64,000 nt of DNA from Psychrosphaera haliotis. Its GTDB lineage: Bacteria; Pseudomonadota; Gammaproteobacteria; Enterobacterales; Alteromonadaceae. Positions within the stretch are counted from its first letter, which is position 1. Each line of letters opens with the position of its first letter. The notes under the pieces are model-generated. The model did no database searches and was not told the origin of the DNA. It saw only the letters and a program-made list of their open reading frames with translations. The DNA lies in NCBI RefSeq assembly GCF_009728465.1, contig NZ_WOCD01000001.1, forward strand, positions 248,001 to 312,000, written 5' to 3'. The position numbers were made by a program, and so were the translations under genes. Below are positions 1 through 64,000 of this stretch, one piece after another.

Positions 1-170
1 TACGAATGATGCTTAGAATGGTTAGGGGTAACGTGGTTAACTTCAGTTTGGCTTTGTATGGATTGAACCTGTACCGCTGGATTTATTGAGGCTTGTTGGC
101 TTTCTGTTAACGGTGCAGCCGCTGTAAAATGCGATGTTAACGTTATTAGTGCTATAAACAATGTTTTCAA
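1..170 (-). CDS. Secreted protein of unknown function, N-terminal part only
   Basis: The first 56 codons of a minus-strand gene that runs off the left edge. A TTG codon at 168-170 is the best start. An AGGAAAAT stretch lies just upstream, and the protein opens with a signal peptide (Lys, then about 15 hydrophobic residues, then Ala-Ala-Ala). The mature part is rich in Gln, Ser, Thr and His. An in-frame GTG further upstream lies inside a terminator hairpin and would spoil the signal peptide. The family is not recognisable from this fragment. The gene sits only about 20 bases after the terminator of the next gene, so its own promoter is not obvious. Confidence 0.55.
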   Translation of the reverse strand, partial: MKTLFIALITLTSHFTAAAPLTESQQASINPAVQVQSIQSQTEVNHVTPNHSKHHS

Positions 171-190
171 TTTTATTTTCCTACTCGTAT

Positions 191-217
191 AAAAAAGGTG
201 AGTCACATACTCACCTT
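191..217 (-). terminator. Rho-independent terminator of the small membrane protein gene
   Basis: Read on the minus strand, a 9-bp stem AAGGTGAGT/ACTCACCTT with a 5-base loop is followed by six T residues. It lies 40 bases after the stop of the gene ending at 257. Confidence 0.8.
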
Positions 218-256
218 CATTTTAAATTCAAATTTTACAGCGCTTAGAAAAACTTA

Positions 257-520
257 CTAAACACCTGCCTTTTCTGGCTTTTTCTTGTAGTACTTATACA
301 AACCAATTATAGACGCTGCAATCCAAAATAACTCAATCACAAAACTGGCTAAATTAAAGTTATAGCAAAGGCTAATAAGCAGTAATATTGCACCTGTTAG
401 GTTCATCATATTGTAGCCCAAACCTGACGGGTTAACTTTGTCTAACTGTAAAAGAAAAAAAGCGCCTACTACTAAAAAAGTACCAGACATACCGATAACG
501 TCAAAAATGACATCTATCAT
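257..520 (-). CDS. Small integral membrane protein, CBU_0592-like family
   Basis: An 87-residue protein made almost entirely of three hydrophobic segments (roughly residues 5-25, 38-56 and 60-76) with a short Lys-rich tail (YKYYKKKPEK). The opening (GMSGTFLVVGAFFLLQ) and the Asn-Pro/Gly-Tyr-Asn turn after the first helix resemble the CBU_0592 group of small inner-membrane proteins, whose function is unknown. CGGAG sits about 8 bases before the ATG. The gene is monocistronic: it has its own terminator and a 5' leader that can form alternative hairpins (see 540-580). The family call rests on remembered sequence pattern. Confidence 0.7.
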   Translation of the reverse strand: MIDVIFDVIGMSGTFLVVGAFFLLQLDKVNPSGLGYNMMNLTGAILLLISLCYNFNLASFVIELFWIAASIIGLYKYYKKKPEKAGV

Positions 521-539
521 ATGAAACTCCGAGATAACT

Positions 540-580
540 AATGATCCAATAGACTGGCCCTATCCTTGGGAAGGATCATT
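540..580 (-). promoter_or_regulatory. Structured 5' leader with two mutually exclusive hairpins
   Basis: In the transcript of the 257-520 gene, AATGATCC (573-580) can pair with GGATCATT (540-547), a perfect 8-bp stem. Alternatively TCCTT can pair with AAGGA (563-575). The two pairings share bases, so only one can form. The element ends about 20 bases before the start codon. I could not match it to a known riboswitch class. Confidence 0.4.
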
Positions 581-637
581 CTCGCTCCGTGAAACAGCAC
601 ATCTTATGAAGGAGACTTAACTTTTAATTCTCCCAAT

Positions 638-660
638 AAAAAACGAGCCAAGAAAGCTCG
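638..660 (-). terminator. Rho-independent terminator of the diguanylate cyclase gene
   Basis: On the minus strand, CGAGC pairs with GCTCG around a 7-base loop, followed directly by TTTTTT. It lies about 85 bases after the stop of the cyclase gene ending at 744. Confidence 0.7.
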
Positions 661-743
661 CTGTTCGTTTGAATTATATCAATCAACGTAGACCATAGGA
701 AGAAATAAAAACAATGGCTGTGTTATGTACCGCTTTTCAGTTA

Positions 744-1703
744 TTAGTAATAGACAACCTTATTTCTGCCATTGTCTTTGGCTTTATATAAAGCATGATC
801 TGCGCGTTCAAATAATACAGTAACCTTTTCATCTTTAATGAGCGCAGCGGCCCCTATACTGGCTGTAATAGAGAGGTGCTGCCCGCCTACATCAACCTTT
901 ATACCTTTAATATTTTCCCTAATTTGGTTTAGTACTTTTTCTGCTGGTTTGCCATCCACATGATTCAAGAATAAGCAAAACTCCTCCCCGCCCCAGCGGC
1001 AAACCACGTCGGACTCCCTGGCTCTTCCTAATAACTCATCTGAGACAGCGCGTATTACTTGATCTCCTACATGATGTCCGTAGGTATCATTGACCTTCTT
1101 AAAAAAATCAATATCTACGATAGCTAAGGTAGCTGGTACTTGGTGTCGATTGTTTAACTCACATTGGCTTACTAAATACTCATCCATATAACGTCTGTTT
1201 TTCAGACCTGTTAGTGGATCATGAATGCCATCGGATTGATACTTCCTTATTAATCTTGCATGCTCTTTTAGTTCAATAGCGTGTTTTTGTACAACTTGGT
1301 TATATCTAGATACTTTAAAGTCAAACTGTAGCAATATAGCAACAACTTTATTATTAACCCTTGATCTGAGGGAAGAAAAATAGGTCAAATATTCATTTTC
1401 GTCATCAATATTTTTCAGTCTACAAACCTGAAGTCCAGTCATCGAAAGGGCTTGCTTTTTTATTCCAGCAAAACTTTTAAATCGTGAAATTTCAGTCACT
1501 ATTTCACTAAGATGGTATTTTTCGCCAAGTTGTTTTAAGGCTGTTTTCGCATTTGTGTTGTAACGCTCTACCCATCCGTCTAACGACACAATGGCCGCGC
1601 CTTCGGTAATATCCGCTAAAATGCTCTCGGAATTCAAATGTTCTTCTAAATCGAATGAGCTAGTGTGAATCACTGAAGTATTCCCTATATGATGAAGTTC
1701 CAC
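744..1703 (-). CDS. Diguanylate cyclase with N-terminal PAS-like sensor region
   Basis: 319 residues. The C-terminal half (about 155-319) is a GGDEF domain that makes cyclic di-GMP from two GTP: HDPLTGLKNRR, then DIDFFKKVND, then active-site WGGEEF. An RESD inhibitory site five residues before GGEEF implies product feedback. The N-terminal part (about 28-140) looks like a PAS-type sensor (ADITEGAAIVSLDG) followed by a short helical linker. There is no signal peptide or membrane segment, so it should be cytosolic. The start is GTG at 1703, inside the 3' end of the preceding gene (44-base overlap), which suggests translational coupling. It is one of four GGDEF proteins in the window. Confidence 0.9.
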   Translation of the reverse strand: MELHHIGNTSVIHTSSFDLEEHLNSESILADITEGAAIVSLDGWVERYNTNAKTALKQLGEKYHLSEIVTEISRFKSFAGIKKQALSMTGLQVCRLKNIDDENEYLTYFSSLRSRVNNKVVAILLQFDFKVSRYNQVVQKHAIELKEHARLIRKYQSDGIHDPLTGLKNRRYMDEYLVSQCELNNRHQVPATLAIVDIDFFKKVNDTYGHHVGDQVIRAVSDELLGRARESDVVCRWGGEEFCLFLNHVDGKPAEKVLNQIRENIKGIKVDVGGQHLSITASIGAAALIKDEKVTVLFERADHALYKAKDNGRNKVVYY

Positions 1704-2193
1704 CGCTTTCAGGCTCTAATAGTATTTCTATTACGCAATGGTTATCGCCAGCGGCTATAGACTTATCTATACTTACGCCCGCATAGCCATTACTGTCAGC
1801 AACGATTTTCCCAAATACGGTTGACGTCATTTGACACATTGACGGCCTACCTATAACCAAGTCACCAAATGGACAACGTGTATTGCACAGTAATATACGA
1901 CTTTTTGAGACATCAACTATTGAAAACTGCCCACCTACGCGCCTTTTTAAGTCAACCAACACTTCTGCTAATTGATGAGGAGTGAACTGTCTTTTTTCTG
2001 TACCATCCTGGTATAGGGATAAAAAAAGGTTAGCAATTTTTTGTGCTACATGGTTTAAAAAAGCACCACTTTCAGATTCGCCGATAAGACCTTCTAACAC
2101 CCCATTTAACTCGATAAGCGTTTGTAAATAAAACGCCTTTTGATCCATCGGTAGCTCGAGTTTTTCTAAATATAATGAGGGAGGTTTATCCAA
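1660..2193 (-). CDS. Methanogen output domain 1 (MetOD1)-like protein
   Basis: 177 residues with no membrane segment. The C-terminal half carries NTRCPFG, then CQMTSTVFGKI, a Gly-Tyr-Ala turn, and a late Cys (NHCVIEI). This Cys-bearing pattern is what I associate with the MetOD1 (methanogen output domain 1) family, a sensory/output domain found next to signalling proteins. The N-terminal part is helical (residues 10-95) and may dimerise. It directly precedes and overlaps a diguanylate cyclase by 44 bases, so the two are probably co-translated and may act together, for example as sensor and enzyme. The cysteines could hold a metal or respond to redox; that is inference. Confidence 0.6.
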   Translation of the reverse strand: MDKPPSLYLEKLELPMDQKAFYLQTLIELNGVLEGLIGESESGAFLNHVAQKIANLFLSLYQDGTEKRQFTPHQLAEVLVDLKRRVGGQFSIVDVSKSRILLCNTRCPFGDLVIGRPSMCQMTSTVFGKIVADSNGYAGVSIDKSIAAGDNHCVIEILLEPESGGTSSYREYFSDSH

Positions 2194-2294
2194 AGCAGGT
2201 TCCTTTTCTGAATACAGTTCTTTTTATGAATAATGTAACGAATAGAACTAACCAATGGCATTGTCAAAAATAATCCCAAATATAGGGAAAAACC

Positions 2295-2939
2295 TTAGGC
2301 GTTTTGGATGAGTCTCATTTTAAGTAGCAAAGTACCTCTCGCAATCACACTGCTGCCATTTAATACTAAAAGTGGCCACGCAATAGCAAACGGCATAGTT
2401 AAGGCAAACATAAGTGTACTAATGTCTTTGATGAGGATACTTTGGATAAGCGTAAAAGACAGGTTACCTATGGACTTAGACTTATGAAGTAACCAATATT
2501 GATGCAAGGTTCCCTGCACAAGCACCACAGTTACAATGAGCATTAGAGCATCCGTCGCGAGTTTTGCGATATCCGGGAATGGTCTAAAAGCTATTGAAAT
2601 TATTCCACCAATAAACGCTAGCAAAGTAGACATAAAGACTACTGAGCTTAATACCCCTCTTCGTTCCTGAAATACTCTAAATAAAATCACCACCAATAAA
2701 AGTAATGCGCCAAAACGCGTCCAGACTAAATAATGATTAAAAGGGTCAATTGCGATTCCAAATATAAAATTGGCATAAAAGGCGAAAAAGCTAGAGGCAA
2801 ACTGATTGATAGACAGGTTTTGGGTAGAGACTTGATTGGTTTGTTTTTTAGCGTCGATGGCCGCTAACTGTTTATATAATCCGTACCAAGTTAACAAGAA
2901 CAAGGCTGAGCTTAAGGCTCCTAAAATATGGTACAACAT
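2295..2939 (-). CDS. Polytopic membrane protein, PQ-loop/SWEET-like
   Basis: 214 residues with about seven hydrophobic segments. Two half-repeats are suggested by similar motifs, QNLSINQFASSFFAFYANFIFG near residue 42 and SIGNLSFTLIQSILIKDI near residue 156. Each is a polar Asn-Leu-Ser stretch entering a helix, as in PQ-loop or SWEET-like transporters. The N-terminus is membrane-bound without a cleavable signal. It could instead be an unrelated seven-helix protein. It is transcribed in the same direction as the downstream MetOD1/cyclase pair, about 100 bases away, with no clear terminator between them. Confidence 0.45.
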   Translation of the reverse strand: MLYHILGALSSALFLLTWYGLYKQLAAIDAKKQTNQVSTQNLSINQFASSFFAFYANFIFGIAIDPFNHYLVWTRFGALLLLVVILFRVFQERRGVLSSVVFMSTLLAFIGGIISIAFRPFPDIAKLATDALMLIVTVVLVQGTLHQYWLLHKSKSIGNLSFTLIQSILIKDISTLMFALTMPFAIAWPLLVLNGSSVIARGTLLLKMRLIQNA

Positions 2940-2997
2940 TAAATTGCTTTTACCTTATGTTCAAAGAACTTAAACTTACTTTAGAGTTTAAACCGGA

Positions 2998-3027
2998 ACT
3001 ACAGCTACAGCTACAGCTACAGCTACA
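2998..3027. repeat. Tandem hexamer ACAGCT, about five copies
   Basis: ACAGCT is repeated four times without error from 3001, with partial units at both ends. It lies in the gap between the PQ-loop-like gene and the prolyl oligopeptidase gene. Confidence 0.9.
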
Positions 3028-3060
3028 AAAAATAAAGGCAAAATAACAAAGTGAACGCAC

Positions 3061-3106
3061 CCTATTATTTTGCCATATTATTTTGTCCTACTATTTTGCC
3101 ATATTA
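3061..3106. repeat. 20-bp direct repeat, two copies
   Basis: CCTATTATTTTGCCATATTA at 3061-3080 recurs at 3087-3106 with one change (T to C at the fifth base). The copies are separated by six bases. Intergenic, downstream of the prolyl oligopeptidase stop. Confidence 0.85.
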
Positions 3107-3172
3107 GTCCGTCATATTTGCACTTGGCCGTATTGAACCAGCCAAGTTTATTCAGACCTTACTTACGACAGT

Positions 3173-5350
3173 CTAGATTTCTTTGACGCCCATATTATAA
3201 AGGGTAAAGCCAAAGATGTCGGCGTACTGTTTAATTGTTTTGCTAACTGGTGTACCTGCGCCATGACCGGCATCAGTTTCAATACGAATTAAAACAGGGT
3301 TTTTACCTGCTTGTTTAGCTTGAAGCTCAGCAGCAAATTTAAACGAGTGAGCTGGAACAACGCGGTCATCGTGATCACCTGTTGTTACCATTGTTGCTGG
3401 GTATTCTACGCCTTTTTTCACGTTATGAACTGGCGAGTAACCTAGCAAATAATTAAACATTTCTGCATTGTCATCTGAACGGCCATAGTCGTATGCCCAA
3501 CCAGCACCGGCTGTAAATGTGTGGTATCTAAGCATGTCTAAAACACCAACTGCCGGTAATGCAACTTTAAATAACTCTGGGCGTTGCGTCATTACTGCAC
3601 CAACAAGAAGACCACCATTTGAGCCCCCCATAGCTGCTAACTTTTCTGACGACGTAATTTTGCTTTCGATTAAGTATTCAGCAGCGCCAATAAAGTCATC
3701 AAATACATTTTGTTTTTGCATTTGAGTACCAGCATCATGCCATTTTTTACCGTATTCACCACCACCACGAAGGTTCGCAACGGCGTAAACACCGCCAAGT
3801 TGAAGCCAAGCTGCGCGTGTTGAACTAAAGCCAGGTTGCAAACTTACATTAAAACCACCGTAACCATATAAAATAGTTGGATTAGAACCGTCTAGCTTAA
3901 GACCCTTTTTATGGGTAATAATCATAGGAACTTTAGTGCCGTCTTTTGACGTATAAAATACCTGTTTAGACTCGTAATTATCGCTATTAAATTTCACAGC
4001 AGACTTGTTATAAACTTCAGACTTACCAGACTTACCATCTAGAGAGAAAATAGTACGCGGGGTTTTGTAGTTACTAAACGAATAATAAACTTTAGATTGG
4101 TTGTCTTTACCATAAAAACCTCCTGCACTGCCTACTTCAGGAAGCGCGATGTCTCTTACTTTGTTGCCTTTAAGGTCAAATTGCTGGATTAAAGACGTCG
4201 CATCTTTCATGTATCGAGCAAATATGTAACCGCCGCCTTTAGAAACTGACAATACGTTTTCCGTTTCAGGGATCACATCAACCCAGTTTTCTGGTGATGG
4301 GTTGTTAGCATCTACTTTAACCACTCGTTTATTAGGTGCATCTCGGTCTGTTAAAAGTAAAATTGATTTACCTTTGTTTGCTAATAAACCAATGTCAGAA
4401 TTTGTATCATCAACTACCGATTTTAGTTTTGAGTTAGGACGACTTAAATCTTTAATTAACAACTTGTTGCCATAAGTAGAAACTGATGCTGATACTAATA
4501 AGTAACGACCGTCGCTCGTTACACTCGCGCCAACATATCTGTGTTTTTCAGCTTCTGTACCGCCATAAACTAACTTATCAGCGGCTTGTGATGTGCCTAA
4601 AGTATGGAAATAAAGTTTGTGCTGGTCTGTTTTTGCTGAAAGCTCACTGCCTTTTGGCTTGTCGTAACTAGAGTAATAAAAACCTGAATTTCCTACCCAA
4701 GAAATACCACTAAATTTAAGATCGACAAGATCATTACCAACTAACTTTTTAGTTTTTGTATTAATGATTTTCGCTTTGCGCCAGTCACTACCGCCTTCTG
4801 AAATAAGATAAACAGCGTAAGAGCCATCTTCAGAGAATACGATGCTCGACATAGAAACAGTGCCGTCTTCGCTAAACGAGTTAGGGTCTAAGAATACTTC
4901 AGCTTCGCCATCACCTTTCTTACGGTATAAAACGCTTTGGTTTTGAAGCCCGTCATTTTTATAAAAATAAGTGTAGTCACCTTCTACAAATGGCATGCCC
5001 ACTTTTTCATAATCTAATAACTCGCCTAATTGCTTTTCAATTTTAGCGCGGTAAGGAATTGAATCTAAATAACTATAAGTCGTTTTGTTTTGTGCTTTAA
5101 CCCATAACGCGGTTTCTGCACTCATGTCGTCTTCTAACCAACGATATGGATCAGCGACGTCTGTTCCAAAATAATTATCTACAACATCACCTTTTACAGT
5201 AGGTGGATATACAACAGGTGTGTAGTTTTCAGATACGGCCACTTTTTTAACTGCCGATTTAGCGTCTGAAGATTCATCAGTCACATTACAACCACTTAAA
5301 AGAACGCTAGACAAAATCGCCCCACTTAACATTAGTTTTTTATTTTTCAT
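3173..5350 (-). CDS. Prolyl oligopeptidase (family S9A), lipoprotein
   Basis: 725 residues, the normal length for S9A prolyl oligopeptidases plus an export signal. A lipoprotein signal peptide ends at LLSG-Cys21, so the enzyme is probably anchored in the outer membrane facing the periplasm. Residues about 50-450 form the beta-propeller gate. The C-terminal alpha/beta hydrolase domain carries the catalytic triad: Ser in GGSNGG, Asp in DHDDRVVP (about residue 660) and His696 in DAGHGAGTP. It should cleave short peptides after proline, feeding peptide uptake. It is monocistronic, with AAGGGAACA before the ATG. Confidence 0.93.
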
Positions 5351-5511
5351 TATGTTCCCTTTTCAAACGCAGCAGAAAAACCTGCCACAGATTGATATTT
5401 TTATAGTTTTGTTTACTTTAACGCAAAGCCTTAAACACGCCAACAATATAAGCCTTAGTTTTAGTTCATCATGCGGTTTTTCAGGATTGTTTGTATTTTA
5501 AATACTCGTAT

Positions 5512-6252
5512 TTAAGCAAAGATACGTTTTGATTCCGCCTTGTAACTTTTACCAATTTTTAGTTTAACTTCATTTAAAAGCGTAACGTGTTCAGAATCTA
5601 GCCCCACAACACAGTCATTTGCGACAATATATGACTTATGGATTTTACTAAACTGTGTCGGAGGTAGCATTTCTAAAATGCCTTTAAGTGTTGAGTTAAC
5701 GAGTGTAGCTTGGTTACGTTGCCAGACTTTTACGTAATTGCCGTAAGCTTCAAAGTAGGTAATGTCAGACAGCTCAAAACGCCTCAACTCACGGTCTACC
5801 TTCAAAACAATGTTCGATATTACTTCGTTTGTACCATCGTGAATTTCCTGGGTGTTTTCTTGGCTACTGTTATCACCATAAGTTAGGTTTGATAGTGTAA
5901 TTCTATCTCTCACCTTTTTAAGTCCATTGGCAAGTCTCTCCGCCGATACAGGCTTAACTAAGTAATCAGTGACGTCTAATTCAAAACCATCAACAGCGTA
6001 TTCTTGATAGGCACTTATAATGACTACCTGCGGGCGATTGGCTAATACTTTTAGTAATTCAATACCATTTAGCGCAGGCATATTTATGTCTAAAAATAAC
6101 AAATCAGCACTGTTATTGGCTAACCAAGCAAGCGCATCCGCTGGATGATAAAACTGAGCTAATACTTCTACATCTCCATGCTGCTTTAAGTGATGTAAAA
6201 CAACATCATGCGCGAGTGGCTCATCATCAATCAAAATGGCTTTAATAGTCAT
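5512..6252 (-). CDS. LytTR-family response regulator
   Basis: About 246 residues. The receiver domain (1-120) has DDEP acidic residues near the start, the phosphoacceptor Asp in LLFLDINMP, and a conserved Lys in DYLVKPV. The LytTR DNA-binding domain (about 145-246) opens with IVLKVDRELRRFELSDITYFEAYGN-type sequence and ends KIGKSYKAES. The ATG at 6252, which gives MTIKAILIDDEP, is preferred: it lies one base after the kinase stop, and homologues begin this way. An ATG at 6264 would overlap the kinase. It is phosphorylated by the kinase encoded just upstream, and the probable target is the divergent ABC operon. Confidence 0.92.
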   Translation of the reverse strand: MTIKAILIDDEPLAHDVVLHHLKQHGDVEVLAQFYHPADALAWLANNSADLLFLDINMPALNGIELLKVLANRPQVVIISAYQEYAVDGFELDVTDYLVKPVSAERLANGLKKVRDRITLSNLTYGDNSSQENTQEIHDGTNEVISNIVLKVDRELRRFELSDITYFEAYGNYVKVWQRNQATLVNSTLKGILEMLPPTQFSKIHKSYIVANDCVVGLDSEHVTLLNEVKLKIGKSYKAESKRIFA

Positions 6253-6253
6253 A

Positions 6254-7504
6254 TTAAACAACATCCCTATCGAGGTTAGATTCTATAGTTGCGTTTAACT
6301 TATCTAACTCTATGGTCAGTGTTGTTTGCCAAAGGTTGTACTTTTGCTCAGACTTTAACGTGTGTCCTTTTGGGTATAGCAAGCTTAAACGACGTTCTAA
6401 ATTTTCGAGACCAACCCCAGTATTTTCAGCGCCGTTGCTCTTAGCAATATTCTCACAAGCCACGTTTGCATTGATAGACGTGTTTGTGTTTGTGTTTGTG
6501 TTTGTGTTTGTGTTTGTGTTTGTGTTTGTGTTTGTGTTTGTGTTTGTGTTTGTGTTTGTGTTTGTGTTTGTTAGATCAAAGGTGTTTTCGCAAAAAAGAA
6601 CAAGCTTTTTATTATCACAACTTAACTTTATATTAATGATGGATTTGTTGCTCGCCCCTTTTCCTGCGTATTTAAAGGCATTTTCAACAATATTTATAAG
6701 CAACAGTGGTGGAATAACAGATTGAGAGTCGCTCTTTGAGTCTTGATTTTCAAACGGCCATTGCACCGACAATAGCGTTTCATCCGACAGCCTGATCTTT
6801 TGCAGAGCAATAAAGTCCTTTAAGTATTCAACTTCTTGTTCAACTTTCACCGTATCGTTTTGCCCTTCGTATACTGTATATCTGAGCAAATTAGATAACT
6901 GCATTACCATATCTGGCGATTTTTCAGACTTAGCTAAGGTTAGTGCATACAAGTTATTTAAAGTATTAAACAAAAAGTGAGGGTTAATTTGCTGCTGTAA
7001 TAACTTTAATTCAGTTAGTCGTTTAGAGGATTCAATTTTGCTCAGGTTAAGTTGTTGCTGTTGGCGCTCAAATGCCAGAATAACCGGAGTTGAAATAGCG
7101 AGAACAATAGCCATAAAGTGATAATTCGTTATCTCAAAAGGGTTATGATCCGCAGACGGTATTAGTGTGAATTCATGCTGGTTTAATGGAATCAACAAGC
7201 CCAAATATGAAAATAATGGAGTAACGATAACCAAACAACATATGCTCACCATCAGAAAAGCCAATACACCATGTTCTGCTAAAAAACGGCGAATAAACCA
7301 ATATCGATTCATTAAATATATAGCCCCAACAAGTCCTCCTAAAAACAAGAACTGCCAGAGATAAGATAAAAATTGCACGGGCGAATTTAAATTAGCGCCT
7401 ACATCAATTAGGGGCGTTAATGGTTGATTTTCCATAGGGTTTTCGTTGCTATTTAAAACACCGGCCATTATTACCGCCCACACTATAATCCCAAAGCTGA
7501 CCAA
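6254..7504 (-). CDS. LytS-type sensor histidine kinase with a 15-fold Thr-Asn insert
   Basis: 416 residues. The N-terminal 150 have about four membrane segments. The His-kinase domain follows (QQQINPHFLFNTLNNLY, phospho-His in PHFLFN), then the ATPase N-box (LLINIVENAFKYAG, about 266) and G2 box (GVGLENLERRL, about 366). Between them, at about 312-341, lie 15 Thr-Asn dipeptides encoded by a perfect hexamer array, in the region of the ATP lid. The start is uncertain: TTG at 7504 overlaps the previous gene by 56 bases, and ATG at 7468 or 7435 is possible. It may instead be joined to the upstream gene by a corrected frameshift. It partners the response regulator one base downstream. Confidence 0.85.
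   Translation of the reverse strand: MVSFGIIVWAVIMAGVLNSNENPMENQPLTPLIDVGANLNSPVQFLSYLWQFLFLGGLVGAIYLMNRYWFIRRFLAEHGVLAFLMVSICCLVIVTPLFSYLGLLIPLNQHEFTLIPSADHNPFEITNYHFMAIVLAISTPVILAFERQQQQLNLSKIESSKRLTELKLLQQQINPHFLFNTLNNLYALTLAKSEKSPDMVMQLSNLLRYTVYEGQNDTVKVEQEVEYLKDFIALQKIRLSDETLLSVQWPFENQDSKSDSQSVIPPLLLINIVENAFKYAGKGASNKSIINIKLSCDNKKLVLFCENTFDLTNTNTNTNTNTNTNTNTNTNTNTNTNTNTNTSINANVACENIAKSNGAENTGVGLENLERRLSLLYPKGHTLKSEQKYNLWQTTLTIELDKLNATIESNLDRDVV
6481..6570. repeat. Perfect hexanucleotide microsatellite (TGTTTG)15 inside the kinase gene
   Basis: Fifteen uninterrupted copies of TGTTTG on the plus strand, read as CAAACA on the coding strand. Any gain or loss of a unit keeps the kinase in frame and changes its length by one Thr-Asn pair. 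Confidence 0.97.
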
Positions 7505-7946
7505 GGCATTTAATGAAAAGCACCATGATAGCCACTTTGAGAAACTTGCTACTTGTAGCCTTTTGCCTTTGGACCGTTAGTATCCAAATTACACTAAACG
7601 CCATGGTTATCAGCCAACCTTGCACACTAAATAATGGGGTTTGAAATATCGTAAAATTTGAAAACAGCTGACTTCCAAAGCTTAATAAAAAAGCAGGATA
7701 AATAATGAAGCCCACTAACCAAAACAGCATGGAATGACGTTTAAGTTTTATTAGGTAACCCGACTTTAAATCGTTTTTTTGACATATTAGAACGTGGGAT
7801 AAATAGAGAGGGAGAGTTTCAATTGATAATTGTAGGAAAATACCAATGATGTCGCTCGCACTTTGAGAATGAAAAGTCATAAAACGAATATGAGATTCAA
7901 TCAGCACGGCGGCCAAAATTGGCAAAAGACAAAACAGAGTTTGCAT
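7449..7946 (-). CDS. Polytopic membrane protein of unknown function, possibly the kinase sensor part
   Basis: 165 residues with about five hydrophobic segments (near 1-22, 33-55, 72-92, 108-127 and 133-150). I recognise no family. It overlaps the kinase gene by 56 bases. Its last 20 residues after LFIKCLG turn polar, whereas dropping one base at the CC of TGCC near 7505 would continue a hydrophobic helix straight into the kinase reading frame. So it is either a separate coupled membrane sensor protein or the N-terminus of the kinase split by a one-base insertion. Confidence 0.55.
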   Translation of the reverse strand: MQTLFCLLPILAAVLIESHIRFMTFHSQSASDIIGIFLQLSIETLPLYLSHVLICQKNDLKSGYLIKLKRHSMLFWLVGFIIYPAFLLSFGSQLFSNFTIFQTPLFSVQGWLITMAFSVIWILTVQRQKATSSKFLKVAIMVLFIKCLGQLWDYSVGGNNGRCFK

Positions 7947-8074
7947 AAGAGTCCCTACTAAAAAAAGTCCAGTTTTGTAGATTAGTACGAAAACTTCAAA
8001 ATATAAGTGACGAACTTACCGAGTTTTATGACGAAAGTAAATTGTTACAAAAGTTAGGCCTTTAAAACTATGTA

Positions 8075-8133
8075 TTTGTCATCTAAGTCATTATCGTTAA
8101 ACCGTTTGTCATTTATAAAAAGCACTTTGTCAT
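8075..8133 (+). promoter_or_regulatory. Probable LytTR operator with three TTTGTCAT elements
   Basis: TTTGTCAT occurs at 8075, 8105 and 8126. ACCGTTTGT at 8101-8109 fits the general LytTR half-site W-M-M-GTT-N-R-K perfectly. A second, weaker copy (GCACTTTGT, two mismatches) starts 21 bp later, two helical turns away, the usual direct-repeat spacing for LytTR regulators. The element lies between the LytTR operon and the divergent ABC operon. Confidence 0.5.
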
Positions 8134-8199
8134 GTACGAATTTACAACATTGTTTTACACGATAAAGTTAATTTACTGTGAAATCTAACAAGGATTTGT

Positions 8200-9076
8200 A
8201 TGCTAACTTTATCTAATGTAAATAAAACTTATCGCGATGGCACTCAAGCATTAAAAAACATTACTATTGATTTTCCCACTGGCATGGTGGGCCTACTCGG
8301 GCCTAACGGCGCTGGTAAATCTACGTTAATGAGAACCATTGCAGGCCTTCAAAGCGCCGACAATGGAACAATCACATTTAATGATATTGATGTGTTAAAC
8401 AATCCTGACGAATTGCGAAAAACACTGGGTTATTTACCGCAGGAATTTGGCGTGTATCCAAACATGTCATGTATAGCACTGTTAGAGCACATGGCGATTC
8501 TAAAAGGGTTAACACCGACTCAGCGTCAGCAGCAGATACCGGAACTGCTCGAGTTAACAAACCTGGCAAAATCCGCAAAAAAATCGGTGGCCAACTTTTC
8601 TGGCGGAATGAAACAACGTTTTGGAATCGCACAAGCGCTGTTAGGTGATCCTAAGTTAATTATTATGGACGAACCAACGGCCGGGTTGGATCCAATGGAG
8701 CGAGAAAGACTTAACAACGTTTTGGTTAACATAAGCAAAGATAAGCTTATTTTACTTTCAACACATATTGTTGAGGACGTTGAAAACCTTTGTAATCACG
8801 TTGCCTTGCAGTTTAACGGTGAAATTTTAGTAAATGGTGAAATTCCAGAGTTACTAGCGCCGTTAGAAGGATGTGTGTGGGAATCGTCTACTTCACTCGA
8901 CACACAAACACCCAATGGCGAAAATGGTTCAGCTCATATTCTTAGTAAAAGTTTTACCTATGGCAAGCCTCATTACCGTATTTACAGTGAAAAGCAACCA
9001 ACCGAAGACGCTTCTTTAACAAGGACGACATTACAAGATCGTTACTTTTTTGAACTTGCTTTAAAGGTAGGTTCAC

Positions 9077-9087
<11 letters not shown>
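8200..9087 (+). CDS. ABC transporter ATP-binding protein
   Basis: 295 residues. Walker A GPNGAGKST (about 35-43), signature FSGGMKQR, Walker B LIIMDEP and the switch His in STHIVED are all intact. This is the DrrA/CcmA-like export type with one nucleotide-binding domain, followed by about 80 less conserved C-terminal residues. AAGGATTTGT precedes the ATG. Its last 11 bases overlap the start of the large permease/peptidase gene, so the two are translationally coupled and form one transporter. It diverges from a LytS/LytTR operon that probably controls it. Confidence 0.92.
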
Positions 9088-12553
<3,466 letters not shown>

Positions 12554-12650
12554 CGTTCTAGTCATGGCGACTTATTTAAAGCAGACTTAAAGTTGACTTA
12601 TAACTACAGCCAGATTTAAACGAAACGTTACCTACAAATCATCGTCAACT

Positions 12651-12783
12651 TGTCACGCTATACCTCTTTATGAAAGTAGCGTGACAGTCCTTCCTAAGTC
12701 TTACAATTTTATTATTCCAACTCCTCAAAATTAAGTTTTTATGACACGTAATTATTTAAAAAAAACTGTCACATTAAGGACAT
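12651..12783 (+). promoter_or_regulatory. Inverted repeat and Pho-box-like sites before the TonB receptor gene
   Basis: This 310-base gap (12554-12863) holds TGTCACGCTA (12651-12660) and its perfect inverse TAGCGTGACA (12677-12686), 16 bases apart. Read on the minus strand, 12670-12687 is CTGTCAC-GCTA-CTTTCAT, two 7-mers spaced by 4 as in a Pho box (first 7-mer 6/7 to CTGTCAT, second 6/7). CTGTCAC-ATTA-AGGACAT at 12766-12783 is a weaker match. The hairpin has no T-tract, so it is not a good terminator for the gene ending at 12553. Confidence 0.4.
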
Positions 12784-12863
12784 AGACTCTCGTTCCATTA
12801 ATTAATTTGAAATTAAATTTTAACCAAACCTAAACTTAACTTTATAAAATAATGGAAATTAAA

Positions 12864-15176
12864 ATGGTCTCACTTAATGCAATAACTCAGAAGAAGTTAC
12901 TCGCTAGCGCAATTTTATTAGCCCTTTCAACACAAGCGGCTGCCAACGATACTGATAAAGACAAAAAAGACTCGAAACAGATGGAAGAAGTTGCTGTTGT
13001 AGGTCAAAAAATCAGTTACGCCAATAATACAGTTGAGGCAAGCATGATGGAACAACAAGCTCCTTTAACTAGCGTCATTGGGCTTATGGATACATTACCA
13101 GGAATTAGCATTAATGAAGGTGACGCCTTTGGTGGTGATGACTGGTCAACAACTATTAATATGCGTGGTTTTGCCATTGACGGCAGCCAGCAACAACTGG
13201 GAATGACCGTTGATGGTATTCCAAACGGTGGTTCAAATTATGGCGGTGGCGCAAAAGCGAACCGATACCTAGACAGTGAAAATACGTTAACGGTAGAAGT
13301 TTCACAAGGCACTGCAAACTTAGCTTCAGCCTCTTTAGATGCACTTGGTGGTACTTTTAATTTTGTAAGTAAAATGCCGGAGCTAGAAGAGAAAACAACT
13401 ATTGCTTATACCAATGGTGATCACAATGCTCGTCGCTACTTTGCAAGACACGAAACAGGTGAAATTTTTGATAATACCTTTGCTTACATCAGCTACTCAG
13501 ACACCTCAACAAACCGTTGGGTTGGAGACGGTAACAATGGCGGCATGGCTAACCAACATATTGAAATGAAGTTTATTTCTGAAATTGGCAATATCAATCT
13601 TACCGGTCGTATTTCCTACGATGATGTTGAAGAAGATAACTACAACAGCGTTAGCATAGAGCAGTTTAAGCAAAGCCCTGACTGGGATCAGTTAACATGG
13701 AATTGGACTGGTGTTCCTCATTACGACCAAATGTTTGCCGAAGGTTGGTCTACTCTTCGTGAGAATACGTTAGCTTATTTAAAGTTTGATTACACAATTT
13801 CAAACACGTCTAGCTTTGATGTCACTCCTTACTTTCATAAAAACAAAGGTCGCGGTGACTGGATCCCACCTTATCTTCAAGCGCCAGTTGATGCCAATGG
13901 CAACCCAACAACTGAAGGTGGTTCAAGCGCCTATAGCTATGGATTTACCGACGCAAATGGCACACCTTTAACACCAAATGCAGACTGTACAGTAAGCCTC
14001 TCGTGGCCTTGGGCATCAGGCCCTGGTTTAAACCCAGCATGTTACCCTGCCGATGCTTTACCAGTTATGTCTTATCGTCATACCCATTATGAAAAAGAAC
14101 GTTTTGGCTTTACTTCTAATTATATGGCGACTTTTGACAACCATGACATATCAGCGGGTATTTGGCTTGAAACAGCCAAACGCGATGAAAGTAGAGATTG
14201 GCATGAAGTCATCAATGCTTCTGTTTATCACCACTTTGATCAAACTCCTTATTGGGTGCAATATAAAAACACCTTCGATACAGATACGTTCAAATGGTAT
14301 CTTCAAGATTCTATAAACTTTAACGACTTAACCATTAATGTTGGCGTTCAACAATATCTAGTAGATATAGAAAAAACCGCTCACTTTGATACAGCAGCAA
14401 ATGCAAAAGTAAACAGTGACTCTGATGTGTTATTTAGCCTTGGTGGGTTATATCAACTTAATGAAAGCACTGAGCTTTTTGCAAGCTATAGTGAAAACTT
14501 CTCAGCAATTAGTGACAACGTATTAGAGCGAGATGCTTCTACATTAACAAGTATTGACCCAGAAACGGCTGACAATATTGATTTTGGTGTTCGTTATTTT
14601 GGTGAAAAGTTAGATATCTCAGCCACTGTTTATAGCATCGAGTTTGATAACCGAATCACGTTTTTAGCGCCTAATAGTGGAAACTCAGGTATCGATTACG
14701 GCATAGGTACTAACGGCAGTTACATCAACGTAGGTGGCATAGAGTCTCAAGGCATTGAAGTCAGTGCCAAGTATAAAATTTCTGATAGTTGGGAGTTGTA
14801 CTCTTCATTTACTAACAATCAGTCGGAATATACTGACACAGTAGAATCAGAAGGCATTACAAAAGGTGACAACGTAAGAGATGCTGTTGAAGACATGTTT
14901 GTGCTTTCAGCTAACTATTTTACTGGTAACTTAACCTTTGGCGCATCGACAAAATATACGGGCGAACGCGGAGTAGCAGATAGCTACGTAGTGACTGATA
15001 TCAACATGGCTTATCACGTTGATTTAGCTGACGGACCATTCCAGTCGTTTAACGTTGCGCTAGTTGTTGGCAATGTATTTGATAAACAATATTTATCTTC
15101 AGGTACTGGCTCTGGCACCACTTTCTACATAGGCGCGCCACGCACTGCAACAATGACGTTCCAAGTGGACTTCTAG
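12864..15176 (+). CDS. TonB-dependent outer-membrane receptor
   Basis: About 770 residues. A signal peptide (KKLLASAILLALSTQAAAN) is followed by a TonB box (EEVAVVG), the plug domain (about 60-180, with INMRGF and VDGIP motifs) and a long beta-barrel ending in Phe (MTFQVDF). It should import a scarce ligand across the outer membrane. The ATG at 12864 has GGAAATT upstream and gives the better signal peptide; an ATG at 12852 lacks a ribosome site. A terminator follows, then a PhoD-like phosphatase. Pho-box-like sequence upstream and the phosphatase neighbour suggest uptake of a phosphorus compound, which is inference. Confidence 0.92.
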   Translation: MVSLNAITQKKLLASAILLALSTQAAANDTDKDKKDSKQMEEVAVVGQKISYANNTVEASMMEQQAPLTSVIGLMDTLPGISINEGDAFGGDDWSTTINMRGFAIDGSQQQLGMTVDGIPNGGSNYGGGAKANRYLDSENTLTVEVSQGTANLASASLDALGGTFNFVSKMPELEEKTTIAYTNGDHNARRYFARHETGEIFDNTFAYISYSDTSTNRWVGDGNNGGMANQHIEMKFISEIGNINLTGRISYDDVEEDNYNSVSIEQFKQSPDWDQLTWNWTGVPHYDQMFAEGWSTLRENTLAYLKFDYTISNTSSFDVTPYFHKNKGRGDWIPPYLQAPVDANGNPTTEGGSSAYSYGFTDANGTPLTPNADCTVSLSWPWASGPGLNPACYPADALPVMSYRHTHYEKERFGFTSNYMATFDNHDISAGIWLETAKRDESRDWHEVINASVYHHFDQTPYWVQYKNTFDTDTFKWYLQDSINFNDLTINVGVQQYLVDIEKTAHFDTAANAKVNSDSDVLFSLGGLYQLNESTELFASYSENFSAISDNVLERDASTLTSIDPETADNIDFGVRYFGEKLDISATVYSIEFDNRITFLAPNSGNSGIDYGIGTNGSYINVGGIESQGIEVSAKYKISDSWELYSSFTNNQSEYTDTVESEGITKGDNVRDAVEDMFVLSANYFTGNLTFGASTKYTGERGVADSYVVTDINMAYHVDLADGPFQSFNVALVVGNVFDKQYLSSGTGSGTTFYIGAPRTATMTFQVDF

Positions 15177-15203
15177 AATAGGCTTTTTATATAGCTTTGA
15201 TTC

Positions 15204-15240
15204 AACGGGTTTAGTGTATCTAAGCCCGTTTTTTATTTTA
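15204..15240 (+). terminator. Rho-independent terminator after the TonB receptor gene
   Basis: An 11-bp stem AACGGGTTTAG/CTAAGCCCGTT (one G-T pair), 5-base loop, then TTTTATTTTA. It lies 28 bases after the stop, so the phosphatase gene is read by leakage or from its own promoter. Confidence 0.85.
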
Positions 15241-15262
15241 GATTATAAGTATTCAACAATAG

Positions 15263-16360
15263 ATGAGTAAAAGAATGTTAAACAAAACAATAATGTACAT
15301 TTCTTTGTTTGCACTAAACATATTCACATTAAGTGCTCCAGTATTTGCACAGGAGGCGTCACTTACAGAAAAGCCAAAGGCTATTAATAGTATTTATTTT
15401 GGTTCTTGTGCAAAACAAAGTAAACCTATGCCCATTTTTGACGCCATTGTAAAAGATGATCCTGAAGTATTTGTTTTCCTTGGTGACAATATCTACGGCG
15501 ATACTGAAGATATGTCCGTACTCAAAGAGAAATACGAAACCCTTGGTCGCCACTCTGGCTTTAAGAAGTTAAAAGCCACTGCTGAGCTTATCGCCATTTG
15601 GGATGATCATGATTTTGGCGAAAACGATGCGGGTAAAGACTACCCTCAAAAAGAAGCGTCAAGAAAGCTAATGCTAGACTTTTGGGGCGAAGATAAAAAT
15701 TCACTTCGCTATACCAATGCTGGCATCTATACCTCTTACACATATGGCACAGGTGACAATATTGTTAGAGTCATTATGCCTGACTTGAGGTGGAACCGAG
15801 ACACGTTGCACGATGTAGGAAAATTGAATTATCTAACCAGTCGTCGTGGTAAAAATATGGGACCTTACAAACCGTCTCCCGATAAAAATGCCTCAATGCT
15901 TGGTGAAGAACAATGGAAGTGGCTTGAGGCTGAGTTACTAAAACCCGCAAAAATACGCATCATTGCGTCAAGTTTGCAACTGATCCCAGAGTTTACCGGC
16001 TGGGAATCGTGGGCCAACTTTCCATTAGATCGCTCAAGACTACTCAGTTTTATTACTAAACAAAAAGTCGATGGCGTATTAATGATTTCAGGTGATACCC
16101 ATTGGGGCGAAGTATCAAAACAAGTAGAACATGTTGGGTACCCGTTGTGGGAAATAACCAGTTCAGGTCTAAGTGAAAAGTGGAAAGACGTAAGCCCTAA
16201 TAAACATCGTGTTGGAGAGTTTACCAACAATGTAAATTATGGATTCATGAACTTTGATTGGTCAAAGTCTGATCCTGAAATCGCATTTGGTCTAAAAGAC
16301 GTGAAAGGCGATGTGTTTACTGAACATACAATAAAGCTTTCAAGTATTACTCATCAGTAA
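15263..16360 (+). CDS. PhoD-like alkaline phosphatase family protein, secreted
   Basis: 365 residues with a signal peptide ending at about residue 30 (PVFAQEA). Metal-binding motifs of the PhoD/calcineurin-like phosphodiesterase group are visible: FGSCA, FVFLGDNIYGD, IWDDHDFGEND, and late ISGDTHWGE. It is shorter than classical PhoD and lacks its N-terminal beta domain, as in many marine PhoD-like proteins. Expected role: hydrolysis of phosphate esters in the periplasm or outside the cell. It lies 86 bases after the TonB receptor gene, with a terminator between, and probably works with it on the same substrate. Confidence 0.85.
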   Translation: MSKRMLNKTIMYISLFALNIFTLSAPVFAQEASLTEKPKAINSIYFGSCAKQSKPMPIFDAIVKDDPEVFVFLGDNIYGDTEDMSVLKEKYETLGRHSGFKKLKATAELIAIWDDHDFGENDAGKDYPQKEASRKLMLDFWGEDKNSLRYTNAGIYTSYTYGTGDNIVRVIMPDLRWNRDTLHDVGKLNYLTSRRGKNMGPYKPSPDKNASMLGEEQWKWLEAELLKPAKIRIIASSLQLIPEFTGWESWANFPLDRSRLLSFITKQKVDGVLMISGDTHWGEVSKQVEHVGYPLWEITSSGLSEKWKDVSPNKHRVGEFTNNVNYGFMNFDWSKSDPEIAFGLKDVKGDVFTEHTIKLSSITHQ

Positions 16361-16471
16361 AATTCGTTATTTCATAGCTGTTTTTGATATATAAAACTAG
16401 TTATCTATAACGTTTAATACGAGTAACATCGCCCCTTCAATTATTACTTCAAGTATTAGTAGGGGCGTAAA

Positions 16472-17746
16472 ATGCTTGCTCGATTTTTTTCTTTGACTCT
16501 GTCTAAACAAATCTTTTTTGCTTTTGTAGCTTCTATCGCATTTGGTCTGCTTTTTGAAAATGCAGCACTTGCTATCAAGCCAATCGGCACAGCCTATATT
16601 AACGCCATCAAAATGGTGGTTATTCCCCTGCTCTTCTTTTCTATTGTTTCATCTATCTTTAGCTTTAGTGATCCGACAAAGTTAAAAAGACTGGGACTAA
16701 AAACCTTAGGTGTGTTTTTAGCAACCGCATTTATCGCTAGTCTAATTGGCTTAACAATAGGTAGCATGATTGACTGGAGCGCTGGAATAAACTTAATACC
16801 GACTGAAACAAAAGAGAAAGTGATACCTAGTATTGCCGAAGTGCTCACTGGTTTTATTCCATCAAACATTATTGACTCTATGGCTAATGGTAAGGTAATC
16901 CCTGTTGTCGTATTTTCAGTTTTGCTTGGTTTAGCCGTATTAAAAACCGGCAAGGAAGCAAATCCATTTAAACAGTTTATTATATCTGGTAATCAGGTAA
17001 TGGCTTCGTTAATGAAAATGATTTTAGCGGTGACTCCTATTGGTGTATTCGCAATTATGGCCGCTACCGTAAGTCAATTTGGTTTAGATACTCTATTACC
17101 TCTTGGTCAATTCATTTTAGCGGTTTATGTTGGCTGCCTTATTCATATGGCGGTGACTTACTCTTCATTAGTAGCAGCATTTGGAAAAATGAATCCGGTT
17201 ACTTTTTATAAGCATATTTTTGAAGCACAGGTTACCGCGTATTCAACTTGTAGCAGTTATGCAACATTGCCAGTAACAACCAAAGTAATTTCAGAGAACT
17301 TGAAAGTAGAAAAAGGTTACGCTTCGTTTGTTGCTAATATTGGTTCAAGTGCAAACATGGATGGATGTGGCGGCATATACCCAGCCATTGCAGCTATTTT
17401 TATTGCGCACATTTATGGCATTTCATTAGATTATACCGACTATGCGATGATTTCATTTACTGCGGTTATTAGTAGTATTGGTACAGCGGGTGTGCCTGGC
17501 GCAGCCCTTGTTATGCTTACGGTTACACTTAATGCCGTTGGTTTACCACTAGAAGGCATTGCTTTTGTAGCGGCGATAGATCGTATTATTGACATGATGC
17601 GCACTGCAACCAACATTACGGGCGATGCTGTAACGGCTCTTGTTGTTGGTCAATCTGAAGGGTTAGTGAATCAAAGTAATGTTGAAGCTGAGATGAATGA
17701 AGACGTGTCAGGTTTATATACAACCGAGCAACATAAGGTTAGCTAA
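16472..17746 (+). CDS. Dicarboxylate/amino acid:cation symporter (DAACS family)
   Basis: 424 residues, the normal size. The hydrophobic protein carries the family's hallmark regions: FINAIKMVVIPLLFFSIVSSIF-type helix near 45, the serine-rich re-entrant loop (TAYSTCSSYATLP, about 255) and the substrate/ion region NMDGCGGIYPAIAAIF, then a second loop with SSIGTAGVPGAALVML. Related to GltP/DctA/SstT; the exact substrate (glutamate, C4-dicarboxylate or serine) cannot be read. AGGGGCG precedes the ATG. It is likely a single-gene unit with a hairpin at 17785-17809 after it. Confidence 0.9.
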   Translation: MLARFFSLTLSKQIFFAFVASIAFGLLFENAALAIKPIGTAYINAIKMVVIPLLFFSIVSSIFSFSDPTKLKRLGLKTLGVFLATAFIASLIGLTIGSMIDWSAGINLIPTETKEKVIPSIAEVLTGFIPSNIIDSMANGKVIPVVVFSVLLGLAVLKTGKEANPFKQFIISGNQVMASLMKMILAVTPIGVFAIMAATVSQFGLDTLLPLGQFILAVYVGCLIHMAVTYSSLVAAFGKMNPVTFYKHIFEAQVTAYSTCSSYATLPVTTKVISENLKVEKGYASFVANIGSSANMDGCGGIYPAIAAIFIAHIYGISLDYTDYAMISFTAVISSIGTAGVPGAALVMLTVTLNAVGLPLEGIAFVAAIDRIIDMMRTATNITGDAVTALVVGQSEGLVNQSNVEAEMNEDVSGLYTTEQHKVS

Positions 17747-17784
17747 CCAACTGATTTAAATCGCAATGCAAGATTAGAAGGCAT

Positions 17785-17809
17785 AAAAAAGCGGGAAGTT
17801 AACCCGCTT
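17785..17809. terminator. Shared terminator between convergent symporter and VOC genes
   Basis: Stem AAGCGGG/CCCGCTT with a 7-base loop. On the minus strand it is followed by TTTTTT, making it a good terminator for the VOC gene that ends at 17859. On the plus side the T-tract is weak, so it may also serve the symporter gene less efficiently. Confidence 0.75.
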
Positions 17810-17858
17810 ATATGCTTATCAATTTATAGCTAGTATTGCGTGCGTTTGAACTACTCGC

Positions 17859-18281
17859 TTATTTTTCTACTTTAAATAAAACTTCTGGGTTAACCATCGT
17901 TTTCATTTCAAGCACATTGCCGTTTGGATCTTCAATAAAAAACGTTTCTTGTTCAAACTCATTGCCTACAAAACGACGATATGGTTTGTCTAAATACTCT
18001 AAGCCTGCAGCTTCTATTCGTCCCTTTAGTGCTTGAAATTCATCTTCTTTCAAATGAATACCAAAATGAGGAACAGCAACGGCGCCCATATCTACATCGT
18101 GACGAACCGTTGGCAATCTTTCTTTGCTTTCATGCAAGGTTAATTCATTTCCCCAAAAGTCGATATCTACCCAGCGACCTTCCTCAAAGTTGCCCGTTTT
18201 ACAGCCTAAAACGTCACAATAAAACTTCTTAGCAACAGATAAGTCACCTGCTGGTATGGCTAAATGTAAACAGTTCGACAT
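17859..18281 (-). CDS. VOC (glyoxalase/dioxygenase) family protein
   Basis: 140 residues with two beta-alpha-beta-beta-beta modules. His6 (LHLAIPAGDL), His93-like (PHFGIHL) and Glu near the end (FIEDPNGNVLEMKTM) are placed like VOC metal ligands, with a final Glu typical of glyoxalase I and ring-cleaving enzymes. The substrate is unknown, and no pathway partner sits next to it; the divergent neighbour is a TetR regulator. A small-molecule lyase, isomerase or antibiotic-binding role is possible. Confidence 0.85.
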   Translation of the reverse strand: MSNCLHLAIPAGDLSVAKKFYCDVLGCKTGNFEEGRWVDIDFWGNELTLHESKERLPTVRHDVDMGAVAVPHFGIHLKEDEFQALKGRIEAAGLEYLDKPYRRFVGNEFEQETFFIEDPNGNVLEMKTMVNPEVLFKVEK

Positions 18282-18402
18282 AATTTTTCCTTGGTTCTAA
18301 ATTTCATTCTATTTTGTAATTTTCGTATTATACATATTTTAGGTTGTTGGAATAGCGATCTATATCAACCATTCGGCATAACTTATTACCGATTTAAAGC
18401 AC

Positions 18403-18430
18403 TTGAAGATTACGTACTGATAGGTACAAT
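18403..18430 (+). promoter_or_regulatory. Promoter of the tetR-type gene with embedded operator
   Basis: -35 TTGAAG (18403-18408) and -10 TACAAT (18425-18430) are spaced by 16 bases. The operator-like GTACTGATAGGTAC (18414-18427) fills the spacer and enters the -10. The same layout is found before the AhpD-like gene at 19266-19293, which points to autorepression. Confidence 0.65.
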
Positions 18431-18462
18431 AAGCGCTTAATTAATCTATTTGTGAGAAGATA

Positions 18463-19068
18463 ATGGCCAGCGGTAGAAAAAAAGCATTTAATGAGTCTCA
18501 AGCACTTGAAGCAGCAATGCATGTTTTTTGGAGCAAAGGTTATGTTGGCGCTTCTCTTTCTGCATTGACTGACAGTATGGGAATAAACAAACCAAGCATG
18601 TACAGTACATTTGGCAATAAAGAGGCTTTATTTATAAAGTCTACGAGCCATTATGTAGAATCACAAATGAAACCACACCTTCAACATTTATATCAAGCTA
18701 ATGTGCCATTGCTTACGCGTATCAAAAACTACATGTTGTCGATTGTTTCTATGCAATTTAACGAAGAAAGCCCAAAAGGCTGCTACTTAGTTTTGTGTCA
18801 ATCGGAGTTAGCTGGGGGCGAAGTACCAGAAGCTGCTAGCGAACTTTTACAAGAGTTAGACGATTTACCTAAGGTGGTTATTGCCGACTTGTTAAATTCT
18901 GACTCGGAAGCTAAACAACTTGGCTTAGACACACGTTCTAATGAGATTGCACTTACTCTTTATACCGTTTTAAAAGGTTCTGCATCAATGGCTAGGTCTG
19001 GTATTGCTCAAGAGCAAATGCTGCCAGTAGTGGACAATGTTATTGCTGGTTTAGCCACTCGTCACTAA
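18463..19068 (+). CDS. TetR/AcrR family transcriptional regulator
   Basis: 201 residues. The N-terminal helix-turn-helix (about 10-55: ALEAAMHVFWSKGYVGASLSALTDSMGINKPSMYSTFGNKEALF) is typical of the family. The C-terminal all-helical ligand domain (60-201) contains Cys in SPKGCYLVLCQ, resembling regulators that answer electrophiles or oxidised compounds. A matching palindrome lies in its own promoter and twice in the promoter of the next gene, so it probably represses itself and the AhpD-like gene until an inducer binds. Confidence 0.9.
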   Translation: MASGRKKAFNESQALEAAMHVFWSKGYVGASLSALTDSMGINKPSMYSTFGNKEALFIKSTSHYVESQMKPHLQHLYQANVPLLTRIKNYMLSIVSMQFNEESPKGCYLVLCQSELAGGEVPEAASELLQELDDLPKVVIADLLNSDSEAKQLGLDTRSNEIALTLYTVLKGSASMARSGIAQEQMLPVVDNVIAGLATRH

Positions 19069-19265
19069 TATTTTTCCTGTTTATTGGTCCGCTTAAAAAT
19101 GTAGGGAAATGACGTTTTCTTTCCCTTCTCAAATTAAACTCACGTCACTCTTATCCTCATAAGCTATAACTATTAGTATCAGTTCATAACTAGCTCCACG
19201 TAGAGTCGTATAAATTCGCTCTAGTTGTTTTTATTTCGTTTATAAATCGATTTTAATATTAAGTC

Positions 19266-19313
19266 TTGACATTGGTATACCGATCGGTACAATTAATTAC
19301 ATACCAACCGGTA
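19266..19313 (+). promoter_or_regulatory. Promoter of the AhpD-like gene with two TetR operators
   Basis: -35 TTGACA (19266-19271), 16-base spacer, -10 TACAAT (19288-19293). The perfect palindrome TACCGATCGGTA (19278-19289) covers the spacer and the -10. A second copy TACCAACCGGTA (19302-19313) lies 24 bp downstream, on the same helix face within error, where it would block initiation. Confidence 0.7.
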
Positions 19314-19336
19314 CAAATAAATTAAAGGACACGTAC

Positions 19337-19894
19337 ATGACAAAGTTAACTATACAATCTTTAGAGTCAGCCCCTTCAGAAAGCAAGCCTCTGTTACAAA
19401 AGTCAATTGACGCTTATGGCATGTTACCTAATTTACATGGCGTTTTAGCAAGTGCGCCAAGCGCGCTTGATGCTTATCAACAAATGCATGAATTATTTGT
19501 AAATACCTCATTTGACGCTGAAGAACTAACGGTTGTTTGGCAAGGTATTAACGTAGAGCACGGCTGTACATACTGTGTGCCGGCTCATACTGGTATTGCT
19601 CACTCTATGAAAGTAAGCCAAGAATTAATTGACGCTTTACGAAATGAACAACCGCTGCCGTCTGCTAAACTTCAAGCTTTATTAGACATGACACTAGAAA
19701 TCGTTAGAGAGCGTGGCCGTGTTTCTGAAGAATCACTAAAAGCGTTTTATGATGCTGGTTATGGTGAGCGCCAAGTGCTAGAAATTATTTTAGGTGTTTC
19801 ACAAAAAGTAATTAGTAACTACACAAACCATATTGCGAACACACCAGTTGATGCTCCTTTCCAACAATTTGCTTGGGAAAAGAAAGCTAAGTAA
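19337..19894 (+). CDS. AhpD/carboxymuconolactone-decarboxylase-like protein
   Basis: 185 residues. The redox motif HGCTYCVPAH (CxxC followed by His) near residue 76 is that of AhpD-like alkylhydroperoxidases and CMD-fold proteins; a distal Glu (VEHGC) precedes it. No signal peptide. A role in peroxide or electrophile removal is likely, although some relatives are decarboxylases. Expression appears to be controlled by the upstream TetR protein through two operators, giving a simple inducible detoxification unit. A good ribosome site (AAAGGACACGT) precedes the ATG, and a strong terminator follows. Confidence 0.85.
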   Translation: MTKLTIQSLESAPSESKPLLQKSIDAYGMLPNLHGVLASAPSALDAYQQMHELFVNTSFDAEELTVVWQGINVEHGCTYCVPAHTGIAHSMKVSQELIDALRNEQPLPSAKLQALLDMTLEIVRERGRVSEESLKAFYDAGYGERQVLEIILGVSQKVISNYTNHIANTPVDAPFQQFAWEKKAK

Positions 19895-19925
19895 TCACTT
19901 GGTCAGTATCAAAGTATAAATACTT

Positions 19926-19951
19926 AAAAGGCGGGGTAATCCTCGCCTTTT
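19926..19951 (+). terminator. Rho-independent terminator after the AhpD-like gene
   Basis: Perfect 8-bp stem AAAAGGCG/CGCCTTTT with a 10-base loop. The T residues are part of the 3' arm. Confidence 0.8.
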
Positions 19952-19954
19952 GTG

Positions 19955-19978
19955 CATTTCCATTTCCATTTCCACTTC
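19955..19978. repeat. Tandem hexamer CATTTC, four copies
   Basis: CATTTC three times, then CACTTC, directly after the terminator at 19926-19951. Intergenic. Confidence 0.85.
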
Positions 19979-20052
19979 CATAAATAAACAAACTAACAAA
20001 CAACGCTATTAAACTATCTTCCATTTGTTATCAATCACCTTTCTTACCCTTG

Positions 20053-20066
20053 ATTATCAATATTTT
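20053..20066 (+). promoter_or_regulatory. ATTATCAATATTTT motif shared with the 59.1-kb promoter
   Basis: The 14-mer ATTATCAATATTTT sits in a small palindrome (TTGATTATCAA, 20050-20060) about 100 bases before the dehydrogenase gene. The identical 14-mer occurs at 59095-59108 before the enoyl-CoA hydratase gene. A related ATTATCAATAAT lies at 37906-37917 (minus) before the other dehydrogenase. Confidence 0.35.
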
Positions 20067-20163
20067 CTAAACAATGATTCAACGTTATATGCATATTTAA
20101 TATCTTCACTTACCGCTATGCTTAACTCACTTAATACAGCACTTACTTAAATTGGAATTTGGC

Positions 20164-21183
20164 ATGAAAGCAATTGGTTATAAAGAATCGTTACCGGTAA
20201 CTAACATTAACTCTTTAATTGACATTGAGTTACCAACCCCTGAAGCAACAGGTCATGATCTTTTGGTAAAAATAAAGGCCATTGCGGTCAATCCTGTCGA
20301 TTTTAAAATACGCCAAGGTATGGCGCCTGAAAATGGTGAAACCAAAGTTATTGGTTGGGATGCAGTTGGTGAAGTTGTGGCGGTAGGTGAACAAACAGAA
20401 AACTTTAAAGTTGGCGATGCAGTCTACTATGCAGGCGACTTAACACGTTCTGGTAGTAATGCCGAATATCAACTTGTTGATGAACGTATTGTGGGTAAAA
20501 AGCCTTCTACCATATCGAATGCTGAAGCTGCGGCCTTGCCATTAACAACGATTACCGCTTGGGAATTACTATTTGAGAGACTAGAGATAAAACAATCTCA
20601 AAGTGCTAAAGCCTCAGATGAAGTTTTATTGATAGTTGGGGCGTCTGGTGGTGTTGGTTCAATTTTAGTTCAGCTTGCTAAAAAGTTAACGGGTGCAACG
20701 GTAATTGGCACAGCATCTAGAGAAAGCTCAGCGTCTTGGGTCAAATCTCTTGGCGCAGACCATGTAATTGATCACAGTAAACCTATGCCTGAACAAATAA
20801 AAGCGTTAGGTATTGAGGCTGTAACGCACGTTGCTAGTTTAACGCATACTGATTCGTACCTAGACAGTTACGTTGAGATTCTAGCACCTATGGGTAAGCT
20901 TGCCTTGATAGACGATCCTGAAAGCTTAGATGTTAGTAAGCTAAAGCTTAAATCTATTTCATTGCACTGGGAGTTTATGTTCACTCGCTCAATGTTTAAA
21001 ACACTAGACATGAACGTTCAGCATAAGTTACTAAACAAAGTAGCCAGTCTTATTGATCAAGGCATGATAAAAACCACGCTAGGAAAAAACTTAGGCATTA
21101 TTAATGCGGAAAACCTTAGACAAGCCCATGCAGATTTAGAGTCTGGGAAATCTATCGGGAAGATAGTACTAGAAGGCTTTTAA
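20164..21183 (+). CDS. Zinc-type alcohol dehydrogenase-like protein (quinone reductase group)
   Basis: 339 residues. A GroES-like N-terminal domain (AIAVNPVDFKIRQG, GWDAVGEVVAVGEQTENFKVGD) is followed by a nucleotide-binding fold with GASGGVGSILVQLAKKL and a late AH. The structural-zinc Cys cluster is absent, as in the zeta-crystallin/quinone oxidoreductase branch, so NADPH-dependent reduction of quinones or enones is more likely than alcohol oxidation. The overall pattern fits the adh_fam_1 group. The ATG at 20164 (GGAATTTGGC upstream) is chosen over a TTG twelve bases earlier. Confidence 0.87.
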   Translation: MKAIGYKESLPVTNINSLIDIELPTPEATGHDLLVKIKAIAVNPVDFKIRQGMAPENGETKVIGWDAVGEVVAVGEQTENFKVGDAVYYAGDLTRSGSNAEYQLVDERIVGKKPSTISNAEAAALPLTTITAWELLFERLEIKQSQSAKASDEVLLIVGASGGVGSILVQLAKKLTGATVIGTASRESSASWVKSLGADHVIDHSKPMPEQIKALGIEAVTHVASLTHTDSYLDSYVEILAPMGKLALIDDPESLDVSKLKLKSISLHWEFMFTRSMFKTLDMNVQHKLLNKVASLIDQGMIKTTLGKNLGIINAENLRQAHADLESGKSIGKIVLEGF

Positions 21184-21251
21184 AGCCTTCTAAAACCTAA
21201 ACAACGTGCATTAGTAAAACAAAAAACGATTGTATCTTTAATTTAAAAGAC

Positions 21252-21309
21252 AAGTTTACTTGACACAACAATGTGTGTCGTATAACTTTACTAAAAGTTA
21301 AGTAAACTT
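21252..21309 (+). promoter_or_regulatory. Promoter flanked by a 10-bp inverted repeat
   Basis: AAGTTTACTT (21252-21261) and its exact inverse AAGTAAACTT (21300-21309) flank a promoter-like TTGACA (21260) and TATAAC (21281). This is a plausible operator pair for the XRE regulator encoded at the end of this operon. Confidence 0.45.
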
Positions 21310-21340
21310 TACATTTTAATAAACCTAAAGGATATATATC

Positions 21341-21766
21341 ATGAATAAATTTGAACAAGCATGTATAGACAAAGGACTCGTTCCAAAAGATATTAAGAAT
21401 GCCAATATTGCTAACGCCTGGGCATTAGCTTGGGCGCTAAGTTTGGCTGGAATTTCATACGCTGCTGACCAAAGTTGGTACGACTCCATCGCCATTATTC
21501 TCGCGGCATTTGCAATCCATCTTGCCATTGGCATAAAGCTTATCTTTGTGTTTAGAAACTTCATCAAACAAGCTGATGAGCTTGAGCGAAAAATACAACT
21601 AGATGCATTGGCCTTTTCTGTTGGCGTTGTCATTGTGTCATTTTCGAGTTATTCAATTTTAGAAAAGTCCTTCGAAGTGCCTGAGCTGAGTCCTAGCATT
21701 ATGCTCGTCATACTCAGTATTGCGTATATGGTGGGTATTATTGTCGGTCGCAGGTTGGTCAGATGA
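21341..21766 (+). CDS. Small membrane protein paired with an XRE regulator
   Basis: 141 residues with four hydrophobic segments (about 25-45, 48-65, 85-105 and 113-135) and an amphipathic charged loop (KQADELERKIQLDALAF) between the second and third. I recognise it as the kind of four-helix protein often encoded directly before a small XRE regulator, but it has no known biochemical role. It overlaps the regulator gene by four bases (ATGA), so the two are made together. AAAGGATATATATC precedes the ATG. Confidence 0.65.
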   Translation: MNKFEQACIDKGLVPKDIKNANIANAWALAWALSLAGISYAADQSWYDSIAIILAAFAIHLAIGIKLIFVFRNFIKQADELERKIQLDALAFSVGVVIVSFSSYSILEKSFEVPELSPSIMLVILSIAYMVGIIVGRRLVR

Positions 21767-21960
21767 ACAATAAGTTAAAAGAGCTACGTACAGCATTGAA
21801 AATGACTCAAGCGGATTTGGCAACCACATTAGAAGTATCGAGGCAAACCATTAATGCCATTGAAAAAGGCAAGTTTGATCCGAGTTTACCTTTGGCATTT
21901 AAGTTTTCTCGACTGTTTAAATTGCCAATTGAAGAGATATTTGATGACGAAGAAAATTAG
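21763..21960 (+). CDS. Small XRE-family helix-turn-helix regulator
   Basis: 65 residues, almost entirely a Cro/CI-type helix-turn-helix (LKMTQADLATTLEVSRQTINAIEKGKFDPSLPLAFKFSRLF), with the acidic tail EEIFDDEEN typical of the short YozG-like group. It starts inside the stop of the membrane-protein gene. It probably represses its own operon through the inverted repeat at 21252-21309. Confidence 0.92.
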   Translation: MNNKLKELRTALKMTQADLATTLEVSRQTINAIEKGKFDPSLPLAFKFSRLFKLPIEEIFDDEEN

Positions 21961-22001
21961 AAAATGATACCCAAATGCAACTAAATTAAGTTGCTTACAT
22001 C

Positions 22002-22030
22002 AAGGCAACCATATTTGATTGCCTTTTTGT
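22002..22030 (+). terminator. Rho-independent terminator of the membrane protein/XRE operon
   Basis: Stem AAGGCAA/TTGCCTT with a 10-base loop followed by TTTGTTTT. Confidence 0.85.
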
Positions 22031-22068
22031 TTTCAAGCATATATGATTGCTCCAGAGGTGATTAAAAT

Positions 22069-22695
22069 ATGATTGCAGTGTTAACCGGTGATGTTATTCA
22101 TTCTAGTAAAATGTCTAGCAAACAGTACTCTCAAACTATTGAAACGTTAAAGCAGCTGATTTTAGCTGAAAAACAAAAAAGTGAAGCTAGTGGCGACATA
22201 TACAGAGGTGATGAGTTTCAACTACAATACTCCAAACCTGAATATGCATTGCAAAGCGCATTAATTTTTAAACTTAGTCTGCCCTGCACTCTTTCGTTAG
22301 CATATGGAAACTATGACCTTCTTAATGACTCACCAAGTACCTCTTCTGGTCCAGTTTACGTAGAGTCTGGAAAACGTTTAGACAGGGCTACTCGCGGTGA
22401 TTTAATAGTAAACCTCTCATCAGATACCAGCGTATTTCAGAATGGCAGCAACCCTACAGCGCCCCTTCCTAATAGCTTATTACTATTAAATAACTTTTTA
22501 ACACACACACTAAACAGCTTAACCAAGTCTCAATCAGAATTATTATTAACATATATTAAAAATGAATTTCCAGAACACAAGGTCCTTGCCGAGCTAACAG
22601 GAACAAGTCGTCAAAATATCAGTAACCGGTTGAGTAGCATGGGCGCACATTTAGTGAGAGACTATGTAAATTACATAAACCAATTATTGGCCTAG
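22069..22695 (+). CDS. SatD-family protein with C-terminal helix-turn-helix
   Basis: 208 residues. The N-terminal part begins MIAVLTGDVIHSS and has RGDEFQL, features of the SatD family. The C-terminal part (about 160-200) contains a winged or simple helix-turn-helix (LAELTGTSRQNISNRLSSMG). The DUF3307 gene follows after 15 bases, the usual partner, so the two act together, probably as a regulator plus membrane protein. The N-terminal domain resembles nucleotide-cyclase-like folds, but catalytic function is unproven. The biological role is unknown. Confidence 0.75.
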   Translation: MIAVLTGDVIHSSKMSSKQYSQTIETLKQLILAEKQKSEASGDIYRGDEFQLQYSKPEYALQSALIFKLSLPCTLSLAYGNYDLLNDSPSTSSGPVYVESGKRLDRATRGDLIVNLSSDTSVFQNGSNPTAPLPNSLLLLNNFLTHTLNSLTKSQSELLLTYIKNEFPEHKVLAELTGTSRQNISNRLSSMGAHLVRDYVNYINQLLA

Positions 22696-22710
22696 TTAAA
22701 CGGATTTAAA

Positions 22711-23448
22711 ATGGAATTAATCATATTATTGGTCGTCGCACACTTCATTGGCGACTTTTATTTACAACCAAAACAATGGGTTGATTGCCGTAATACCAAT
22801 CATGCGCGTTCAAAGGGCTTGTATAAGCACATTGCGACACACTTTGTTTTAAGTATATTTGCAGCCTTGCTCAGCGACTTGCCTGTATTCACCATATTAT
22901 TAGTGAGTCTCTCTATTGCCGTTACACACTTTTTAGCCGACCTTTGGAAGTCACACCAAGCAACAACATTAAGGTCATTCCTAATCGATCAGCTTGTTCA
23001 CATCATAGTTATTTTAGGCATTGCTTTTATTGTTTCTGACATCACTTTTGCGCAAATAAGCACTTCATTTAGTAACCTAAATACACTTAGCAATGCCATT
23101 TTCGTCACAGCTTATCTATTGGTTTGTAAGCCGGCTTCTGTGCTCATTAGTCTGGCATTACGCAAACATACTCAGCATTTGGCTGAAGAAGCTGGCGATA
23201 AAGGCTTACAAGCGGCAGGCGCATGGATAGGTTATCTAGAACGGTGTTTAACCATTTCATTTATTTTTATGGGTCAGTTTGCTGGGACCGCTTTTTTAGT
23301 GGCGGCTAAAACCATATTTCGTTTTGGTGATTTAACAAAAAACAATGACATGAAGCTAACCGAATACATGATGTTAGGTACGCTACTTAGCTATTCTATT
23401 GCGATTTTTGTAGGCTGGAACGCACTGTACCTAATGCGAGTTTTATAG
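22711..23448 (+). CDS. DUF3307 membrane protein, SatD partner
   Basis: 245 residues with about six hydrophobic segments. The N-terminus LLVVAHFIGDFYLQPKQWVD is the DUF3307 hallmark (His and Asp within the first helix, then Gln-Pro). A second motif HFLADLWK near residue 72 also fits. No catalytic assignment is known. Its 3' end overlaps the convergent gene ending at 23396 by 53 bases, an unusually long tail-to-tail overlap. Confidence 0.8.
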   Translation: MELIILLVVAHFIGDFYLQPKQWVDCRNTNHARSKGLYKHIATHFVLSIFAALLSDLPVFTILLVSLSIAVTHFLADLWKSHQATTLRSFLIDQLVHIIVILGIAFIVSDITFAQISTSFSNLNTLSNAIFVTAYLLVCKPASVLISLALRKHTQHLAEEAGDKGLQAAGAWIGYLERCLTISFIFMGQFAGTAFLVAAKTIFRFGDLTKNNDMKLTEYMMLGTLLSYSIAIFVGWNALYLMRVL

Positions 23449-24478
23449 AACGATCGACGCCATTTTTACTTGGCATAATCAATACCCCATCCTCAATAAA
23501 TGCCTTGTATAACGGCGCTATTGGTCGCTTAAAGTCGTTGACGCCTGCTGACCATAATTGCTCGCCATTAAGCTGACTGAAAATGCTTATAGAGTCGCTT
23601 GCTTTTAAAATGATTAAATCACTAAAACCTTCAACCCCAACTGACTCCCAGTTAACTTCTGGTGAAAGTTTTGACTGCCAAATTACGCTGCCATTTTTGA
23701 TTTTAGATAATACGCCAAAGGAGTTAGTCTGATATGTCGTTTTTCCGTCCAAAATCGCTTTTTGATATTGGTTTTTATAGGAAACAGTATAGAGCTCATT
23801 GTTATCGCCTAGCCATAGATTGCTAACCGCATAACCATGTAAAGATTTTGATAACGCATCGCCGTAAGACCAACATAGCGTTTCATCTAAATACATCGAC
23901 GGAGAGTCACCTAAGGTGCATAATTTTATATCACGCAATCCATCATCTACTTTTACTCTAAAAGACAATAAATACTGAGCATCATTACTAATTAAAAACT
24001 GAGTATGGCCATGGTAGTGGAATGTCATGTCGATAGGCTCTGGAAACAAAACCTGTTTTTCAGAGACCTTATTATCACCTCGTTTGTAAGTATAAAAAGT
24101 GCGTTGAGTTGGTGATACTTTAGCAACCAATATAGCGTTTCCATTGTTCGAGAAAACAATATCTGTATAAAGACCAGAACCTTGCCAAATCACTTTTTCA
24201 TTATCAATAATAGCAGCCTGAACCGCTTTGGGTATGTCATTGCCATAACCGAATAGCTCGTACTTGAGAAGCACTTTTGCGCTGCTGTTTGGTTGTGTGC
24301 GGATAGCCTCAGGCGCAAATGAAATCTGTGCCAATAAGGTTGGAGATAGGGTTGATAGATCTTTATCAAGTTTTACATCTTGGTTAAAAGCCAGCAACAT
24401 GTTGGAGTTTATAAAAATAAAAACAAAGGCCGCTAATGCAGCCCCTTGTTTTAATCGCCTTTTTAATAGAAAAAGCAT
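23396..24478 (-). CDS. Exported protein of unknown function, beta-propeller-like
   Basis: About 360 residues starting at the ATG that shares its A with the SPFH stop codon (TAATG). The N-terminus has Lys/Arg then a hydrophobic segment (AALAAFVFIFINSNMLLAF), a signal peptide or anchor. The rest shows repeated short beta-type stretches with Trp/Asp-Gly turns (IWQGSGLYTDIVFSNNG, VIWQSKLSPEVNW, LWSAGVNDFKRP), resembling PQQ- or WD-like propellers, but no family is certain. It is the last gene of a transporter/SPFH operon and may be a periplasmic partner. It overlaps the convergent DUF3307 gene by 53 bases. Confidence 0.6.
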   Translation of the reverse strand: MLFLLKRRLKQGAALAAFVFIFINSNMLLAFNQDVKLDKDLSTLSPTLLAQISFAPEAIRTQPNSSAKVLLKYELFGYGNDIPKAVQAAIIDNEKVIWQGSGLYTDIVFSNNGNAILVAKVSPTQRTFYTYKRGDNKVSEKQVLFPEPIDMTFHYHGHTQFLISNDAQYLLSFRVKVDDGLRDIKLCTLGDSPSMYLDETLCWSYGDALSKSLHGYAVSNLWLGDNNELYTVSYKNQYQKAILDGKTTYQTNSFGVLSKIKNGSVIWQSKLSPEVNWESVGVEGFSDLIILKASDSISIFSQLNGEQLWSAGVNDFKRPIAPLYKAFIEDGVLIMPSKNGVDRSIKLALGTVRSSLQKSQ

Positions 24479-25384
24479 TATTGTCCGTCTTTGTTTCTTA
24501 AATCCATAATTGGCATCGCGCCCTCGCCCATCATAGTTGAAGGTAACTTTCCGTCCCATGCTTGGGCTTCGGTCAGCTTAACAATTAATGGGTTGTTTTT
24601 AAGTGCTTTTGCTTTCGCTTCAATGGCTTGTGCTTCGGCTTTACCTTTAAGTAAAATCGATTGTGCTTCCGCTTCTGCTACTTTTAATATGCCTTTTGCG
24701 CGGGCATCGGCCGTGTTAACTGCTCGTAAGGCTTCTAAGCGTTGGCGTTCAAGTTTATGCTCTTCCGCTGCGGCTAAGTTCTTTTCTGTTTGTTTAATTT
24801 CTATCGAATTAATGTACTTAGTTGGCAATACAATGTTTTCAATTTGAATATTATCAACAATAACTGGAAAGCCTTCCATTTCAGCCGTTAGTCGACGCTC
24901 AATACCTTGAATGGCCGTCGCTCGATCTTGGATTAACTGCTCTGCTTCAAACTGTGGAATGGTATCTTTTGTTGCTGAACGAAAACGAGGATCCAAAATA
25001 CGTTGCTCAAACTGAGTTAAACCGCCATAGCGCTTAAACAAATCAAGCGCCGCTTCTTTGTTTACCGTCCAGTTAACTGACACTTCAATGGTCACTGGCA
25101 TTTGCTCTTTAGTACTTGAAGCCATCTTTTCAGCGTTTTTACGCGTTCTAACTTCAATTAACTCAACGGTTTCAATAAATGGGATTTTAAAGTGTAGCCC
25201 TGGGTTTTCTTGATGCTTAGCTTCACCAAAGCGTTTTACAACGCCTACATGTCCTTCAATAACAATAAAATAAGAATTAAATATCGCTATTAATGCTAAT
25301 ACACCAGGTACAATTTTCTTAAATGAAAGAGATTTAAAAAACTCTTACCGCTTGTGCTTTTTTTGTTGGGTTAGTCATGTCCAT
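24478..25384 (-). pseudogene. SPFH/band 7 (prohibitin-like) protein, one frameshift
   Basis: Translation from ATG 25384 (AAGGAAG upstream) gives 16 residues (MDMTNPTKKAQAVRVF) and then TAA. One base further on, the frame continues as FKSLSFKKIVPGVLALIA, a membrane helix, and then IEGHVGVVKRFGEA, the SPFH start. The remaining 215 residues are the band 7 core and Ala/Glu-rich coiled coil (AEAEAQSILLKGKAEAQAIEAKAKAL). The break is at a T6 run (25336-25341), where five Ts would keep the frame. The full protein would be about 300 residues, membrane-anchored, forming an oligomeric scaffold. A TTT-TAA-A context could also allow programmed +1 shifting. It follows a NatAB-type transporter by 22 bases. 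Confidence 0.8.
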
Positions 25385-25406
25385 TGTTACTTCCTTTTTT
25401 AACTAA

Positions 25407-26645
25407 TTAACCTTTGTAGGTTACTTTTAACATATCTTTTAACGTCGGCTCTTTGCCATACATATTCATGCCCATTTTGAAAACTCTTGCCGCCAATATT
25501 CTAAAATAATAAAAACATACAAGGCTAAATATGAGCGACAAAATAGGTTCCCAAACCGCTAGTTCTACCAGAGACATTCTTACCGGCATAACCGCAAATG
25601 ATGTAATGGGCAGGTAACTTAAAAATACAGTAATAACGCTATTTGGAGCGTCTATTAAAAAGAACGTTAGTGCGACTGGAACTAGTGGCAACATCATCAA
25701 GCCACTTTTACCACTGTGATTAGGATCGTCTATTGCCGAAGCGATTGCCGCCATAAACGCCGCACATATTGAAAGTCCAGCAATTGCAAACGCAAATAAC
25801 CAAGGTAAAAGTGACCAATTAATAATATTCAGGTTAAATGATTGTTGTTTAATCACAACAGAGAAAAACAAAAACGATATGACAATTGAAAGTAGCGTGC
25901 CAACCATTGTTTTTACAGCAAATAGAATTTGCCCCAAAAGTTTCCCATCTATCCATGTTTGTGGCGTCATTGTTGCCATTAATTGCTCGGTAACTCTGTT
26001 TTGCTTTTCTCCGGTAATACTTACAAAAAGCTGACCAAATACGCCAAACACTGCAACAACTAATAAAAATAAAACACCATACGCCGTGATGGTTTGTGTT
26101 TTGTCCGCTTCATTTTTTAATAAGTCATCAAGAACTTTATGATCGATATTGATTGGCATGCTCAGAGCAACTTGCTGTTCGGTGGTTAAGTTGAGTTGGT
26201 CAAATTTTACAGCCTGCAATTCTGCATTAATAAGTGCGACCAGCTGATTTTGCCAATTCGACTTTTCAGCCGTAGTAATAGAAGCGTCAACACTCTGGAA
26301 GTCTTTTGACTCAATGCTTGGTTTATTCAATTCAAGCGTTGCATCAAACTCACCTTCTTCTGATAAGGCATCTAAAACCTCTTGCAGGTTGTCCACCTTT
26401 ATAAATTGAAAAGCGCCAGCATTGGGCAAAGCTTTGTTCACTTCAAAGTGTTGGCTCGTTGCTACTTTATATACGTCGTCTAATTGTTGACTTTTATTGG
26501 CTACAAAATAAATGACTAAACCGGCGGCCAACATAATGAGCTTTCCGATAACTTCTTGCTTAAGCTTAAAAAAGTGCAAAAATTCCCATTTTGCCACTGT
26601 CCAGCTTTGCCTAAGGTTGACGTTAAGTGAATTATTGTTTTTCAT
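25407..26645 (-). CDS. ABC transporter permease, NatB-like
   Basis: 412 residues. An N-terminal helix (about 35-52), a long extracytoplasmic loop (55-180), then five to six helices at the C-terminus is the ABC-2 layout of NatB/YhaP-like permeases. The cytosolic motif GEKQNRVTEQLMATMTPQTWIDGKLLG fits exactly. Its start codon overlaps the ATPase stop by one base. Likely role: efflux of Na+ or a hydrophobic compound together with the ATPase; substrate not certain. Confidence 0.85.
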   Translation of the reverse strand: MKNNNSLNVNLRQSWTVAKWEFLHFFKLKQEVIGKLIMLAAGLVIYFVANKSQQLDDVYKVATSQHFEVNKALPNAGAFQFIKVDNLQEVLDALSEEGEFDATLELNKPSIESKDFQSVDASITTAEKSNWQNQLVALINAELQAVKFDQLNLTTEQQVALSMPINIDHKVLDDLLKNEADKTQTITAYGVLFLLVVAVFGVFGQLFVSITGEKQNRVTEQLMATMTPQTWIDGKLLGQILFAVKTMVGTLLSIVISFLFFSVVIKQQSFNLNIINWSLLPWLFAFAIAGLSICAAFMAAIASAIDDPNHSGKSGLMMLPLVPVALTFFLIDAPNSVITVFLSYLPITSFAVMPVRMSLVELAVWEPILSLIFSLVCFYYFRILAARVFKMGMNMYGKEPTLKDMLKVTYKG

Positions 26646-27598
26646 TACGATTTTCCTTCATCAAGAACGGCACTATTACTCGATTCAGAGTTATGACTCG
26701 CAACGGCATTTAAATAAATTGTATGTAATGTTTGCGACTGGTTTTTTAGTTCAACTACGTTGCCAATTTCACTAAGCAGCGGCAGCAACTCATTTAAGGT
26801 CTGATCTTTCTGTAGTGTGATAAGTAACTGATTAGCTTTGATTAGTTCCACTGTATATTGACCGTTTAAATTATCCAGCGGCCCTAAAGGTTGGTCGGGC
26901 GTGTAGCGAACATGAATCACAGCAGCTTGTTTTGCTAGTAATATATCTTCCAAATCACCGTAGATAACCGCTGAACCTTGGTTTAATAATAAAACCCTGT
27001 CAGCTAATTTCTCTACCATTGCCATTTGGTGTGCACTAAGAATTACGGTCATGCCTTGTTGTTTCAGCTCTGCTAAAAACTGTACAACTAGCTCTTGATT
27101 AATTGGGTCTAAACCTGAAAATGGCTCATCAAGAATAACCCATTTTGGTTGATGCAAAACTGCACTAATGAGCTGAACCTTTTGCTGGTTACCTTTTGAT
27201 AACGCTTTAAGTTGTTCATCTACTCGGCTGGTTAAACTGAATTTATCTAACCAATAAGCGCAACGCTCTTCAAAGTCGCTTTTACTAACACCTTGTAATG
27301 TTGCAAAAAACTCTAAATTTTGTTTTACGGTTTTTTCTGGATATAAACCTCTATCTTCGGGTAAATAGCCTAATAAATGAGAAGGGATTGATGTGTAGCT
27401 TTCTGAGCTGTCAGATAACAAAATGGAACCACTGTCAGGTTGCGTAAACCCCACTAACATTTTTACTAGTGATGACTTTCCTGCTCCATTGGGGCCTAAC
27501 AGCGCAAATATTTCACCTGGACTCACTTCAAATGACAAGCCATTAACGGCTGTAACGTTTTGATAGTGTTTTTCTAGAAGGTTTACTTTTAACATCAA
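26645..27598 (-). CDS. ABC transporter ATP-binding protein, NatA-like
   Basis: 317 residues. Walker A GPNGAGKSS (about 35), the signature LSKGNQQKVQ (a variant with Lys-Gly-Asn typical of NatA/EcsA-like ATPases), Walker B WVILDEP and switch SAHQMAMVEKL are intact. The C-terminal 90 residues form the NatA-type extension. First gene of a minus-strand operon: ATPase, permease, SPFH protein, exported protein. A weak operator-free promoter region of about 160 bases separates it from the divergent binding-protein gene. Confidence 0.9.
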   Translation of the reverse strand: MMLKVNLLEKHYQNVTAVNGLSFEVSPGEIFALLGPNGAGKSSLVKMLVGFTQPDSGSILLSDSSESYTSIPSHLLGYLPEDRGLYPEKTVKQNLEFFATLQGVSKSDFEERCAYWLDKFSLTSRVDEQLKALSKGNQQKVQLISAVLHQPKWVILDEPFSGLDPINQELVVQFLAELKQQGMTVILSAHQMAMVEKLADRVLLLNQGSAVIYGDLEDILLAKQAAVIHVRYTPDQPLGPLDNLNGQYTVELIKANQLLITLQKDQTLNELLPLLSEIGNVVELKNQSQTLHTIYLNAVASHNSESSNSAVLDEGKS

Positions 27599-27759
27599 CG
27601 TCCCTGTTTAAATTTTAAATTGGCGATTATACTAAAGTCACATCGACAATATTTTAGAGCTCTAAAATAGCCAAATTAGTAATAAAATGCACTAAAAACC
27701 TATTTTTAAAATGTGTTAAAACGTTTCTAAAACATACGCATGAAACTAAGGGACTACAT

Positions 27760-28524
27760 ATGCTTCGTTTATTCTTGTTTCTTCCGCTAATGCTATTATC
27801 TAGTTTTTTAGCCAATCCTTTAATAGCAGCTGAAAATACGAAGTTGTTAGAACCTATGCGCAAACCAAGCGCACCATTTGTGTTGCATTGGGCTTTTATG
27901 GATTTTCCTCCACTGGTTTCTTTAAATGAAGACGGTCAGGCGACTGGCGATCTAGTAACGTTAATGAATAAAGTCTCAATAGTGAGTGGCATAAAATATC
28001 AAGCTCATGAGTTCCCTAATCTACGAGCCATTTTCAATTTAAACCAAGACAGAAATAACTTCTCTATCGCGGTGAAAGAGTTAGTTACAGACAAAAACCA
28101 ATTTGTTATTAGCGCTATGCCCGTTGCTACATTGCAACTTCAAGTTGAATGGAAAAATACAAGCTCTCCAATCAAATCAATAGCGGAACTAAAAAACAAA
28201 GATCTAATCTTACTAACTGGCTACACCTATGGCGGTTTAAAAGAAACCTTCTCTTCGTTGTCAAAGAAAGTAATTAATGTATCAAATCACCAAAGAGCTA
28301 TCACCGCTTTAGAAAAAGGAAGAGGTGAATATGCGTTAACCTACAAGGTAGCCAGTGACCATATAACAACCACCTCAGACAAAAACCAATTTAATCATAT
28401 TGTTATTGATGAACTTGACTTGTTTTTTATACTCAATAGTAATGTTAAAGACGCTAGAAATGTGATGAAAAAGCTTGAGGAAGCCTATCTATCAATAGCT
28501 AAAGAAGTAGGCCCTGCCTCATAA
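27760..28524 (+). CDS. Periplasmic solute-binding-like protein (SBP_bac_3 type)
   Basis: 254 residues with a signal peptide (LFLFLPLMLLSSFLANPLIAAE). The body has the pattern of family 3 binding proteins (FPPLVSLNEDGQATGDLVTLMNKV near the N-terminus, IKSIAELKNKDLILLTGYTYG in the second lobe), but the ligand-contact residues are not clear. There is no linked amino acid transporter. The next gene in the same direction is a DISM-type diguanylate cyclase, and orphan binding proteins of this kind often act as sensors for such receptors. That is inference. Confidence 0.7.
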   Translation: MLRLFLFLPLMLLSSFLANPLIAAENTKLLEPMRKPSAPFVLHWAFMDFPPLVSLNEDGQATGDLVTLMNKVSIVSGIKYQAHEFPNLRAIFNLNQDRNNFSIAVKELVTDKNQFVISAMPVATLQLQVEWKNTSSPIKSIAELKNKDLILLTGYTYGGLKETFSSLSKKVINVSNHQRAITALEKGRGEYALTYKVASDHITTTSDKNQFNHIVIDELDLFFILNSNVKDARNVMKKLEEAYLSIAKEVGPAS

Positions 28525-28633
28525 ATGCGTTGAGTAAACATAACAAATCGTTTAAATTACCGCCTTTTTTATTATTCATTATTTTTGTAGCCTGACTTAA
28601 CAGGACGTTGCGAAAGTTGTCATAAAGGTAAAC

Positions 28634-30453
28634 ATGCAGTATTTTCCCCAGAGTATTAAATTGCTCATTTTATTCCTATCTATAGTGCTAACAAGTAGTT
28701 ACGCCAATGCTTTCGCTTCAGGGGAAACTGCATCGTCTATTATCAAAATTCCAGCTTACCAAAGTGGTACTCCAGGTAAGCTTATTCAATATTTTCAGGA
28801 ACAAAACACCCGCTTAACTTTCCAGCAAGCGCAACAACACTTTTCTTCAGCACAAGTGAAAACAGGCAGTAGTGACTCAATCGCACTGGGAATAGGCGTA
28901 GACCCTGTTTGGCTGAAGTTTAAAGTTAACAATACGCAAATCAACTCTATTAATTATCGTCTTGCGATAGAAACACCGTGGTTAGATTATGTGGACACAT
29001 ATTTACTACAAGATGGTCAACTACAACGACATATACCCGGTGGCGACGCGGTTTTCCCTTTGATGAAAGACCTATGCAATATCGCTTTTATGGTTTTGAA
29101 CATGATTATAGTCCTGGTATAACAGAGATTTTAATTCGAGTTGAATCTATTGGTCCAATGGCATTGCCAGTAAGGTTTAGCGAAAGCCACGCCGCAATTT
29201 CTCGGGATATCTCAACGGGTTACCAATATGGTATTTTATGGGGAATTATGGCCGCACTTGGTTTATATAACCTAGTTTTATTCTTCTTTGTTAAGCAAAA
29301 AATTTACGGCTTGTACGCACTTTACCTCATTGGATTTGTACTAAATAGTTTATCTTATACTGGACACATTCACGCAGTTTACACGCCTGACTTTGGGCCT
29401 TATTGGCAAGACTGGGTGGATATAACATTAATGCTTACCTACAGCGTTGCTGGTTTGCACTTTGCTAGACAGCTTTTAGATACAAAACAATACGCTCCAC
29501 TTTTAGATAAAATTGTAACTCGAACAACAATAGTAATCCCGGCGGGCATGTTACTTGGTTTTATCTTTAACCAATTGGCATTTTCCGTCATTTTAGCTTT
29601 TATCTTAAATAGCGGATTTGTGGTGCTTTTTGTTGCTATGGGTCTTTCAGCTTTAAAGGCAGATAAACCATTTGCTGTTATCTTTCTTTTTTCATCGGTA
29701 CTAGCAGCTATTTGTATCACGATTTCCACCCTTGCGGTTGGTGGATTTTTAGTACCCTACAATGATGTAACCTTTAAAGTAATTGAAGTAGGCGTGGCAC
29801 TTGAAGCAATATTACTGGCCGTCATTCTTGCTCGCCAATTTAGAATGGCTCAACTTGATAAAATAATTGCAGAACGCTTTGCCCGCACTGACTCGTTAAC
29901 GCAAGTTAATAATCGCCTTGGGTTTAATCAGGTGACATTGCCAATTTGGACCAATATTGTGCGAGAAAGTCGAGATGCATCAATTGTTCTCATTGATGTA
30001 GACGATTTCAAAAACATCAACGATAGCTTTGGTCACGCCTATGGTGATGAGGTTTTAGTTTCTATAGCAAAATGTCTAAAAGAAGCCGCTCGAAAAGGTG
30101 ATGTTGTTGCTAGATGGGGTGGTGAAGAGTTTATTTTGTTTTTGCCGGAAACCACACAACATCAAGCGTTAGTGCAAGCCGAACGCCTTAGAAAAGCATT
30201 ACAAAATGTGAAGCTGGAAATAAAACAAATGCACTCGCACTTGACTGTCAGCGTAGGTGTTGCGGGATCAGAAGGCAATCAAGAGTCACCTGAAATAGGT
30301 AACCTAAATTTAGTTGCATTAACAACAGAAAAGCTAATCAACTATGCCGACATTGCCCTTTATACAGCAAAGCACACTGGCAAAAACAAAGTATGTGGTT
30401 GGACTCAACAAAAAAGCCAAACATTGAGCGAACCACACACTTTATTAACATAA
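28634..30453 (+). pseudogene. 7TM-DISM diguanylate cyclase, one frameshift
   Basis: Two overlapping frames make one protein of about 606 residues. Part one (28634 onward) has a signal peptide and a DISMED2-type sensor domain (DPVWLKFKVNN, RLAIETPWLDYVDTYLL). Part two resumes at PFDERPMQYRFYGF and continues with seven membrane helices (about 190-395) and a GGDEF domain with DVDDFKNIND, RKGD inhibitory site and RWGGEEF. The frame changes at GTTTTCCCTTT (29051-29061); one more T would give an intact GDAVFPFDERP. A complete paralogue of the same layout lies at 53559-55304. It is either a recent mutation or a sequencing error. Confidence 0.85.
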
Positions 30454-30474
30454 CGATTAAAAAGTTTGTTTTAA

Positions 30475-30508
30475 CGTAACCAGTACTATTTCGTAACCAG
30501 TGCTATTT
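30475..30508. repeat. 17-bp tandem duplication
   Basis: CGTAACCAGTACTATTT (30475-30491) is followed at once by CGTAACCAGTGCTATTT (30492-30508), one mismatch. It lies between the convergent cyclase and nitroreductase genes and reaches the nitroreductase stop. Confidence 0.9.
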
Positions 30509-31166
30509 ACAGCACAGTTAGCACTTTATCCATGTTTAATCGAGACTTAGGCAATGCAGCGTTATAGTCTTCGTCTTTATGGTGATAACCAAATGCCAAC
30601 GCAACTTCACAAATGTAACCGTCAAGCTCATCAGCAAATATCTCTCCCAACTTATCCTTATCTACTCCTTCCATTGGCGTAGAATCTATTCCTAGGCGTG
30701 CTAGCGTATGCATTGTATTACCCAACGCTAAATAAAGCTGGGCCTTTGTCCATTCTGCATTATTACCATTCTCGTCTGTATTTAAATCTACAAATGCAAA
30801 CGCACCAAATGCTTGCTCACGCTCTTCCTTAGGCGTTCTTGCATCTTCAATACCTTTATCAACTACTGCGGCGTAATCATCGCGAGTATATTTTGGATTA
30901 TAGGCAAAAAGAATTGTATGAGACGCCGCTTTCGCATGCGGCTGGTTAAACTGGAACATATTTTCGTAAGAGTCATGTAAGCGTTGTTTGGCAGCATCGC
31001 TTTCTATCACGATAAACTTCCAAGGCTGTGAATTAATTGACGATGGTGACAAGCGCATTGCCTCATAAAGTACAGCCAAATCTTCCGCCGATACTTTCAT
31101 ATCACTGTTATATCGTTTAGCCGTATATCTTTTTTCTAAATCACTAATAATTGGGTGTGTCATCAC
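30507..31166 (-). CDS. NAD(P)H-dependent nitroreductase (NfsB-like)
   Basis: 219 residues, the normal size for the family. The FMN-binding start KRYTAKRYN, the LSPSSINSQPWKF motif and the late FGYHH are those of NfsB/DrgA-type flavin enzymes. It should reduce nitroaromatics or quinones with NAD(P)H in the cytosol. ATG at 31166 or the second Met is possible; AGGAGA lies upstream. No operon partner. Confidence 0.92.
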   Translation of the reverse strand: MMTHPIISDLEKRYTAKRYNSDMKVSAEDLAVLYEAMRLSPSSINSQPWKFIVIESDAAKQRLHDSYENMFQFNQPHAKAASHTILFAYNPKYTRDDYAAVVDKGIEDARTPKEEREQAFGAFAFVDLNTDENGNNAEWTKAQLYLALGNTMHTLARLGIDSTPMEGVDKDKLGEIFADELDGYICEVALAFGYHHKDEDYNAALPKSRLNMDKVLTVL

Positions 31167-31388
31167 ATTCTCCTTTAGAATTTACCGTAATAATAGGGAT
31201 AGAAAAGTCAAAAACAATGAGGCTAATAACAGAAACACTATCAATTTTTATTTATAATTGCTAATCATTACGCTTTTTACAAAATAAATCACACTTAAAA
31301 CAATACGCTTACAAATTGAGCATTATTTAGCCTTAAACATCGACTTTAGAGTGATTACTCTGTATAGTGCGCGCCCTCTAGTTAGCAT

Positions 31389-31413
31389 AACTGGCAAACA
31401 GACCAGTTTTGTG
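31389..31413 (+). promoter_or_regulatory. Terminator-like hairpin in the leader of the ABC-F gene
   Basis: AACTGG (31389-31394) pairs with CCAGTT (31403-31408) around an 8-base loop and is followed by TTGTGTT, about 35 bases before the GTG start. It could be a weak attenuator, as found before some ABC-F genes. The rest of the 279-base leader shows nothing clear. Confidence 0.35.
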
Positions 31414-31445
31414 TTCTGAACGCCCATAACATCAGGACATTTCTA

Positions 31446-33050
31446 GTGATTACTACCGCAAATATCACCATGCAGTTTGGCGCTACGCCACTATTCGAAA
31501 ACATTTCAGCACAATTTGGTCATGGCAACCGATATGGCTTAATTGGCGCAAATGGTTGCGGCAAGTCTACTTTCATGAAAATCCTTAGTGGTGCCCTTTC
31601 ACCAACGTCAGGCAACGTTTCTATCACGCCTGGAAATAAACTCGGTGTGCTTAGTCAGGACCAGTTTGCATTTGAAGAGTACAGCGTAGTTGACGCCGTT
31701 ATTATGGGCGATACAAAGCTTTGGGAAGTTAAAAAAGAACGCGATCGTATTTATTCATTGCCTGAAATGTCAGAAGAAGACGGTATGAAAGTAGCCGACT
31801 TGGAAACTGAATTTGCCGAAATGGATGGCTACACTGCAGAGTCACGCGCTGGTGAGATCCTATTAGAAGCTGGTATTGCCGAAGAGTTTCACTTTGGTTT
31901 AATGAGTCAGGTTGCTCCTGGTTGGAAAGTTCGTGTGTTATTGGCACAGGCGCTATTCTCAAACCCTGATATTTTATTGCTTGATGAACCTACCAACAAC
32001 TTGGACATTCACTCAATCAACTGGCTTGCTGAAGTATTAAACGTACGTAAATGTACCATGATCATCATTTCGCATGACCGTCACTTTTTAAACTCTGTTT
32101 GTACACATATGGCCGACATTGACTATGGTGAATTGCGCATTTACCCGGGCAATTACGAAGACTTTATTGCGGCTTCAAGCTTAATTCGCGAACAGCTTCT
32201 TTCTGAAAATGATAAAAAGAGCGCTGAAATTGCAGAGCTAACAGCGTTTGTTGCTCGATTTGGGGCGAATGCATCAAAGGCTAAACAAGCAAGCTCTCGT
32301 GCTAAAAAACTAGATAAAATTGAATTATCTGAAGTTAAATCGTCGAGCCGACGCACCCCTTCTATTATGTTAAAACAAGACAAAAAGCTTCATCGCCAAG
32401 TGCTTATTTTAGAAGAGTTAGGTCATGGGTTTGACGAAGGTCCTTTATTCCAAAACGGCAACCTAATATTAGAAGCCGGTGCTAAACTGGCGGTTATTGG
32501 TGAAAATGGTGCCGGTAAAACAACGTTCCTAAGATGTTTAATGGAAGAATTAAAATCGAATGAAGGTACCGTAAAGTGGTCTGAAAATGCCACTATTGGT
32601 TATTGCCCACAAGACAGCACTACTGACTTTGACTGTGACTTAAGCTTATTTGATTGGTTAAGCCAATGGCGTACTAAAAAGCATGATGACCTACAGGTTC
32701 GTGCTATGTTGGGTCGCTTACTATTCACCGCTGATGACTTTGAAAAGAAAGTTAAGGTCTGTTCTGGTGGTGAAAAGAATCGTCTTTTGTTTGGTAAACT
32801 AATGATGGCTGACTTAAACGTATTAATTATGGATGAGCCAACCAACCACTTAGACATGGAATCCATTGAAGCATTAAATAGCGCCCTAAAAGACTTTGAC
32901 GGTACGCTTATTTTTGTTAGCCACGACACACAATTTGTATCTTCATTGGCGAGTCACGTTATTGAAATCAAAAACCAAGGCATGGACATCTTCCACGGCT
33001 CTTACCGAGAATATAAAGCTAGCCAAAGAATGAAAAGCAACGCCGCATAA
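31446..33050 (+). CDS. ybiT: ABC-F family ATPase, YbiT type
   Basis: 534 residues with two fused ATPase domains and no membrane helices. Walker [10 protein letters not shown] (about 35) and GENGAGKTT (about 355), Walker [13 protein letters not shown] and [12 protein letters not shown], with the first signature replaced by [10 protein letters not shown] exactly as in Escherichia coli YbiT, which it matches throughout from memory. ABC-F proteins of this group bind the ribosomal E site and regulate translation. The start is GTG at 31446 in a long leader. Followed by a strong terminator. Confidence 0.95.
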
Positions 33051-33059
33051 AACGACACT

Positions 33060-33087
33060 TTGAATGTTGAATGTTGAATGTTGAATG
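33060..33087. repeat. Tandem heptamer TTGAATG, four copies
   Basis: Four perfect TTGAATG units just after the ABC-F stop codon and before its terminator. Confidence 0.95.
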
Positions 33088-33090
33088 TTG

Positions 33091-33124
33091 AAAAAAAGGA
33101 GCTTAATTGAAAGCTCCTTTTTTG
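33091..33124 (+). terminator. Rho-independent terminator after the ABC-F gene
   Basis: Stem AAAAGGAGCTT/AAGCTCCTTTT with a 6-base loop, A-rich before and T-rich after. It could work in both directions and so may also end the convergent MFS gene. Confidence 0.9.
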
Positions 33125-33181
33125 TATCTAAATAATGGTTTTATTCATAAACGCAGCTTTAAAAACATTTAACACATAGGC

Positions 33182-34369
33182 CTACGCAGATTCATTAATG
33201 TTTAACTGTTTTTGCTTATTATCCAACGAGCCACTCAAACGAGTTAGCGCGATTGCGACAATAACAATTAGTCCGCCAACCCAAGGCGTGTCCATCATTG
33301 TGTATTCTTCAACGATGATACCACCGCCAAATGCGCCTAATGCAATGCCTACGTTAAATGCTGCTATGTTCAAACCTGAAGCCACATCTACTGAATCAGG
33401 CGTGTACTTTTCTGCTAGGTTTACAACATAAATTTGTAGTCCTGGTACGTTGCCAAACGCAAAGCCGCCCCAGATTAAAATAGTGATGACAGCAGCAACC
33501 GGGTGCACAGCGGTAACACTAAAGGTGATTAATACTGCTGCTAAACCAGCAAAAATTATAGTTAATGCCTTTATTGGCCCTAGCCTATCTGCCAGTTTTC
33601 CGCCCCAAATATTACCAATGGCAACCGATACACCGTAAACCAAAAGAATAACGCCTATTGCGTTGTCACCAAAGCCCGAGACTGATTTAAGAATTGGTGC
33701 GAGGTAAGTAAAGGCAACAAACGTTCCGCCATAACCAATAGCAGTAATGGCATAAACCAATAATAACCTTGGGTGAGCCAACACTTTAAATTGTTTCATA
33801 ACACTAACCGGCTTCGATTGCGGCAAATCCTTAGGAACTAGCAGAGCACTTCCAACTAAAGCGATAAGGCCCAGTACAGATACGGTCAAAAATGTAGCTT
33901 CCCATCCCCAGTATTGACCTATGTAAGTGCCTAAAGGGACACCAGTGACTAGGGCCACAGTTAAACCAGTAAACATAATGGCAATTGCACTTGCGCCTTT
34001 ATCTTTTGGCACGAGCCCTGTTGCGATGGTGGAGCCAATTGAGAAAAATACACCGTGTGCAAGTCCAGTTAAGACCCTAGCGATTATTAACGCTTCAAAG
34101 GTCGGCGCTTGCCAAGCAACTAAATTCCCTAGTACAAACAATGCCATTACTGACAACAATACGGTTTTTCTATTCCATCGCCCTGTTAACGCAGTTAATA
34201 CTGGAGCTCCAATTGCAACTCCTAGCGCGTATAGGCTGACCAACAACCCTGCCGACGGGATAGTAATATTAAGATCTTCCGCCATTATTGGTAATAGGCC
34301 AACAATAACAAATTCAGTGGTTCCAATTGCAAAGGCGCTTAGCGCCAACGCGAGCAAAGCTAGTGGCAT
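33182..34369 (-). CDS. MFS drug/sugar exporter (AraJ-like, DHA1)
   Basis: About 395 residues with twelve membrane helices. Helix 1 FAIGTTEFVIVGLLPIMAEDL is the hallmark of the AraJ/NepI/SotB group, and the loop 2-3 motif GRWNRKTVLL is present. An exporter for sugars, purine ribosides or drugs is expected. The ATG at 34369 has GGAGAG seven bases upstream and is chosen over the ATG at 34387. It is divergent from a LysR-type gene with a palindromic operator between, so that regulator probably controls it. Confidence 0.88.
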   Translation of the reverse strand: MPLALLALALSAFAIGTTEFVIVGLLPIMAEDLNITIPSAGLLVSLYALGVAIGAPVLTALTGRWNRKTVLLSVMALFVLGNLVAWQAPTFEALIIARVLTGLAHGVFFSIGSTIATGLVPKDKGASAIAIMFTGLTVALVTGVPLGTYIGQYWGWEATFLTVSVLGLIALVGSALLVPKDLPQSKPVSVMKQFKVLAHPRLLLVYAITAIGYGGTFVAFTYLAPILKSVSGFGDNAIGVILLVYGVSVAIGNIWGGKLADRLGPIKALTIIFAGLAAVLITFSVTAVHPVAAVITILIWGGFAFGNVPGLQIYVVNLAEKYTPDSVDVASGLNIAAFNVGIALGAFGGGIIVEEYTMMDTPWVGGLIVIVAIALTRLSGSLDNKQKQLNINESA

Positions 34370-34396
34370 TATTCTCTCCAGATACATAAGTTAGTT

Positions 34397-34415
34397 ATTA
34401 TGCAAAATGCATAAT
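34397..34415. promoter_or_regulatory. LysR-type operator between MFS and LysR genes
   Basis: ATTATGCAAAATGCATAAT is a perfect palindrome with 8-bp arms and a 3-base centre, of the T-N11-A type bound by LysR regulators. It lies 28 bases before the MFS start and 75 bases before the regulator start. Confidence 0.65.
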
Positions 34416-34489
34416 TTATTAAGGCGCACATTATTGCTTGCTATTTATTTGTAATAAACGGCACAATTGGCAAATTACTTTTGTAAAAA

Positions 34490-35392
34490 ATGATAACAAT
34501 GAAATTAAAAACTAGATCCGATGATTTAGAAGTCTTACTTGCCGTTGCTGAATTTGGTGGGTTCTCCGCTGCAGCTGATGCCCTTGATATGCAAGTGGCA
34601 CGAGTATCTCGTTCCGTTAGTAAAGTAGAGGCTCAATTGGGCGCTGCTATCTTTATAAGAACGACTCGACAAGTTCGATTAACGGATGACGGTAAAGCGT
34701 TTGTTGAATCTGTTAAAAAAGGCTTAGAGCAAATCCAAGTGGCTGAAAGCTCTATTACTCAAGTTGGCGAATTACCTAAGGGAAAATTAAGAGTTGATGC
34801 TGCTAGTCCGTTTTTACTTCACCAAATTGTCCCTTTGATTAACGGCTTCAAAAACGCCTTTCCAGATATTGAACTTGAACTAACCTCAAGCGAGGAGTTT
34901 GTTGATCTCATTGAAAAACGAACAGACATTGCGATTCGAATAGGGAAATTAGAAGACTCATCATTAAAGGCCAGAATACTAGGAAAAAGTCCTTTATGTA
35001 TAGTCGCAAGTCCGCAGTATTTATCTCAAAACAAGGCGATATCAAAACCTAGCGATCTTAACGTTCATCAGACAATTGGGTTTTCGAATATAAAGCAGTT
35101 GAACAAATGGCCATTAAAAGGCTTACCGACTTACATTCCGTCTACGGCGGCAAGTAGCGGAGAAACGATTAGGCAATTGGTTTTATCAGGAAATGGTATT
35201 GCTTGTTTGTCTTCGTTTATGATTGAAGACGATATAAAACAGGGCCGTTTGGTTAAATTGCTACAACCTTACGTTCAATCCATTAGCTTAGATAGAGAAC
35301 TTATTAATGCGGTTTATTATCCATCCTCCTCTATTGCGAAGCGTATTAATGCGTTCATTGATTACATTAAACCAAGATTAAGACTAACCTAG
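34490..35392 (+). CDS. LysR-family transcriptional regulator
   Basis: 300 residues. The N-terminal winged helix-turn-helix (about 8-65: LEVLLAVAEFGGFSAAADALDMQVARVSRSVSKVEAQLGAAIFIRTTRQVRLTDDG) and the C-terminal substrate-binding domain (GKLRVDAASPFLLHQIVPLI onward) are both complete. The start may be the ATG at 34490 or at 34499. It diverges from an MFS exporter it probably regulates. Its stop codon overlaps the convergent MATE gene stop by four bases. Confidence 0.93.
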   Translation: MITMKLKTRSDDLEVLLAVAEFGGFSAAADALDMQVARVSRSVSKVEAQLGAAIFIRTTRQVRLTDDGKAFVESVKKGLEQIQVAESSITQVGELPKGKLRVDAASPFLLHQIVPLINGFKNAFPDIELELTSSEEFVDLIEKRTDIAIRIGKLEDSSLKARILGKSPLCIVASPQYLSQNKAISKPSDLNVHQTIGFSNIKQLNKWPLKGLPTYIPSTAASSGETIRQLVLSGNGIACLSSFMIEDDIKQGRLVKLLQPYVQSISLDRELINAVYYPSSSIAKRINAFIDYIKPRLRLT

Positions 35393-36721
35393 GCATTAGA
35401 TCCAGCAAAGTGACTCGATTGCTTTTTGAATTGCTTCATAAAAATAACCCAACCGGCAAAGCCAGACAAAAGGTTACCAATCGCTGAGCCTATAAATAAC
35501 CCAGTTAAACCAAACAATTCAGCGCCAAACCATACAACCGGAAGATAACAAACAAATAGACGCACAATTGACGTTATTAAGGCTGAAGTCGGAGCACCCA
35601 TCGCATTGCTGGCAGAGACACAAATCATACATACACCTAAGGCTCCATAACTTAGCGGCACAAGCCACAAGTATTGAGATAACGTGTTTGCTACTGCGCC
35701 ATCTGACGTTAAGAGTGCTGCTAATGGCATAGAAATAACCGCTAACAAAAGAGCAATAAGCAACTGCAATAGAATCACTGCCTTGATGGAGATTTCTACT
35801 AGTTGGCGGATTTTATTATAGTCGCGTTGACCTCGCATCACTCCTATCATTGGCGGTAGCGCCATAGTTAATGCCAAAATCACAATAATTGCCAAATATT
35901 CAATTCGGTTTGCAAGACCCCACGCACCAACGGCAATATCTCCAAACGATGCGATAATAATTGTCACTACAATAGCTGCGACAGGAGGAATAAACTGACC
36001 AACCATAGCAGGAAGGGTAAACCGAATAATGGCCTTTGTGCCTTGAAGAAACTGTTTTGTATCTTTTATTAATGTTAATAAACGTTCATTTAGAATTGCT
36101 TGGAAAATAATAAAACAGCCCACTAAAAATGCCACGCATGTCGCCCACGCCGCGCCAGCCACCCCCATTTCAAAGGTAAAAATAAACAAAGGATCTAGGA
36201 CCACATTTAACACGCTCGTGATCACCATTACTTTTCCTGGCACTCTGGTTTCGCCATGAGATCGACAAATGCTATAACCAAAATAAAGGATCGCGCCTAA
36301 CCAACAGCTCAACAACCATGGAAACCAATATTCGTTCAAGAGAGGAAATAGTTCTGGTTTCCGCGCCTAAACCAATAGCGATAGGCTCTTGAAAAAGCCA
36401 TAAACCAATACAAAGCAATGTTATGACAATAGTGCCAATTAATAGAATAATGCTGCCTAGACTTTTTGCATAAGCTCGATTACTTGAACCTAAGGCGTTA
36501 GAGATTGATGCTGTTGCCGCAATGCCTAAACCAACTTGAATACCAATCACCACTTGATAAATAGGAATTGAGTAACCTAAAACGGCTAAAGGCTGCGCCC
36601 CTAATTGTCCAACAAAGGCACTATCAATAAGCTGGCTGCCCATTATGGCCAATAGTCCTACCAGCAAGGGCATTGTTTGTCGGTACAAGGTGAGAAATTG
36701 TGGAGTTTTATAGAAATACAT
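35389..36721 (-). pseudogene. MATE family multidrug exporter, one frameshift
   Basis: Two overlapping frames form one protein of about 440 residues, normal for MATE transporters. The first (36721 down) has TLYRQTMPLLVGLLAIMGSQLIDSAFVGQLG, four helices and AETRTISS. The second resumes at LNEYWFPWLLSCWLG and carries GYSICRSHGETRVPGKV and the rest. The shift is at CAAGAGAGG (36338-36345 plus strand), where one extra base in the short AG repeat breaks the frame. A MATE pump exports cationic compounds using Na+ or H+. A GGGGG ribosome site and a 7-bp tandem repeat lie just upstream. Confidence 0.85.
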
Positions 36722-36733
36722 GAATAACCCCCA

Positions 36734-36780
36734 CTAAATTCTAAATTCTAAATTCTAAATTCTAAATTCTAAATTCTAAA
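36734..36780. repeat. Tandem heptamer CTAAATT, six and two-thirds copies
   Basis: Six perfect CTAAATT units plus CTAAA. They fill the space between the terminator of the dehydrogenase gene and the ribosome site of the MATE gene, where the MATE promoter should be. Confidence 0.97.
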
Positions 36781-36804
36781 GAAAAAGAGCCCCGAAAGGC
36801 TCTT
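36781..36804 (-). terminator. Rho-independent terminator of the dehydrogenase gene
   Basis: On the minus strand AAGAGCC/GGCTCTT with a 6-base loop, followed by TTTC. It sits 22 bases after the stop at 36826. Confidence 0.85.
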
Positions 36805-36825
36805 ACAGTATAGAAGCGATAAAAA

Positions 36826-37815
36826 TTATATCGAAACGACAACTTTACCAATCGCTTTACCACTTGCTAAACGATCGTGTGCTTTACCAGCATCAGCCAG
36901 CTCAAAGTGCTGCTCATCTAGCACAGGTGTTAATTTACCTGCATCTACAATTTCAGCTAGTTTCGCTAAAACTTCACCGTGCACTTCACGCTTGTGATTA
37001 TGCAACATAGGAATCAACATAAATACAACGTTTAAAGACAAGCCTTTAAAGTGAGCCGTAGTTAAATCAAGCTCCACTAATGAAACTGTAGTAGATACTT
37101 GCGCATTTAAGGCTGCGGCATCAAAAGAGTTCTGTAGGTTTGGCCCACCAATAGTGTCGTATACCACATCAAAACCAGCACCAGCTGTATGCTTTGCAAC
37201 ATAATCTTCAACTGACTCGTTAATGTAATTAATTGGCGTACCACCAAGTTTAGTTATCAACGCAGCTTGAGTATCGTCGCCACCAGTGGCATATACTTCA
37301 CTGCCAAAATACTTAGCCAGTTGAACAGCTAAATGTCCTACGCCGCCAGCACCGCCATGAACTAATACTTTTTGACCTTCCGTAACACCCGCTCGTACTA
37401 ATCCTTCATAAGCAGTAATGCCCACTAATGGAATAGCCGCAGCTTCACGCATAGTTAAAGACTTAGGTTTGTGCGCGATCAATTTAGCATCTGCCAACAT
37501 AAATTCAGCTAACGCACCTTGTAAATCTGCTAGTCCGCCAGCACAACCATACACTTCTTCACCAACGTTAAAGTTAGTTACACCTTCACCAACTGATTCA
37601 ACAACACCAGCAAAGTCCATACCTAATACCGCAGGAAGTTGCGGAGCCAAAGGACCTAATTCTGTTCCCATCTGGCGTATCATCATATCAACCGTATTTA
37701 CGCTTGTTGCTGCCACTTTAACAACAACGTGTCCGGCTTTAACTTCTGGTTTTGCTAATTCAGCCGCTTCGAATAATTCTGTTCCGCCAAATTCTTTTAT
37801 TATCATTGTTTTCAT
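36826..37815 (-). CDS. Quinone oxidoreductase-like dehydrogenase (MDR family)
   Basis: 329 residues. The GroES-like domain (TSVNTVDMMIRQMG, LGMDFAGVVESVGEGVTNFNVGEEVYG) precedes a Rossmann fold with VHGGAGGVGHLAVQLAKYFGSEVYATG. No structural-zinc cysteines, so an NADPH-dependent quinone or enal reductase is likely. The ATG at 37815 (MKTMIIKEFGG) has GAGGAA seven bases upstream and is chosen over an ATG 42 bases earlier. About 90 bases upstream lies ATTATTGATAAT, related to a motif before two other enzyme genes in the window. Confidence 0.87.
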   Translation of the reverse strand: MKTMIIKEFGGTELFEAAELAKPEVKAGHVVVKVAATSVNTVDMMIRQMGTELGPLAPQLPAVLGMDFAGVVESVGEGVTNFNVGEEVYGCAGGLADLQGALAEFMLADAKLIAHKPKSLTMREAAAIPLVGITAYEGLVRAGVTEGQKVLVHGGAGGVGHLAVQLAKYFGSEVYATGGDDTQAALITKLGGTPINYINESVEDYVAKHTAGAGFDVVYDTIGGPNLQNSFDAAALNAQVSTTVSLVELDLTTAHFKGLSLNVVFMLIPMLHNHKREVHGEVLAKLAEIVDAGKLTPVLDEQHFELADAGKAHDRLASGKAIGKVVVSI

Positions 37816-38047
37816 TTCAAGTTCCTCGTTTGGAGTTAGTGAAATGAGTATATGCACCTAGTGTAAATTTGATAATACTCAATATTAAACAATTAGTATC
37901 AACAGATTATTGATAATGGCTTAACGGCAATTTAATAACAGACAATTTTTAGCCTAAATAACAAAAATAGCCTTGCCAACTCAATATAACAAAATTAGTA
38001 TATAACAAAATCATTATGTACCGTTTTTTATCTATATTAAGGTTGTT

Positions 38048-38809
38048 ATGAAAGTTTTATTCCTATGTACAGAAAATTCAGCACGTTCAATTATGGCTGA
38101 AGCGTTGCTTAAGCATCATGGCAAAGGCGAATACGATGTGTACAGTGCGGGCACTAGTCCTGCGGGAATAAACACTCAGGCACGCCAAGCCATCGAACAT
38201 TTTGGTTTAAGTATTAACGGGTTATTTTCTAAAAACGTCAGTGAGTTTGCTGGCGAACATTTTGACTATGTCATTACACTTTGTGAAAAAGCGGGAAAAG
38301 AATGCAATACAGAAGTGACGGGCGATCACAATTTAGCTTGGGACTTCCCTGAACCTCGAACAAGAAAAGATAATAATCCTTACGAAAAAACGCTACAAGA
38401 ACTCAATTCGCGACTAAAAATGTTTTTACTGATCCAAGAAAAACAAAAACCAGCGCCAATTACCCCTACTCTCTTTTATAAATCTTTAGCAGATGACATT
38501 CGATTAAAAACCTTGGTCCTCATTGCCGTTGAAAAAGAGTTATGCGTATGTGAGTTAATGGCTGCGTTAAAAGAAGAGAGTCAACCAAAAGTTTCGCGTC
38601 ACTTAGCGCAGCTAAAAAAAGCAGGAATATTGTCCAGTCGAAAGCACCAACAGTGGGTTTACTACTCTGTTAATCCTGACCTGCCCCACTGGATGCAAAA
38701 TGTCATTAAAATAACCATTGTTAATGAGCCTCATTTTATTGATGAAGAACTTGCTCAGCTTAATGCAATGGGTGACAGACCAACACGGGTTGAAACGTGC
38801 TGTGCCTAA
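38048..38809 (+). CDS. Arsenate reductase (LMW-phosphatase type) fused to ArsR regulator
   Basis: 253 residues. The N-terminal domain (1-130) is a low-molecular-weight phosphatase-like ArsC: CTENSAR (Cys7, Arg13), a CX6C pair (Cys79, Cys86) and WDFPEPR, so all three redox Cys of thioredoxin-coupled arsenate reductases are present. The C-terminal domain (about 138-253) is ArsR: helix-turn-helix SQPKVSRHLAQLKKAGIL, the arsenite motif ELCVCEL (Cys166, Cys168) and a C-terminal Cys-Cys. It is the first gene of the arsenic operon. The reductase half may make As(III) for the sensor half; that is inference. Confidence 0.93.
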   Translation: MKVLFLCTENSARSIMAEALLKHHGKGEYDVYSAGTSPAGINTQARQAIEHFGLSINGLFSKNVSEFAGEHFDYVITLCEKAGKECNTEVTGDHNLAWDFPEPRTRKDNNPYEKTLQELNSRLKMFLLIQEKQKPAPITPTLFYKSLADDIRLKTLVLIAVEKELCVCELMAALKEESQPKVSRHLAQLKKAGILSSRKHQQWVYYSVNPDLPHWMQNVIKITIVNEPHFIDEELAQLNAMGDRPTRVETCCA

Positions 38810-38879
38810 AGCTGGGTACTTAAAGCTAAGTACATAAAGTAAATAAAATTAAGTACTTAATCTTAAATTATTTTTTGAT

Positions 38880-38901
38880 TAGCCGTTTTAAGAAATGGCT
38901 A
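38880..38901 (+). promoter_or_regulatory. Intercistronic hairpin in the ars operon
   Basis: TAGCCGTTT/AAATGGCTA (one G-T pair) with a 4-base loop, between the ArsC-ArsR and GAPDH genes. It is preceded rather than followed by a T-tract, so it is more likely an mRNA-stability or processing element than a terminator. Confidence 0.45.
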
Positions 38902-38948
38902 TAAACACAATTATATAAACTATCAGTGAACAAATATTGGAGATAAAT

Positions 38949-39959
38949 ATGGCTATAAAAGTAGGTATTAATGGCTTTGGTCGTATGGGCCGCTTAACAC
39001 TTCGCGCCGCTTTTGGTTGGCAAGACATTGAAGTTATTCACATAAATGATCCTGCAGGTAATGCGGAAACGCTCGCTCACTTATTAAAATATGACTCGGT
39101 TCATGGTATTTGGCCAAACGAAGTAAACGCTAGTGACGGCGTTATCAAAATTGATGGTCACGTTATTAACGTCACTCAAAATAAAGCCATCTCAGATACA
39201 GATTGGTCTAAATGTGATTTAGTTATTGAAGCTTCTGGCAAAATGAAGACTAAAGCCCTACTACAAAGCTATTTTGACCAAGGTGTTAAAAAAGTTGTTG
39301 TGACGGCTCCGGTAAAAGAAGACGGTGTGTTAAATGTTGTGCTTGGTGTTAACGACCACCTATATTCAAGTGAAGAGTTTGATATCGTTACAGCAGCTTC
39401 CTGCACCACAAACTGTCTAGCGCCTGTAGTGAAAGTATTGCAAGACAAGATTGGTATCAAACATGGCTCTATGACGACAATTCATGACATCACAAATACC
39501 CAAACTATTTTAGACGCGCCACACAAAGACCTACGTAGAGCAAGAGCATGTGGCATGAGTTTAATCCCAACAACCACTGGCTCGGCAACCGCTATTACTC
39601 ATATTTTCCCTGAATTAAAAGGTAAATTAAATGGTCATGCCGTACGAGTTCCTTTAGCAAATGCTTCACTTACTGACTGTGTATTTGAAGTGGAGCGTGA
39701 AACCACCAGCGAAGAAATAAATGGTTGGATGAAAGAGGCTGCTGAAGGCGATTTAAAAGGTATCTTAGGTTATGAAGAAAAGCCGCTAGTGTCGATTGAT
39801 TACAAAACTGACCCTCGTTCAAGCATTGTTGATGCACTGTCTACTATGGTTGTGAACGGTACACAAGTTAAAATTTATACTTGGTATGACAACGAATGGG
39901 GTTACGCAAACCGAACGGCAGAACTCGCGTTAAAAGTCGCACGTTCTATCAACAAATAA
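38949..39959 (+). CDS. ArsJ-associated glyceraldehyde-3-phosphate dehydrogenase
   Basis: 336 residues. NAD-binding [10 protein letters not shown] at the start and catalytic [11 protein letters not shown] (Cys about 150) are intact. In ArsJ operons this enzyme uses arsenate in place of phosphate to form 1-arseno-3-phosphoglycerate, which ArsJ then exports. The distinctive start ([26 protein letters not shown]) fits this operon-specific type rather than the glycolytic one. ATG 38949 has GGAGATAAAT upstream and is preferred over an ATG 12 bases earlier. Confidence 0.93.
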
Positions 39960-39996
39960 ACGATAGTCATAAACCCTAACGCAGAGATAGAAGTTA

Positions 39997-41217
39997 ATGC
40001 AACGACTAGCTAATCTACCTTCAGAAATAAAACAGTACCTAGTAGTAACAGGTAACTACTGGGCATTTACACTAACCGACGGCGCATTAAGAATGCTCGT
40101 GGTTTTGTACTTTCATCAGTTAGGTTATACACCACTGAGTATTGCCATGCTGTTTCTGTTTTATGAAGTGTTTGGCGTTGTGACTAATTTAGTCGGTGGC
40201 TGGATTGGTGCAAGGCTAGGCTTAAACAAAACCATGAATATTGGTTTAGCGCTGCAAGTTGTTGCATTGTTGATGCTCGCGGTTCCTAGTGGTTGGCTAA
40301 CGGTTGTCTATGTAATGGTTGCTCAAGCACTTTCGGGTATAGCTAAAGATCTTAATAAAATGAGCGCCAAAAGCTCTATAAAAACCCTCGTTGCAGAGGG
40401 CCAAGAAGATACCCTATTTAAATGGGTTGCTATTTTAACCGGCTCCAAAAATGCGTTAAAAGGAATTGGCTTTTTCTTAGGTGGTGTACTGCTGACCTTG
40501 CTTGGCTTTAAAGGCGCTATGATATTTATGGCGTCAATATTGGCATTGGTTTGGGTATTCAGCATGATAGTGCTTAAAAAGGATTTGGGTAAAGCCAAAA
40601 CAAAACCTAAATTCACCGACATTTTTTCTAAAAGCCAATCTATCAATATTCTCTCTGCTGCACGCCTGTTTTTATTTGGTGCGCGAGACGTTTGGTTTGT
40701 TGTTGCCCTGCCTGTTTTCCTATCGCAAATATTCGACTGGGATCACTGGCAGGTTGGTGGCTTTCTTGCGTTGTGGGTTATTGGATATGGCATAGTGCAA
40801 TCGTTTGCGCCTAAATTGATAAAAACAAACATGCCAATATCACCTTCGCAACAAACGGTAAAGTGGGCATCACTTTTGGCTATTACACCTTTGGTTATTG
40901 CGCTCTCGCTGCACTTTAACTGGTACGTTGAAGTATTTGTCATTGTTGGTTTGATGGTATTTGGGGTTCTATTTGCCATCAACTCGTCGTTACATAGCTA
41001 TCTTATTGTGAGCATGGCCGATGCTGATGGCGTCTCTTTAGACGTTGGGTTTTATTACATGGCAAACGCATTAGGGCGACTAATAGGCACAATTTTATCT
41101 GGTTATATTTACCAGCAATATGGCCTTGAGTATTGCCTAATCATTTCATTCGTTTTTATTACGCTTACAACACTTATATCAATGAAATTACCAAACGACG
41201 TAGCTAAGCCCGTTTAA
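39997..41217 (+). CDS. arsJ: Organoarsenical efflux MFS transporter ArsJ
   Basis: 406 residues with about eleven to twelve helices. The N-terminus YLVVTGNYWAFTLTDGALRMLVVLYFHQLGY is characteristic of ArsJ, as is SGIAKDLNKMSAKSSIK in the central loop. It exports 1-arseno-3-phosphoglycerate, which then breaks down to arsenate outside the cell. It lies 37 bases after the GAPDH gene. No ArsB or Acr3 arsenite pump is seen in this cluster. Its 3' end overlaps the convergent YjdM-like gene by 14 bases. Confidence 0.95.
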   Translation: MQRLANLPSEIKQYLVVTGNYWAFTLTDGALRMLVVLYFHQLGYTPLSIAMLFLFYEVFGVVTNLVGGWIGARLGLNKTMNIGLALQVVALLMLAVPSGWLTVVYVMVAQALSGIAKDLNKMSAKSSIKTLVAEGQEDTLFKWVAILTGSKNALKGIGFFLGGVLLTLLGFKGAMIFMASILALVWVFSMIVLKKDLGKAKTKPKFTDIFSKSQSINILSAARLFLFGARDVWFVVALPVFLSQIFDWDHWQVGGFLALWVIGYGIVQSFAPKLIKTNMPISPSQQTVKWASLLAITPLVIALSLHFNWYVEVFVIVGLMVFGVLFAINSSLHSYLIVSMADADGVSLDVGFYYMANALGRLIGTILSGYIYQQYGLEYCLIISFVFITLTTLISMKLPNDVAKPV

Positions 41218-41539
41218 CAAACTTTGCTGTCACCATCACTTCCCCAATGCCATCAACTTTACAATCAAGTTGGTGGTCTTTACCTTCCACAATTCGGCGA
41301 ATCATTGCTTTAGTGCCTACTTTTATCACTTGGGAACTGCCTTTTATTTTTAAGTCTTTCGCCACCGTTACTTTGTCACCTTCATTTAGTAACGTGCCAT
41401 TAGCGTCTTTAACTATTATCTTTTCTTCGGCTTCTATCTCAACCGGGTTCCACTCGTAACTACATTCAGGACATACAAGGTGTTGCTGGTCTTGATATAC
41501 AAATTCAGACTTACAGCTTGGACAAGGAGGGAGCGACAT
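41204..41539 (-). CDS. yjdM: Zinc-ribbon protein of the YjdM/PhnA family
   Basis: 111 residues. The N-terminal zinc ribbon (CPSC...CPEC, Cys 6, 9, 23 and 26) is followed by an SH3-like beta domain (NGTLLNEGDKVTVAKDLKIKGSSQVIKVGTKAMIRRIV) typical of YjdM, once called PhnA. The function is not established in spite of older links to phosphonate use. Monocistronic; the stop overlaps arsJ tail to tail by 14 bases. Confidence 0.92.
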   Translation of the reverse strand: MSLPPCPSCKSEFVYQDQQHLVCPECSYEWNPVEIEAEEKIIVKDANGTLLNEGDKVTVAKDLKIKGSSQVIKVGTKAMIRRIVEGKDHQLDCKVDGIGEVMVTAKFVKRA

Positions 41540-41626
41540 TTTGTTCCTTTTTAAATTTTGGCTTTAGTTTTGGCTTTGCCTAGGTTTAAACTTAACTCTA
41601 AACGTTGGTTTTCGTCTAAGCTGCAG

Positions 41627-41682
41627 TTTTCAGTTTTCAGTTTTCAGTTTTCAGTTTTCAGTTTTCAGTTTTCAGTTTTCAG
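41627..41682. repeat. Tandem heptamer TTTTCAG, eight copies
   Basis: Eight perfect units, preceded by CAG. The array begins inside the last codons of the serine hydrolase gene; on its coding strand CTGAAAA repeats supply the Ser-Glu-Asn tail and the TGA stop. Confidence 0.97.
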
Positions 41683-42745
41683 ACTTTGCCTGGTTTTTTA
41701 GTATTTTCACAATTCGATTGATCATAATTTCAGATAAATTCCATTCATAACCTTCAAAATCAGTTGTGTTAATAAACTGCACTACAACGGTGTCTATATC
41801 ATGATGGTACTCAGCATAACTTTGATAGCCAACAACCAGCCCACCATGTTCGTATACATATAACTGGTCGTAAATTTCTTTTTCGCCTTCCTCAAACACA
41901 GAGCCGTCGTTTAATGCTCGAAGAAAAATCCCAACGTCTTCAGCGGTGGCCATCATGCCGTAATCTTGTGGCTTTTGATCTTCTTCATAACCAACATAAT
42001 AACCACTCATGACGTCATCTAAATTAACATCATTAATAGAGCCGTAGGTATTTTGAAGCCCAAGAGGCTTAATAATGCGCTCATCTATAAATTGATAATG
42101 ATTGTACCCTACCGTTTGCTCGATTATTTTACGTAATAATAAGTAGTTAGTATTCGAGTACTCATAACCTTCGTTTGGTGCAAAACTGGCTGGTAAATCT
42201 AGCGCAAATTGCAAACTTTCATCTGTGGTGTGAGGGTGATCAAGCCAAAATTCAGGATTGTTTGAAAAATTAGGAATACCGCTGCGATGTTTTGTCATCA
42301 TTTGTATGGTTATTTGCTCAAAGTTTTCAATTCGACCTACTAGCTCAGGGAAGTATTCGAAAATAGGTGTATCAATAGACAGACGTCCTTCATTAGCGAG
42401 CTTAGCTATAGAAACGGAAACGTAGAGCTTGCTGATACTGGCAATCTTAAAAAGTGATGTCGGATCAGCTGGTATTTTATTAGCTCGATCATTCCAGCCA
42501 CCTGTATAAAAATTAGCGGGTTCACTGCCCTTTTGAACATAAACAATCATGCCATCAAAGCCATGCCCAATAGCTTCATCAACCTGTGCTTGAACTGTAT
42601 TTGGTAGAGGCAACAGCCAAGCATAAACTAATACCCAAGGCACAAAAAATAAAGAGATAACTGTCCCCACAAATAAGCTTAATCTTGCAATTACGATACT
42701 AATGGGTGTGTTTGATTTGACCGTTTTTTCTTTGCTCGTTTTCAC
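41672..42745 (-). CDS. Serine hydrolase, class C beta-lactamase/PBP4 fold
   Basis: 357 residues with one N-terminal membrane anchor (about 16-46). The catalytic SxxK is Ser103-Ile-Ser-Lys106 in SLFKIASISKLY, and the second motif is YSN in EYSNTNYLLL. The third motif is less clear (HGG in YEHGGLVVG). Members of this family are esterases, peptidases or beta-lactamase-like proteins acting in the periplasm, and the substrate cannot be told. The last three residues and the stop codon lie in a heptamer repeat. Confidence 0.88.
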   Translation of the reverse strand: MKTSKEKTVKSNTPISIVIARLSLFVGTVISLFFVPWVLVYAWLLPLPNTVQAQVDEAIGHGFDGMIVYVQKGSEPANFYTGGWNDRANKIPADPTSLFKIASISKLYVSVSIAKLANEGRLSIDTPIFEYFPELVGRIENFEQITIQMMTKHRSGIPNFSNNPEFWLDHPHTTDESLQFALDLPASFAPNEGYEYSNTNYLLLRKIIEQTVGYNHYQFIDERIIKPLGLQNTYGSINDVNLDDVMSGYYVGYEEDQKPQDYGMMATAEDVGIFLRALNDGSVFEEGEKEIYDQLYVYEHGGLVVGYQSYAEYHHDIDTVVVQFINTTDFEGYEWNLSEIMINRIVKILKNQAKSEN

Positions 42746-43041
42746 TAAAATAGTCTTACTTTTTATGGTAGGAAGCTAACTATAAACTGATACGTCTTAC
42801 TTTTGAACCGTTACGCTAAATACAAATAGCAACATCAAGCCTAAATTAACTAAGCACACCTAAATTCAGTAGCCTAGTCGCCTATCAGGCTAGCAACCTA
42901 GTTGGTGTAAAGTAAACCACTTGTAAATCATCACCTTAACAAGTAAACTTCGCGCCGAAATGGACTTTCACCAATGACAATACGTAGATCTATACGGTTC
43001 ATTGGTGCCAATAGGTCCATCTATAATTAAAGGATTTAAAA

Positions 43042-43740
43042 ATGAAAACACGTGCATTAATACTGAGCCTATCTCTTCTTTCCTCTAGCGCAATTGCAAA
43101 CACCTACAACAATCAAGTAGACGTTGACTATTTCAGCGTAGAGAGCTCTAACATAATTAAGCTAGAAGGTACGCATTACCTTCAAAGCGTTTCTACTAAT
43201 AATACCGCGTGGGCACAAGCGGCGTTCATGGGTCGAAATACTAGTGTAAACGTTAGTTACACAGACTTCGACGGCGACATATCTAACTTAGTGCTAGGCG
43301 GGGATTACTATAATAACGACTTATTTTTTGGCTTAGACGTTGTCTATGTAGACGTTGATGGCTTCGATAGCGATACAAGTTTAGTAGGTGAAGTAGGTTA
43401 TTTTCTAAAACCAAACTGGATGGTGTCGGTTGCCGCTTCTGAAGAAGATTTTTCTGATACGTTAGTATTAAGCTCAAAATACATTGCAACATTAGGCGAC
43501 GGCCAGTTTGTAAATTTTGAAGTGTCTTACAAAAACTTTGACAGCGACATTGTTGCCGCCGCTGACTACTTTTGGTCACCTCAATCTAGTATCGGTGTTA
43601 GCTTGTCTTCAGAAGAAAGCGTGAACGGCACAATCAGAGCTCAACACTTCTTTACCCCTTCAATTTCTGCTCGCGTTGAATATGTTTTATTAGACGGCAG
43701 TGATAATGGTGTTTTAATTGGCCTTACTGGTCGCTTTTAA
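43042..43740 (+). CDS. Outer-membrane beta-barrel protein, putative porin
   Basis: 232 residues with a signal peptide (LILSLSLLSSSAIAN). The mature protein is a series of amphipathic beta strands with aromatic ends (VDVDYFSVESS, TSVNVSYTDFDGDI, LFFGLDVVYVDVDG, QFVNFEVSYKNFDSD) and ends in GLTGRF with a terminal Phe, as in outer-membrane barrels of about 10-12 strands. Asp-rich turns suggest calcium or cation contact. No specific family is recognised beyond a general putative porin. AAAGGATTTAAAA precedes the ATG. Confidence 0.75.
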   Translation: MKTRALILSLSLLSSSAIANTYNNQVDVDYFSVESSNIIKLEGTHYLQSVSTNNTAWAQAAFMGRNTSVNVSYTDFDGDISNLVLGGDYYNNDLFFGLDVVYVDVDGFDSDTSLVGEVGYFLKPNWMVSVAASEEDFSDTLVLSSKYIATLGDGQFVNFEVSYKNFDSDIVAAADYFWSPQSSIGVSLSSEESVNGTIRAQHFFTPSISARVEYVLLDGSDNGVLIGLTGRF

Positions 43741-43764
43741 TACGAGTCAATATTAAATTAGTAT

Positions 43765-43793
43765 AAAAAAGGGAGACAGCTGTCTCCTTTTTT
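43765..43793. terminator. Bidirectional terminator between porin-like and cyclase genes
   Basis: AAAAAA then the stem GGAGACAG/CTGTCTCC, then TTTTTT. It serves both convergent genes. Confidence 0.9.
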
Positions 43794-43794
43794 A

Positions 43795-43830
43795 TTAGCT
43801 AAACTTTTAGCTAAACTATCAGCTATACCA
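43795..43830. repeat. 12-bp tandem repeat TTAGCTAAACTT, about three copies
   Basis: TTAGCTAAACTT, TTAGCTAAACTA and a diverged TCAGCTATACCA follow one another between the terminator and the cyclase stop. Confidence 0.8.
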
Positions 43831-43831
43831 A

Positions 43832-44948
43832 TTAAACTACTGAGCCTTCCACAATTTGTACTACCCTATCTCGACCTCGTTCTTTCGCTATATATAAAGC
43901 TTTGTCGGCATCTCGAATTGCATCAGAAACGTTGTTCGCTTGGGTTACTTCACACACGCCAAAACTACTGGTAACTAACAGCTCCTTGCCACCTATCTTA
44001 AGTGGATTGGCACTCAACGTTTGTCTCAATGAGGTTAATACCTTATTAGCTTGATCTATATTCGTATCAGGTAATACAAACATGAACTCCTCACCACCCC
44101 ACCGCGCCAAAAAGTCTTGTTTACGTAAACGATGCTTAAAAATAGAAGAAATAGCCACCAGCACGTCATCTCCTTTTTCATGGCCTAACGAGTCATTAAT
44201 ATGTTTAAAGTGATCGATATCGGCTATAGCAATACAAAAGCAACGGTTACTTCTTTGTGTCCTAGAATATTCACTCTCAAGTACCGTTTGAATACCACGT
44301 CTGTTCATCAATTGAGTCAGGTGATCATGATGAGCCATTCGCTCAAACTGTTCTGATAATTTTAATGTAGTGCGGTAGCTTCGCTCTCGACTGTATTCGT
44401 AAAATGCTGACAGAAAGCCAACGGTTATAAATGAATACAATAATCTCGTTTTAAAGGTGTATGAATATGAGGTTAACAAAAGAGAGTCGTCATAGACAAA
44501 AAACAACATTACACAAACAACAACAAATGCAATTAAAGCCAAAACCCCTCTTACAAACCCAGCGAAAAACATGGTGACCGGCGCGACTAAATAAATCCAT
44601 AACGGCCCAGTATTATCTGCCCCACCAGTGACTAACAATGCTAAAACCAATATCATTAAACACGCAATGAGCAGACTGACAGATATAAACCGTCCCGTCG
44701 ACGATTCGAATTTGATTTGAATACGCTGAGATATAAAAAAGATAGCGCTGGCCATTGCGAGTATTGCAGTCAAACCAAAGTTGTCATCCAGTAAAGCTCT
44801 GATACCCAATAAGAACGTAACAGACACGCCAACGGCAGCAAAACAGGTTCACTACCATTATTCGACGATTTGTCTCATCTTTATATTGCGGGCGGACACC
44901 GCTGTGAATGTAATCCTTAACTTTATTATCATGAAGATTGACTAACAC
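43832..44948 (-). pseudogene. Membrane diguanylate cyclase with a frameshift in the first helix
   Basis: The long frame gives 331 residues from GTG 44827, but that start falls inside the first membrane helix. Upstream, another frame reads from GTG 44948: LVNLHDNKVKDYIHSGVRP, then DETNRRIMVVNLF, the usual cytosolic start of such cyclases. It joins AAVGVSVTFLLG by removing one T from the T4 run at 44840-44843. Corrected, the protein is about 371 residues: six helices, coiled linker, then GGDEF domain with DIDHFKHIND, RKQD inhibitory site and RWGGEEF. It should make cyclic di-GMP at the inner membrane. Confidence 0.8.
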
Positions 44949-45126
44949 CTTAATGGTGACTTATATAAAAAAATGACTCTCAAGCACACTATCATATGCG
45001 TCTCTAATAATGAAACATAAGACAAGGCGTCCGAATTTTCAAATTATACTTGATAAACTAAACAGCAAATTCAATACCCGAACTTAAAGCGATTAAAGCT
45101 CTTAATACGACTAAGTGACTTTAATC

Positions 45127-45887
45127 TTAGTGTATTTTTGAATAAGCAGGATTATTAATATGTTTAAGGAGTTTCGGTTCTGGCAAACAGTCATCGTCTA
45201 CGTAATCAATAAAGTCCGCGGATGAGTCAAATACCAGAACATCTAAGGCAAGTCTGTCTAAACCATATATACCGCGATGGATCATATCAGCAGAAAATAC
45301 TAACAAGTCTCCCGCTGCTAAGGGGATTTTTTTGCCTAAAGGTAAGTCATCATGGCTTTGATAGCCATTAAGCTCTTCTCTAACATTAAGCTCTTGGTCA
45401 TTATCCCAGCGCGCATGACTGCCAGGCACTAACTCCATGCCTAACTCATCAAATAACGGGATCCTAAAATGTACAACTTGGGTCTCTTGTATTGCTTTTT
45501 TCTGACCTTCTAAATCATGATCATACTGACAATCTCTATGCCAGAAGTCTTTTTGTTCAGGCCTTACAGGATTAAAAAACAACTGAGTGTTCATAAAGGC
45601 AGGGTTTTGTTTAATAACGGTGTGAACCACTTCTAATAGTTTCGAGCAACTAATAAAGTTAAACAACGACAATCTGCCTGCGTCGTCTAAATATTGGCTT
45701 CCCGTTATAATGAAGAGTTAAAGGCTTCTTCATTATAGAAGGTTTGATTATCGGCTTTCCAACGTTCATGGAACTCTAGGATCACAGTTTTTAGTGAGGA
45801 TATTTCGGTTTGTGTAAAAAAGTCTCGTAAAACAAAATAGCCAACCTCGCTATACTCATCTCGACATTGGCTATATTTTTTATTCAT
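45127..45887 (-). pseudogene. Phytanoyl-CoA dioxygenase (PhyH) family protein, one frameshift
   Basis: The first frame (45887 down, 60 residues) begins SEVGYFVLRDFFTQTEISSLK, typical PhyH. It stops after NSSL. The next frame reads FIITGSQYLDDAGRLSLFNF and onward, so one missing base at 45711-45716 (TCTTC, one more T would fit) splits the gene. The corrected protein is about 253 residues with the Fe(II) ligands in WHRDCQ (HxD) and MIHRG (second His), plus a 2-oxoglutarate region. It is an Fe(II)/2-oxoglutarate oxygenase; substrate unknown. Confidence 0.8.
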
Positions 45888-45947
45888 ACTTTATTTTTTT
45901 ACTGAGAATACGCAGAAGTCCGCAAACGCTAAGACTTCCCATTACAA

Positions 45948-46196
45948 TTACTTGTAAAACGCTTCTACAGTGCCTTTCATTTTAATTAACAAAGGCTGGC
46001 CACGACGGTCAAGAGCTTTAGCAGACGCTACTTTAACCCAACCTTCGCTAATGCAGTATTCTTCAACGTCGTTGCGCTCTTTGCCATTTAGTAAAATACC
46101 AATGTGGTGCTCAATAACTTCCTCGTTGTAATGTGGGCTGCGAGGATTAATAGATAAGTGATTTGGTAATTCTGGTAAATCAGTTTTGTCGTTCAT
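45948..46196 (-). CDS. DUF3297 family protein
   Basis: 82 residues, highly typical of DUF3297: LPNHLSINPRSPHYNEEVIEHHIGILLNGKERNDVEEYCISEGWVKV. No signal peptide or membrane helix. The function is unknown; it is a small conserved cytosolic protein of many gammaproteobacteria. It stands alone between the PhyH and TauE/SafE genes. Confidence 0.93.
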   Translation of the reverse strand: MNDKTDLPELPNHLSINPRSPHYNEEVIEHHIGILLNGKERNDVEEYCISEGWVKVASAKALDRRGQPLLIKMKGTVEAFYK

Positions 46197-46239
46197 GTTA
46201 AAATTCCGCTACTTGCCACATCAATTACAGGCATGACAT

Positions 46240-46278
46240 AAAAAAAGTGCGCCATTGTAGTCAATACTCAACAATGGC
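46240..46278 (-). terminator. Possible terminator after the TauE/SafE gene
   Basis: On the minus strand, GCCATTG/CAATGGC with a 14-base loop is followed by GCAC and then TTTTTTT. The gap between stem and T-tract makes it a weaker candidate. Confidence 0.45.
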
Positions 46279-46326
46279 TCAAGGATTAGTCGTGACCTTT
46301 AGTGCAAACTAATATTTCTAGATTGT

Positions 46327-47133
46327 TCAAACAAGCTCTTTCGATATGATGAAAACGGCAATAACAAGTGTAAAAAGCCCAAAGAACTTTTGTAACGTCG
46401 GTCCTTCTAGCTTTTTCGATAATTTGGTAGAAAACGCCATACCTAACAAGGTTGCAACTAACATAAAGGGTAACAGTGGAACTTCTAAAGGGATCCCGGC
46501 TTGTAAATCACCTATAAAGCCAATAAGAGATTTTAAAGCAATAATAAATAGCGACGCTCCTACGGCATTCTTTATTGGCATCCCTAAAAACAATACCAAC
46601 GCTGGAATAATTAAGAAGCCGCCACCTGCGCCTAATATGCCAGTGACAAATCCAACTACCGCACCTTCAAACATAATTAACGCAACATTAACTTGTTTTG
46701 GCTGCAAATTTACACCGTCGTTTGTGGGCGGAGTTCTCTTATAGGCCTTTACTAACATCATCACAGCAGAAGCCAACATCAACGCAGCAAAAAACAACAT
46801 GATAGCCGTGTTTTTCGACAACTCAAAAGGTGAGCTAATTAAAGTATCGGGTATATTTGGCATTACAAATGCGCGAGTAACATACACAGCAACGATTGAA
46901 GGTGCTGCGAATAAGAGTGACGCTTTAATGTCAACAAGCCCATCTTTAAAGTAACGATACGCACCAAAAGCGGCTGTTGCACCTACCAATAATAGTGAGT
47001 AACCCGTCGCAATATCTGGTGATACGCCCATTAAGTAAACCAAGATAGGCACTGTAAGAATAGAGCCACCGCCACCAATGACTCCTAAAATAATACCCAT
47101 GATTACCGCCATGAAATAACCGAGCACAATCAT
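46327..47133 (-). CDS. Sulfite exporter TauE/SafE family membrane protein
   Basis: 268 residues with eight hydrophobic segments and the two family repeats: GVIGGGGSILTVPILVYLMGV near the N-terminus and GILGAGGGFLIIPALVLFLGM in the second half. These proteins move sulfite, sulfonates or other sulfur anions. The ATG at 47133 has AGGAG upstream and replaces a TTG start 18 bases earlier. It is 70 bases after a persulfide-dioxygenase-like gene on the same strand, a common sulfide-oxidation pair where the dioxygenase makes sulfite that is then exported. Confidence 0.9.
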   Translation of the reverse strand: MIVLGYFMAVIMGIILGVIGGGGSILTVPILVYLMGVSPDIATGYSLLLVGATAAFGAYRYFKDGLVDIKASLLFAAPSIVAVYVTRAFVMPNIPDTLISSPFELSKNTAIMLFFAALMLASAVMMLVKAYKRTPPTNDGVNLQPKQVNVALIMFEGAVVGFVTGILGAGGGFLIIPALVLFLGMPIKNAVGASLFIIALKSLIGFIGDLQAGIPLEVPLLPFMLVATLLGMAFSTKLSKKLEGPTLQKFFGLFTLVIAVFIISKELV

Positions 47134-47203
47134 AGTATTTCTCCTACCCAACTCTGTTAAAAGTTAATTAACTGGCTGAGCAATGTTAGTTAATGGGTTT
47201 TAG

Positions 47204-48076
47204 TTAAAGCTGATTGAGTGGAATTTTTAAGTACCTTGTTCCATTCTCTTCTTTTGGCGGCTCTTCACCTGCACGTATGTTTAATTGGATGGCGGGTAAA
47301 ATAAGCCTTGGCATCGCTAGCCCTTTATCCCGTGTTACACGCATTTCGATAAATTCTGCCTTCGATATGCCGTCGTGAACATGTTTATTAGACTCTTTTT
47401 GCTCCTTCACAGATACGTGACTTCTGTGACTTCGGCCTTCAGTTGGATAATCATGACAAACGTAAATAAAGGTATCTTCAGGTTTTGATAAGAGTAACTG
47501 AATAGATTCGAATAGTTGAGAAGCGCTGCCACCTGGGAAGTCACAACGTGCTGTACCCACGTCCGGCATAAAAATAGTATCCCCGACAAACATGACTTCG
47601 TTTTCTAGGAAGTAAACAAGGTCTGCAGGCGTGTGCCCAGGGGTGTGCATGACAGTAAATTGCAGCTGCCCCAGCTTAATAACATCACCATAATCAAACA
47701 GTTGATCAAATTGGCAGCCATTAGGTAAGAACTCTTTTTCTAGATTAAACAAGCTCTTAAAAGTATCTTGAACTTTAGTAATGTGTCTACCAATACCAAT
47801 TTTTGCCCCATATTTTCGTTTAAAATACGGGGCTCCAGAAATATGGTCGGCATGAGCATGAGTTTCTAGTGCCCACTCCAACGAGAGACTATTGGAATCT
47901 ATATACTCAGCGATTTTATTAACGCCAACTTCAGATGTGCGGCCTGACTGATAATCAAAATCAAGCACAGGGTCAATCACTACAGCTTGTTTTGATACAC
48001 GGTCAAAAACAACGTAACTAAAGGTCTCACTATCATGATCCAAAAATTCTTGAATTGTATATTTGTTGTTGCTCAT
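47204..48076 (-). CDS. MBL-fold persulfide dioxygenase-like protein
   Basis: 290 residues. Metal ligands THAHADH (HxHxDH), HTPGHT, GDTIF and CHDY are those of the metallo-beta-lactamase fold; the sequence IDPVLDFD and DVGTARCDFPGGSA are typical of ETHE1/Blh/persulfide dioxygenases, with one iron. It should oxidise glutathione persulfide to sulfite. ATG 48076 has GAGGACA upstream and is preferred over an earlier ATG. It probably forms an operon with the TauE/SafE gene. Confidence 0.9.
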   Translation of the reverse strand: MSNNKYTIQEFLDHDSETFSYVVFDRVSKQAVVIDPVLDFDYQSGRTSEVGVNKIAEYIDSNSLSLEWALETHAHADHISGAPYFKRKYGAKIGIGRHITKVQDTFKSLFNLEKEFLPNGCQFDQLFDYGDVIKLGQLQFTVMHTPGHTPADLVYFLENEVMFVGDTIFMPDVGTARCDFPGGSASQLFESIQLLLSKPEDTFIYVCHDYPTEGRSHRSHVSVKEQKESNKHVHDGISKAEFIEMRVTRDKGLAMPRLILPAIQLNIRAGEEPPKEENGTRYLKIPLNQL

Positions 48077-48164
48077 AAAGTGTGTCCTCAATACCAAAAT
48101 AAAATTTTAGGCGTAAACGATACAAACAACCACTATATTAGAAAACCCTAAATTAACAAAACCC

Positions 48165-48824
48165 TTATTTATTATTTTCTTGCTCGGCAATAAGGTCTTG
48201 TAATGCTTGTTTAAATGTAGCTTGAGGCTGAGCACCTGTTAGTCCGCTGGTACGGTTAAATAAAACGGTTGGTACGCCTGTTACGCCCATTTGACGCCAC
48301 TGAGCTTCTAATGCTCTTACTTTGTTCTGAGTTTGAACATCGGCAAAAACAGCTTCACATTGCTCAGCAGTAATGCCAACTTTACCCGCCTCTTCAATCA
48401 ATACACTTCGTTGAGATACATCTTGACGCTCTGTGAAAAAAGCAGAGAACAAACGCATTTTAAGCTCTGTTTGTTTGCCAATTTGATGTGCAAAGTCCAA
48501 TAACAAATGGGCATCAAAGGTATTTACTATCTTCATGCCATCAAAATAATCAAATTCAAAGCCGTAGTCCGCACCTAACTTAGTTAAATTTTTACGAGCA
48601 TTATCACTGTCTTCACTGCTTGAACCATACTTTCTGGCTACGTGAGCTTTAAGCTCTTCGCCTTCTACTGGCATATCAGGGTTTAACTCAAAGGGTTGCC
48701 ATTCAATTTCTACTTTGTCCCATAAGTTCAGCTCTTCAATGGCTGCCTCTAAGTGTTTGTAGCCAATAATGCACCAAGGGCACACAACGTCTGAAATAAT
48801 GTCTAATTTAATTTTATTGTTCAT
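48165..48824 (-). CDS. DsbA-family oxidoreductase, FrnE-like
   Basis: 219 residues without a signal peptide. The thioredoxin-like CPWC (Cys15, Cys18) follows DIISDVV, and the late cis-Pro motif GVTGVPTVLF is present. A helical insert between the two halves (about 65-150) is that of FrnE/2-hydroxychromene-2-carboxylate isomerase-like proteins. It acts as a cytosolic dithiol oxidoreductase or isomerase. Monocistronic. Confidence 0.92.
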   Translation of the reverse strand: MNNKIKLDIISDVVCPWCIIGYKHLEAAIEELNLWDKVEIEWQPFELNPDMPVEGEELKAHVARKYGSSSEDSDNARKNLTKLGADYGFEFDYFDGMKIVNTFDAHLLLDFAHQIGKQTELKMRLFSAFFTERQDVSQRSVLIEEAGKVGITAEQCEAVFADVQTQNKVRALEAQWRQMGVTGVPTVLFNRTSGLTGAQPQATFKQALQDLIAEQENNK

Positions 48825-48920
48825 TACATTGCCTTCGAATTCGTCAAAGTGTAAATATGGGGACTAACCCCCGTGGATCAATACGCTTTGTAGCGTCATT
48901 CATTGTTAAATTTTTTGCAT

Positions 48921-48946
48921 AAAAAAACGAGGCCATTTGCCTCGTT
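48921..48946 (-). terminator. Rho-independent terminator of the OmpA-like gene
   Basis: On the minus strand AACGAGGC/GCCTCGTT with a 5-base loop, followed by TTTTT. Confidence 0.85.
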
Positions 48947-49014
48947 CTTTATAAGTGATTTAAGTTGCCTATTCTTACTTACAGGCTGACTAGCTAACTT
49001 ACTGGCTAGATAAC

Positions 49015-50283
49015 TTAATTTTTCAGCAGTGGTAAACGTACATCAGACTTAATATACACTTCCATACGACGGTTTTTGTTCGCATCGTCGCTCACTAATT
49101 CAGTTTCGCCCTTACCTTCAGCGTTGATAACTGAAGAGTCTATACCGAAACGTTCAGTTAAAAATGAAGCTACTGACTGTGCTCGTTTTAACGACAACGT
49201 TTGGTTATAAGCCGCAGGGCCAGATGCAGATGTGTGGCCAACTACATTAAGCGTATCCACTTTATACTCTTTAATAAACGCAGCTAAGTCTGCTAAGTCA
49301 CCATAGTAACGCTCATTGATTTCAGAGCTGTTATTGTCATATAAAACCACAACTCTTTTATCAACAGGCTGAACAACAAATTGAGAACAACCGTCTTTAT
49401 CTACAACATGGTTAATTGGCGTATCTGCACACTTGTCTTTGTCATCATAAACGCCGTCACCATCAGTATCTAATGGTTTAGGCTCTGCTGCTGCAACCGA
49501 CTGAACTGGTGCTGGTTGAATTACTTTTTCCGGCTCAGACTTGACGATTGGCGCAGGCTTTTGAACTGCAGGCGTGTAAGTAGGTCCATTGTCATCAAAG
49601 AAATAACGCACACCTAAAGCAACAACACTCACGTCATCGTCCTGTAACGGAATATGCTGGTAGCTTAGGTAAGCTTGTGTATTGTAATTAATGTGATATC
49701 CAACTTCGCCACCTAACCAAAAGCCTGAATCTGAACGTTTACCCGTTCCCATATTTTTTATAGCAACACCATCTAACTTTGTAGAAATAGTGTCCATTTC
49801 CCAATCGTAATAACCAAGTTTACCCGTTATAGTGAAACCGTCTTCTAATGGTAAAGTACCAAGAACGCTAAATGACATGCCATCCGCCGTTTCTGGATAA
49901 ACACGCTCGGCTAAATCATAATAAGACTGTAAGTTGTTTGCAGTGCCTGAAAAGCTTGCTGAACGATCACCTAAATCCTGATAACCACCTTCAACACTAA
50001 AGTACTGGTTAAAGCGGTAACCAACAAAAAGACTATAGCTAGAATCAATTCGGTCAATAGAGGTTGTATTCGGAGTTATTCCAGAGTTTGCATAAAATCT
50101 ATCTAAGCTTTGTGATGAAACGTCTGTTTTAGCTTGGCCTACTTGCCCACCAATATAAAAGCCTAATGCGTATGGCCACTCTTTCTCAGTTTGATTATTA
50201 TCTTCAGCAAAAGCAGAGTGAGACATGCCTGCTAATAACGCTACTGTTAAATTTGAAAGAGCTATTTTCTTTCCTATTTTCAT
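49015..50283 (-). CDS. OmpA-family outer-membrane protein
   Basis: 422 residues. A signal peptide (LTVALLAGMSHSAFAED) is followed by an eight-stranded OmpA barrel (about 25-215, ending VVALGVRYFF). A Pro-rich linker and thrombospondin type 3 calcium motif (DTDGDGVYDDKDKC) come next. The C-terminal peptidoglycan-binding OmpA domain (about 300-415: VVGHTSASGPAAYNQTLSLKRAQSVASFL) is complete. It links outer membrane to cell wall. ATG 50283 (MKIGKKIAL) has AAAGGAAAT upstream and gives the proper signal peptide. Confidence 0.93.
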   Translation of the reverse strand: MKIGKKIALSNLTVALLAGMSHSAFAEDNNQTEKEWPYALGFYIGGQVGQAKTDVSSQSLDRFYANSGITPNTTSIDRIDSSYSLFVGYRFNQYFSVEGGYQDLGDRSASFSGTANNLQSYYDLAERVYPETADGMSFSVLGTLPLEDGFTITGKLGYYDWEMDTISTKLDGVAIKNMGTGKRSDSGFWLGGEVGYHINYNTQAYLSYQHIPLQDDDVSVVALGVRYFFDDNGPTYTPAVQKPAPIVKSEPEKVIQPAPVQSVAAAEPKPLDTDGDGVYDDKDKCADTPINHVVDKDGCSQFVVQPVDKRVVVLYDNNSSEINERYYGDLADLAAFIKEYKVDTLNVVGHTSASGPAAYNQTLSLKRAQSVASFLTERFGIDSSVINAEGKGETELVSDDANKNRRMEVYIKSDVRLPLLKN

Positions 50284-50497
50284 CTTTATTTCCTTTGGTA
50301 ATAACATTGAATATGAATAACGTAAATATCAGCAAAACTACAGGTTATCTGCTTTATTGGGGTATTTTGGTACAACATAACCTTTAGGTCAACGTTCATA
50401 TTGAACACCTGAGTTTTACCATTGAAATTAAACTAAACCATTGAGTTCATTATAAACTTGATTACAATGTAACCAACCGCTGATAGTGAGACTTAAA

Positions 50498-51787
50498 ATG
50501 CAAGCTGACCGATTTATTCCGTTTAGAAAACAAGACATTATTGAAATGTGCAGTAGTGAACTTGCAAATAAATTTGATTTAGAGTCTTTTCATCAATTTA
50601 GCGAATTGCTTTCAAGTTATATACATTTTAACTATCACGGTATTTTAGAGTCACTCAAAAATGACTATGCACCTTTTGATCCCAATGCCGATACCAGACT
50701 TTTAAATGCGTTAAGCGATGCACAAAAACGTCAATGCCAGCAGTCTTTTGCCAGTAACTTTGCCAACGTTTTAAATGCCGCCAATTACGAAAAGATTACA
50801 GAACAAGACCTTCAAGACGCATTAACGGAAGAATCGTTATTTAAAGTTCGATTGGAAGTCGAATTTGAAGATTTTGAGCAAGTAGTCTTTTACCGACGCG
50901 GAGAATCTCAAAAAAGTGAAACACTTCGTTCGTTTTTTGGCTTACGCAAGCAGGTTATAGACTTCACTAATTACGATCGCGTTGCCGTTTTCATTACCTT
51001 AAAAAGCGCTGCGCATTTTAGTAAGAAAAACAAAGCACCTATCGGTTTTGAACCAGGCTCAACCATAATCAAACTGTTTCAAAACGTGCCTAAGGCAGAC
51101 TTGGAAATGTTATTTCCTAACAGTGAAGTTAAAATGCGTCGCATCGACAAAATCCTTATTGGCGCATCCGCCGCGGTTGGTGGTTCCGTTGTTTTAGCAA
51201 CAAAACTAGGCCCTTCTATTATTCTTCTTGCTGCATTGTTTGGTTTTTGGTTAGGACTTAAAGACAACCCCGTTGAAATCACGAAACAACACCTGTTTAC
51301 TTTAGGCATGGGTTTTGGAGTTTTAGGCGGCTTTGTTTTTAAAGAATGGAGTAAGTTTAAAAACCGCAAAATAAAGTTTATGAAAGCCTTATCTGACAGC
51401 CTGTATTTTAAAAATTTAGATAATAACGCAGGTGTTTTCCATACACTTATTGATTCAGCGGAAGAAGAGGACGTAAAAGAAGCCCTGCTCGCCTATACGT
51501 TTTTACTTAAAAACCCTGACGGGATGAACGCTACGGAATTGGATACAACCATTGAAACCTGGTTTGAGCAAACTCACAAATGTAAACTCGATTTTGAAGT
51601 TGAAGATGCGCTTGATAAATTGGAGCGTATGGACCTAGTAAATAAAAAGATTAATGTCACTAGAGGGCTTGAACCACAAACAAATTCTGGGCCTCAAACC
51701 ATTTATGTTGCTAAGCCTCTAAAAGAAGCTAAGCAACAACTTGATGAAAAGTGGGATAATATTTTTAATTACAACATTAACGGTTAG
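50498..51787 (+). CDS. DUF3754 (TMEM143-like) membrane protein
   Basis: 429 residues. The family start RFIPFRKQDIIEMC is followed by a long soluble region, two membrane helices near 220-265 (ILIGASAAVGGSVVLATKL, IILLAALFGFWLGL) and a third near 275-290. The C-terminal part has a winged-helix-like stretch (LDFEVEDALDKLERMDLVNKK). No function is known for this family, related to human TMEM143. ATG 50498 is preferred over a GTG 12 bases earlier. It overlaps the convergent CPBP gene by four bases. Confidence 0.88.
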   Translation: MQADRFIPFRKQDIIEMCSSELANKFDLESFHQFSELLSSYIHFNYHGILESLKNDYAPFDPNADTRLLNALSDAQKRQCQQSFASNFANVLNAANYEKITEQDLQDALTEESLFKVRLEVEFEDFEQVVFYRRGESQKSETLRSFFGLRKQVIDFTNYDRVAVFITLKSAAHFSKKNKAPIGFEPGSTIIKLFQNVPKADLEMLFPNSEVKMRRIDKILIGASAAVGGSVVLATKLGPSIILLAALFGFWLGLKDNPVEITKQHLFTLGMGFGVLGGFVFKEWSKFKNRKIKFMKALSDSLYFKNLDNNAGVFHTLIDSAEEEDVKEALLAYTFLLKNPDGMNATELDTTIETWFEQTHKCKLDFEVEDALDKLERMDLVNKKINVTRGLEPQTNSGPQTIYVAKPLKEAKQQLDEKWDNIFNYNING

Positions 51788-52506
51788 TTTGAATTTTCCG
51801 AGCAACTAGGTTTTAGGTGTGCACCAAACACCAAATAAGCCATGGCACCGCCATACATATCAACCACTATATGCAAGAGAACTGGAACTAATAATGATCC
51901 CGTCGCTAAATAAATCAATGCTATGATTAAACCAAGTACCGCAGTGCGGATCACATGAATAGGGCCTTGGTAAATATGAGGCAAACCAAATAAAATACTA
52001 GAAATAATGACCGCTCCATAGGTGGGTAAATCGTCACCTAAGGCATGCATTAAATAACCTCGAAATAGAATTTCCTCACAAATTCCAGCACTAATAGAAA
52101 CGCCATACATAAACCAACGATACTCTTTAAGGTTAGCTGGTAAAAACCACTGAATGTATGCCATTTGCGTTTTTAAAGTCTGTTGCTCTTCGTCCTTCTT
52201 TTTAAGCTGTTGTAGTGAGTAATAAAAGTACCCTGCCAACAATAAAACAAGCAAAAACCCCAGTTGGTTTACCCAATCCCACTTAAAAACAAATCCAATA
52301 TCATTTAAATCAAGTCTGCTGCCAGCACCACTCTGAAATATAACAAGCATCAGCAACAGAACAGGTAACCAGAGCATTACAATAGTGCTGACATATAAAC
52401 CTATGCGTTTTTTTGGATTAGACAGAACTAAGCGTTTATCCGCTTGCGAAGTAAAATAAATGTAAACTGGGTACAATAAAAAATAGGCCCACAATAAATA
52501 TTCCAT
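51784..52506 (-). CDS. CPBP-family intramembrane glutamic endopeptidase
   Basis: 240 residues with about seven helices. Catalytic motifs EEILFRG (Glu-Glu near 143, Arg), FGLPH and late HIVVDMYGG are all present, as in Rce1/CPBP proteases, which cut within membranes or act on prenylated-type substrates in eukaryotes; bacterial members often have immunity or processing roles. No bacteriocin cluster is visible near it, so the substrate is unknown. Confidence 0.9.
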   Translation of the reverse strand: MEYLLWAYFLLYPVYIYFTSQADKRLVLSNPKKRIGLYVSTIVMLWLPVLLLMLVIFQSGAGSRLDLNDIGFVFKWDWVNQLGFLLVLLLAGYFYYSLQQLKKKDEEQQTLKTQMAYIQWFLPANLKEYRWFMYGVSISAGICEEILFRGYLMHALGDDLPTYGAVIISSILFGLPHIYQGPIHVIRTAVLGLIIALIYLATGSLLVPVLLHIVVDMYGGAMAYLVFGAHLKPSCSENSN

Positions 52507-52619
52507 AGGTTTCTCTTTGTTTTAAAGTAAGGGTTAAGAATGAATCTCATAGTACCTTTCAAAAACAATAAACAAATACTATTATAGTTTTAGATAGTTA
52601 TACTAAAAGTTTATAAAAT

Positions 52620-53534
52620 ATGTTTAAAACAGAAACCCTTATTGCCTTTGTACTTGTAGCAAAACACCGCAGTTTCACATTAGCGGCTGAAGAGCACCAG
52701 CAAACACCCATGGCGATTAGCAAGCAAGTTTCCCAGCTTGAGCAGCGCTTAGGCTCTCCCTTATTTGAACGTACAACTCGTAAGGTCAACTTAACGCAAT
52801 TTGGCCAATCATTTTTGATCAAAGCAAACAACATACTTGAGCAGCATGAAGCACTTCAAGACTGGCTAGAAACACAAAGTGGAGAATTCACGGGCTCATT
52901 AAAAATATTGAGTCAGGATATTCAAACTTATGAGGAAACTATCTTTCCATGGTTAGCGGAGTTCAATCAGTTGTACCCTAATATTCAGTTGTCGTTTGAT
53001 GTGCAAGAAAATGCCATAGATATTGAACAAAAACCCAACGACATATACTGGGGCGTTGCTGATTACCTAGGTCAAAAACATCCAGGATTAAAAAGGCGCT
53101 CTTTATGGAAAACCAAACTGGGGATCTTTGCCTCACCTAAATATTTAGCGAAATATGGTACGCCTCAAACACCTGCAGAACTGCGAGAGCATTCCATGAT
53201 CAGTCATACTCATTCGCAACCAGACAATGCTCTAGCCGTTAATCAAACGCCCAACAGCGCACAAATAGAAATGGAATTTGAAATATTAAACGTGCCTATT
53301 AAAACGGTGGCTTGTCATTCTAAACTTGCTATTGATGGATTAGGATTGATTAATGCGCTTCATGACAATAATGACATAAAACAGGCGGTTAAAAATAAAC
53401 AACTTGTTCCGGTATTAGCTGAGTACTGGTATCAAAACGCAGAGATTTACCTTTATTATCATAATGTAAAAATAGAACAGCCAAAGGTAAGAGCCTTTAT
53501 AGATTTTTTCTTATCCAAAAGAGAATTTTGGTAA
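52620..53534 (+). CDS. LysR-family transcriptional regulator
   Basis: 304 residues. The winged helix-turn-helix (about 1-60: FVLVAKHRSFTLAAEEHQQTPMAISKQVSQLEQRLGSPLFERTTRKVNLT) and the effector domain (SLKILSQDIQTYEETIFPWLAEFN onward) are complete. No ribosome site is obvious before the ATG at 52620. It diverges from the CPBP protease gene, which may be its target, and converges on the DISM cyclase. Confidence 0.92.
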   Translation: MFKTETLIAFVLVAKHRSFTLAAEEHQQTPMAISKQVSQLEQRLGSPLFERTTRKVNLTQFGQSFLIKANNILEQHEALQDWLETQSGEFTGSLKILSQDIQTYEETIFPWLAEFNQLYPNIQLSFDVQENAIDIEQKPNDIYWGVADYLGQKHPGLKRRSLWKTKLGIFASPKYLAKYGTPQTPAELREHSMISHTHSQPDNALAVNQTPNSAQIEMEFEILNVPIKTVACHSKLAIDGLGLINALHDNNDIKQAVKNKQLVPVLAEYWYQNAEIYLYYHNVKIEQPKVRAFIDFFLSKREFW

Positions 53535-53558
53535 AAGTACGTTATTAGAGTCTCACTA

Positions 53559-55304
53559 TTAAACTAGCTCTTGTGACAGTTCATCTACTATAACTACTTG
53601 GTTTCGTCCGCTTTTCTTTGCTTTATATAACGATGCATCGGCCAACTTAAGCAAGTCATCAAAACTAACTTTACTAGCAACTCCGCTCGCTACACCAACA
53701 CTAATAGTGACTTTGGCAAAATCATTAACGTTATTTTCATCAAAATAACATCGCATTTTTTCTGCTAACGCTCTGGCTTGTAAAACATCCGTATCGGGCA
53801 AGAATACAAGAAACTCTTCTCCGCCCCACCGAAGAATAATGTCAGATGCGCGTAAGCGACTTTTAAGAGCGTGTGCAACGTGTTTGAGCACATCATCTCC
53901 CACAATATGGCCAAATTCATCATTGATACGCTTAAACCAATCTAAATCTATCAGCAATATCGACATTGAAGTTTGTTGACGACTGCCTAGGTTCCAAACG
54001 GGATAAACGAGTTCTTTAAGAGCCCGGCGATTGTACAAACTTGTTAATGGATCAATTCGAGCATAATGTTCAGCCGTTAGTTTTGCGTCGTAAGCCACTT
54101 TAAAATTAAAAGCGAAGGATACTGACAATAATGACATTTCTAAAAGCATACCTATTTCTATGCCTCTAAACGCCCATTGCGTATAAGGAAATAGCCCCCA
54201 CGTTGTCATGCTAGATATGAAGGAACCGGTAGTGCCCAGAAATACTGCAGGAACAAAAAACTTAGCTAATGGGTTACCACTTTTTAACGAATAATACCCA
54301 ATGATTAACATCCAGACAGTGACTGTGCTGAGAATGATGAGCTGCGCCATAACCGCAAATGATTTGCTACCGACTATAACAATAAGGCAGCCAACTATGG
54401 CCAAGAACCCATAGATAAAAGGTCGGTAGGAATATAACTTAGGTAAATACTTCTTTACTTGTAAATACTCAATGGTAAACATAACCCCGGAGCATAAATA
54501 CACAAACATAAGCAGTGGCATTAACCATTGTTGTAATGCAGGCTCTGTTGGCCATAGCAACCAAAACCCATGCCCTGTATACATAAAGTTGAATGCAGTA
54601 AATGAAAACAAATAAAACGAGTACAAAAAGTATCTTAGCTCTTTGGAGTATGCGTAAAGCGCCAAGTTGTAAATGAGTAGAATAATTAAAGCACCGTACA
54701 ATGCACCATAAAAATATCCGTTGTGTTGATCAAATTCTTCAACGCTTTCTACGTCACCAATATAAACCGGAAATGTCATGGGATCGTCTGACTTTAAGCG
54801 CATTACAATATAAGTAGTACCAGGCTTAAACTGGTAAGCAACTGAGGGCATACGCTTTTGACGTTCTCGATTAGAAAAAGCACTAGTATCACCAAGCATT
54901 ACAGTCTTAGCTAAAATACTTTGCTCGTAAAAGAAAACATCTATTTCATCTAACCATGCGTTATCCACTTTCAAGATTAACGGCACTGAGCTATCTGATG
55001 TGTTTTTAATGGGTAATACCGCCCAAACGGCACTATTAGTAAACCCGAAGCTTACTTCATTGTTATGATTTTTGACAAAATCACCGAGCCTAAATCTAGC
55101 GAATGCGTCATCCACATCCAACAAGAGTTTTGGATCTTTTAGGATAAACAACTCTGAGTTAACAAGCTCTATTTGCGTATTGAGTGGAATTGATTTGGCT
55201 ACTGAAACACTAGAAAATATGACAAATAAAACTAGCCATATTGTTATAACTGACTGATAAATTTTTCTCAATTTATTCAAGGTCTCATTTAAGGTGATAT
55301 TCAT
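53559..55304 (-). CDS. 7TM-DISM diguanylate cyclase, intact
   Basis: 581 residues: signal peptide (about 18-36), DISMED2 sensor domain (to about 185), seven membrane helices (about 195-405) and a GGDEF domain (about 415-581) with RIDPLTSLYNRRAL, DLDWFKRINDEFG, RASD inhibitory site and RWGGEEF. It makes cyclic di-GMP in response to an extracytoplasmic carbohydrate-like or other ligand. It is the intact counterpart of the frameshifted gene at 28634-30453 and shares its layout. Confidence 0.93.
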   Translation of the reverse strand: MNITLNETLNKLRKIYQSVITIWLVLFVIFSSVSVAKSIPLNTQIELVNSELFILKDPKLLLDVDDAFARFRLGDFVKNHNNEVSFGFTNSAVWAVLPIKNTSDSSVPLILKVDNAWLDEIDVFFYEQSILAKTVMLGDTSAFSNRERQKRMPSVAYQFKPGTTYIVMRLKSDDPMTFPVYIGDVESVEEFDQHNGYFYGALYGALIILLIYNLALYAYSKELRYFLYSFYLFSFTAFNFMYTGHGFWLLWPTEPALQQWLMPLLMFVYLCSGVMFTIEYLQVKKYLPKLYSYRPFIYGFLAIVGCLIVIVGSKSFAVMAQLIILSTVTVWMLIIGYYSLKSGNPLAKFFVPAVFLGTTGSFISSMTTWGLFPYTQWAFRGIEIGMLLEMSLLSVSFAFNFKVAYDAKLTAEHYARIDPLTSLYNRRALKELVYPVWNLGSRQQTSMSILLIDLDWFKRINDEFGHIVGDDVLKHVAHALKSRLRASDIILRWGGEEFLVFLPDTDVLQARALAEKMRCYFDENNVNDFAKVTISVGVASGVASKVSFDDLLKLADASLYKAKKSGRNQVVIVDELSQELV

Positions 55305-55469
55305 CGCTCCATGCGGTTCAATAAACGTTAGATTCTGATGGTTTTAGCTTTTCACAAATTGTTTAAAAATGATACAAAATAATATTAATTTTGTATCATT
55401 GATTTAAATACTATATTTCGGGAACATTAAAAATTGGATGATGTTTCATTAACAGTAATTAAAAGCTTA

Positions 55470-55504
55470 AAAAGAAAAACGCCTACTGAATAGTGTAGAC
55501 GTTT
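55470..55504 (-). terminator. Rho-independent terminator of the amidohydrolase gene
   Basis: On the minus strand AAACGTCTAC/GTAGGCGTTT (one G-T pair) with an 8-base loop, then TTCTTT. It lies about 55 bases after the stop. Confidence 0.75.
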
Positions 55505-55557
55505 AAATTTCAATGTAACTACTATTTGATATATTTTAATTTAATAAACAAACTGCC

Positions 55558-57068
55558 CTACTTTAAATCGCCACCAAACACTAATGCACCATGTTTATAA
55601 ACCTGAATAGGCTGGCGCAGCGTAGATAAGACTTTATATGGATTTTCATCTAATACAACGAAGTTTGCATTTTTACCTGACGTTAATGAACCGATGGACT
55701 CTGCAACGTTAAACGCGAGAGCATTACCAAGTGTTACTGCTTTAATAATATTTTTATTTGAAATGCCCGCTGCTTTCCATGCTTGGATTTCGCCATACAA
55801 CGAAGACCCATGCAAAGTTCCTATATTTCCAGCATCGGTTCCTAAAGAAACATTAACACCAGCTGAAACAACCTGATTTAAATTAAGCTCTTGCATTAAA
55901 TGGTAACGCTCAGAGAAAACGGCTTTTAATTGTTTGATAATTGACTGTTCTTGCTCCGAGAGCATTGCAATTTCCGCTTCACTATTGTCAACCAAAGGTA
56001 AATATTTATTAAATAACTGCAAAATATTGTCCGCTTTAGCTTTCTCTTTGTTCAGTAAATCAAAGCTCTTGATGGTACTAGTTAATGCATTTTTCGTTTC
56101 AATGTCACTAAATGATAATTCGTTTTTCAAAAAATCAAAATAATGGTGGTATACGGTTAGAGTCGGCATGTAAGTGACATTATTTGACAACATCATAGTA
56201 ATTAAATCTTGGTCTATGGACTCTCTTAATACGCCATGCACCAGAATATCAGCCCCGGCTTTAATGGCCCATTTAGCGCCCAACAGTTTTTCTACATGAA
56301 TAGCTACAATTAAACCATTACGTTTAGCAGTTGAGATTGCCGGTTTAAATATCTCAAGAAGCTGTTCATGTGAAAGCCCCGTTTCTTGTGTCCAAACAAC
56401 TTTAAGTATATGAGTGCCTTGGCTTATTTGCTGTTTTGTTAACTCCTTCGCTTGTGCTTTAGTGGTCACTTTAGAAAACATAGGCCCATTTACATCTAAA
56501 GAAGGCATGTCCATCGGCGATAACAATGCCCCAGAGTAGTAAATTTCCGGTAATGCTTCTATTTTTGAAAGCCTTTTATACTCGGAGATATATTCACTTG
56601 GCCCACCTAAATCAAAATAGACGTTATTCCTAAACGTATGTATGTGCTTAATATCTTTTCTCGATTTTTGAAGAGAAAGTCTTGTTCATCCTCATAAGAT
56701 AATATTTTTCTTGCATCTACAATGTCAGGCCTAGTGAATGCTCCACCAGACTGAGCTAAATGCACATGACCGTCAATCAAGCCTGGTAAAACCCACTTCC
56801 CTTTCAAATCTACCTTTTTTACACCATATGGTATCGGAGTTGAGTTAGGTTGGATTTTAAGCACCTTTCCTTTAGAAACAAGAATCGTTGAATCAGTAAT
56901 AGGTAATTCTAAACTAGGGTCTAATATATTTGCATTCGTGAACGCCACCATTTCTTTGTCGTTCACTGGCATAACTTCAGGTTGCGATGCTGATGCTAAA
57001 CTCGAAAAAAGAATAAAAGGTAAGATTACCATTACCCAAACCATTATATTTTTGTTTATTAAAGTCAT
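55558..57068 (-). pseudogene. Secreted amidohydrolase (imidazolonepropionase/CodAE-like), one frameshift
   Basis: The first frame (57068 down) has a signal peptide, VLPGLIDGHVHLAQSGG (HxH metal site) and RLGITSILI, then TAG. One base more in the T4 run (56614-56617 plus strand) restores RLGITSIFDLGGP, the usual GITTVRDLGG element. The second frame goes on with IYYSGALLSP, the Lys region, two His (AIHVEKLL, DILVHG) and catalytic Asp in SLGTDAGN, ending AFNVAESIGSLTSGKNANFVVLDENP. The corrected protein is about 503 residues. It should hydrolyse a cyclic amide or dipeptide in the periplasm. Confidence 0.85.
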
Positions 57069-57091
57069 GAAACTTCCTTATGCTTTCTAAA

Positions 57092-57108
57092 TCACGAGAA
57101 TTTCGTGA
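57092..57108. promoter_or_regulatory. Palindrome upstream of the amidohydrolase gene
   Basis: TCACGA-GAATT-TCGTGA, a perfect inverted repeat, 24 bases before the amidohydrolase start and 217 bases before the CadC-like regulator start. It is a candidate operator. Confidence 0.4.
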
Positions 57109-57324
57109 GTAAATGTAAATGTCTAACCCATAGTGGTGCTTTATTGTTTTGAAAGTCTTACTTTAGTTCTATAATTAATCTATAACTTTTCTAAAAAACC
57201 AACAAGCCATTGTTTTAAAAAGAAATTAATAACAAAAATCACAATTAATTAATTTCATCATTAGTAATGAATGAGATAGTATTAATAGTGCTTAAACTTA
57301 ATATTTAGAGTAAATGGAGATACG

Positions 57325-58842
57325 TTGAGCAAATCTATAAACCGTTGTGTTATTTACCCTGAAAAAGGACAAGTGGAATTAGATGATTCTTTAATTGTTC
57401 TTAGACCTAAAACGTTTAAGTTACTGCTACTGTTATCAGAGAAGCCCGGTGAAGTTTTTTCTAAAGCTCAAATTTTAGACAACATATGGTCTGACAAAGT
57501 TGTGGAAGATCAAGCTGTATTCCAATCAATTAATGAAATTAGAAAAGAATTTGGCTCCAATGACATAATTACAACTTACCCTCGCCGAGGCTACGCTTGG
57601 AGTTGTCCAAATACGTCTATTTTAGATTCAAATGAAGTTGAAAAAAAAGCCAAGCCCTTCAGTTTATTTTCTTCAGGTGACCTATTTTATAAGGTTATCT
57701 TTTCAAGCTTGATATTATTAACAATACTAGCTGTTTCAATTTATCTTCAAGCTTCAACTTCAACAAGTGAAAAGCATAAATATACTGAGACCGTGGTAGC
57801 AACTCATGATGCTATTTTAATTTTGCCATTAGAAGTTGAGAATCTCCATGATTCCGAAAAATGGGTTAAATTTGGTGCTATGCAAGGACTAATTAATAAG
57901 CTCATTCCTACAGACAACCTTACTGTTTTTAAACTCGAAGACTCTATTGAAATACTAAATAGACTCAGCATTGAAGAAAAAAAAGATGTTTCAAATATAT
58001 TCAAAAAATCAGGGGCATCAATTGTTTTGAAAACATCCATAAGTGGTGTACCAGGAGACTATAATGTTATTTATTCGTTGTTTACCTCATCCACCGTCGA
58101 AACAAAGACACTTCATGCTAAATCTATAAACACTGCTATCGATACACTAGCTTTAATATTTAACAAAACACTTCTATCCGACCTTAATATCAGCGAGGAG
58201 TTTATGAATAATAAACTCCAAAATGACTTACTAGCAAAAGCAATACAGTTTATGGCAATTGATGATTACCCTTCCGCATCTACTTTTCTTAAAAGTGTCA
58301 TAACAACCGACAAAACAAATATTTATGCTCAATACTTATTAGCTAAAGTTGCAGGTACATTAGGCGACTTGGAACTGGCGCTAAAATCCACAGAAGTTGC
58401 TCTAAACCTAATAAAAGGAGGAGCAGATCCACATTATGAAAATAGGCTTTTATATATATATGGTACGTTACAACTAGGTAAAGGTAACATTGAGTTAGCA
58501 AATCAAACTCTTTTAAAAGCCAAAGACGCATCAGCAGTACAAAAAGATTGGTTGTACTACTCTTATTCTCAATCAATGCTGGGAAAAGTAAACCAATTTA
58601 ACGGCAATTATAATAAAGCAGAATCACTTTTTATTACTGCGCTTCAATATCAAGAAATGTTGGAATGCCCTATGGGAATTGCCCAGAGTCACTTAGATAT
58701 GTCAGAGCTTTATTTAGCTCAACAACAAAAGAACAAAGCCGTTGTGAGCTTTAAAATAGCAGAAGCTCTAATTAATAAGCAAGGGTTGAGAAAAGCAGAG
58801 CCAATTCTTACAGACTTACGAATTAAGATTTCTCAATTTTAG
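57325..58842 (+). CDS. CadC-like membrane regulator with C-terminal TPR domain
   Basis: 505 residues. The N-terminal OmpR-type winged helix (about 8-95: LRPKTFKLLLLLSEKPGEVFSKAQILDNIWSDKVVEDQAVFQSINEIRKEFG...YPRRGYAW) binds DNA. One membrane helix (about 113-135) leads to a periplasmic region with a weak sensor domain and TPR-like helices (about 320-500: HYENRLLYIYGTLQLGKGNIELANQTLLKA). The start is TTG at 57325 with GGAG upstream. It diverges from the amidohydrolase gene and probably controls it. Confidence 0.88.
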   Translation: MSKSINRCVIYPEKGQVELDDSLIVLRPKTFKLLLLLSEKPGEVFSKAQILDNIWSDKVVEDQAVFQSINEIRKEFGSNDIITTYPRRGYAWSCPNTSILDSNEVEKKAKPFSLFSSGDLFYKVIFSSLILLTILAVSIYLQASTSTSEKHKYTETVVATHDAILILPLEVENLHDSEKWVKFGAMQGLINKLIPTDNLTVFKLEDSIEILNRLSIEEKKDVSNIFKKSGASIVLKTSISGVPGDYNVIYSLFTSSTVETKTLHAKSINTAIDTLALIFNKTLLSDLNISEEFMNNKLQNDLLAKAIQFMAIDDYPSASTFLKSVITTDKTNIYAQYLLAKVAGTLGDLELALKSTEVALNLIKGGADPHYENRLLYIYGTLQLGKGNIELANQTLLKAKDASAVQKDWLYYSYSQSMLGKVNQFNGNYNKAESLFITALQYQEMLECPMGIAQSHLDMSELYLAQQQKNKAVVSFKIAEALINKQGLRKAEPILTDLRIKISQF

Positions 58843-58962
58843 GTGCTTTCTATACATTTTTGAATAAAACCTAAGAGTATTTATAAAAAGCGTTAGCCCT
58901 AATCAATAGAGCAAACTATTTCTAACAACACTCCTGTTACATAACAATTTCGGTTTCACTTT

Positions 58963-59056
58963 CAGTTCAGGTTCAGGTTCAGAACCTGATTCCATTTTCA
59001 ACTTCATTTCAATTCCAACTCCAATTCCAATTTCAATTTCAATTTCAATTTCAATT
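58963..59056. repeat. Degenerate hexamer repeat region
   Basis: The 382-base gap 58843-59224 contains three GTTCAG-type units (58963-58981) and then AATTCC/AACTCC variants followed by four perfect AATTTC units (59029-59052). The pattern looks like an old tandem array that has partly decayed. Confidence 0.8.
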
Positions 59057-59088
59057 ATAAAAATAACGTTGAAACTGATTACTTATAA

Positions 59089-59123
59089 TCACCTATTATC
59101 AATATTTTAAATTCACCTATTAT
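59089..59123 (+). promoter_or_regulatory. Repeated TCACCTATTAT sites before the enoyl-CoA hydratase gene
   Basis: TCACCTATTAT at 59089-59099 and 59113-59123, 24 bp apart; ATTATCAATATTTT (59095-59108) between them is identical to a motif at 20053-20066. About 100 bases before the start codon. Confidence 0.4.
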
Positions 59124-59224
59124 GAATTCATCACAGCACGTTACTGTTTTACACAAAGAGATAGGGCTTGAATTCAGTAAAAAAATTTAGCTCTAAAACT
59201 CAAATAAAATAATAGGAAAACACA

Positions 59225-60070
59225 ATGAAATATGAAAATTTCCAAACATTTACAGCAGAAAAAAATGAAGGCATTTTAACAATCACTTTTGATTTCGGGG
59301 CGGTCAATGTACAAGGTCAAGAGATGCTAGCCGACTTAAATAGTCTAGCAATGAGACTTGAACGTGATCGCAATACTAAAGTTGTTGTTTTCCAATCGGC
59401 AAATCCGGAAATATGGGTATGTCACTACGATACTGAACTACTTAAAGACATGTCTACCGTTGCCGTAGCGCGCAATGATGTTCAACTTCTTGACCTACAA
59501 GAAGTCTGTGAACGAATCAGCAAAGTACCTCAAGCCACCATTGCTAAATTAGAAGGCTTTGCTCGTGGCGGCGGTCATGAATTGGCACTCGCTTTGGACA
59601 TGCGCTTTGCTGCTCGCGGTAAATTTAAGTTTATGCAAATGGAAGTTGGAATGGGAATTCTTCCTTGTGGCGGTGGAGCTTCAAGAATGGCCCGTCAAAC
59701 GGGACTTGGCCGTGCTTTAGAGATCATCTTAAGCGCTCGTGATTTTGATGCAGATGAAGCGGAAGCCTACGGCACAATTAACAAAGCACTGGATCCAGAA
59801 GAAATTGGCGAATACGTAGACAAGCTCGCACACCGTATTTCTAAATTTCCAGCAGAATCTATTAATGCCTGTAAACAAGCAGTTTATGAGTCAATTGACA
59901 AACCAATTGACGAAGCGCTCAAAGCTGAAGCGTATTGGCTTTATCAAGCAACAAGCAAAACACCAGCAATAAAACGCTTTACCGCTGCAGATGAACAAGG
60001 CCTAGAGCATGACATTGAGAACCAGCGCAACTGGAATGAACTTGTTATGAAAGTACAGGATATTAACTAG
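59225..60070 (+). CDS. Enoyl-CoA hydratase/isomerase (crotonase) family protein
   Basis: 281 residues. The crotonase fold is clear: oxyanion residues in LEGFARGGGHELALALDMRFAA and GMGILPCGGGASRMARQTGLGRALEIILSARDFDADEAEAYGTIN. The N-terminal oxyanion region is altered (FQSANPEIWVCHYD, no clear Ala-Gly-Ala-Asp), so the reaction may not be classical hydration. No linked fatty-acid genes; it leads an operon with KefF- and KefB/C-like genes, so a role in aldehyde or electrophile metabolism is possible. Confidence 0.85.
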   Translation: MKYENFQTFTAEKNEGILTITFDFGAVNVQGQEMLADLNSLAMRLERDRNTKVVVFQSANPEIWVCHYDTELLKDMSTVAVARNDVQLLDLQEVCERISKVPQATIAKLEGFARGGGHELALALDMRFAARGKFKFMQMEVGMGILPCGGGASRMARQTGLGRALEIILSARDFDADEAEAYGTINKALDPEEIGEYVDKLAHRISKFPAESINACKQAVYESIDKPIDEALKAEAYWLYQATSKTPAIKRFTAADEQGLEHDIENQRNWNELVMKVQDIN

Positions 60071-60101
60071 TCTTAACGTTTATTAACAGGTATCTAAATG
60101 T

Positions 60102-60710
60102 ATGAAAAAAATACTGATTAATTTTGCCCACCCGGCGAAATCACATTCAAATATTAATAAAGCATTAAGAAAAGCTGTTGAAACATTAGAAGGGGTGACC
60201 GTGAATGACCTTTACGCAAATTACCCCGACTTTATGATTGATATTCAACGTGAGCAAGCCCTGTGCGAAGCTCACGACATTATCATTTTTCAACACCCGT
60301 TTTATTGGTATTCAACTCCCGCAATTATGAAAGAGTGGCTAGACTTAGTGCTTGAACATGGTTGGGCTTATGGTTCAGAAGGAAAAGCTTTGGAAAATAA
60401 ACTATTTTTTCAAGTAATTACCACAGGCGGTGATGCTTCTACTTATCAAAAGGATGGCTATAACCAATTTACTATCAATGAATTAACGTCGCCTTATCAA
60501 GCCACCGCTAAATTGTGCAATATGACTTGGCTGCCGCCTTTTACCGTATCTGGTGTCCATCGAGGCTTAGAGCAGGAAAAGGTGCAAAGCCAATCAGAAG
60601 ACTACAGGCGAACCATTATCGCTTTGCGTGATTCGTTGTTTAATATTGAACAAGCTAAACAGCAACCGTTTCTAAATAGCGATATTAATCGCATGATAAG
60701 GACACCGTGA
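60102..60710 (+). CDS. NAD(P)H-dependent flavodoxin-fold oxidoreductase, KefF-like
   Basis: 202 residues. The flavodoxin-fold start [48 protein letters not shown] and the following TTGG fit the KefF/MdaB group of quinone reductases. KefF is the activating subunit of KefC. Here the transporter gene starts one base after this stop codon, so the two form a coupled unit. It probably also reduces quinones. Confidence 0.92.
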
Positions 60711-60711
60711 C

Positions 60712-62562
60712 ATGGAAACTTTTTTACTTCAGTTCTTTATATTTTTGACTGCTGCTGCAGTATCAGTGCCGATCGCTAAAAAGTTAGGTCTAGGTTCAGT
60801 TCTTGGTTACCTCATTGCGGGTATTGTAATAGGTCCTTTTGGTGCGTCTTTAATACATGATATTGAAGAAATAATGCACTTTACGGAATTCGGTGTAGTC
60901 ATGATGCTGTTTCTGGTGGGGCTAGAGTTAAAGCCATCATTACTGTGGAAGCTAAAAACGCCGATATTAGGCTTTGGTGGCTCACAAGTTTTATTAACAA
61001 GTATTGCTATTTCATTGGTTGCCTACTTTTTTCTACCTTGGCAACAAGCTGTCGCCGTTGGTTTAATATTATCTCTGTCATCAACAGCAATCGTACTACA
61101 AACATTGCAGGAAAAAGGAAAAATGAAAACTGAAGCCGGTCAGTCGGTTTTTTCGGTTTTACTATTCCAAGACTTAGCAGTAATACCAATGTTAGCCGTA
61201 CTACCTCTATTAGCTACGCTAACTATTGCAGGCGGTGGCCATCATGATTCCGTTCTATTTGATATAAGTGTATTGCCTAGCTATCAACAAGTCATAATTA
61301 CAGTTGCCGCTATTGCGACTGTGCTCATTTTTGGAAAGTTTGCTTGTCGCCCTATTTTCCAGATTATCGCTAAAACTGGCGTTCGTGAAATATTTGTCGC
61401 TGCCGCCCTGGCCCTTGTTATTGGTACCTCATTACTCATGATGACCGTTGGATTGTCACCAGCTTTAGGTGCGTTTTTAGCCGGTGTTGTATTAGCCGAC
61501 AGTGAATTCAGACACGAATTAGAAAGTGATATAGAGCCGTTCAAAGGCTTATTGCTAGGAATATTTTTCATATCAATAGGCGCAAGTCTAAATTTCTCAC
61601 TCATCGGTAACAATATCTCATTAATCTTAGGACTGACCGCAGGATTAATCGCTATTAAATGGCTTATATTAGTTTTAGTTGGCACGGTATTTAAAATCAG
61701 CGCCAAAGAGCGTCCGTTATTTGCTATTGCACTTGCACAAGGTGGTGAGTTTGCTTTTGTTTTATTCCAAGTAGCCAAAAGCAGTGGTGTTTTGTCTGTA
61801 GAACTTATTGAGCCGCTTATTTCAGCAGTAGCAATTTCTATGTTTTTAGCGCCTGTCATGTTCGTTCTCCATGAAAAGCTAACACAAAACTCATCCACAG
61901 AAAGCCACGATAAACAAGAGGACACAATAAACAAAGGTGATCATAAAGTAATTATTGCTGGTTTTGGTCGCTTAGGTACGGATATTGGTCGCTTCCTTTT
62001 ATCAGCTGGCATCAAGCCGGTTATCCTTGACCATAACGCGGGCAATGTGAGCGTGTTAAGAAAACTAGGGTTCGAAGTTTATTATGGCGACGCCACTCGT
62101 TTAGATTTATTAGAGTCTGCGGGGGCGTCACATGCTGAGCTATTGATAATTACAATAAGTGATACCAATACAGCCAAGCAACTAGTGGAACTTACTCAAA
62201 AGCATTATCCGCAGTTAAAAGTCGTAATTAATGCCAATAACCGAAGAGCATCATTTGAGTTTATGGATCTAAACCTGACAGAAATTTATCGTGAAACATT
62301 CGGCACCGCGTTAAATATGGGCCAAGCTGCGATGAAACAATTAGGTATCGACCCTTATGAGGCGCACCGCTTGAAACAAATTTTTCAAAAGAAAGATGGC
62401 GAAATGATGCCTGAACTATACAAGCAGCGCAGTGAAGAAGAGAGTTATATTTCACTATATCAAAAGCACCATGAACACTTAGAAGAGTTAATGAAATTAG
62501 ATAATTACGACTGTATTACCGCGCTAGATAAAGCGTGGACAGCGAAGAACCCAGAGTTATAA
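60712..62562 (+). CDS. KefB/KefC-type glutathione-regulated K+ efflux antiporter
   Basis: 616 residues: about twelve to thirteen helices of a CPA2 antiporter (1-390), with the loop [18 protein letters not shown] and [43 protein letters not shown], then a Lys/Asp linker and an RCK/TrkA-N domain (about 410-525: [31 protein letters not shown]). Activation by electrophile-glutathione adducts causes K+ loss and acidification as protection. Start one base after the kefF-like gene. Confidence 0.95.
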
Positions 62563-62597
62563 ATCAATTTATTAAACCGTTATATAAAGGAGTTATT

Positions 62598-62837
62598 ATG
62601 TTAGGCGAAGACCATTCTTTAGTGAACGAATTTCCAGATCACAAAGATAAAATTATAGAGTTAAATAATGCAGATGCAGACTTTGCTGCGGGCGCTAAAC
62701 GTTATCATTCACTCGATTCTGAAATTAGAAATTTAGAGTTGAAGAATGCACCTATCGATGATGAAACGTTTCATCAAATGAAACAGGAACGGGCTCAACT
62801 AAAAGACCGTCTTTATAAAATACTGACAAGTAAATAA
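62598..62837 (+). CDS. YdcH-like DUF465 protein
   Basis: 79 residues, a two-helix coiled coil: LVNEFPDHKDKIIELNNADADFAAGAKRYHSLDSEIRNLE, then a KQERAQLKDRLYKIL end. Typical of DUF465/YdcH; the function is unknown. The ATG at 62598 has a perfect AAAGGAG upstream and is chosen over one 63 bases earlier that overlaps the antiporter gene. It may be cotranscribed with the Kef pair. Confidence 0.93.
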   Translation: MLGEDHSLVNEFPDHKDKIIELNNADADFAAGAKRYHSLDSEIRNLELKNAPIDDETFHQMKQERAQLKDRLYKILTSK

Positions 62838-62902
62838 AGACTGAGTAAACGTCTACTCAGTCTGCCAGCTCTTTAGTAGAGGTAGGTAGACTGAGTCGTT
62901 TT
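62838..62902 (+). terminator. Overlapping hairpins after the DUF465 gene
   Basis: AGACTGAGTA (62838-62847) pairs with TACTCAGTCT (62854-62863), a perfect 10-bp stem. AGACTGAGT recurs at 62888-62896 and can pair with the same central copy; this second form is followed by CGTTTT. It probably marks the end of the operon. Confidence 0.55.
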
Positions 62903-62933
62903 ACAGTTAGAGTTCGCCCTACTCTAGATATTG

Positions 62934-64000
62934 TTAGTGTCCAAATTGAAAACGTATGCCTGCATTGACAGTAAAGCCGTCATTGCGTGACCAGATATTT
63001 GTTGTCCAACGGCCACTTGGATCTTGCTCCGGCAATAACAACGACTCATTATCAGTTTGACGTACATCAAGCAGGTTTTCGGCATTTAAAAAATAACTTA
63101 TTTTACCAATAGTAATTTGGCCTAGTAATCCTAAATGCCAGTACGCCTCACTTTTAACACGATTGGGGTTACCTTCAAGGTGCTGTGTTCCAGTGTAATA
63201 AGCCTCAAAGCCAACCAAATGACTACCGTGCTCTTCCCACATAATTACTGCACCGGCTGAATGCTTGGGAGTCAAAGTTAAAGGAGTTCGACCGGTTCCT
63301 GTTTCATTCAATTTTGAGGCGTCTGTGTATAAATAACTGCCTGTTAGCTTAATGTCTCTCCAGCGGTAACGAAGAAGTAACTCAGCACCGCGAATTTCAC
63401 TTTCACCCATCGCGTTCACGATACGAACTTGTTTATTCGATTGAATATCAACTGGATTAATTACTTCAAGCTCAGTCACATTTTTAACGTTAGAAGCAAA
63501 TAACGTGACACTCGTTTCGACACTGTCAAATATATAACTAATATCAAGTGAAGCCGTGGTTGCTTGCTCTTCTTCAATGTTATCAAAGGCTGCTAACCTA
63601 GATAGCCCAGCATCTTCTATGTCTTCAATAAAAGGCGTTGGTGCATAAAACCCTTGACCATAAGAACCTCGAATTACCCAACTGTCAGGGTTATACAACA
63701 TAGAAATACGAGGACTAAATTGTGTCCCATATTCGTTGTGCCAATCCGTACGTGCACTGACCGACAATGACACATCGTCGCTCGCTTCATAGTCAACTTG
63801 CGAAAATAATCCTGGTACTTTATAGCTATAGTTAAATTCGGAAAACTCTTCTGAATCAAAACTGTCTGTTTGATACGCGACACCAACCAGCCACGCAATA
63901 TCCTCGTTATACCCTGACAAGCTCGTTTCGAGTAAAGAACTTTCATGTGTGTCATTATCTTCTATCAAGCCATACACATGCTCGTGCTCTTGCTGCATAG
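62934..64000 (-). CDS. TonB-dependent receptor, C-terminal part
   Basis: The last 354 or so residues of a minus-strand TonB-dependent receptor whose start lies beyond the right edge; the Met at 63998 is internal. Alternating beta strands (VSARTDWHNEYGTQFSPRISMLYNPDSWVIRGSYGQGFYAPT) and barrel motifs typical of BtuB/FepA-like receptors are seen, with ALLLRYRW-like strands and a C-terminal FQFGH instead of the usual terminal Phe. The plug and TonB box are not in the window. The ligand is unknown. Confidence 0.88.
   Translation of the reverse strand, partial: MQQEHEHVYGLIEDNDTHESSLLETSLSGYNEDIAWLVGVAYQTDSFDSEEFSEFNYSYKVPGLFSQVDYEASDDVSLSVSARTDWHNEYGTQFSPRISMLYNPDSWVIRGSYGQGFYAPTPFIEDIEDAGLSRLAAFDNIEEEQATTASLDISYIFDSVETSVTLFASNVKNVTELEVINPVDIQSNKQVRIVNAMGESEIRGAELLLRYRWRDIKLTGSYLYTDASKLNETGTGRTPLTLTPKHSAGAVIMWEEHGSHLVGFEAYYTGTQHLEGNPNRVKSEAYWHLGLLGQITIGKISYFLNAENLLDVRQTDNESLLLPEQDPSGRWTTNIWSRNDGFTVNAGIRFQFGH

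Follow-up and report, generated by a model that had tools for sequence, protein, structure and literature searches.

Does a run of Thr-Asn repeats in the ATP lid of a histidine kinase act as a genetic dial on kinase activity, or is it a product of replication slippage that the protein tolerates? The question is raised by a locus of Psychrosphaera haliotis, within a window of 64,000 nucleotides (the whole stretch of DNA that was analysed), where a LytS-type kinase gene carries a perfect hexamer array (Table 1). The sequence-only reading of this locus had favoured a dial: slippage would change the length of the lid, and perhaps activity, without stopping translation. Our analysis suggests that slippage tolerated by the protein is the more probable of the two.

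We characterized the array itself with Tandem Repeats Finder, which reported one array of GTGTTT (plus strand) at 6480-6571, with a period of 6, 15.3 copies, 100% matches and no indels. This is the same array as the fifteen perfect hexamers that had been noticed by eye at 6481-6570. As had also been read from the letters, it is situated between the N-box (ENAFKY) and the G2 box (GVGLEN), and its unit length of 6, a multiple of three, keeps the reading frame. With such a unit and a location inside an ORF, it differs from classical on/off phase-variable arrays, which have a non-triplet unit in a coding region or lie in a promoter. Three first-order Markov shuffles of this genome (400 kb) contained no array of any unit of 2-9 bases; therefore, the hexamer array is not due to chance. 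A genome-wide pattern search found no second site for the 4-copy form of GTGTTT, which rules out an array family copied to other places; the reversed-pattern control for this search is the same repeat read backwards, hence no control. An antisense ORF at 6312-6725, with a (Phe-Val) run, was rejected as a gene, its open frame being its sole support. No conspecific isolates were found among the 8 genomes in the genus.

Table 1. Coordinates of the features discussed in the text (positions in the window unless a locus handle precedes them).
Feature	Position	Strand	Remarks
LytTR response regulator, kinase partner	5512-6264	-	PF00072 and PF04397; adjoins the kinase in 6/6 contexts
C-terminal part of LytS-type histidine kinase	6254-7504	-	Membrane helices, His-box NPHFLFN, N-box, lid, G2 box; frame open up to 7576
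ATP-lid region, N-box end to G2-box start	6419-6667	-	83 residues (280-362); coordinates from ORF numbering
Hexamer array	6480-6571	-	(Thr-Asn)15-Thr, 31 residues, residues 312-342 of the 416-aa ORF 6254-7504
N-terminal part of kinase gene	7449-7946	-	165-aa ORF in a different frame; fused to the kinase in relatives
ABC transporter ATP-binding subunit	8200-9087	+	Named by eye from sequence; divergent neighbour in 6/6 contexts
Membrane protein with peptidase M1 domain	9077-12553	+	Follows the ABC subunit; PF01433, 1.3e-8; neighbour in 6/6 contexts
(ACA)16.7 polyglutamine array, in-frame, in the M1 membrane protein	11155-11204	+	Gap at this place in the G005 orthologue alignment
DnaX array	L151:14222-14343		Perfect 13.6-copy 9-mer, (Val-Glu-Ala)n, between domain III and alpha-binding domain matches
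3'-end array	33060-33092		
3'-end array	41624-41682		
3'-end array	L145:16579-16637		
3'-end array	L157:6621-6729		
3'-end array	L157:12428-12479		
3'-end array	L158:1272-1327		
3'-end array	L160:1803-1890		
3'-end array	L213:1746-1767		
3'-end array	L223:5998-6022		
3'-end array	L226:7462-7713		
3'-end array	L226:8878-8978		
3'-end array	L228:6158-6232		

The assignment of the host protein to the LytS-type kinases was borne out by a match to PF06580 (His_kinase) of 90.7 bits, against a cut-off of 25.2 (E 7.4e-26), and by the LytTR response regulator that adjoins it. A contig scan for relatives yielded 4 near orthologues (L031-L034), then 76 more distant loci, judged by title to be mostly from Bacteroidota; 76 family genomes had a match, and the best 30 loci of these were fetched. 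Within the genus, a kinase match below 1e-40 was absent from 5 of the 7 other genomes. The kinase part of the family member G350 (L127) is identical to that of Rheinheimera lutimaris (L031), which makes Alteromonadaceae the probable family of the present genome. The phospho-accepting residue of the PF06580 domain is the His in NPHFLFN, and this residue (H176) is invariant in 33/33 sequences, the window kinase included. Across the same 33 sequences, E274, N275 and K278 of the N-box and G363, G365, L366 and N368 of the G2 box are invariant as well. No separate HATPase_c match was obtained in the kinase ORF at 1e-3. A profile of the 33 sequences matched a single PDB entry at 0.01, the GanS kinase domain (6swj, E 3.2e-30), and GanS was also the best Foldseek match of the kinase model (6swk, E 1.3e-7); the two kinases have a DHp and an ATP-binding core in common. 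The canonical G1 motif, DxGxG, is common in HATPase domains and lies outside PF06580. It is not found in the kinase, where the corresponding place (6581-6592) is mostly C-x-N in the window and in the orthologues, with N307 as the only residue invariant in the 33 sequences, a trait that the window shares with its whole subfamily. A VanS paper does not decide whether ATP binding is weak when the G1 box contains an Asn (PMC10017428).

We next compared the length of the lid with that of its relatives. The lid was measurable in 82 of 87 ORFs with a His-box; the length comparison comprised 74 distinct strings including that of the window, 33 of them from orthologue loci. The check proposed earlier, whether the lid is normally short in homologous kinases, gave a positive answer: the 73 other distinct lids span 38-52 residues, against 83 in the window, with 38-52 in the other 32 distinct orthologue lids and 38-45 in the 41 more distant ones. 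In none of these 73 lids does a di- or tripeptide occur in three tandem copies. Subtracting the 31 array residues from the window lid leaves 52, a length equal to the longest in the family. Even without any array, lids of different lengths and freely diverging sequences occur among the orthologues; therefore, this loop tolerates change. GanS has a lid of about 60 residues (by eye) and no tandem array, compared with 38-52 in the subfamily and 83 in the window, and thus long lids also occur in nature. For the corresponding segment, a study of solved kinase ATP-binding domains gives 39-61 residues (PMC10017428). The 83-residue lid exceeds this reported range, and the insert may well alter kinase function.

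The AlphaFold2 model of the kinase ORF (mean pLDDT 81.8) shows both membrane helices and a catalytic core in the 416-residue part. In this model, a strand at residues 300-308 is followed by a lower-confidence short helix at 311-316 and, further on, by a helix at 366-376, while pLDDT is below 50 at residues 319-321 and 323-360. The greater part of the array thus forms a low-confidence loop in an otherwise confident fold, and since this loop lies between the strand and the G2 helix, the array is located in the ATP lid, inside the ATP-binding domain, where it had been placed originally; the objection foreseen for the earlier reading, a model with the run outside that domain, does not arise. In the G005 orthologue, the strand-to-helix segment comprises residues 306-316. 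The 31-residue insert is probably a floppy or disordered loop: the low pLDDT fits disorder, but it may also be a modelling limit on repeats.

Are there known systems in which an array of this kind modulates a protein? In-frame coding repeats are known as tuning elements in the Thr-Gly repeat of Drosophila period and in the triplet change of E. coli ahpC. In both, the length of a coding repeat changes without a frame break, as it would in the kinase array, and in both function was tested. A closer counterpart exists in MutL, which shares the GHKL fold with histidine kinases. The MutL genes of Salmonella and E. coli contain a 6-bp repeat (LALALA) in "a region that forms a lid over the ATP-binding pocket", and this repeat is presented as a genetic switch (PMC2955026); like that of the kinase, this is an in-frame hexamer array in the coding region of an ATP lid. 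MutL has three units, against 15 here, acts in mismatch repair and not as a sensor kinase, and is reported to switch function upon copy-number change (PMC2955026); a comparable effect of the kinase array would be hypothetical. The initial impression that such an insert is not known from any LytS-type kinase thus needs qualifying: the MutL hexamer is a precedent for the lid (PMC2955026), while no histidine kinase with an in-frame lid repeat is named in the titles and abstract openings listed by searches of open-licence PMC papers.

We then took a census of the genome, in a sample of 864 kb (about 27% of the genome) in which perfect arrays with units of 3-12 were counted, genes being plain ORFs; single-base runs were left out of the totals and touching arrays were counted apart. 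The sample contained 33 perfect arrays with units of at least 3 (unit 3, 1; unit 6, 8; unit 7, 16; unit 8, 6; unit 9, 2), and none with units of 2, 4 or 5. Mismatch repair ignores loops of more than about 4 bases, which would explain the missing unit sizes 2, 4 and 5. Both mutS and mutL are present with open frames, and a loss of mismatch repair as the driver of the arrays is therefore unsupported. Six congeners had only 8 arrays in 1,200 kb: the single-contig genomes G005 and G007 contributed 4 and 1, respectively, from 400 kb each, and G001-G004 contributed 3 from a combined 400 kb. The difference between 33 and 8 is significant (binomial p = 5e-7; 1.7e-5 with the window left out), and the excess over the congeners survives the merging of touching or neighbouring arrays, which leaves 27 places, 19 outside ORFs and 8 coding (p = 2e-5; without the window, 8e-4). 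On the 27% of the genome sampled, this is thus a genome rich in long simple repeats, with units of 5-11 nt in excess over both chance and relatives. Genomes of this type were described by Mrazek 2007, as summarised in PMC4679880: repeats of 5-11 nt abound in them, 7-mers are the most frequent, and coding DNA contains units that are multiples of three. The present genome resembles them in that 7-mers are the commonest here too and triplet-multiple units are found in coding DNA. It differs from the Beggiatoaceae, where one heptamer recurs at many places (PMC4679880); here the units differ from array to array.

The arrays were unevenly distributed between genes and the rest of the genome. Location in an ORF that continues for 150 aa or more outside the array was found for 8 of the 11 arrays with multiple-of-three units, against 0 of the 22 others, all 7- or 8-mers (Fisher p = 1.2e-5), a split that is partly built in because a stop-bearing array would end any ORF that it entered: each of the 22 non-triplet units has a stop codon in some phase of one strand or the other, and 11 have one on both strands. 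Coding arrays are thus mostly multiples of three, with the same stop-codon caveat. By Pfam boundaries, six of the eight coding arrays fall between matched domains or outside them, namely those of the kinase, the M1 protein (polyglutamine), DnaX (VEA), a carboxyltransferase fusion (SG), a DUF2063 protein (TQ) and T2SSB (QT). The array of an MFS transporter (EQ) is inside the overall span of its MFS Pfam match, and the last one belongs to a 1,377-aa protein that has no Pfam match. No bias toward regulators is evident among the eight.

We also examined the position of the non-coding arrays relative to genes. Twelve of the 19 places are within 40 nt of a gene 3' end, compared with 621 of 6,903 random intergenic 50-mers (p = 8e-9), and 4 of 19 are near 5' ends, compared with 741 of 6,902. 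Only 12/19 are nearer to a 3' than to a 5' end, against 3,232/6,653 at random. This 3'-end clustering may be partly circular because genes were taken as plain ORFs and the units carry stops.

What might the kinase control? In all six contexts examined (L031-L034, G005 and G007), the kinase and its regulator are divergent from the ABC subunit and the M1 membrane protein. This conserved arrangement makes control of the transporter a reasonable inference, and the ABC transporter is a probable target of the two-component system. Across 3173-12553, identity to G005 is 92% for the adjacent prolyl oligopeptidase, as against 45-57% for the kinase, the regulator and the M1 protein and 71% for the ABC subunit; this contrast suggests that the kinase-transporter module is faster-evolving or was exchanged.

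The kinase gene is split in the window as deposited. A single continuous gene, which is a trait of the subfamily and not of PF06580, was found as one open frame of 501-589 aa in 29/29 other fetched family loci; the window has an open frame of 440 aa. Its N-terminal part is the separate ORF 7449-7946, which is 33% and 34% identical to the orthologues of G005 and L032 at the expected place. Since 7576 is where the open C-terminal frame starts, and the likeness of the N-terminal ORF to its G005 counterpart runs to about 7574, the frame changes at approximately 7510-7580. Internal stops are present in seven weaker, unfetched family rows (e.g. G241), and thus broken kinase copies may occur elsewhere. 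Among proteins with a best match of at least 45% identity, 3 of 62 conserved proteins taken from G005 and G007 are divided between two frames here, compared with 0 of 131 when the comparison was reversed or run on controls (p = 0.03; p = 0.24 against the 58 reverse comparisons alone). These other breaks are located in L141 near 2902 and in L143 near 2065 and 8733. A homopolymer-type sequencing error at the kinase break is unsupported, the longest run in 7449-7590 being of 4 bases; near the three other breaks it is of 3 bases. The kinase frame change may be a real lesion or a sequencing error.

How, then, is the array best explained? We consider it likely that it is an in-frame microsatellite generated by replication slippage in a repeat-proliferated genome and kept because the flexible tip of the lid tolerates it. 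Slippage would make arrays of 6-9-base units widely in this genome; selection would then purge genes of frame-breaking arrays, while those that preserve the frame would persist in loops and linkers. The kinase array would survive at the tip of the ATP lid, a flexible loop whose length already varies in relatives, with a 6-base unit that never breaks the frame. Its unit number would still be unstable, and its effect on ATP binding or autophosphorylation is expected to be near-neutral, or at most mild. Slippage, combined with selection against frameshifts and stops, suffices as an explanation because such arrays are many, the in-frame ones being mostly in unrelated ORFs and the 7- and 8-mers outside. 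A selected tuning dial, in which two-residue steps of the lid would set ATP affinity or autophosphorylation and thereby grade the expression of the ABC transporter across a population of cells, seems unlikely. The array does sit in the lid with a unit that keeps the reading frame, but the 73 other distinct lids are without a repeat, the orthologue lids already range from 38 to 52 residues and similar arrays occur in unrelated proteins. A dial would also suit a kinase that belongs to a conserved divergent module with a transporter, and in MutL the copy number of an in-frame 6-bp repeat in the ATP-pocket lid switches function (PMC2955026); however, MutL has three units, and in a probably disordered loop with 15 units a change by one should have less effect. 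By analogy, the histidine kinase might work as a rheostat, with a slipping hexamer, in the part of the fold that carries the MutL switch, setting lid length and hence a range of kinase activities and of transporter expression within a population, perhaps together with the polyglutamine array, a proposal that we likewise hold to be doubtful. The presence of that second in-frame array in the probable target protein could hint at a locus-specific cause, which would count against plain tolerance.

Two further explanations depend on the state of the gene and of the assembly. If the kinase was already broken near 7510-7580, the array may have grown under weakened selection, as the short open frame (440 aa against 501-589 in 29/29 fetched loci), the N-terminal part in the other frame and the internal stops of the seven weaker rows could suggest. 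We find this improbable, since the 416-residue part keeps the residues that are invariant in the other 32 sequences and retains predicted membrane helices and the catalytic core, both domains of the partner regulator are found, and sequencing indels are an alternative cause of the break, in line with the 3/62 versus 0/131 split proteins. That the array was inflated or invented by the assembly or consensus is very improbable. This assembly, in 5 contigs, has a completeness of 88.86% and the frame-split proteins already mentioned, and the exact copy number of the kinase array may be wrong; yet the array is letter-perfect, and across the sample unit length separates the arrays inside ORFs from those elsewhere, a pattern not obviously expected of an artefact.

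The tolerated slippage product that we favour and the dial have different consequences. If lid length tunes activity, a reversible genetic rheostat would be added to what is known of two-component signalling, and the array would offer a natural length series for the effect of the lid on histidine-kinase catalysis. If it is not a dial, the locus would be a clean example of slippage sorted by reading frame and protein flexibility, with frame-neutral arrays mostly in loops and linkers and frame-breaking ones outside genes.
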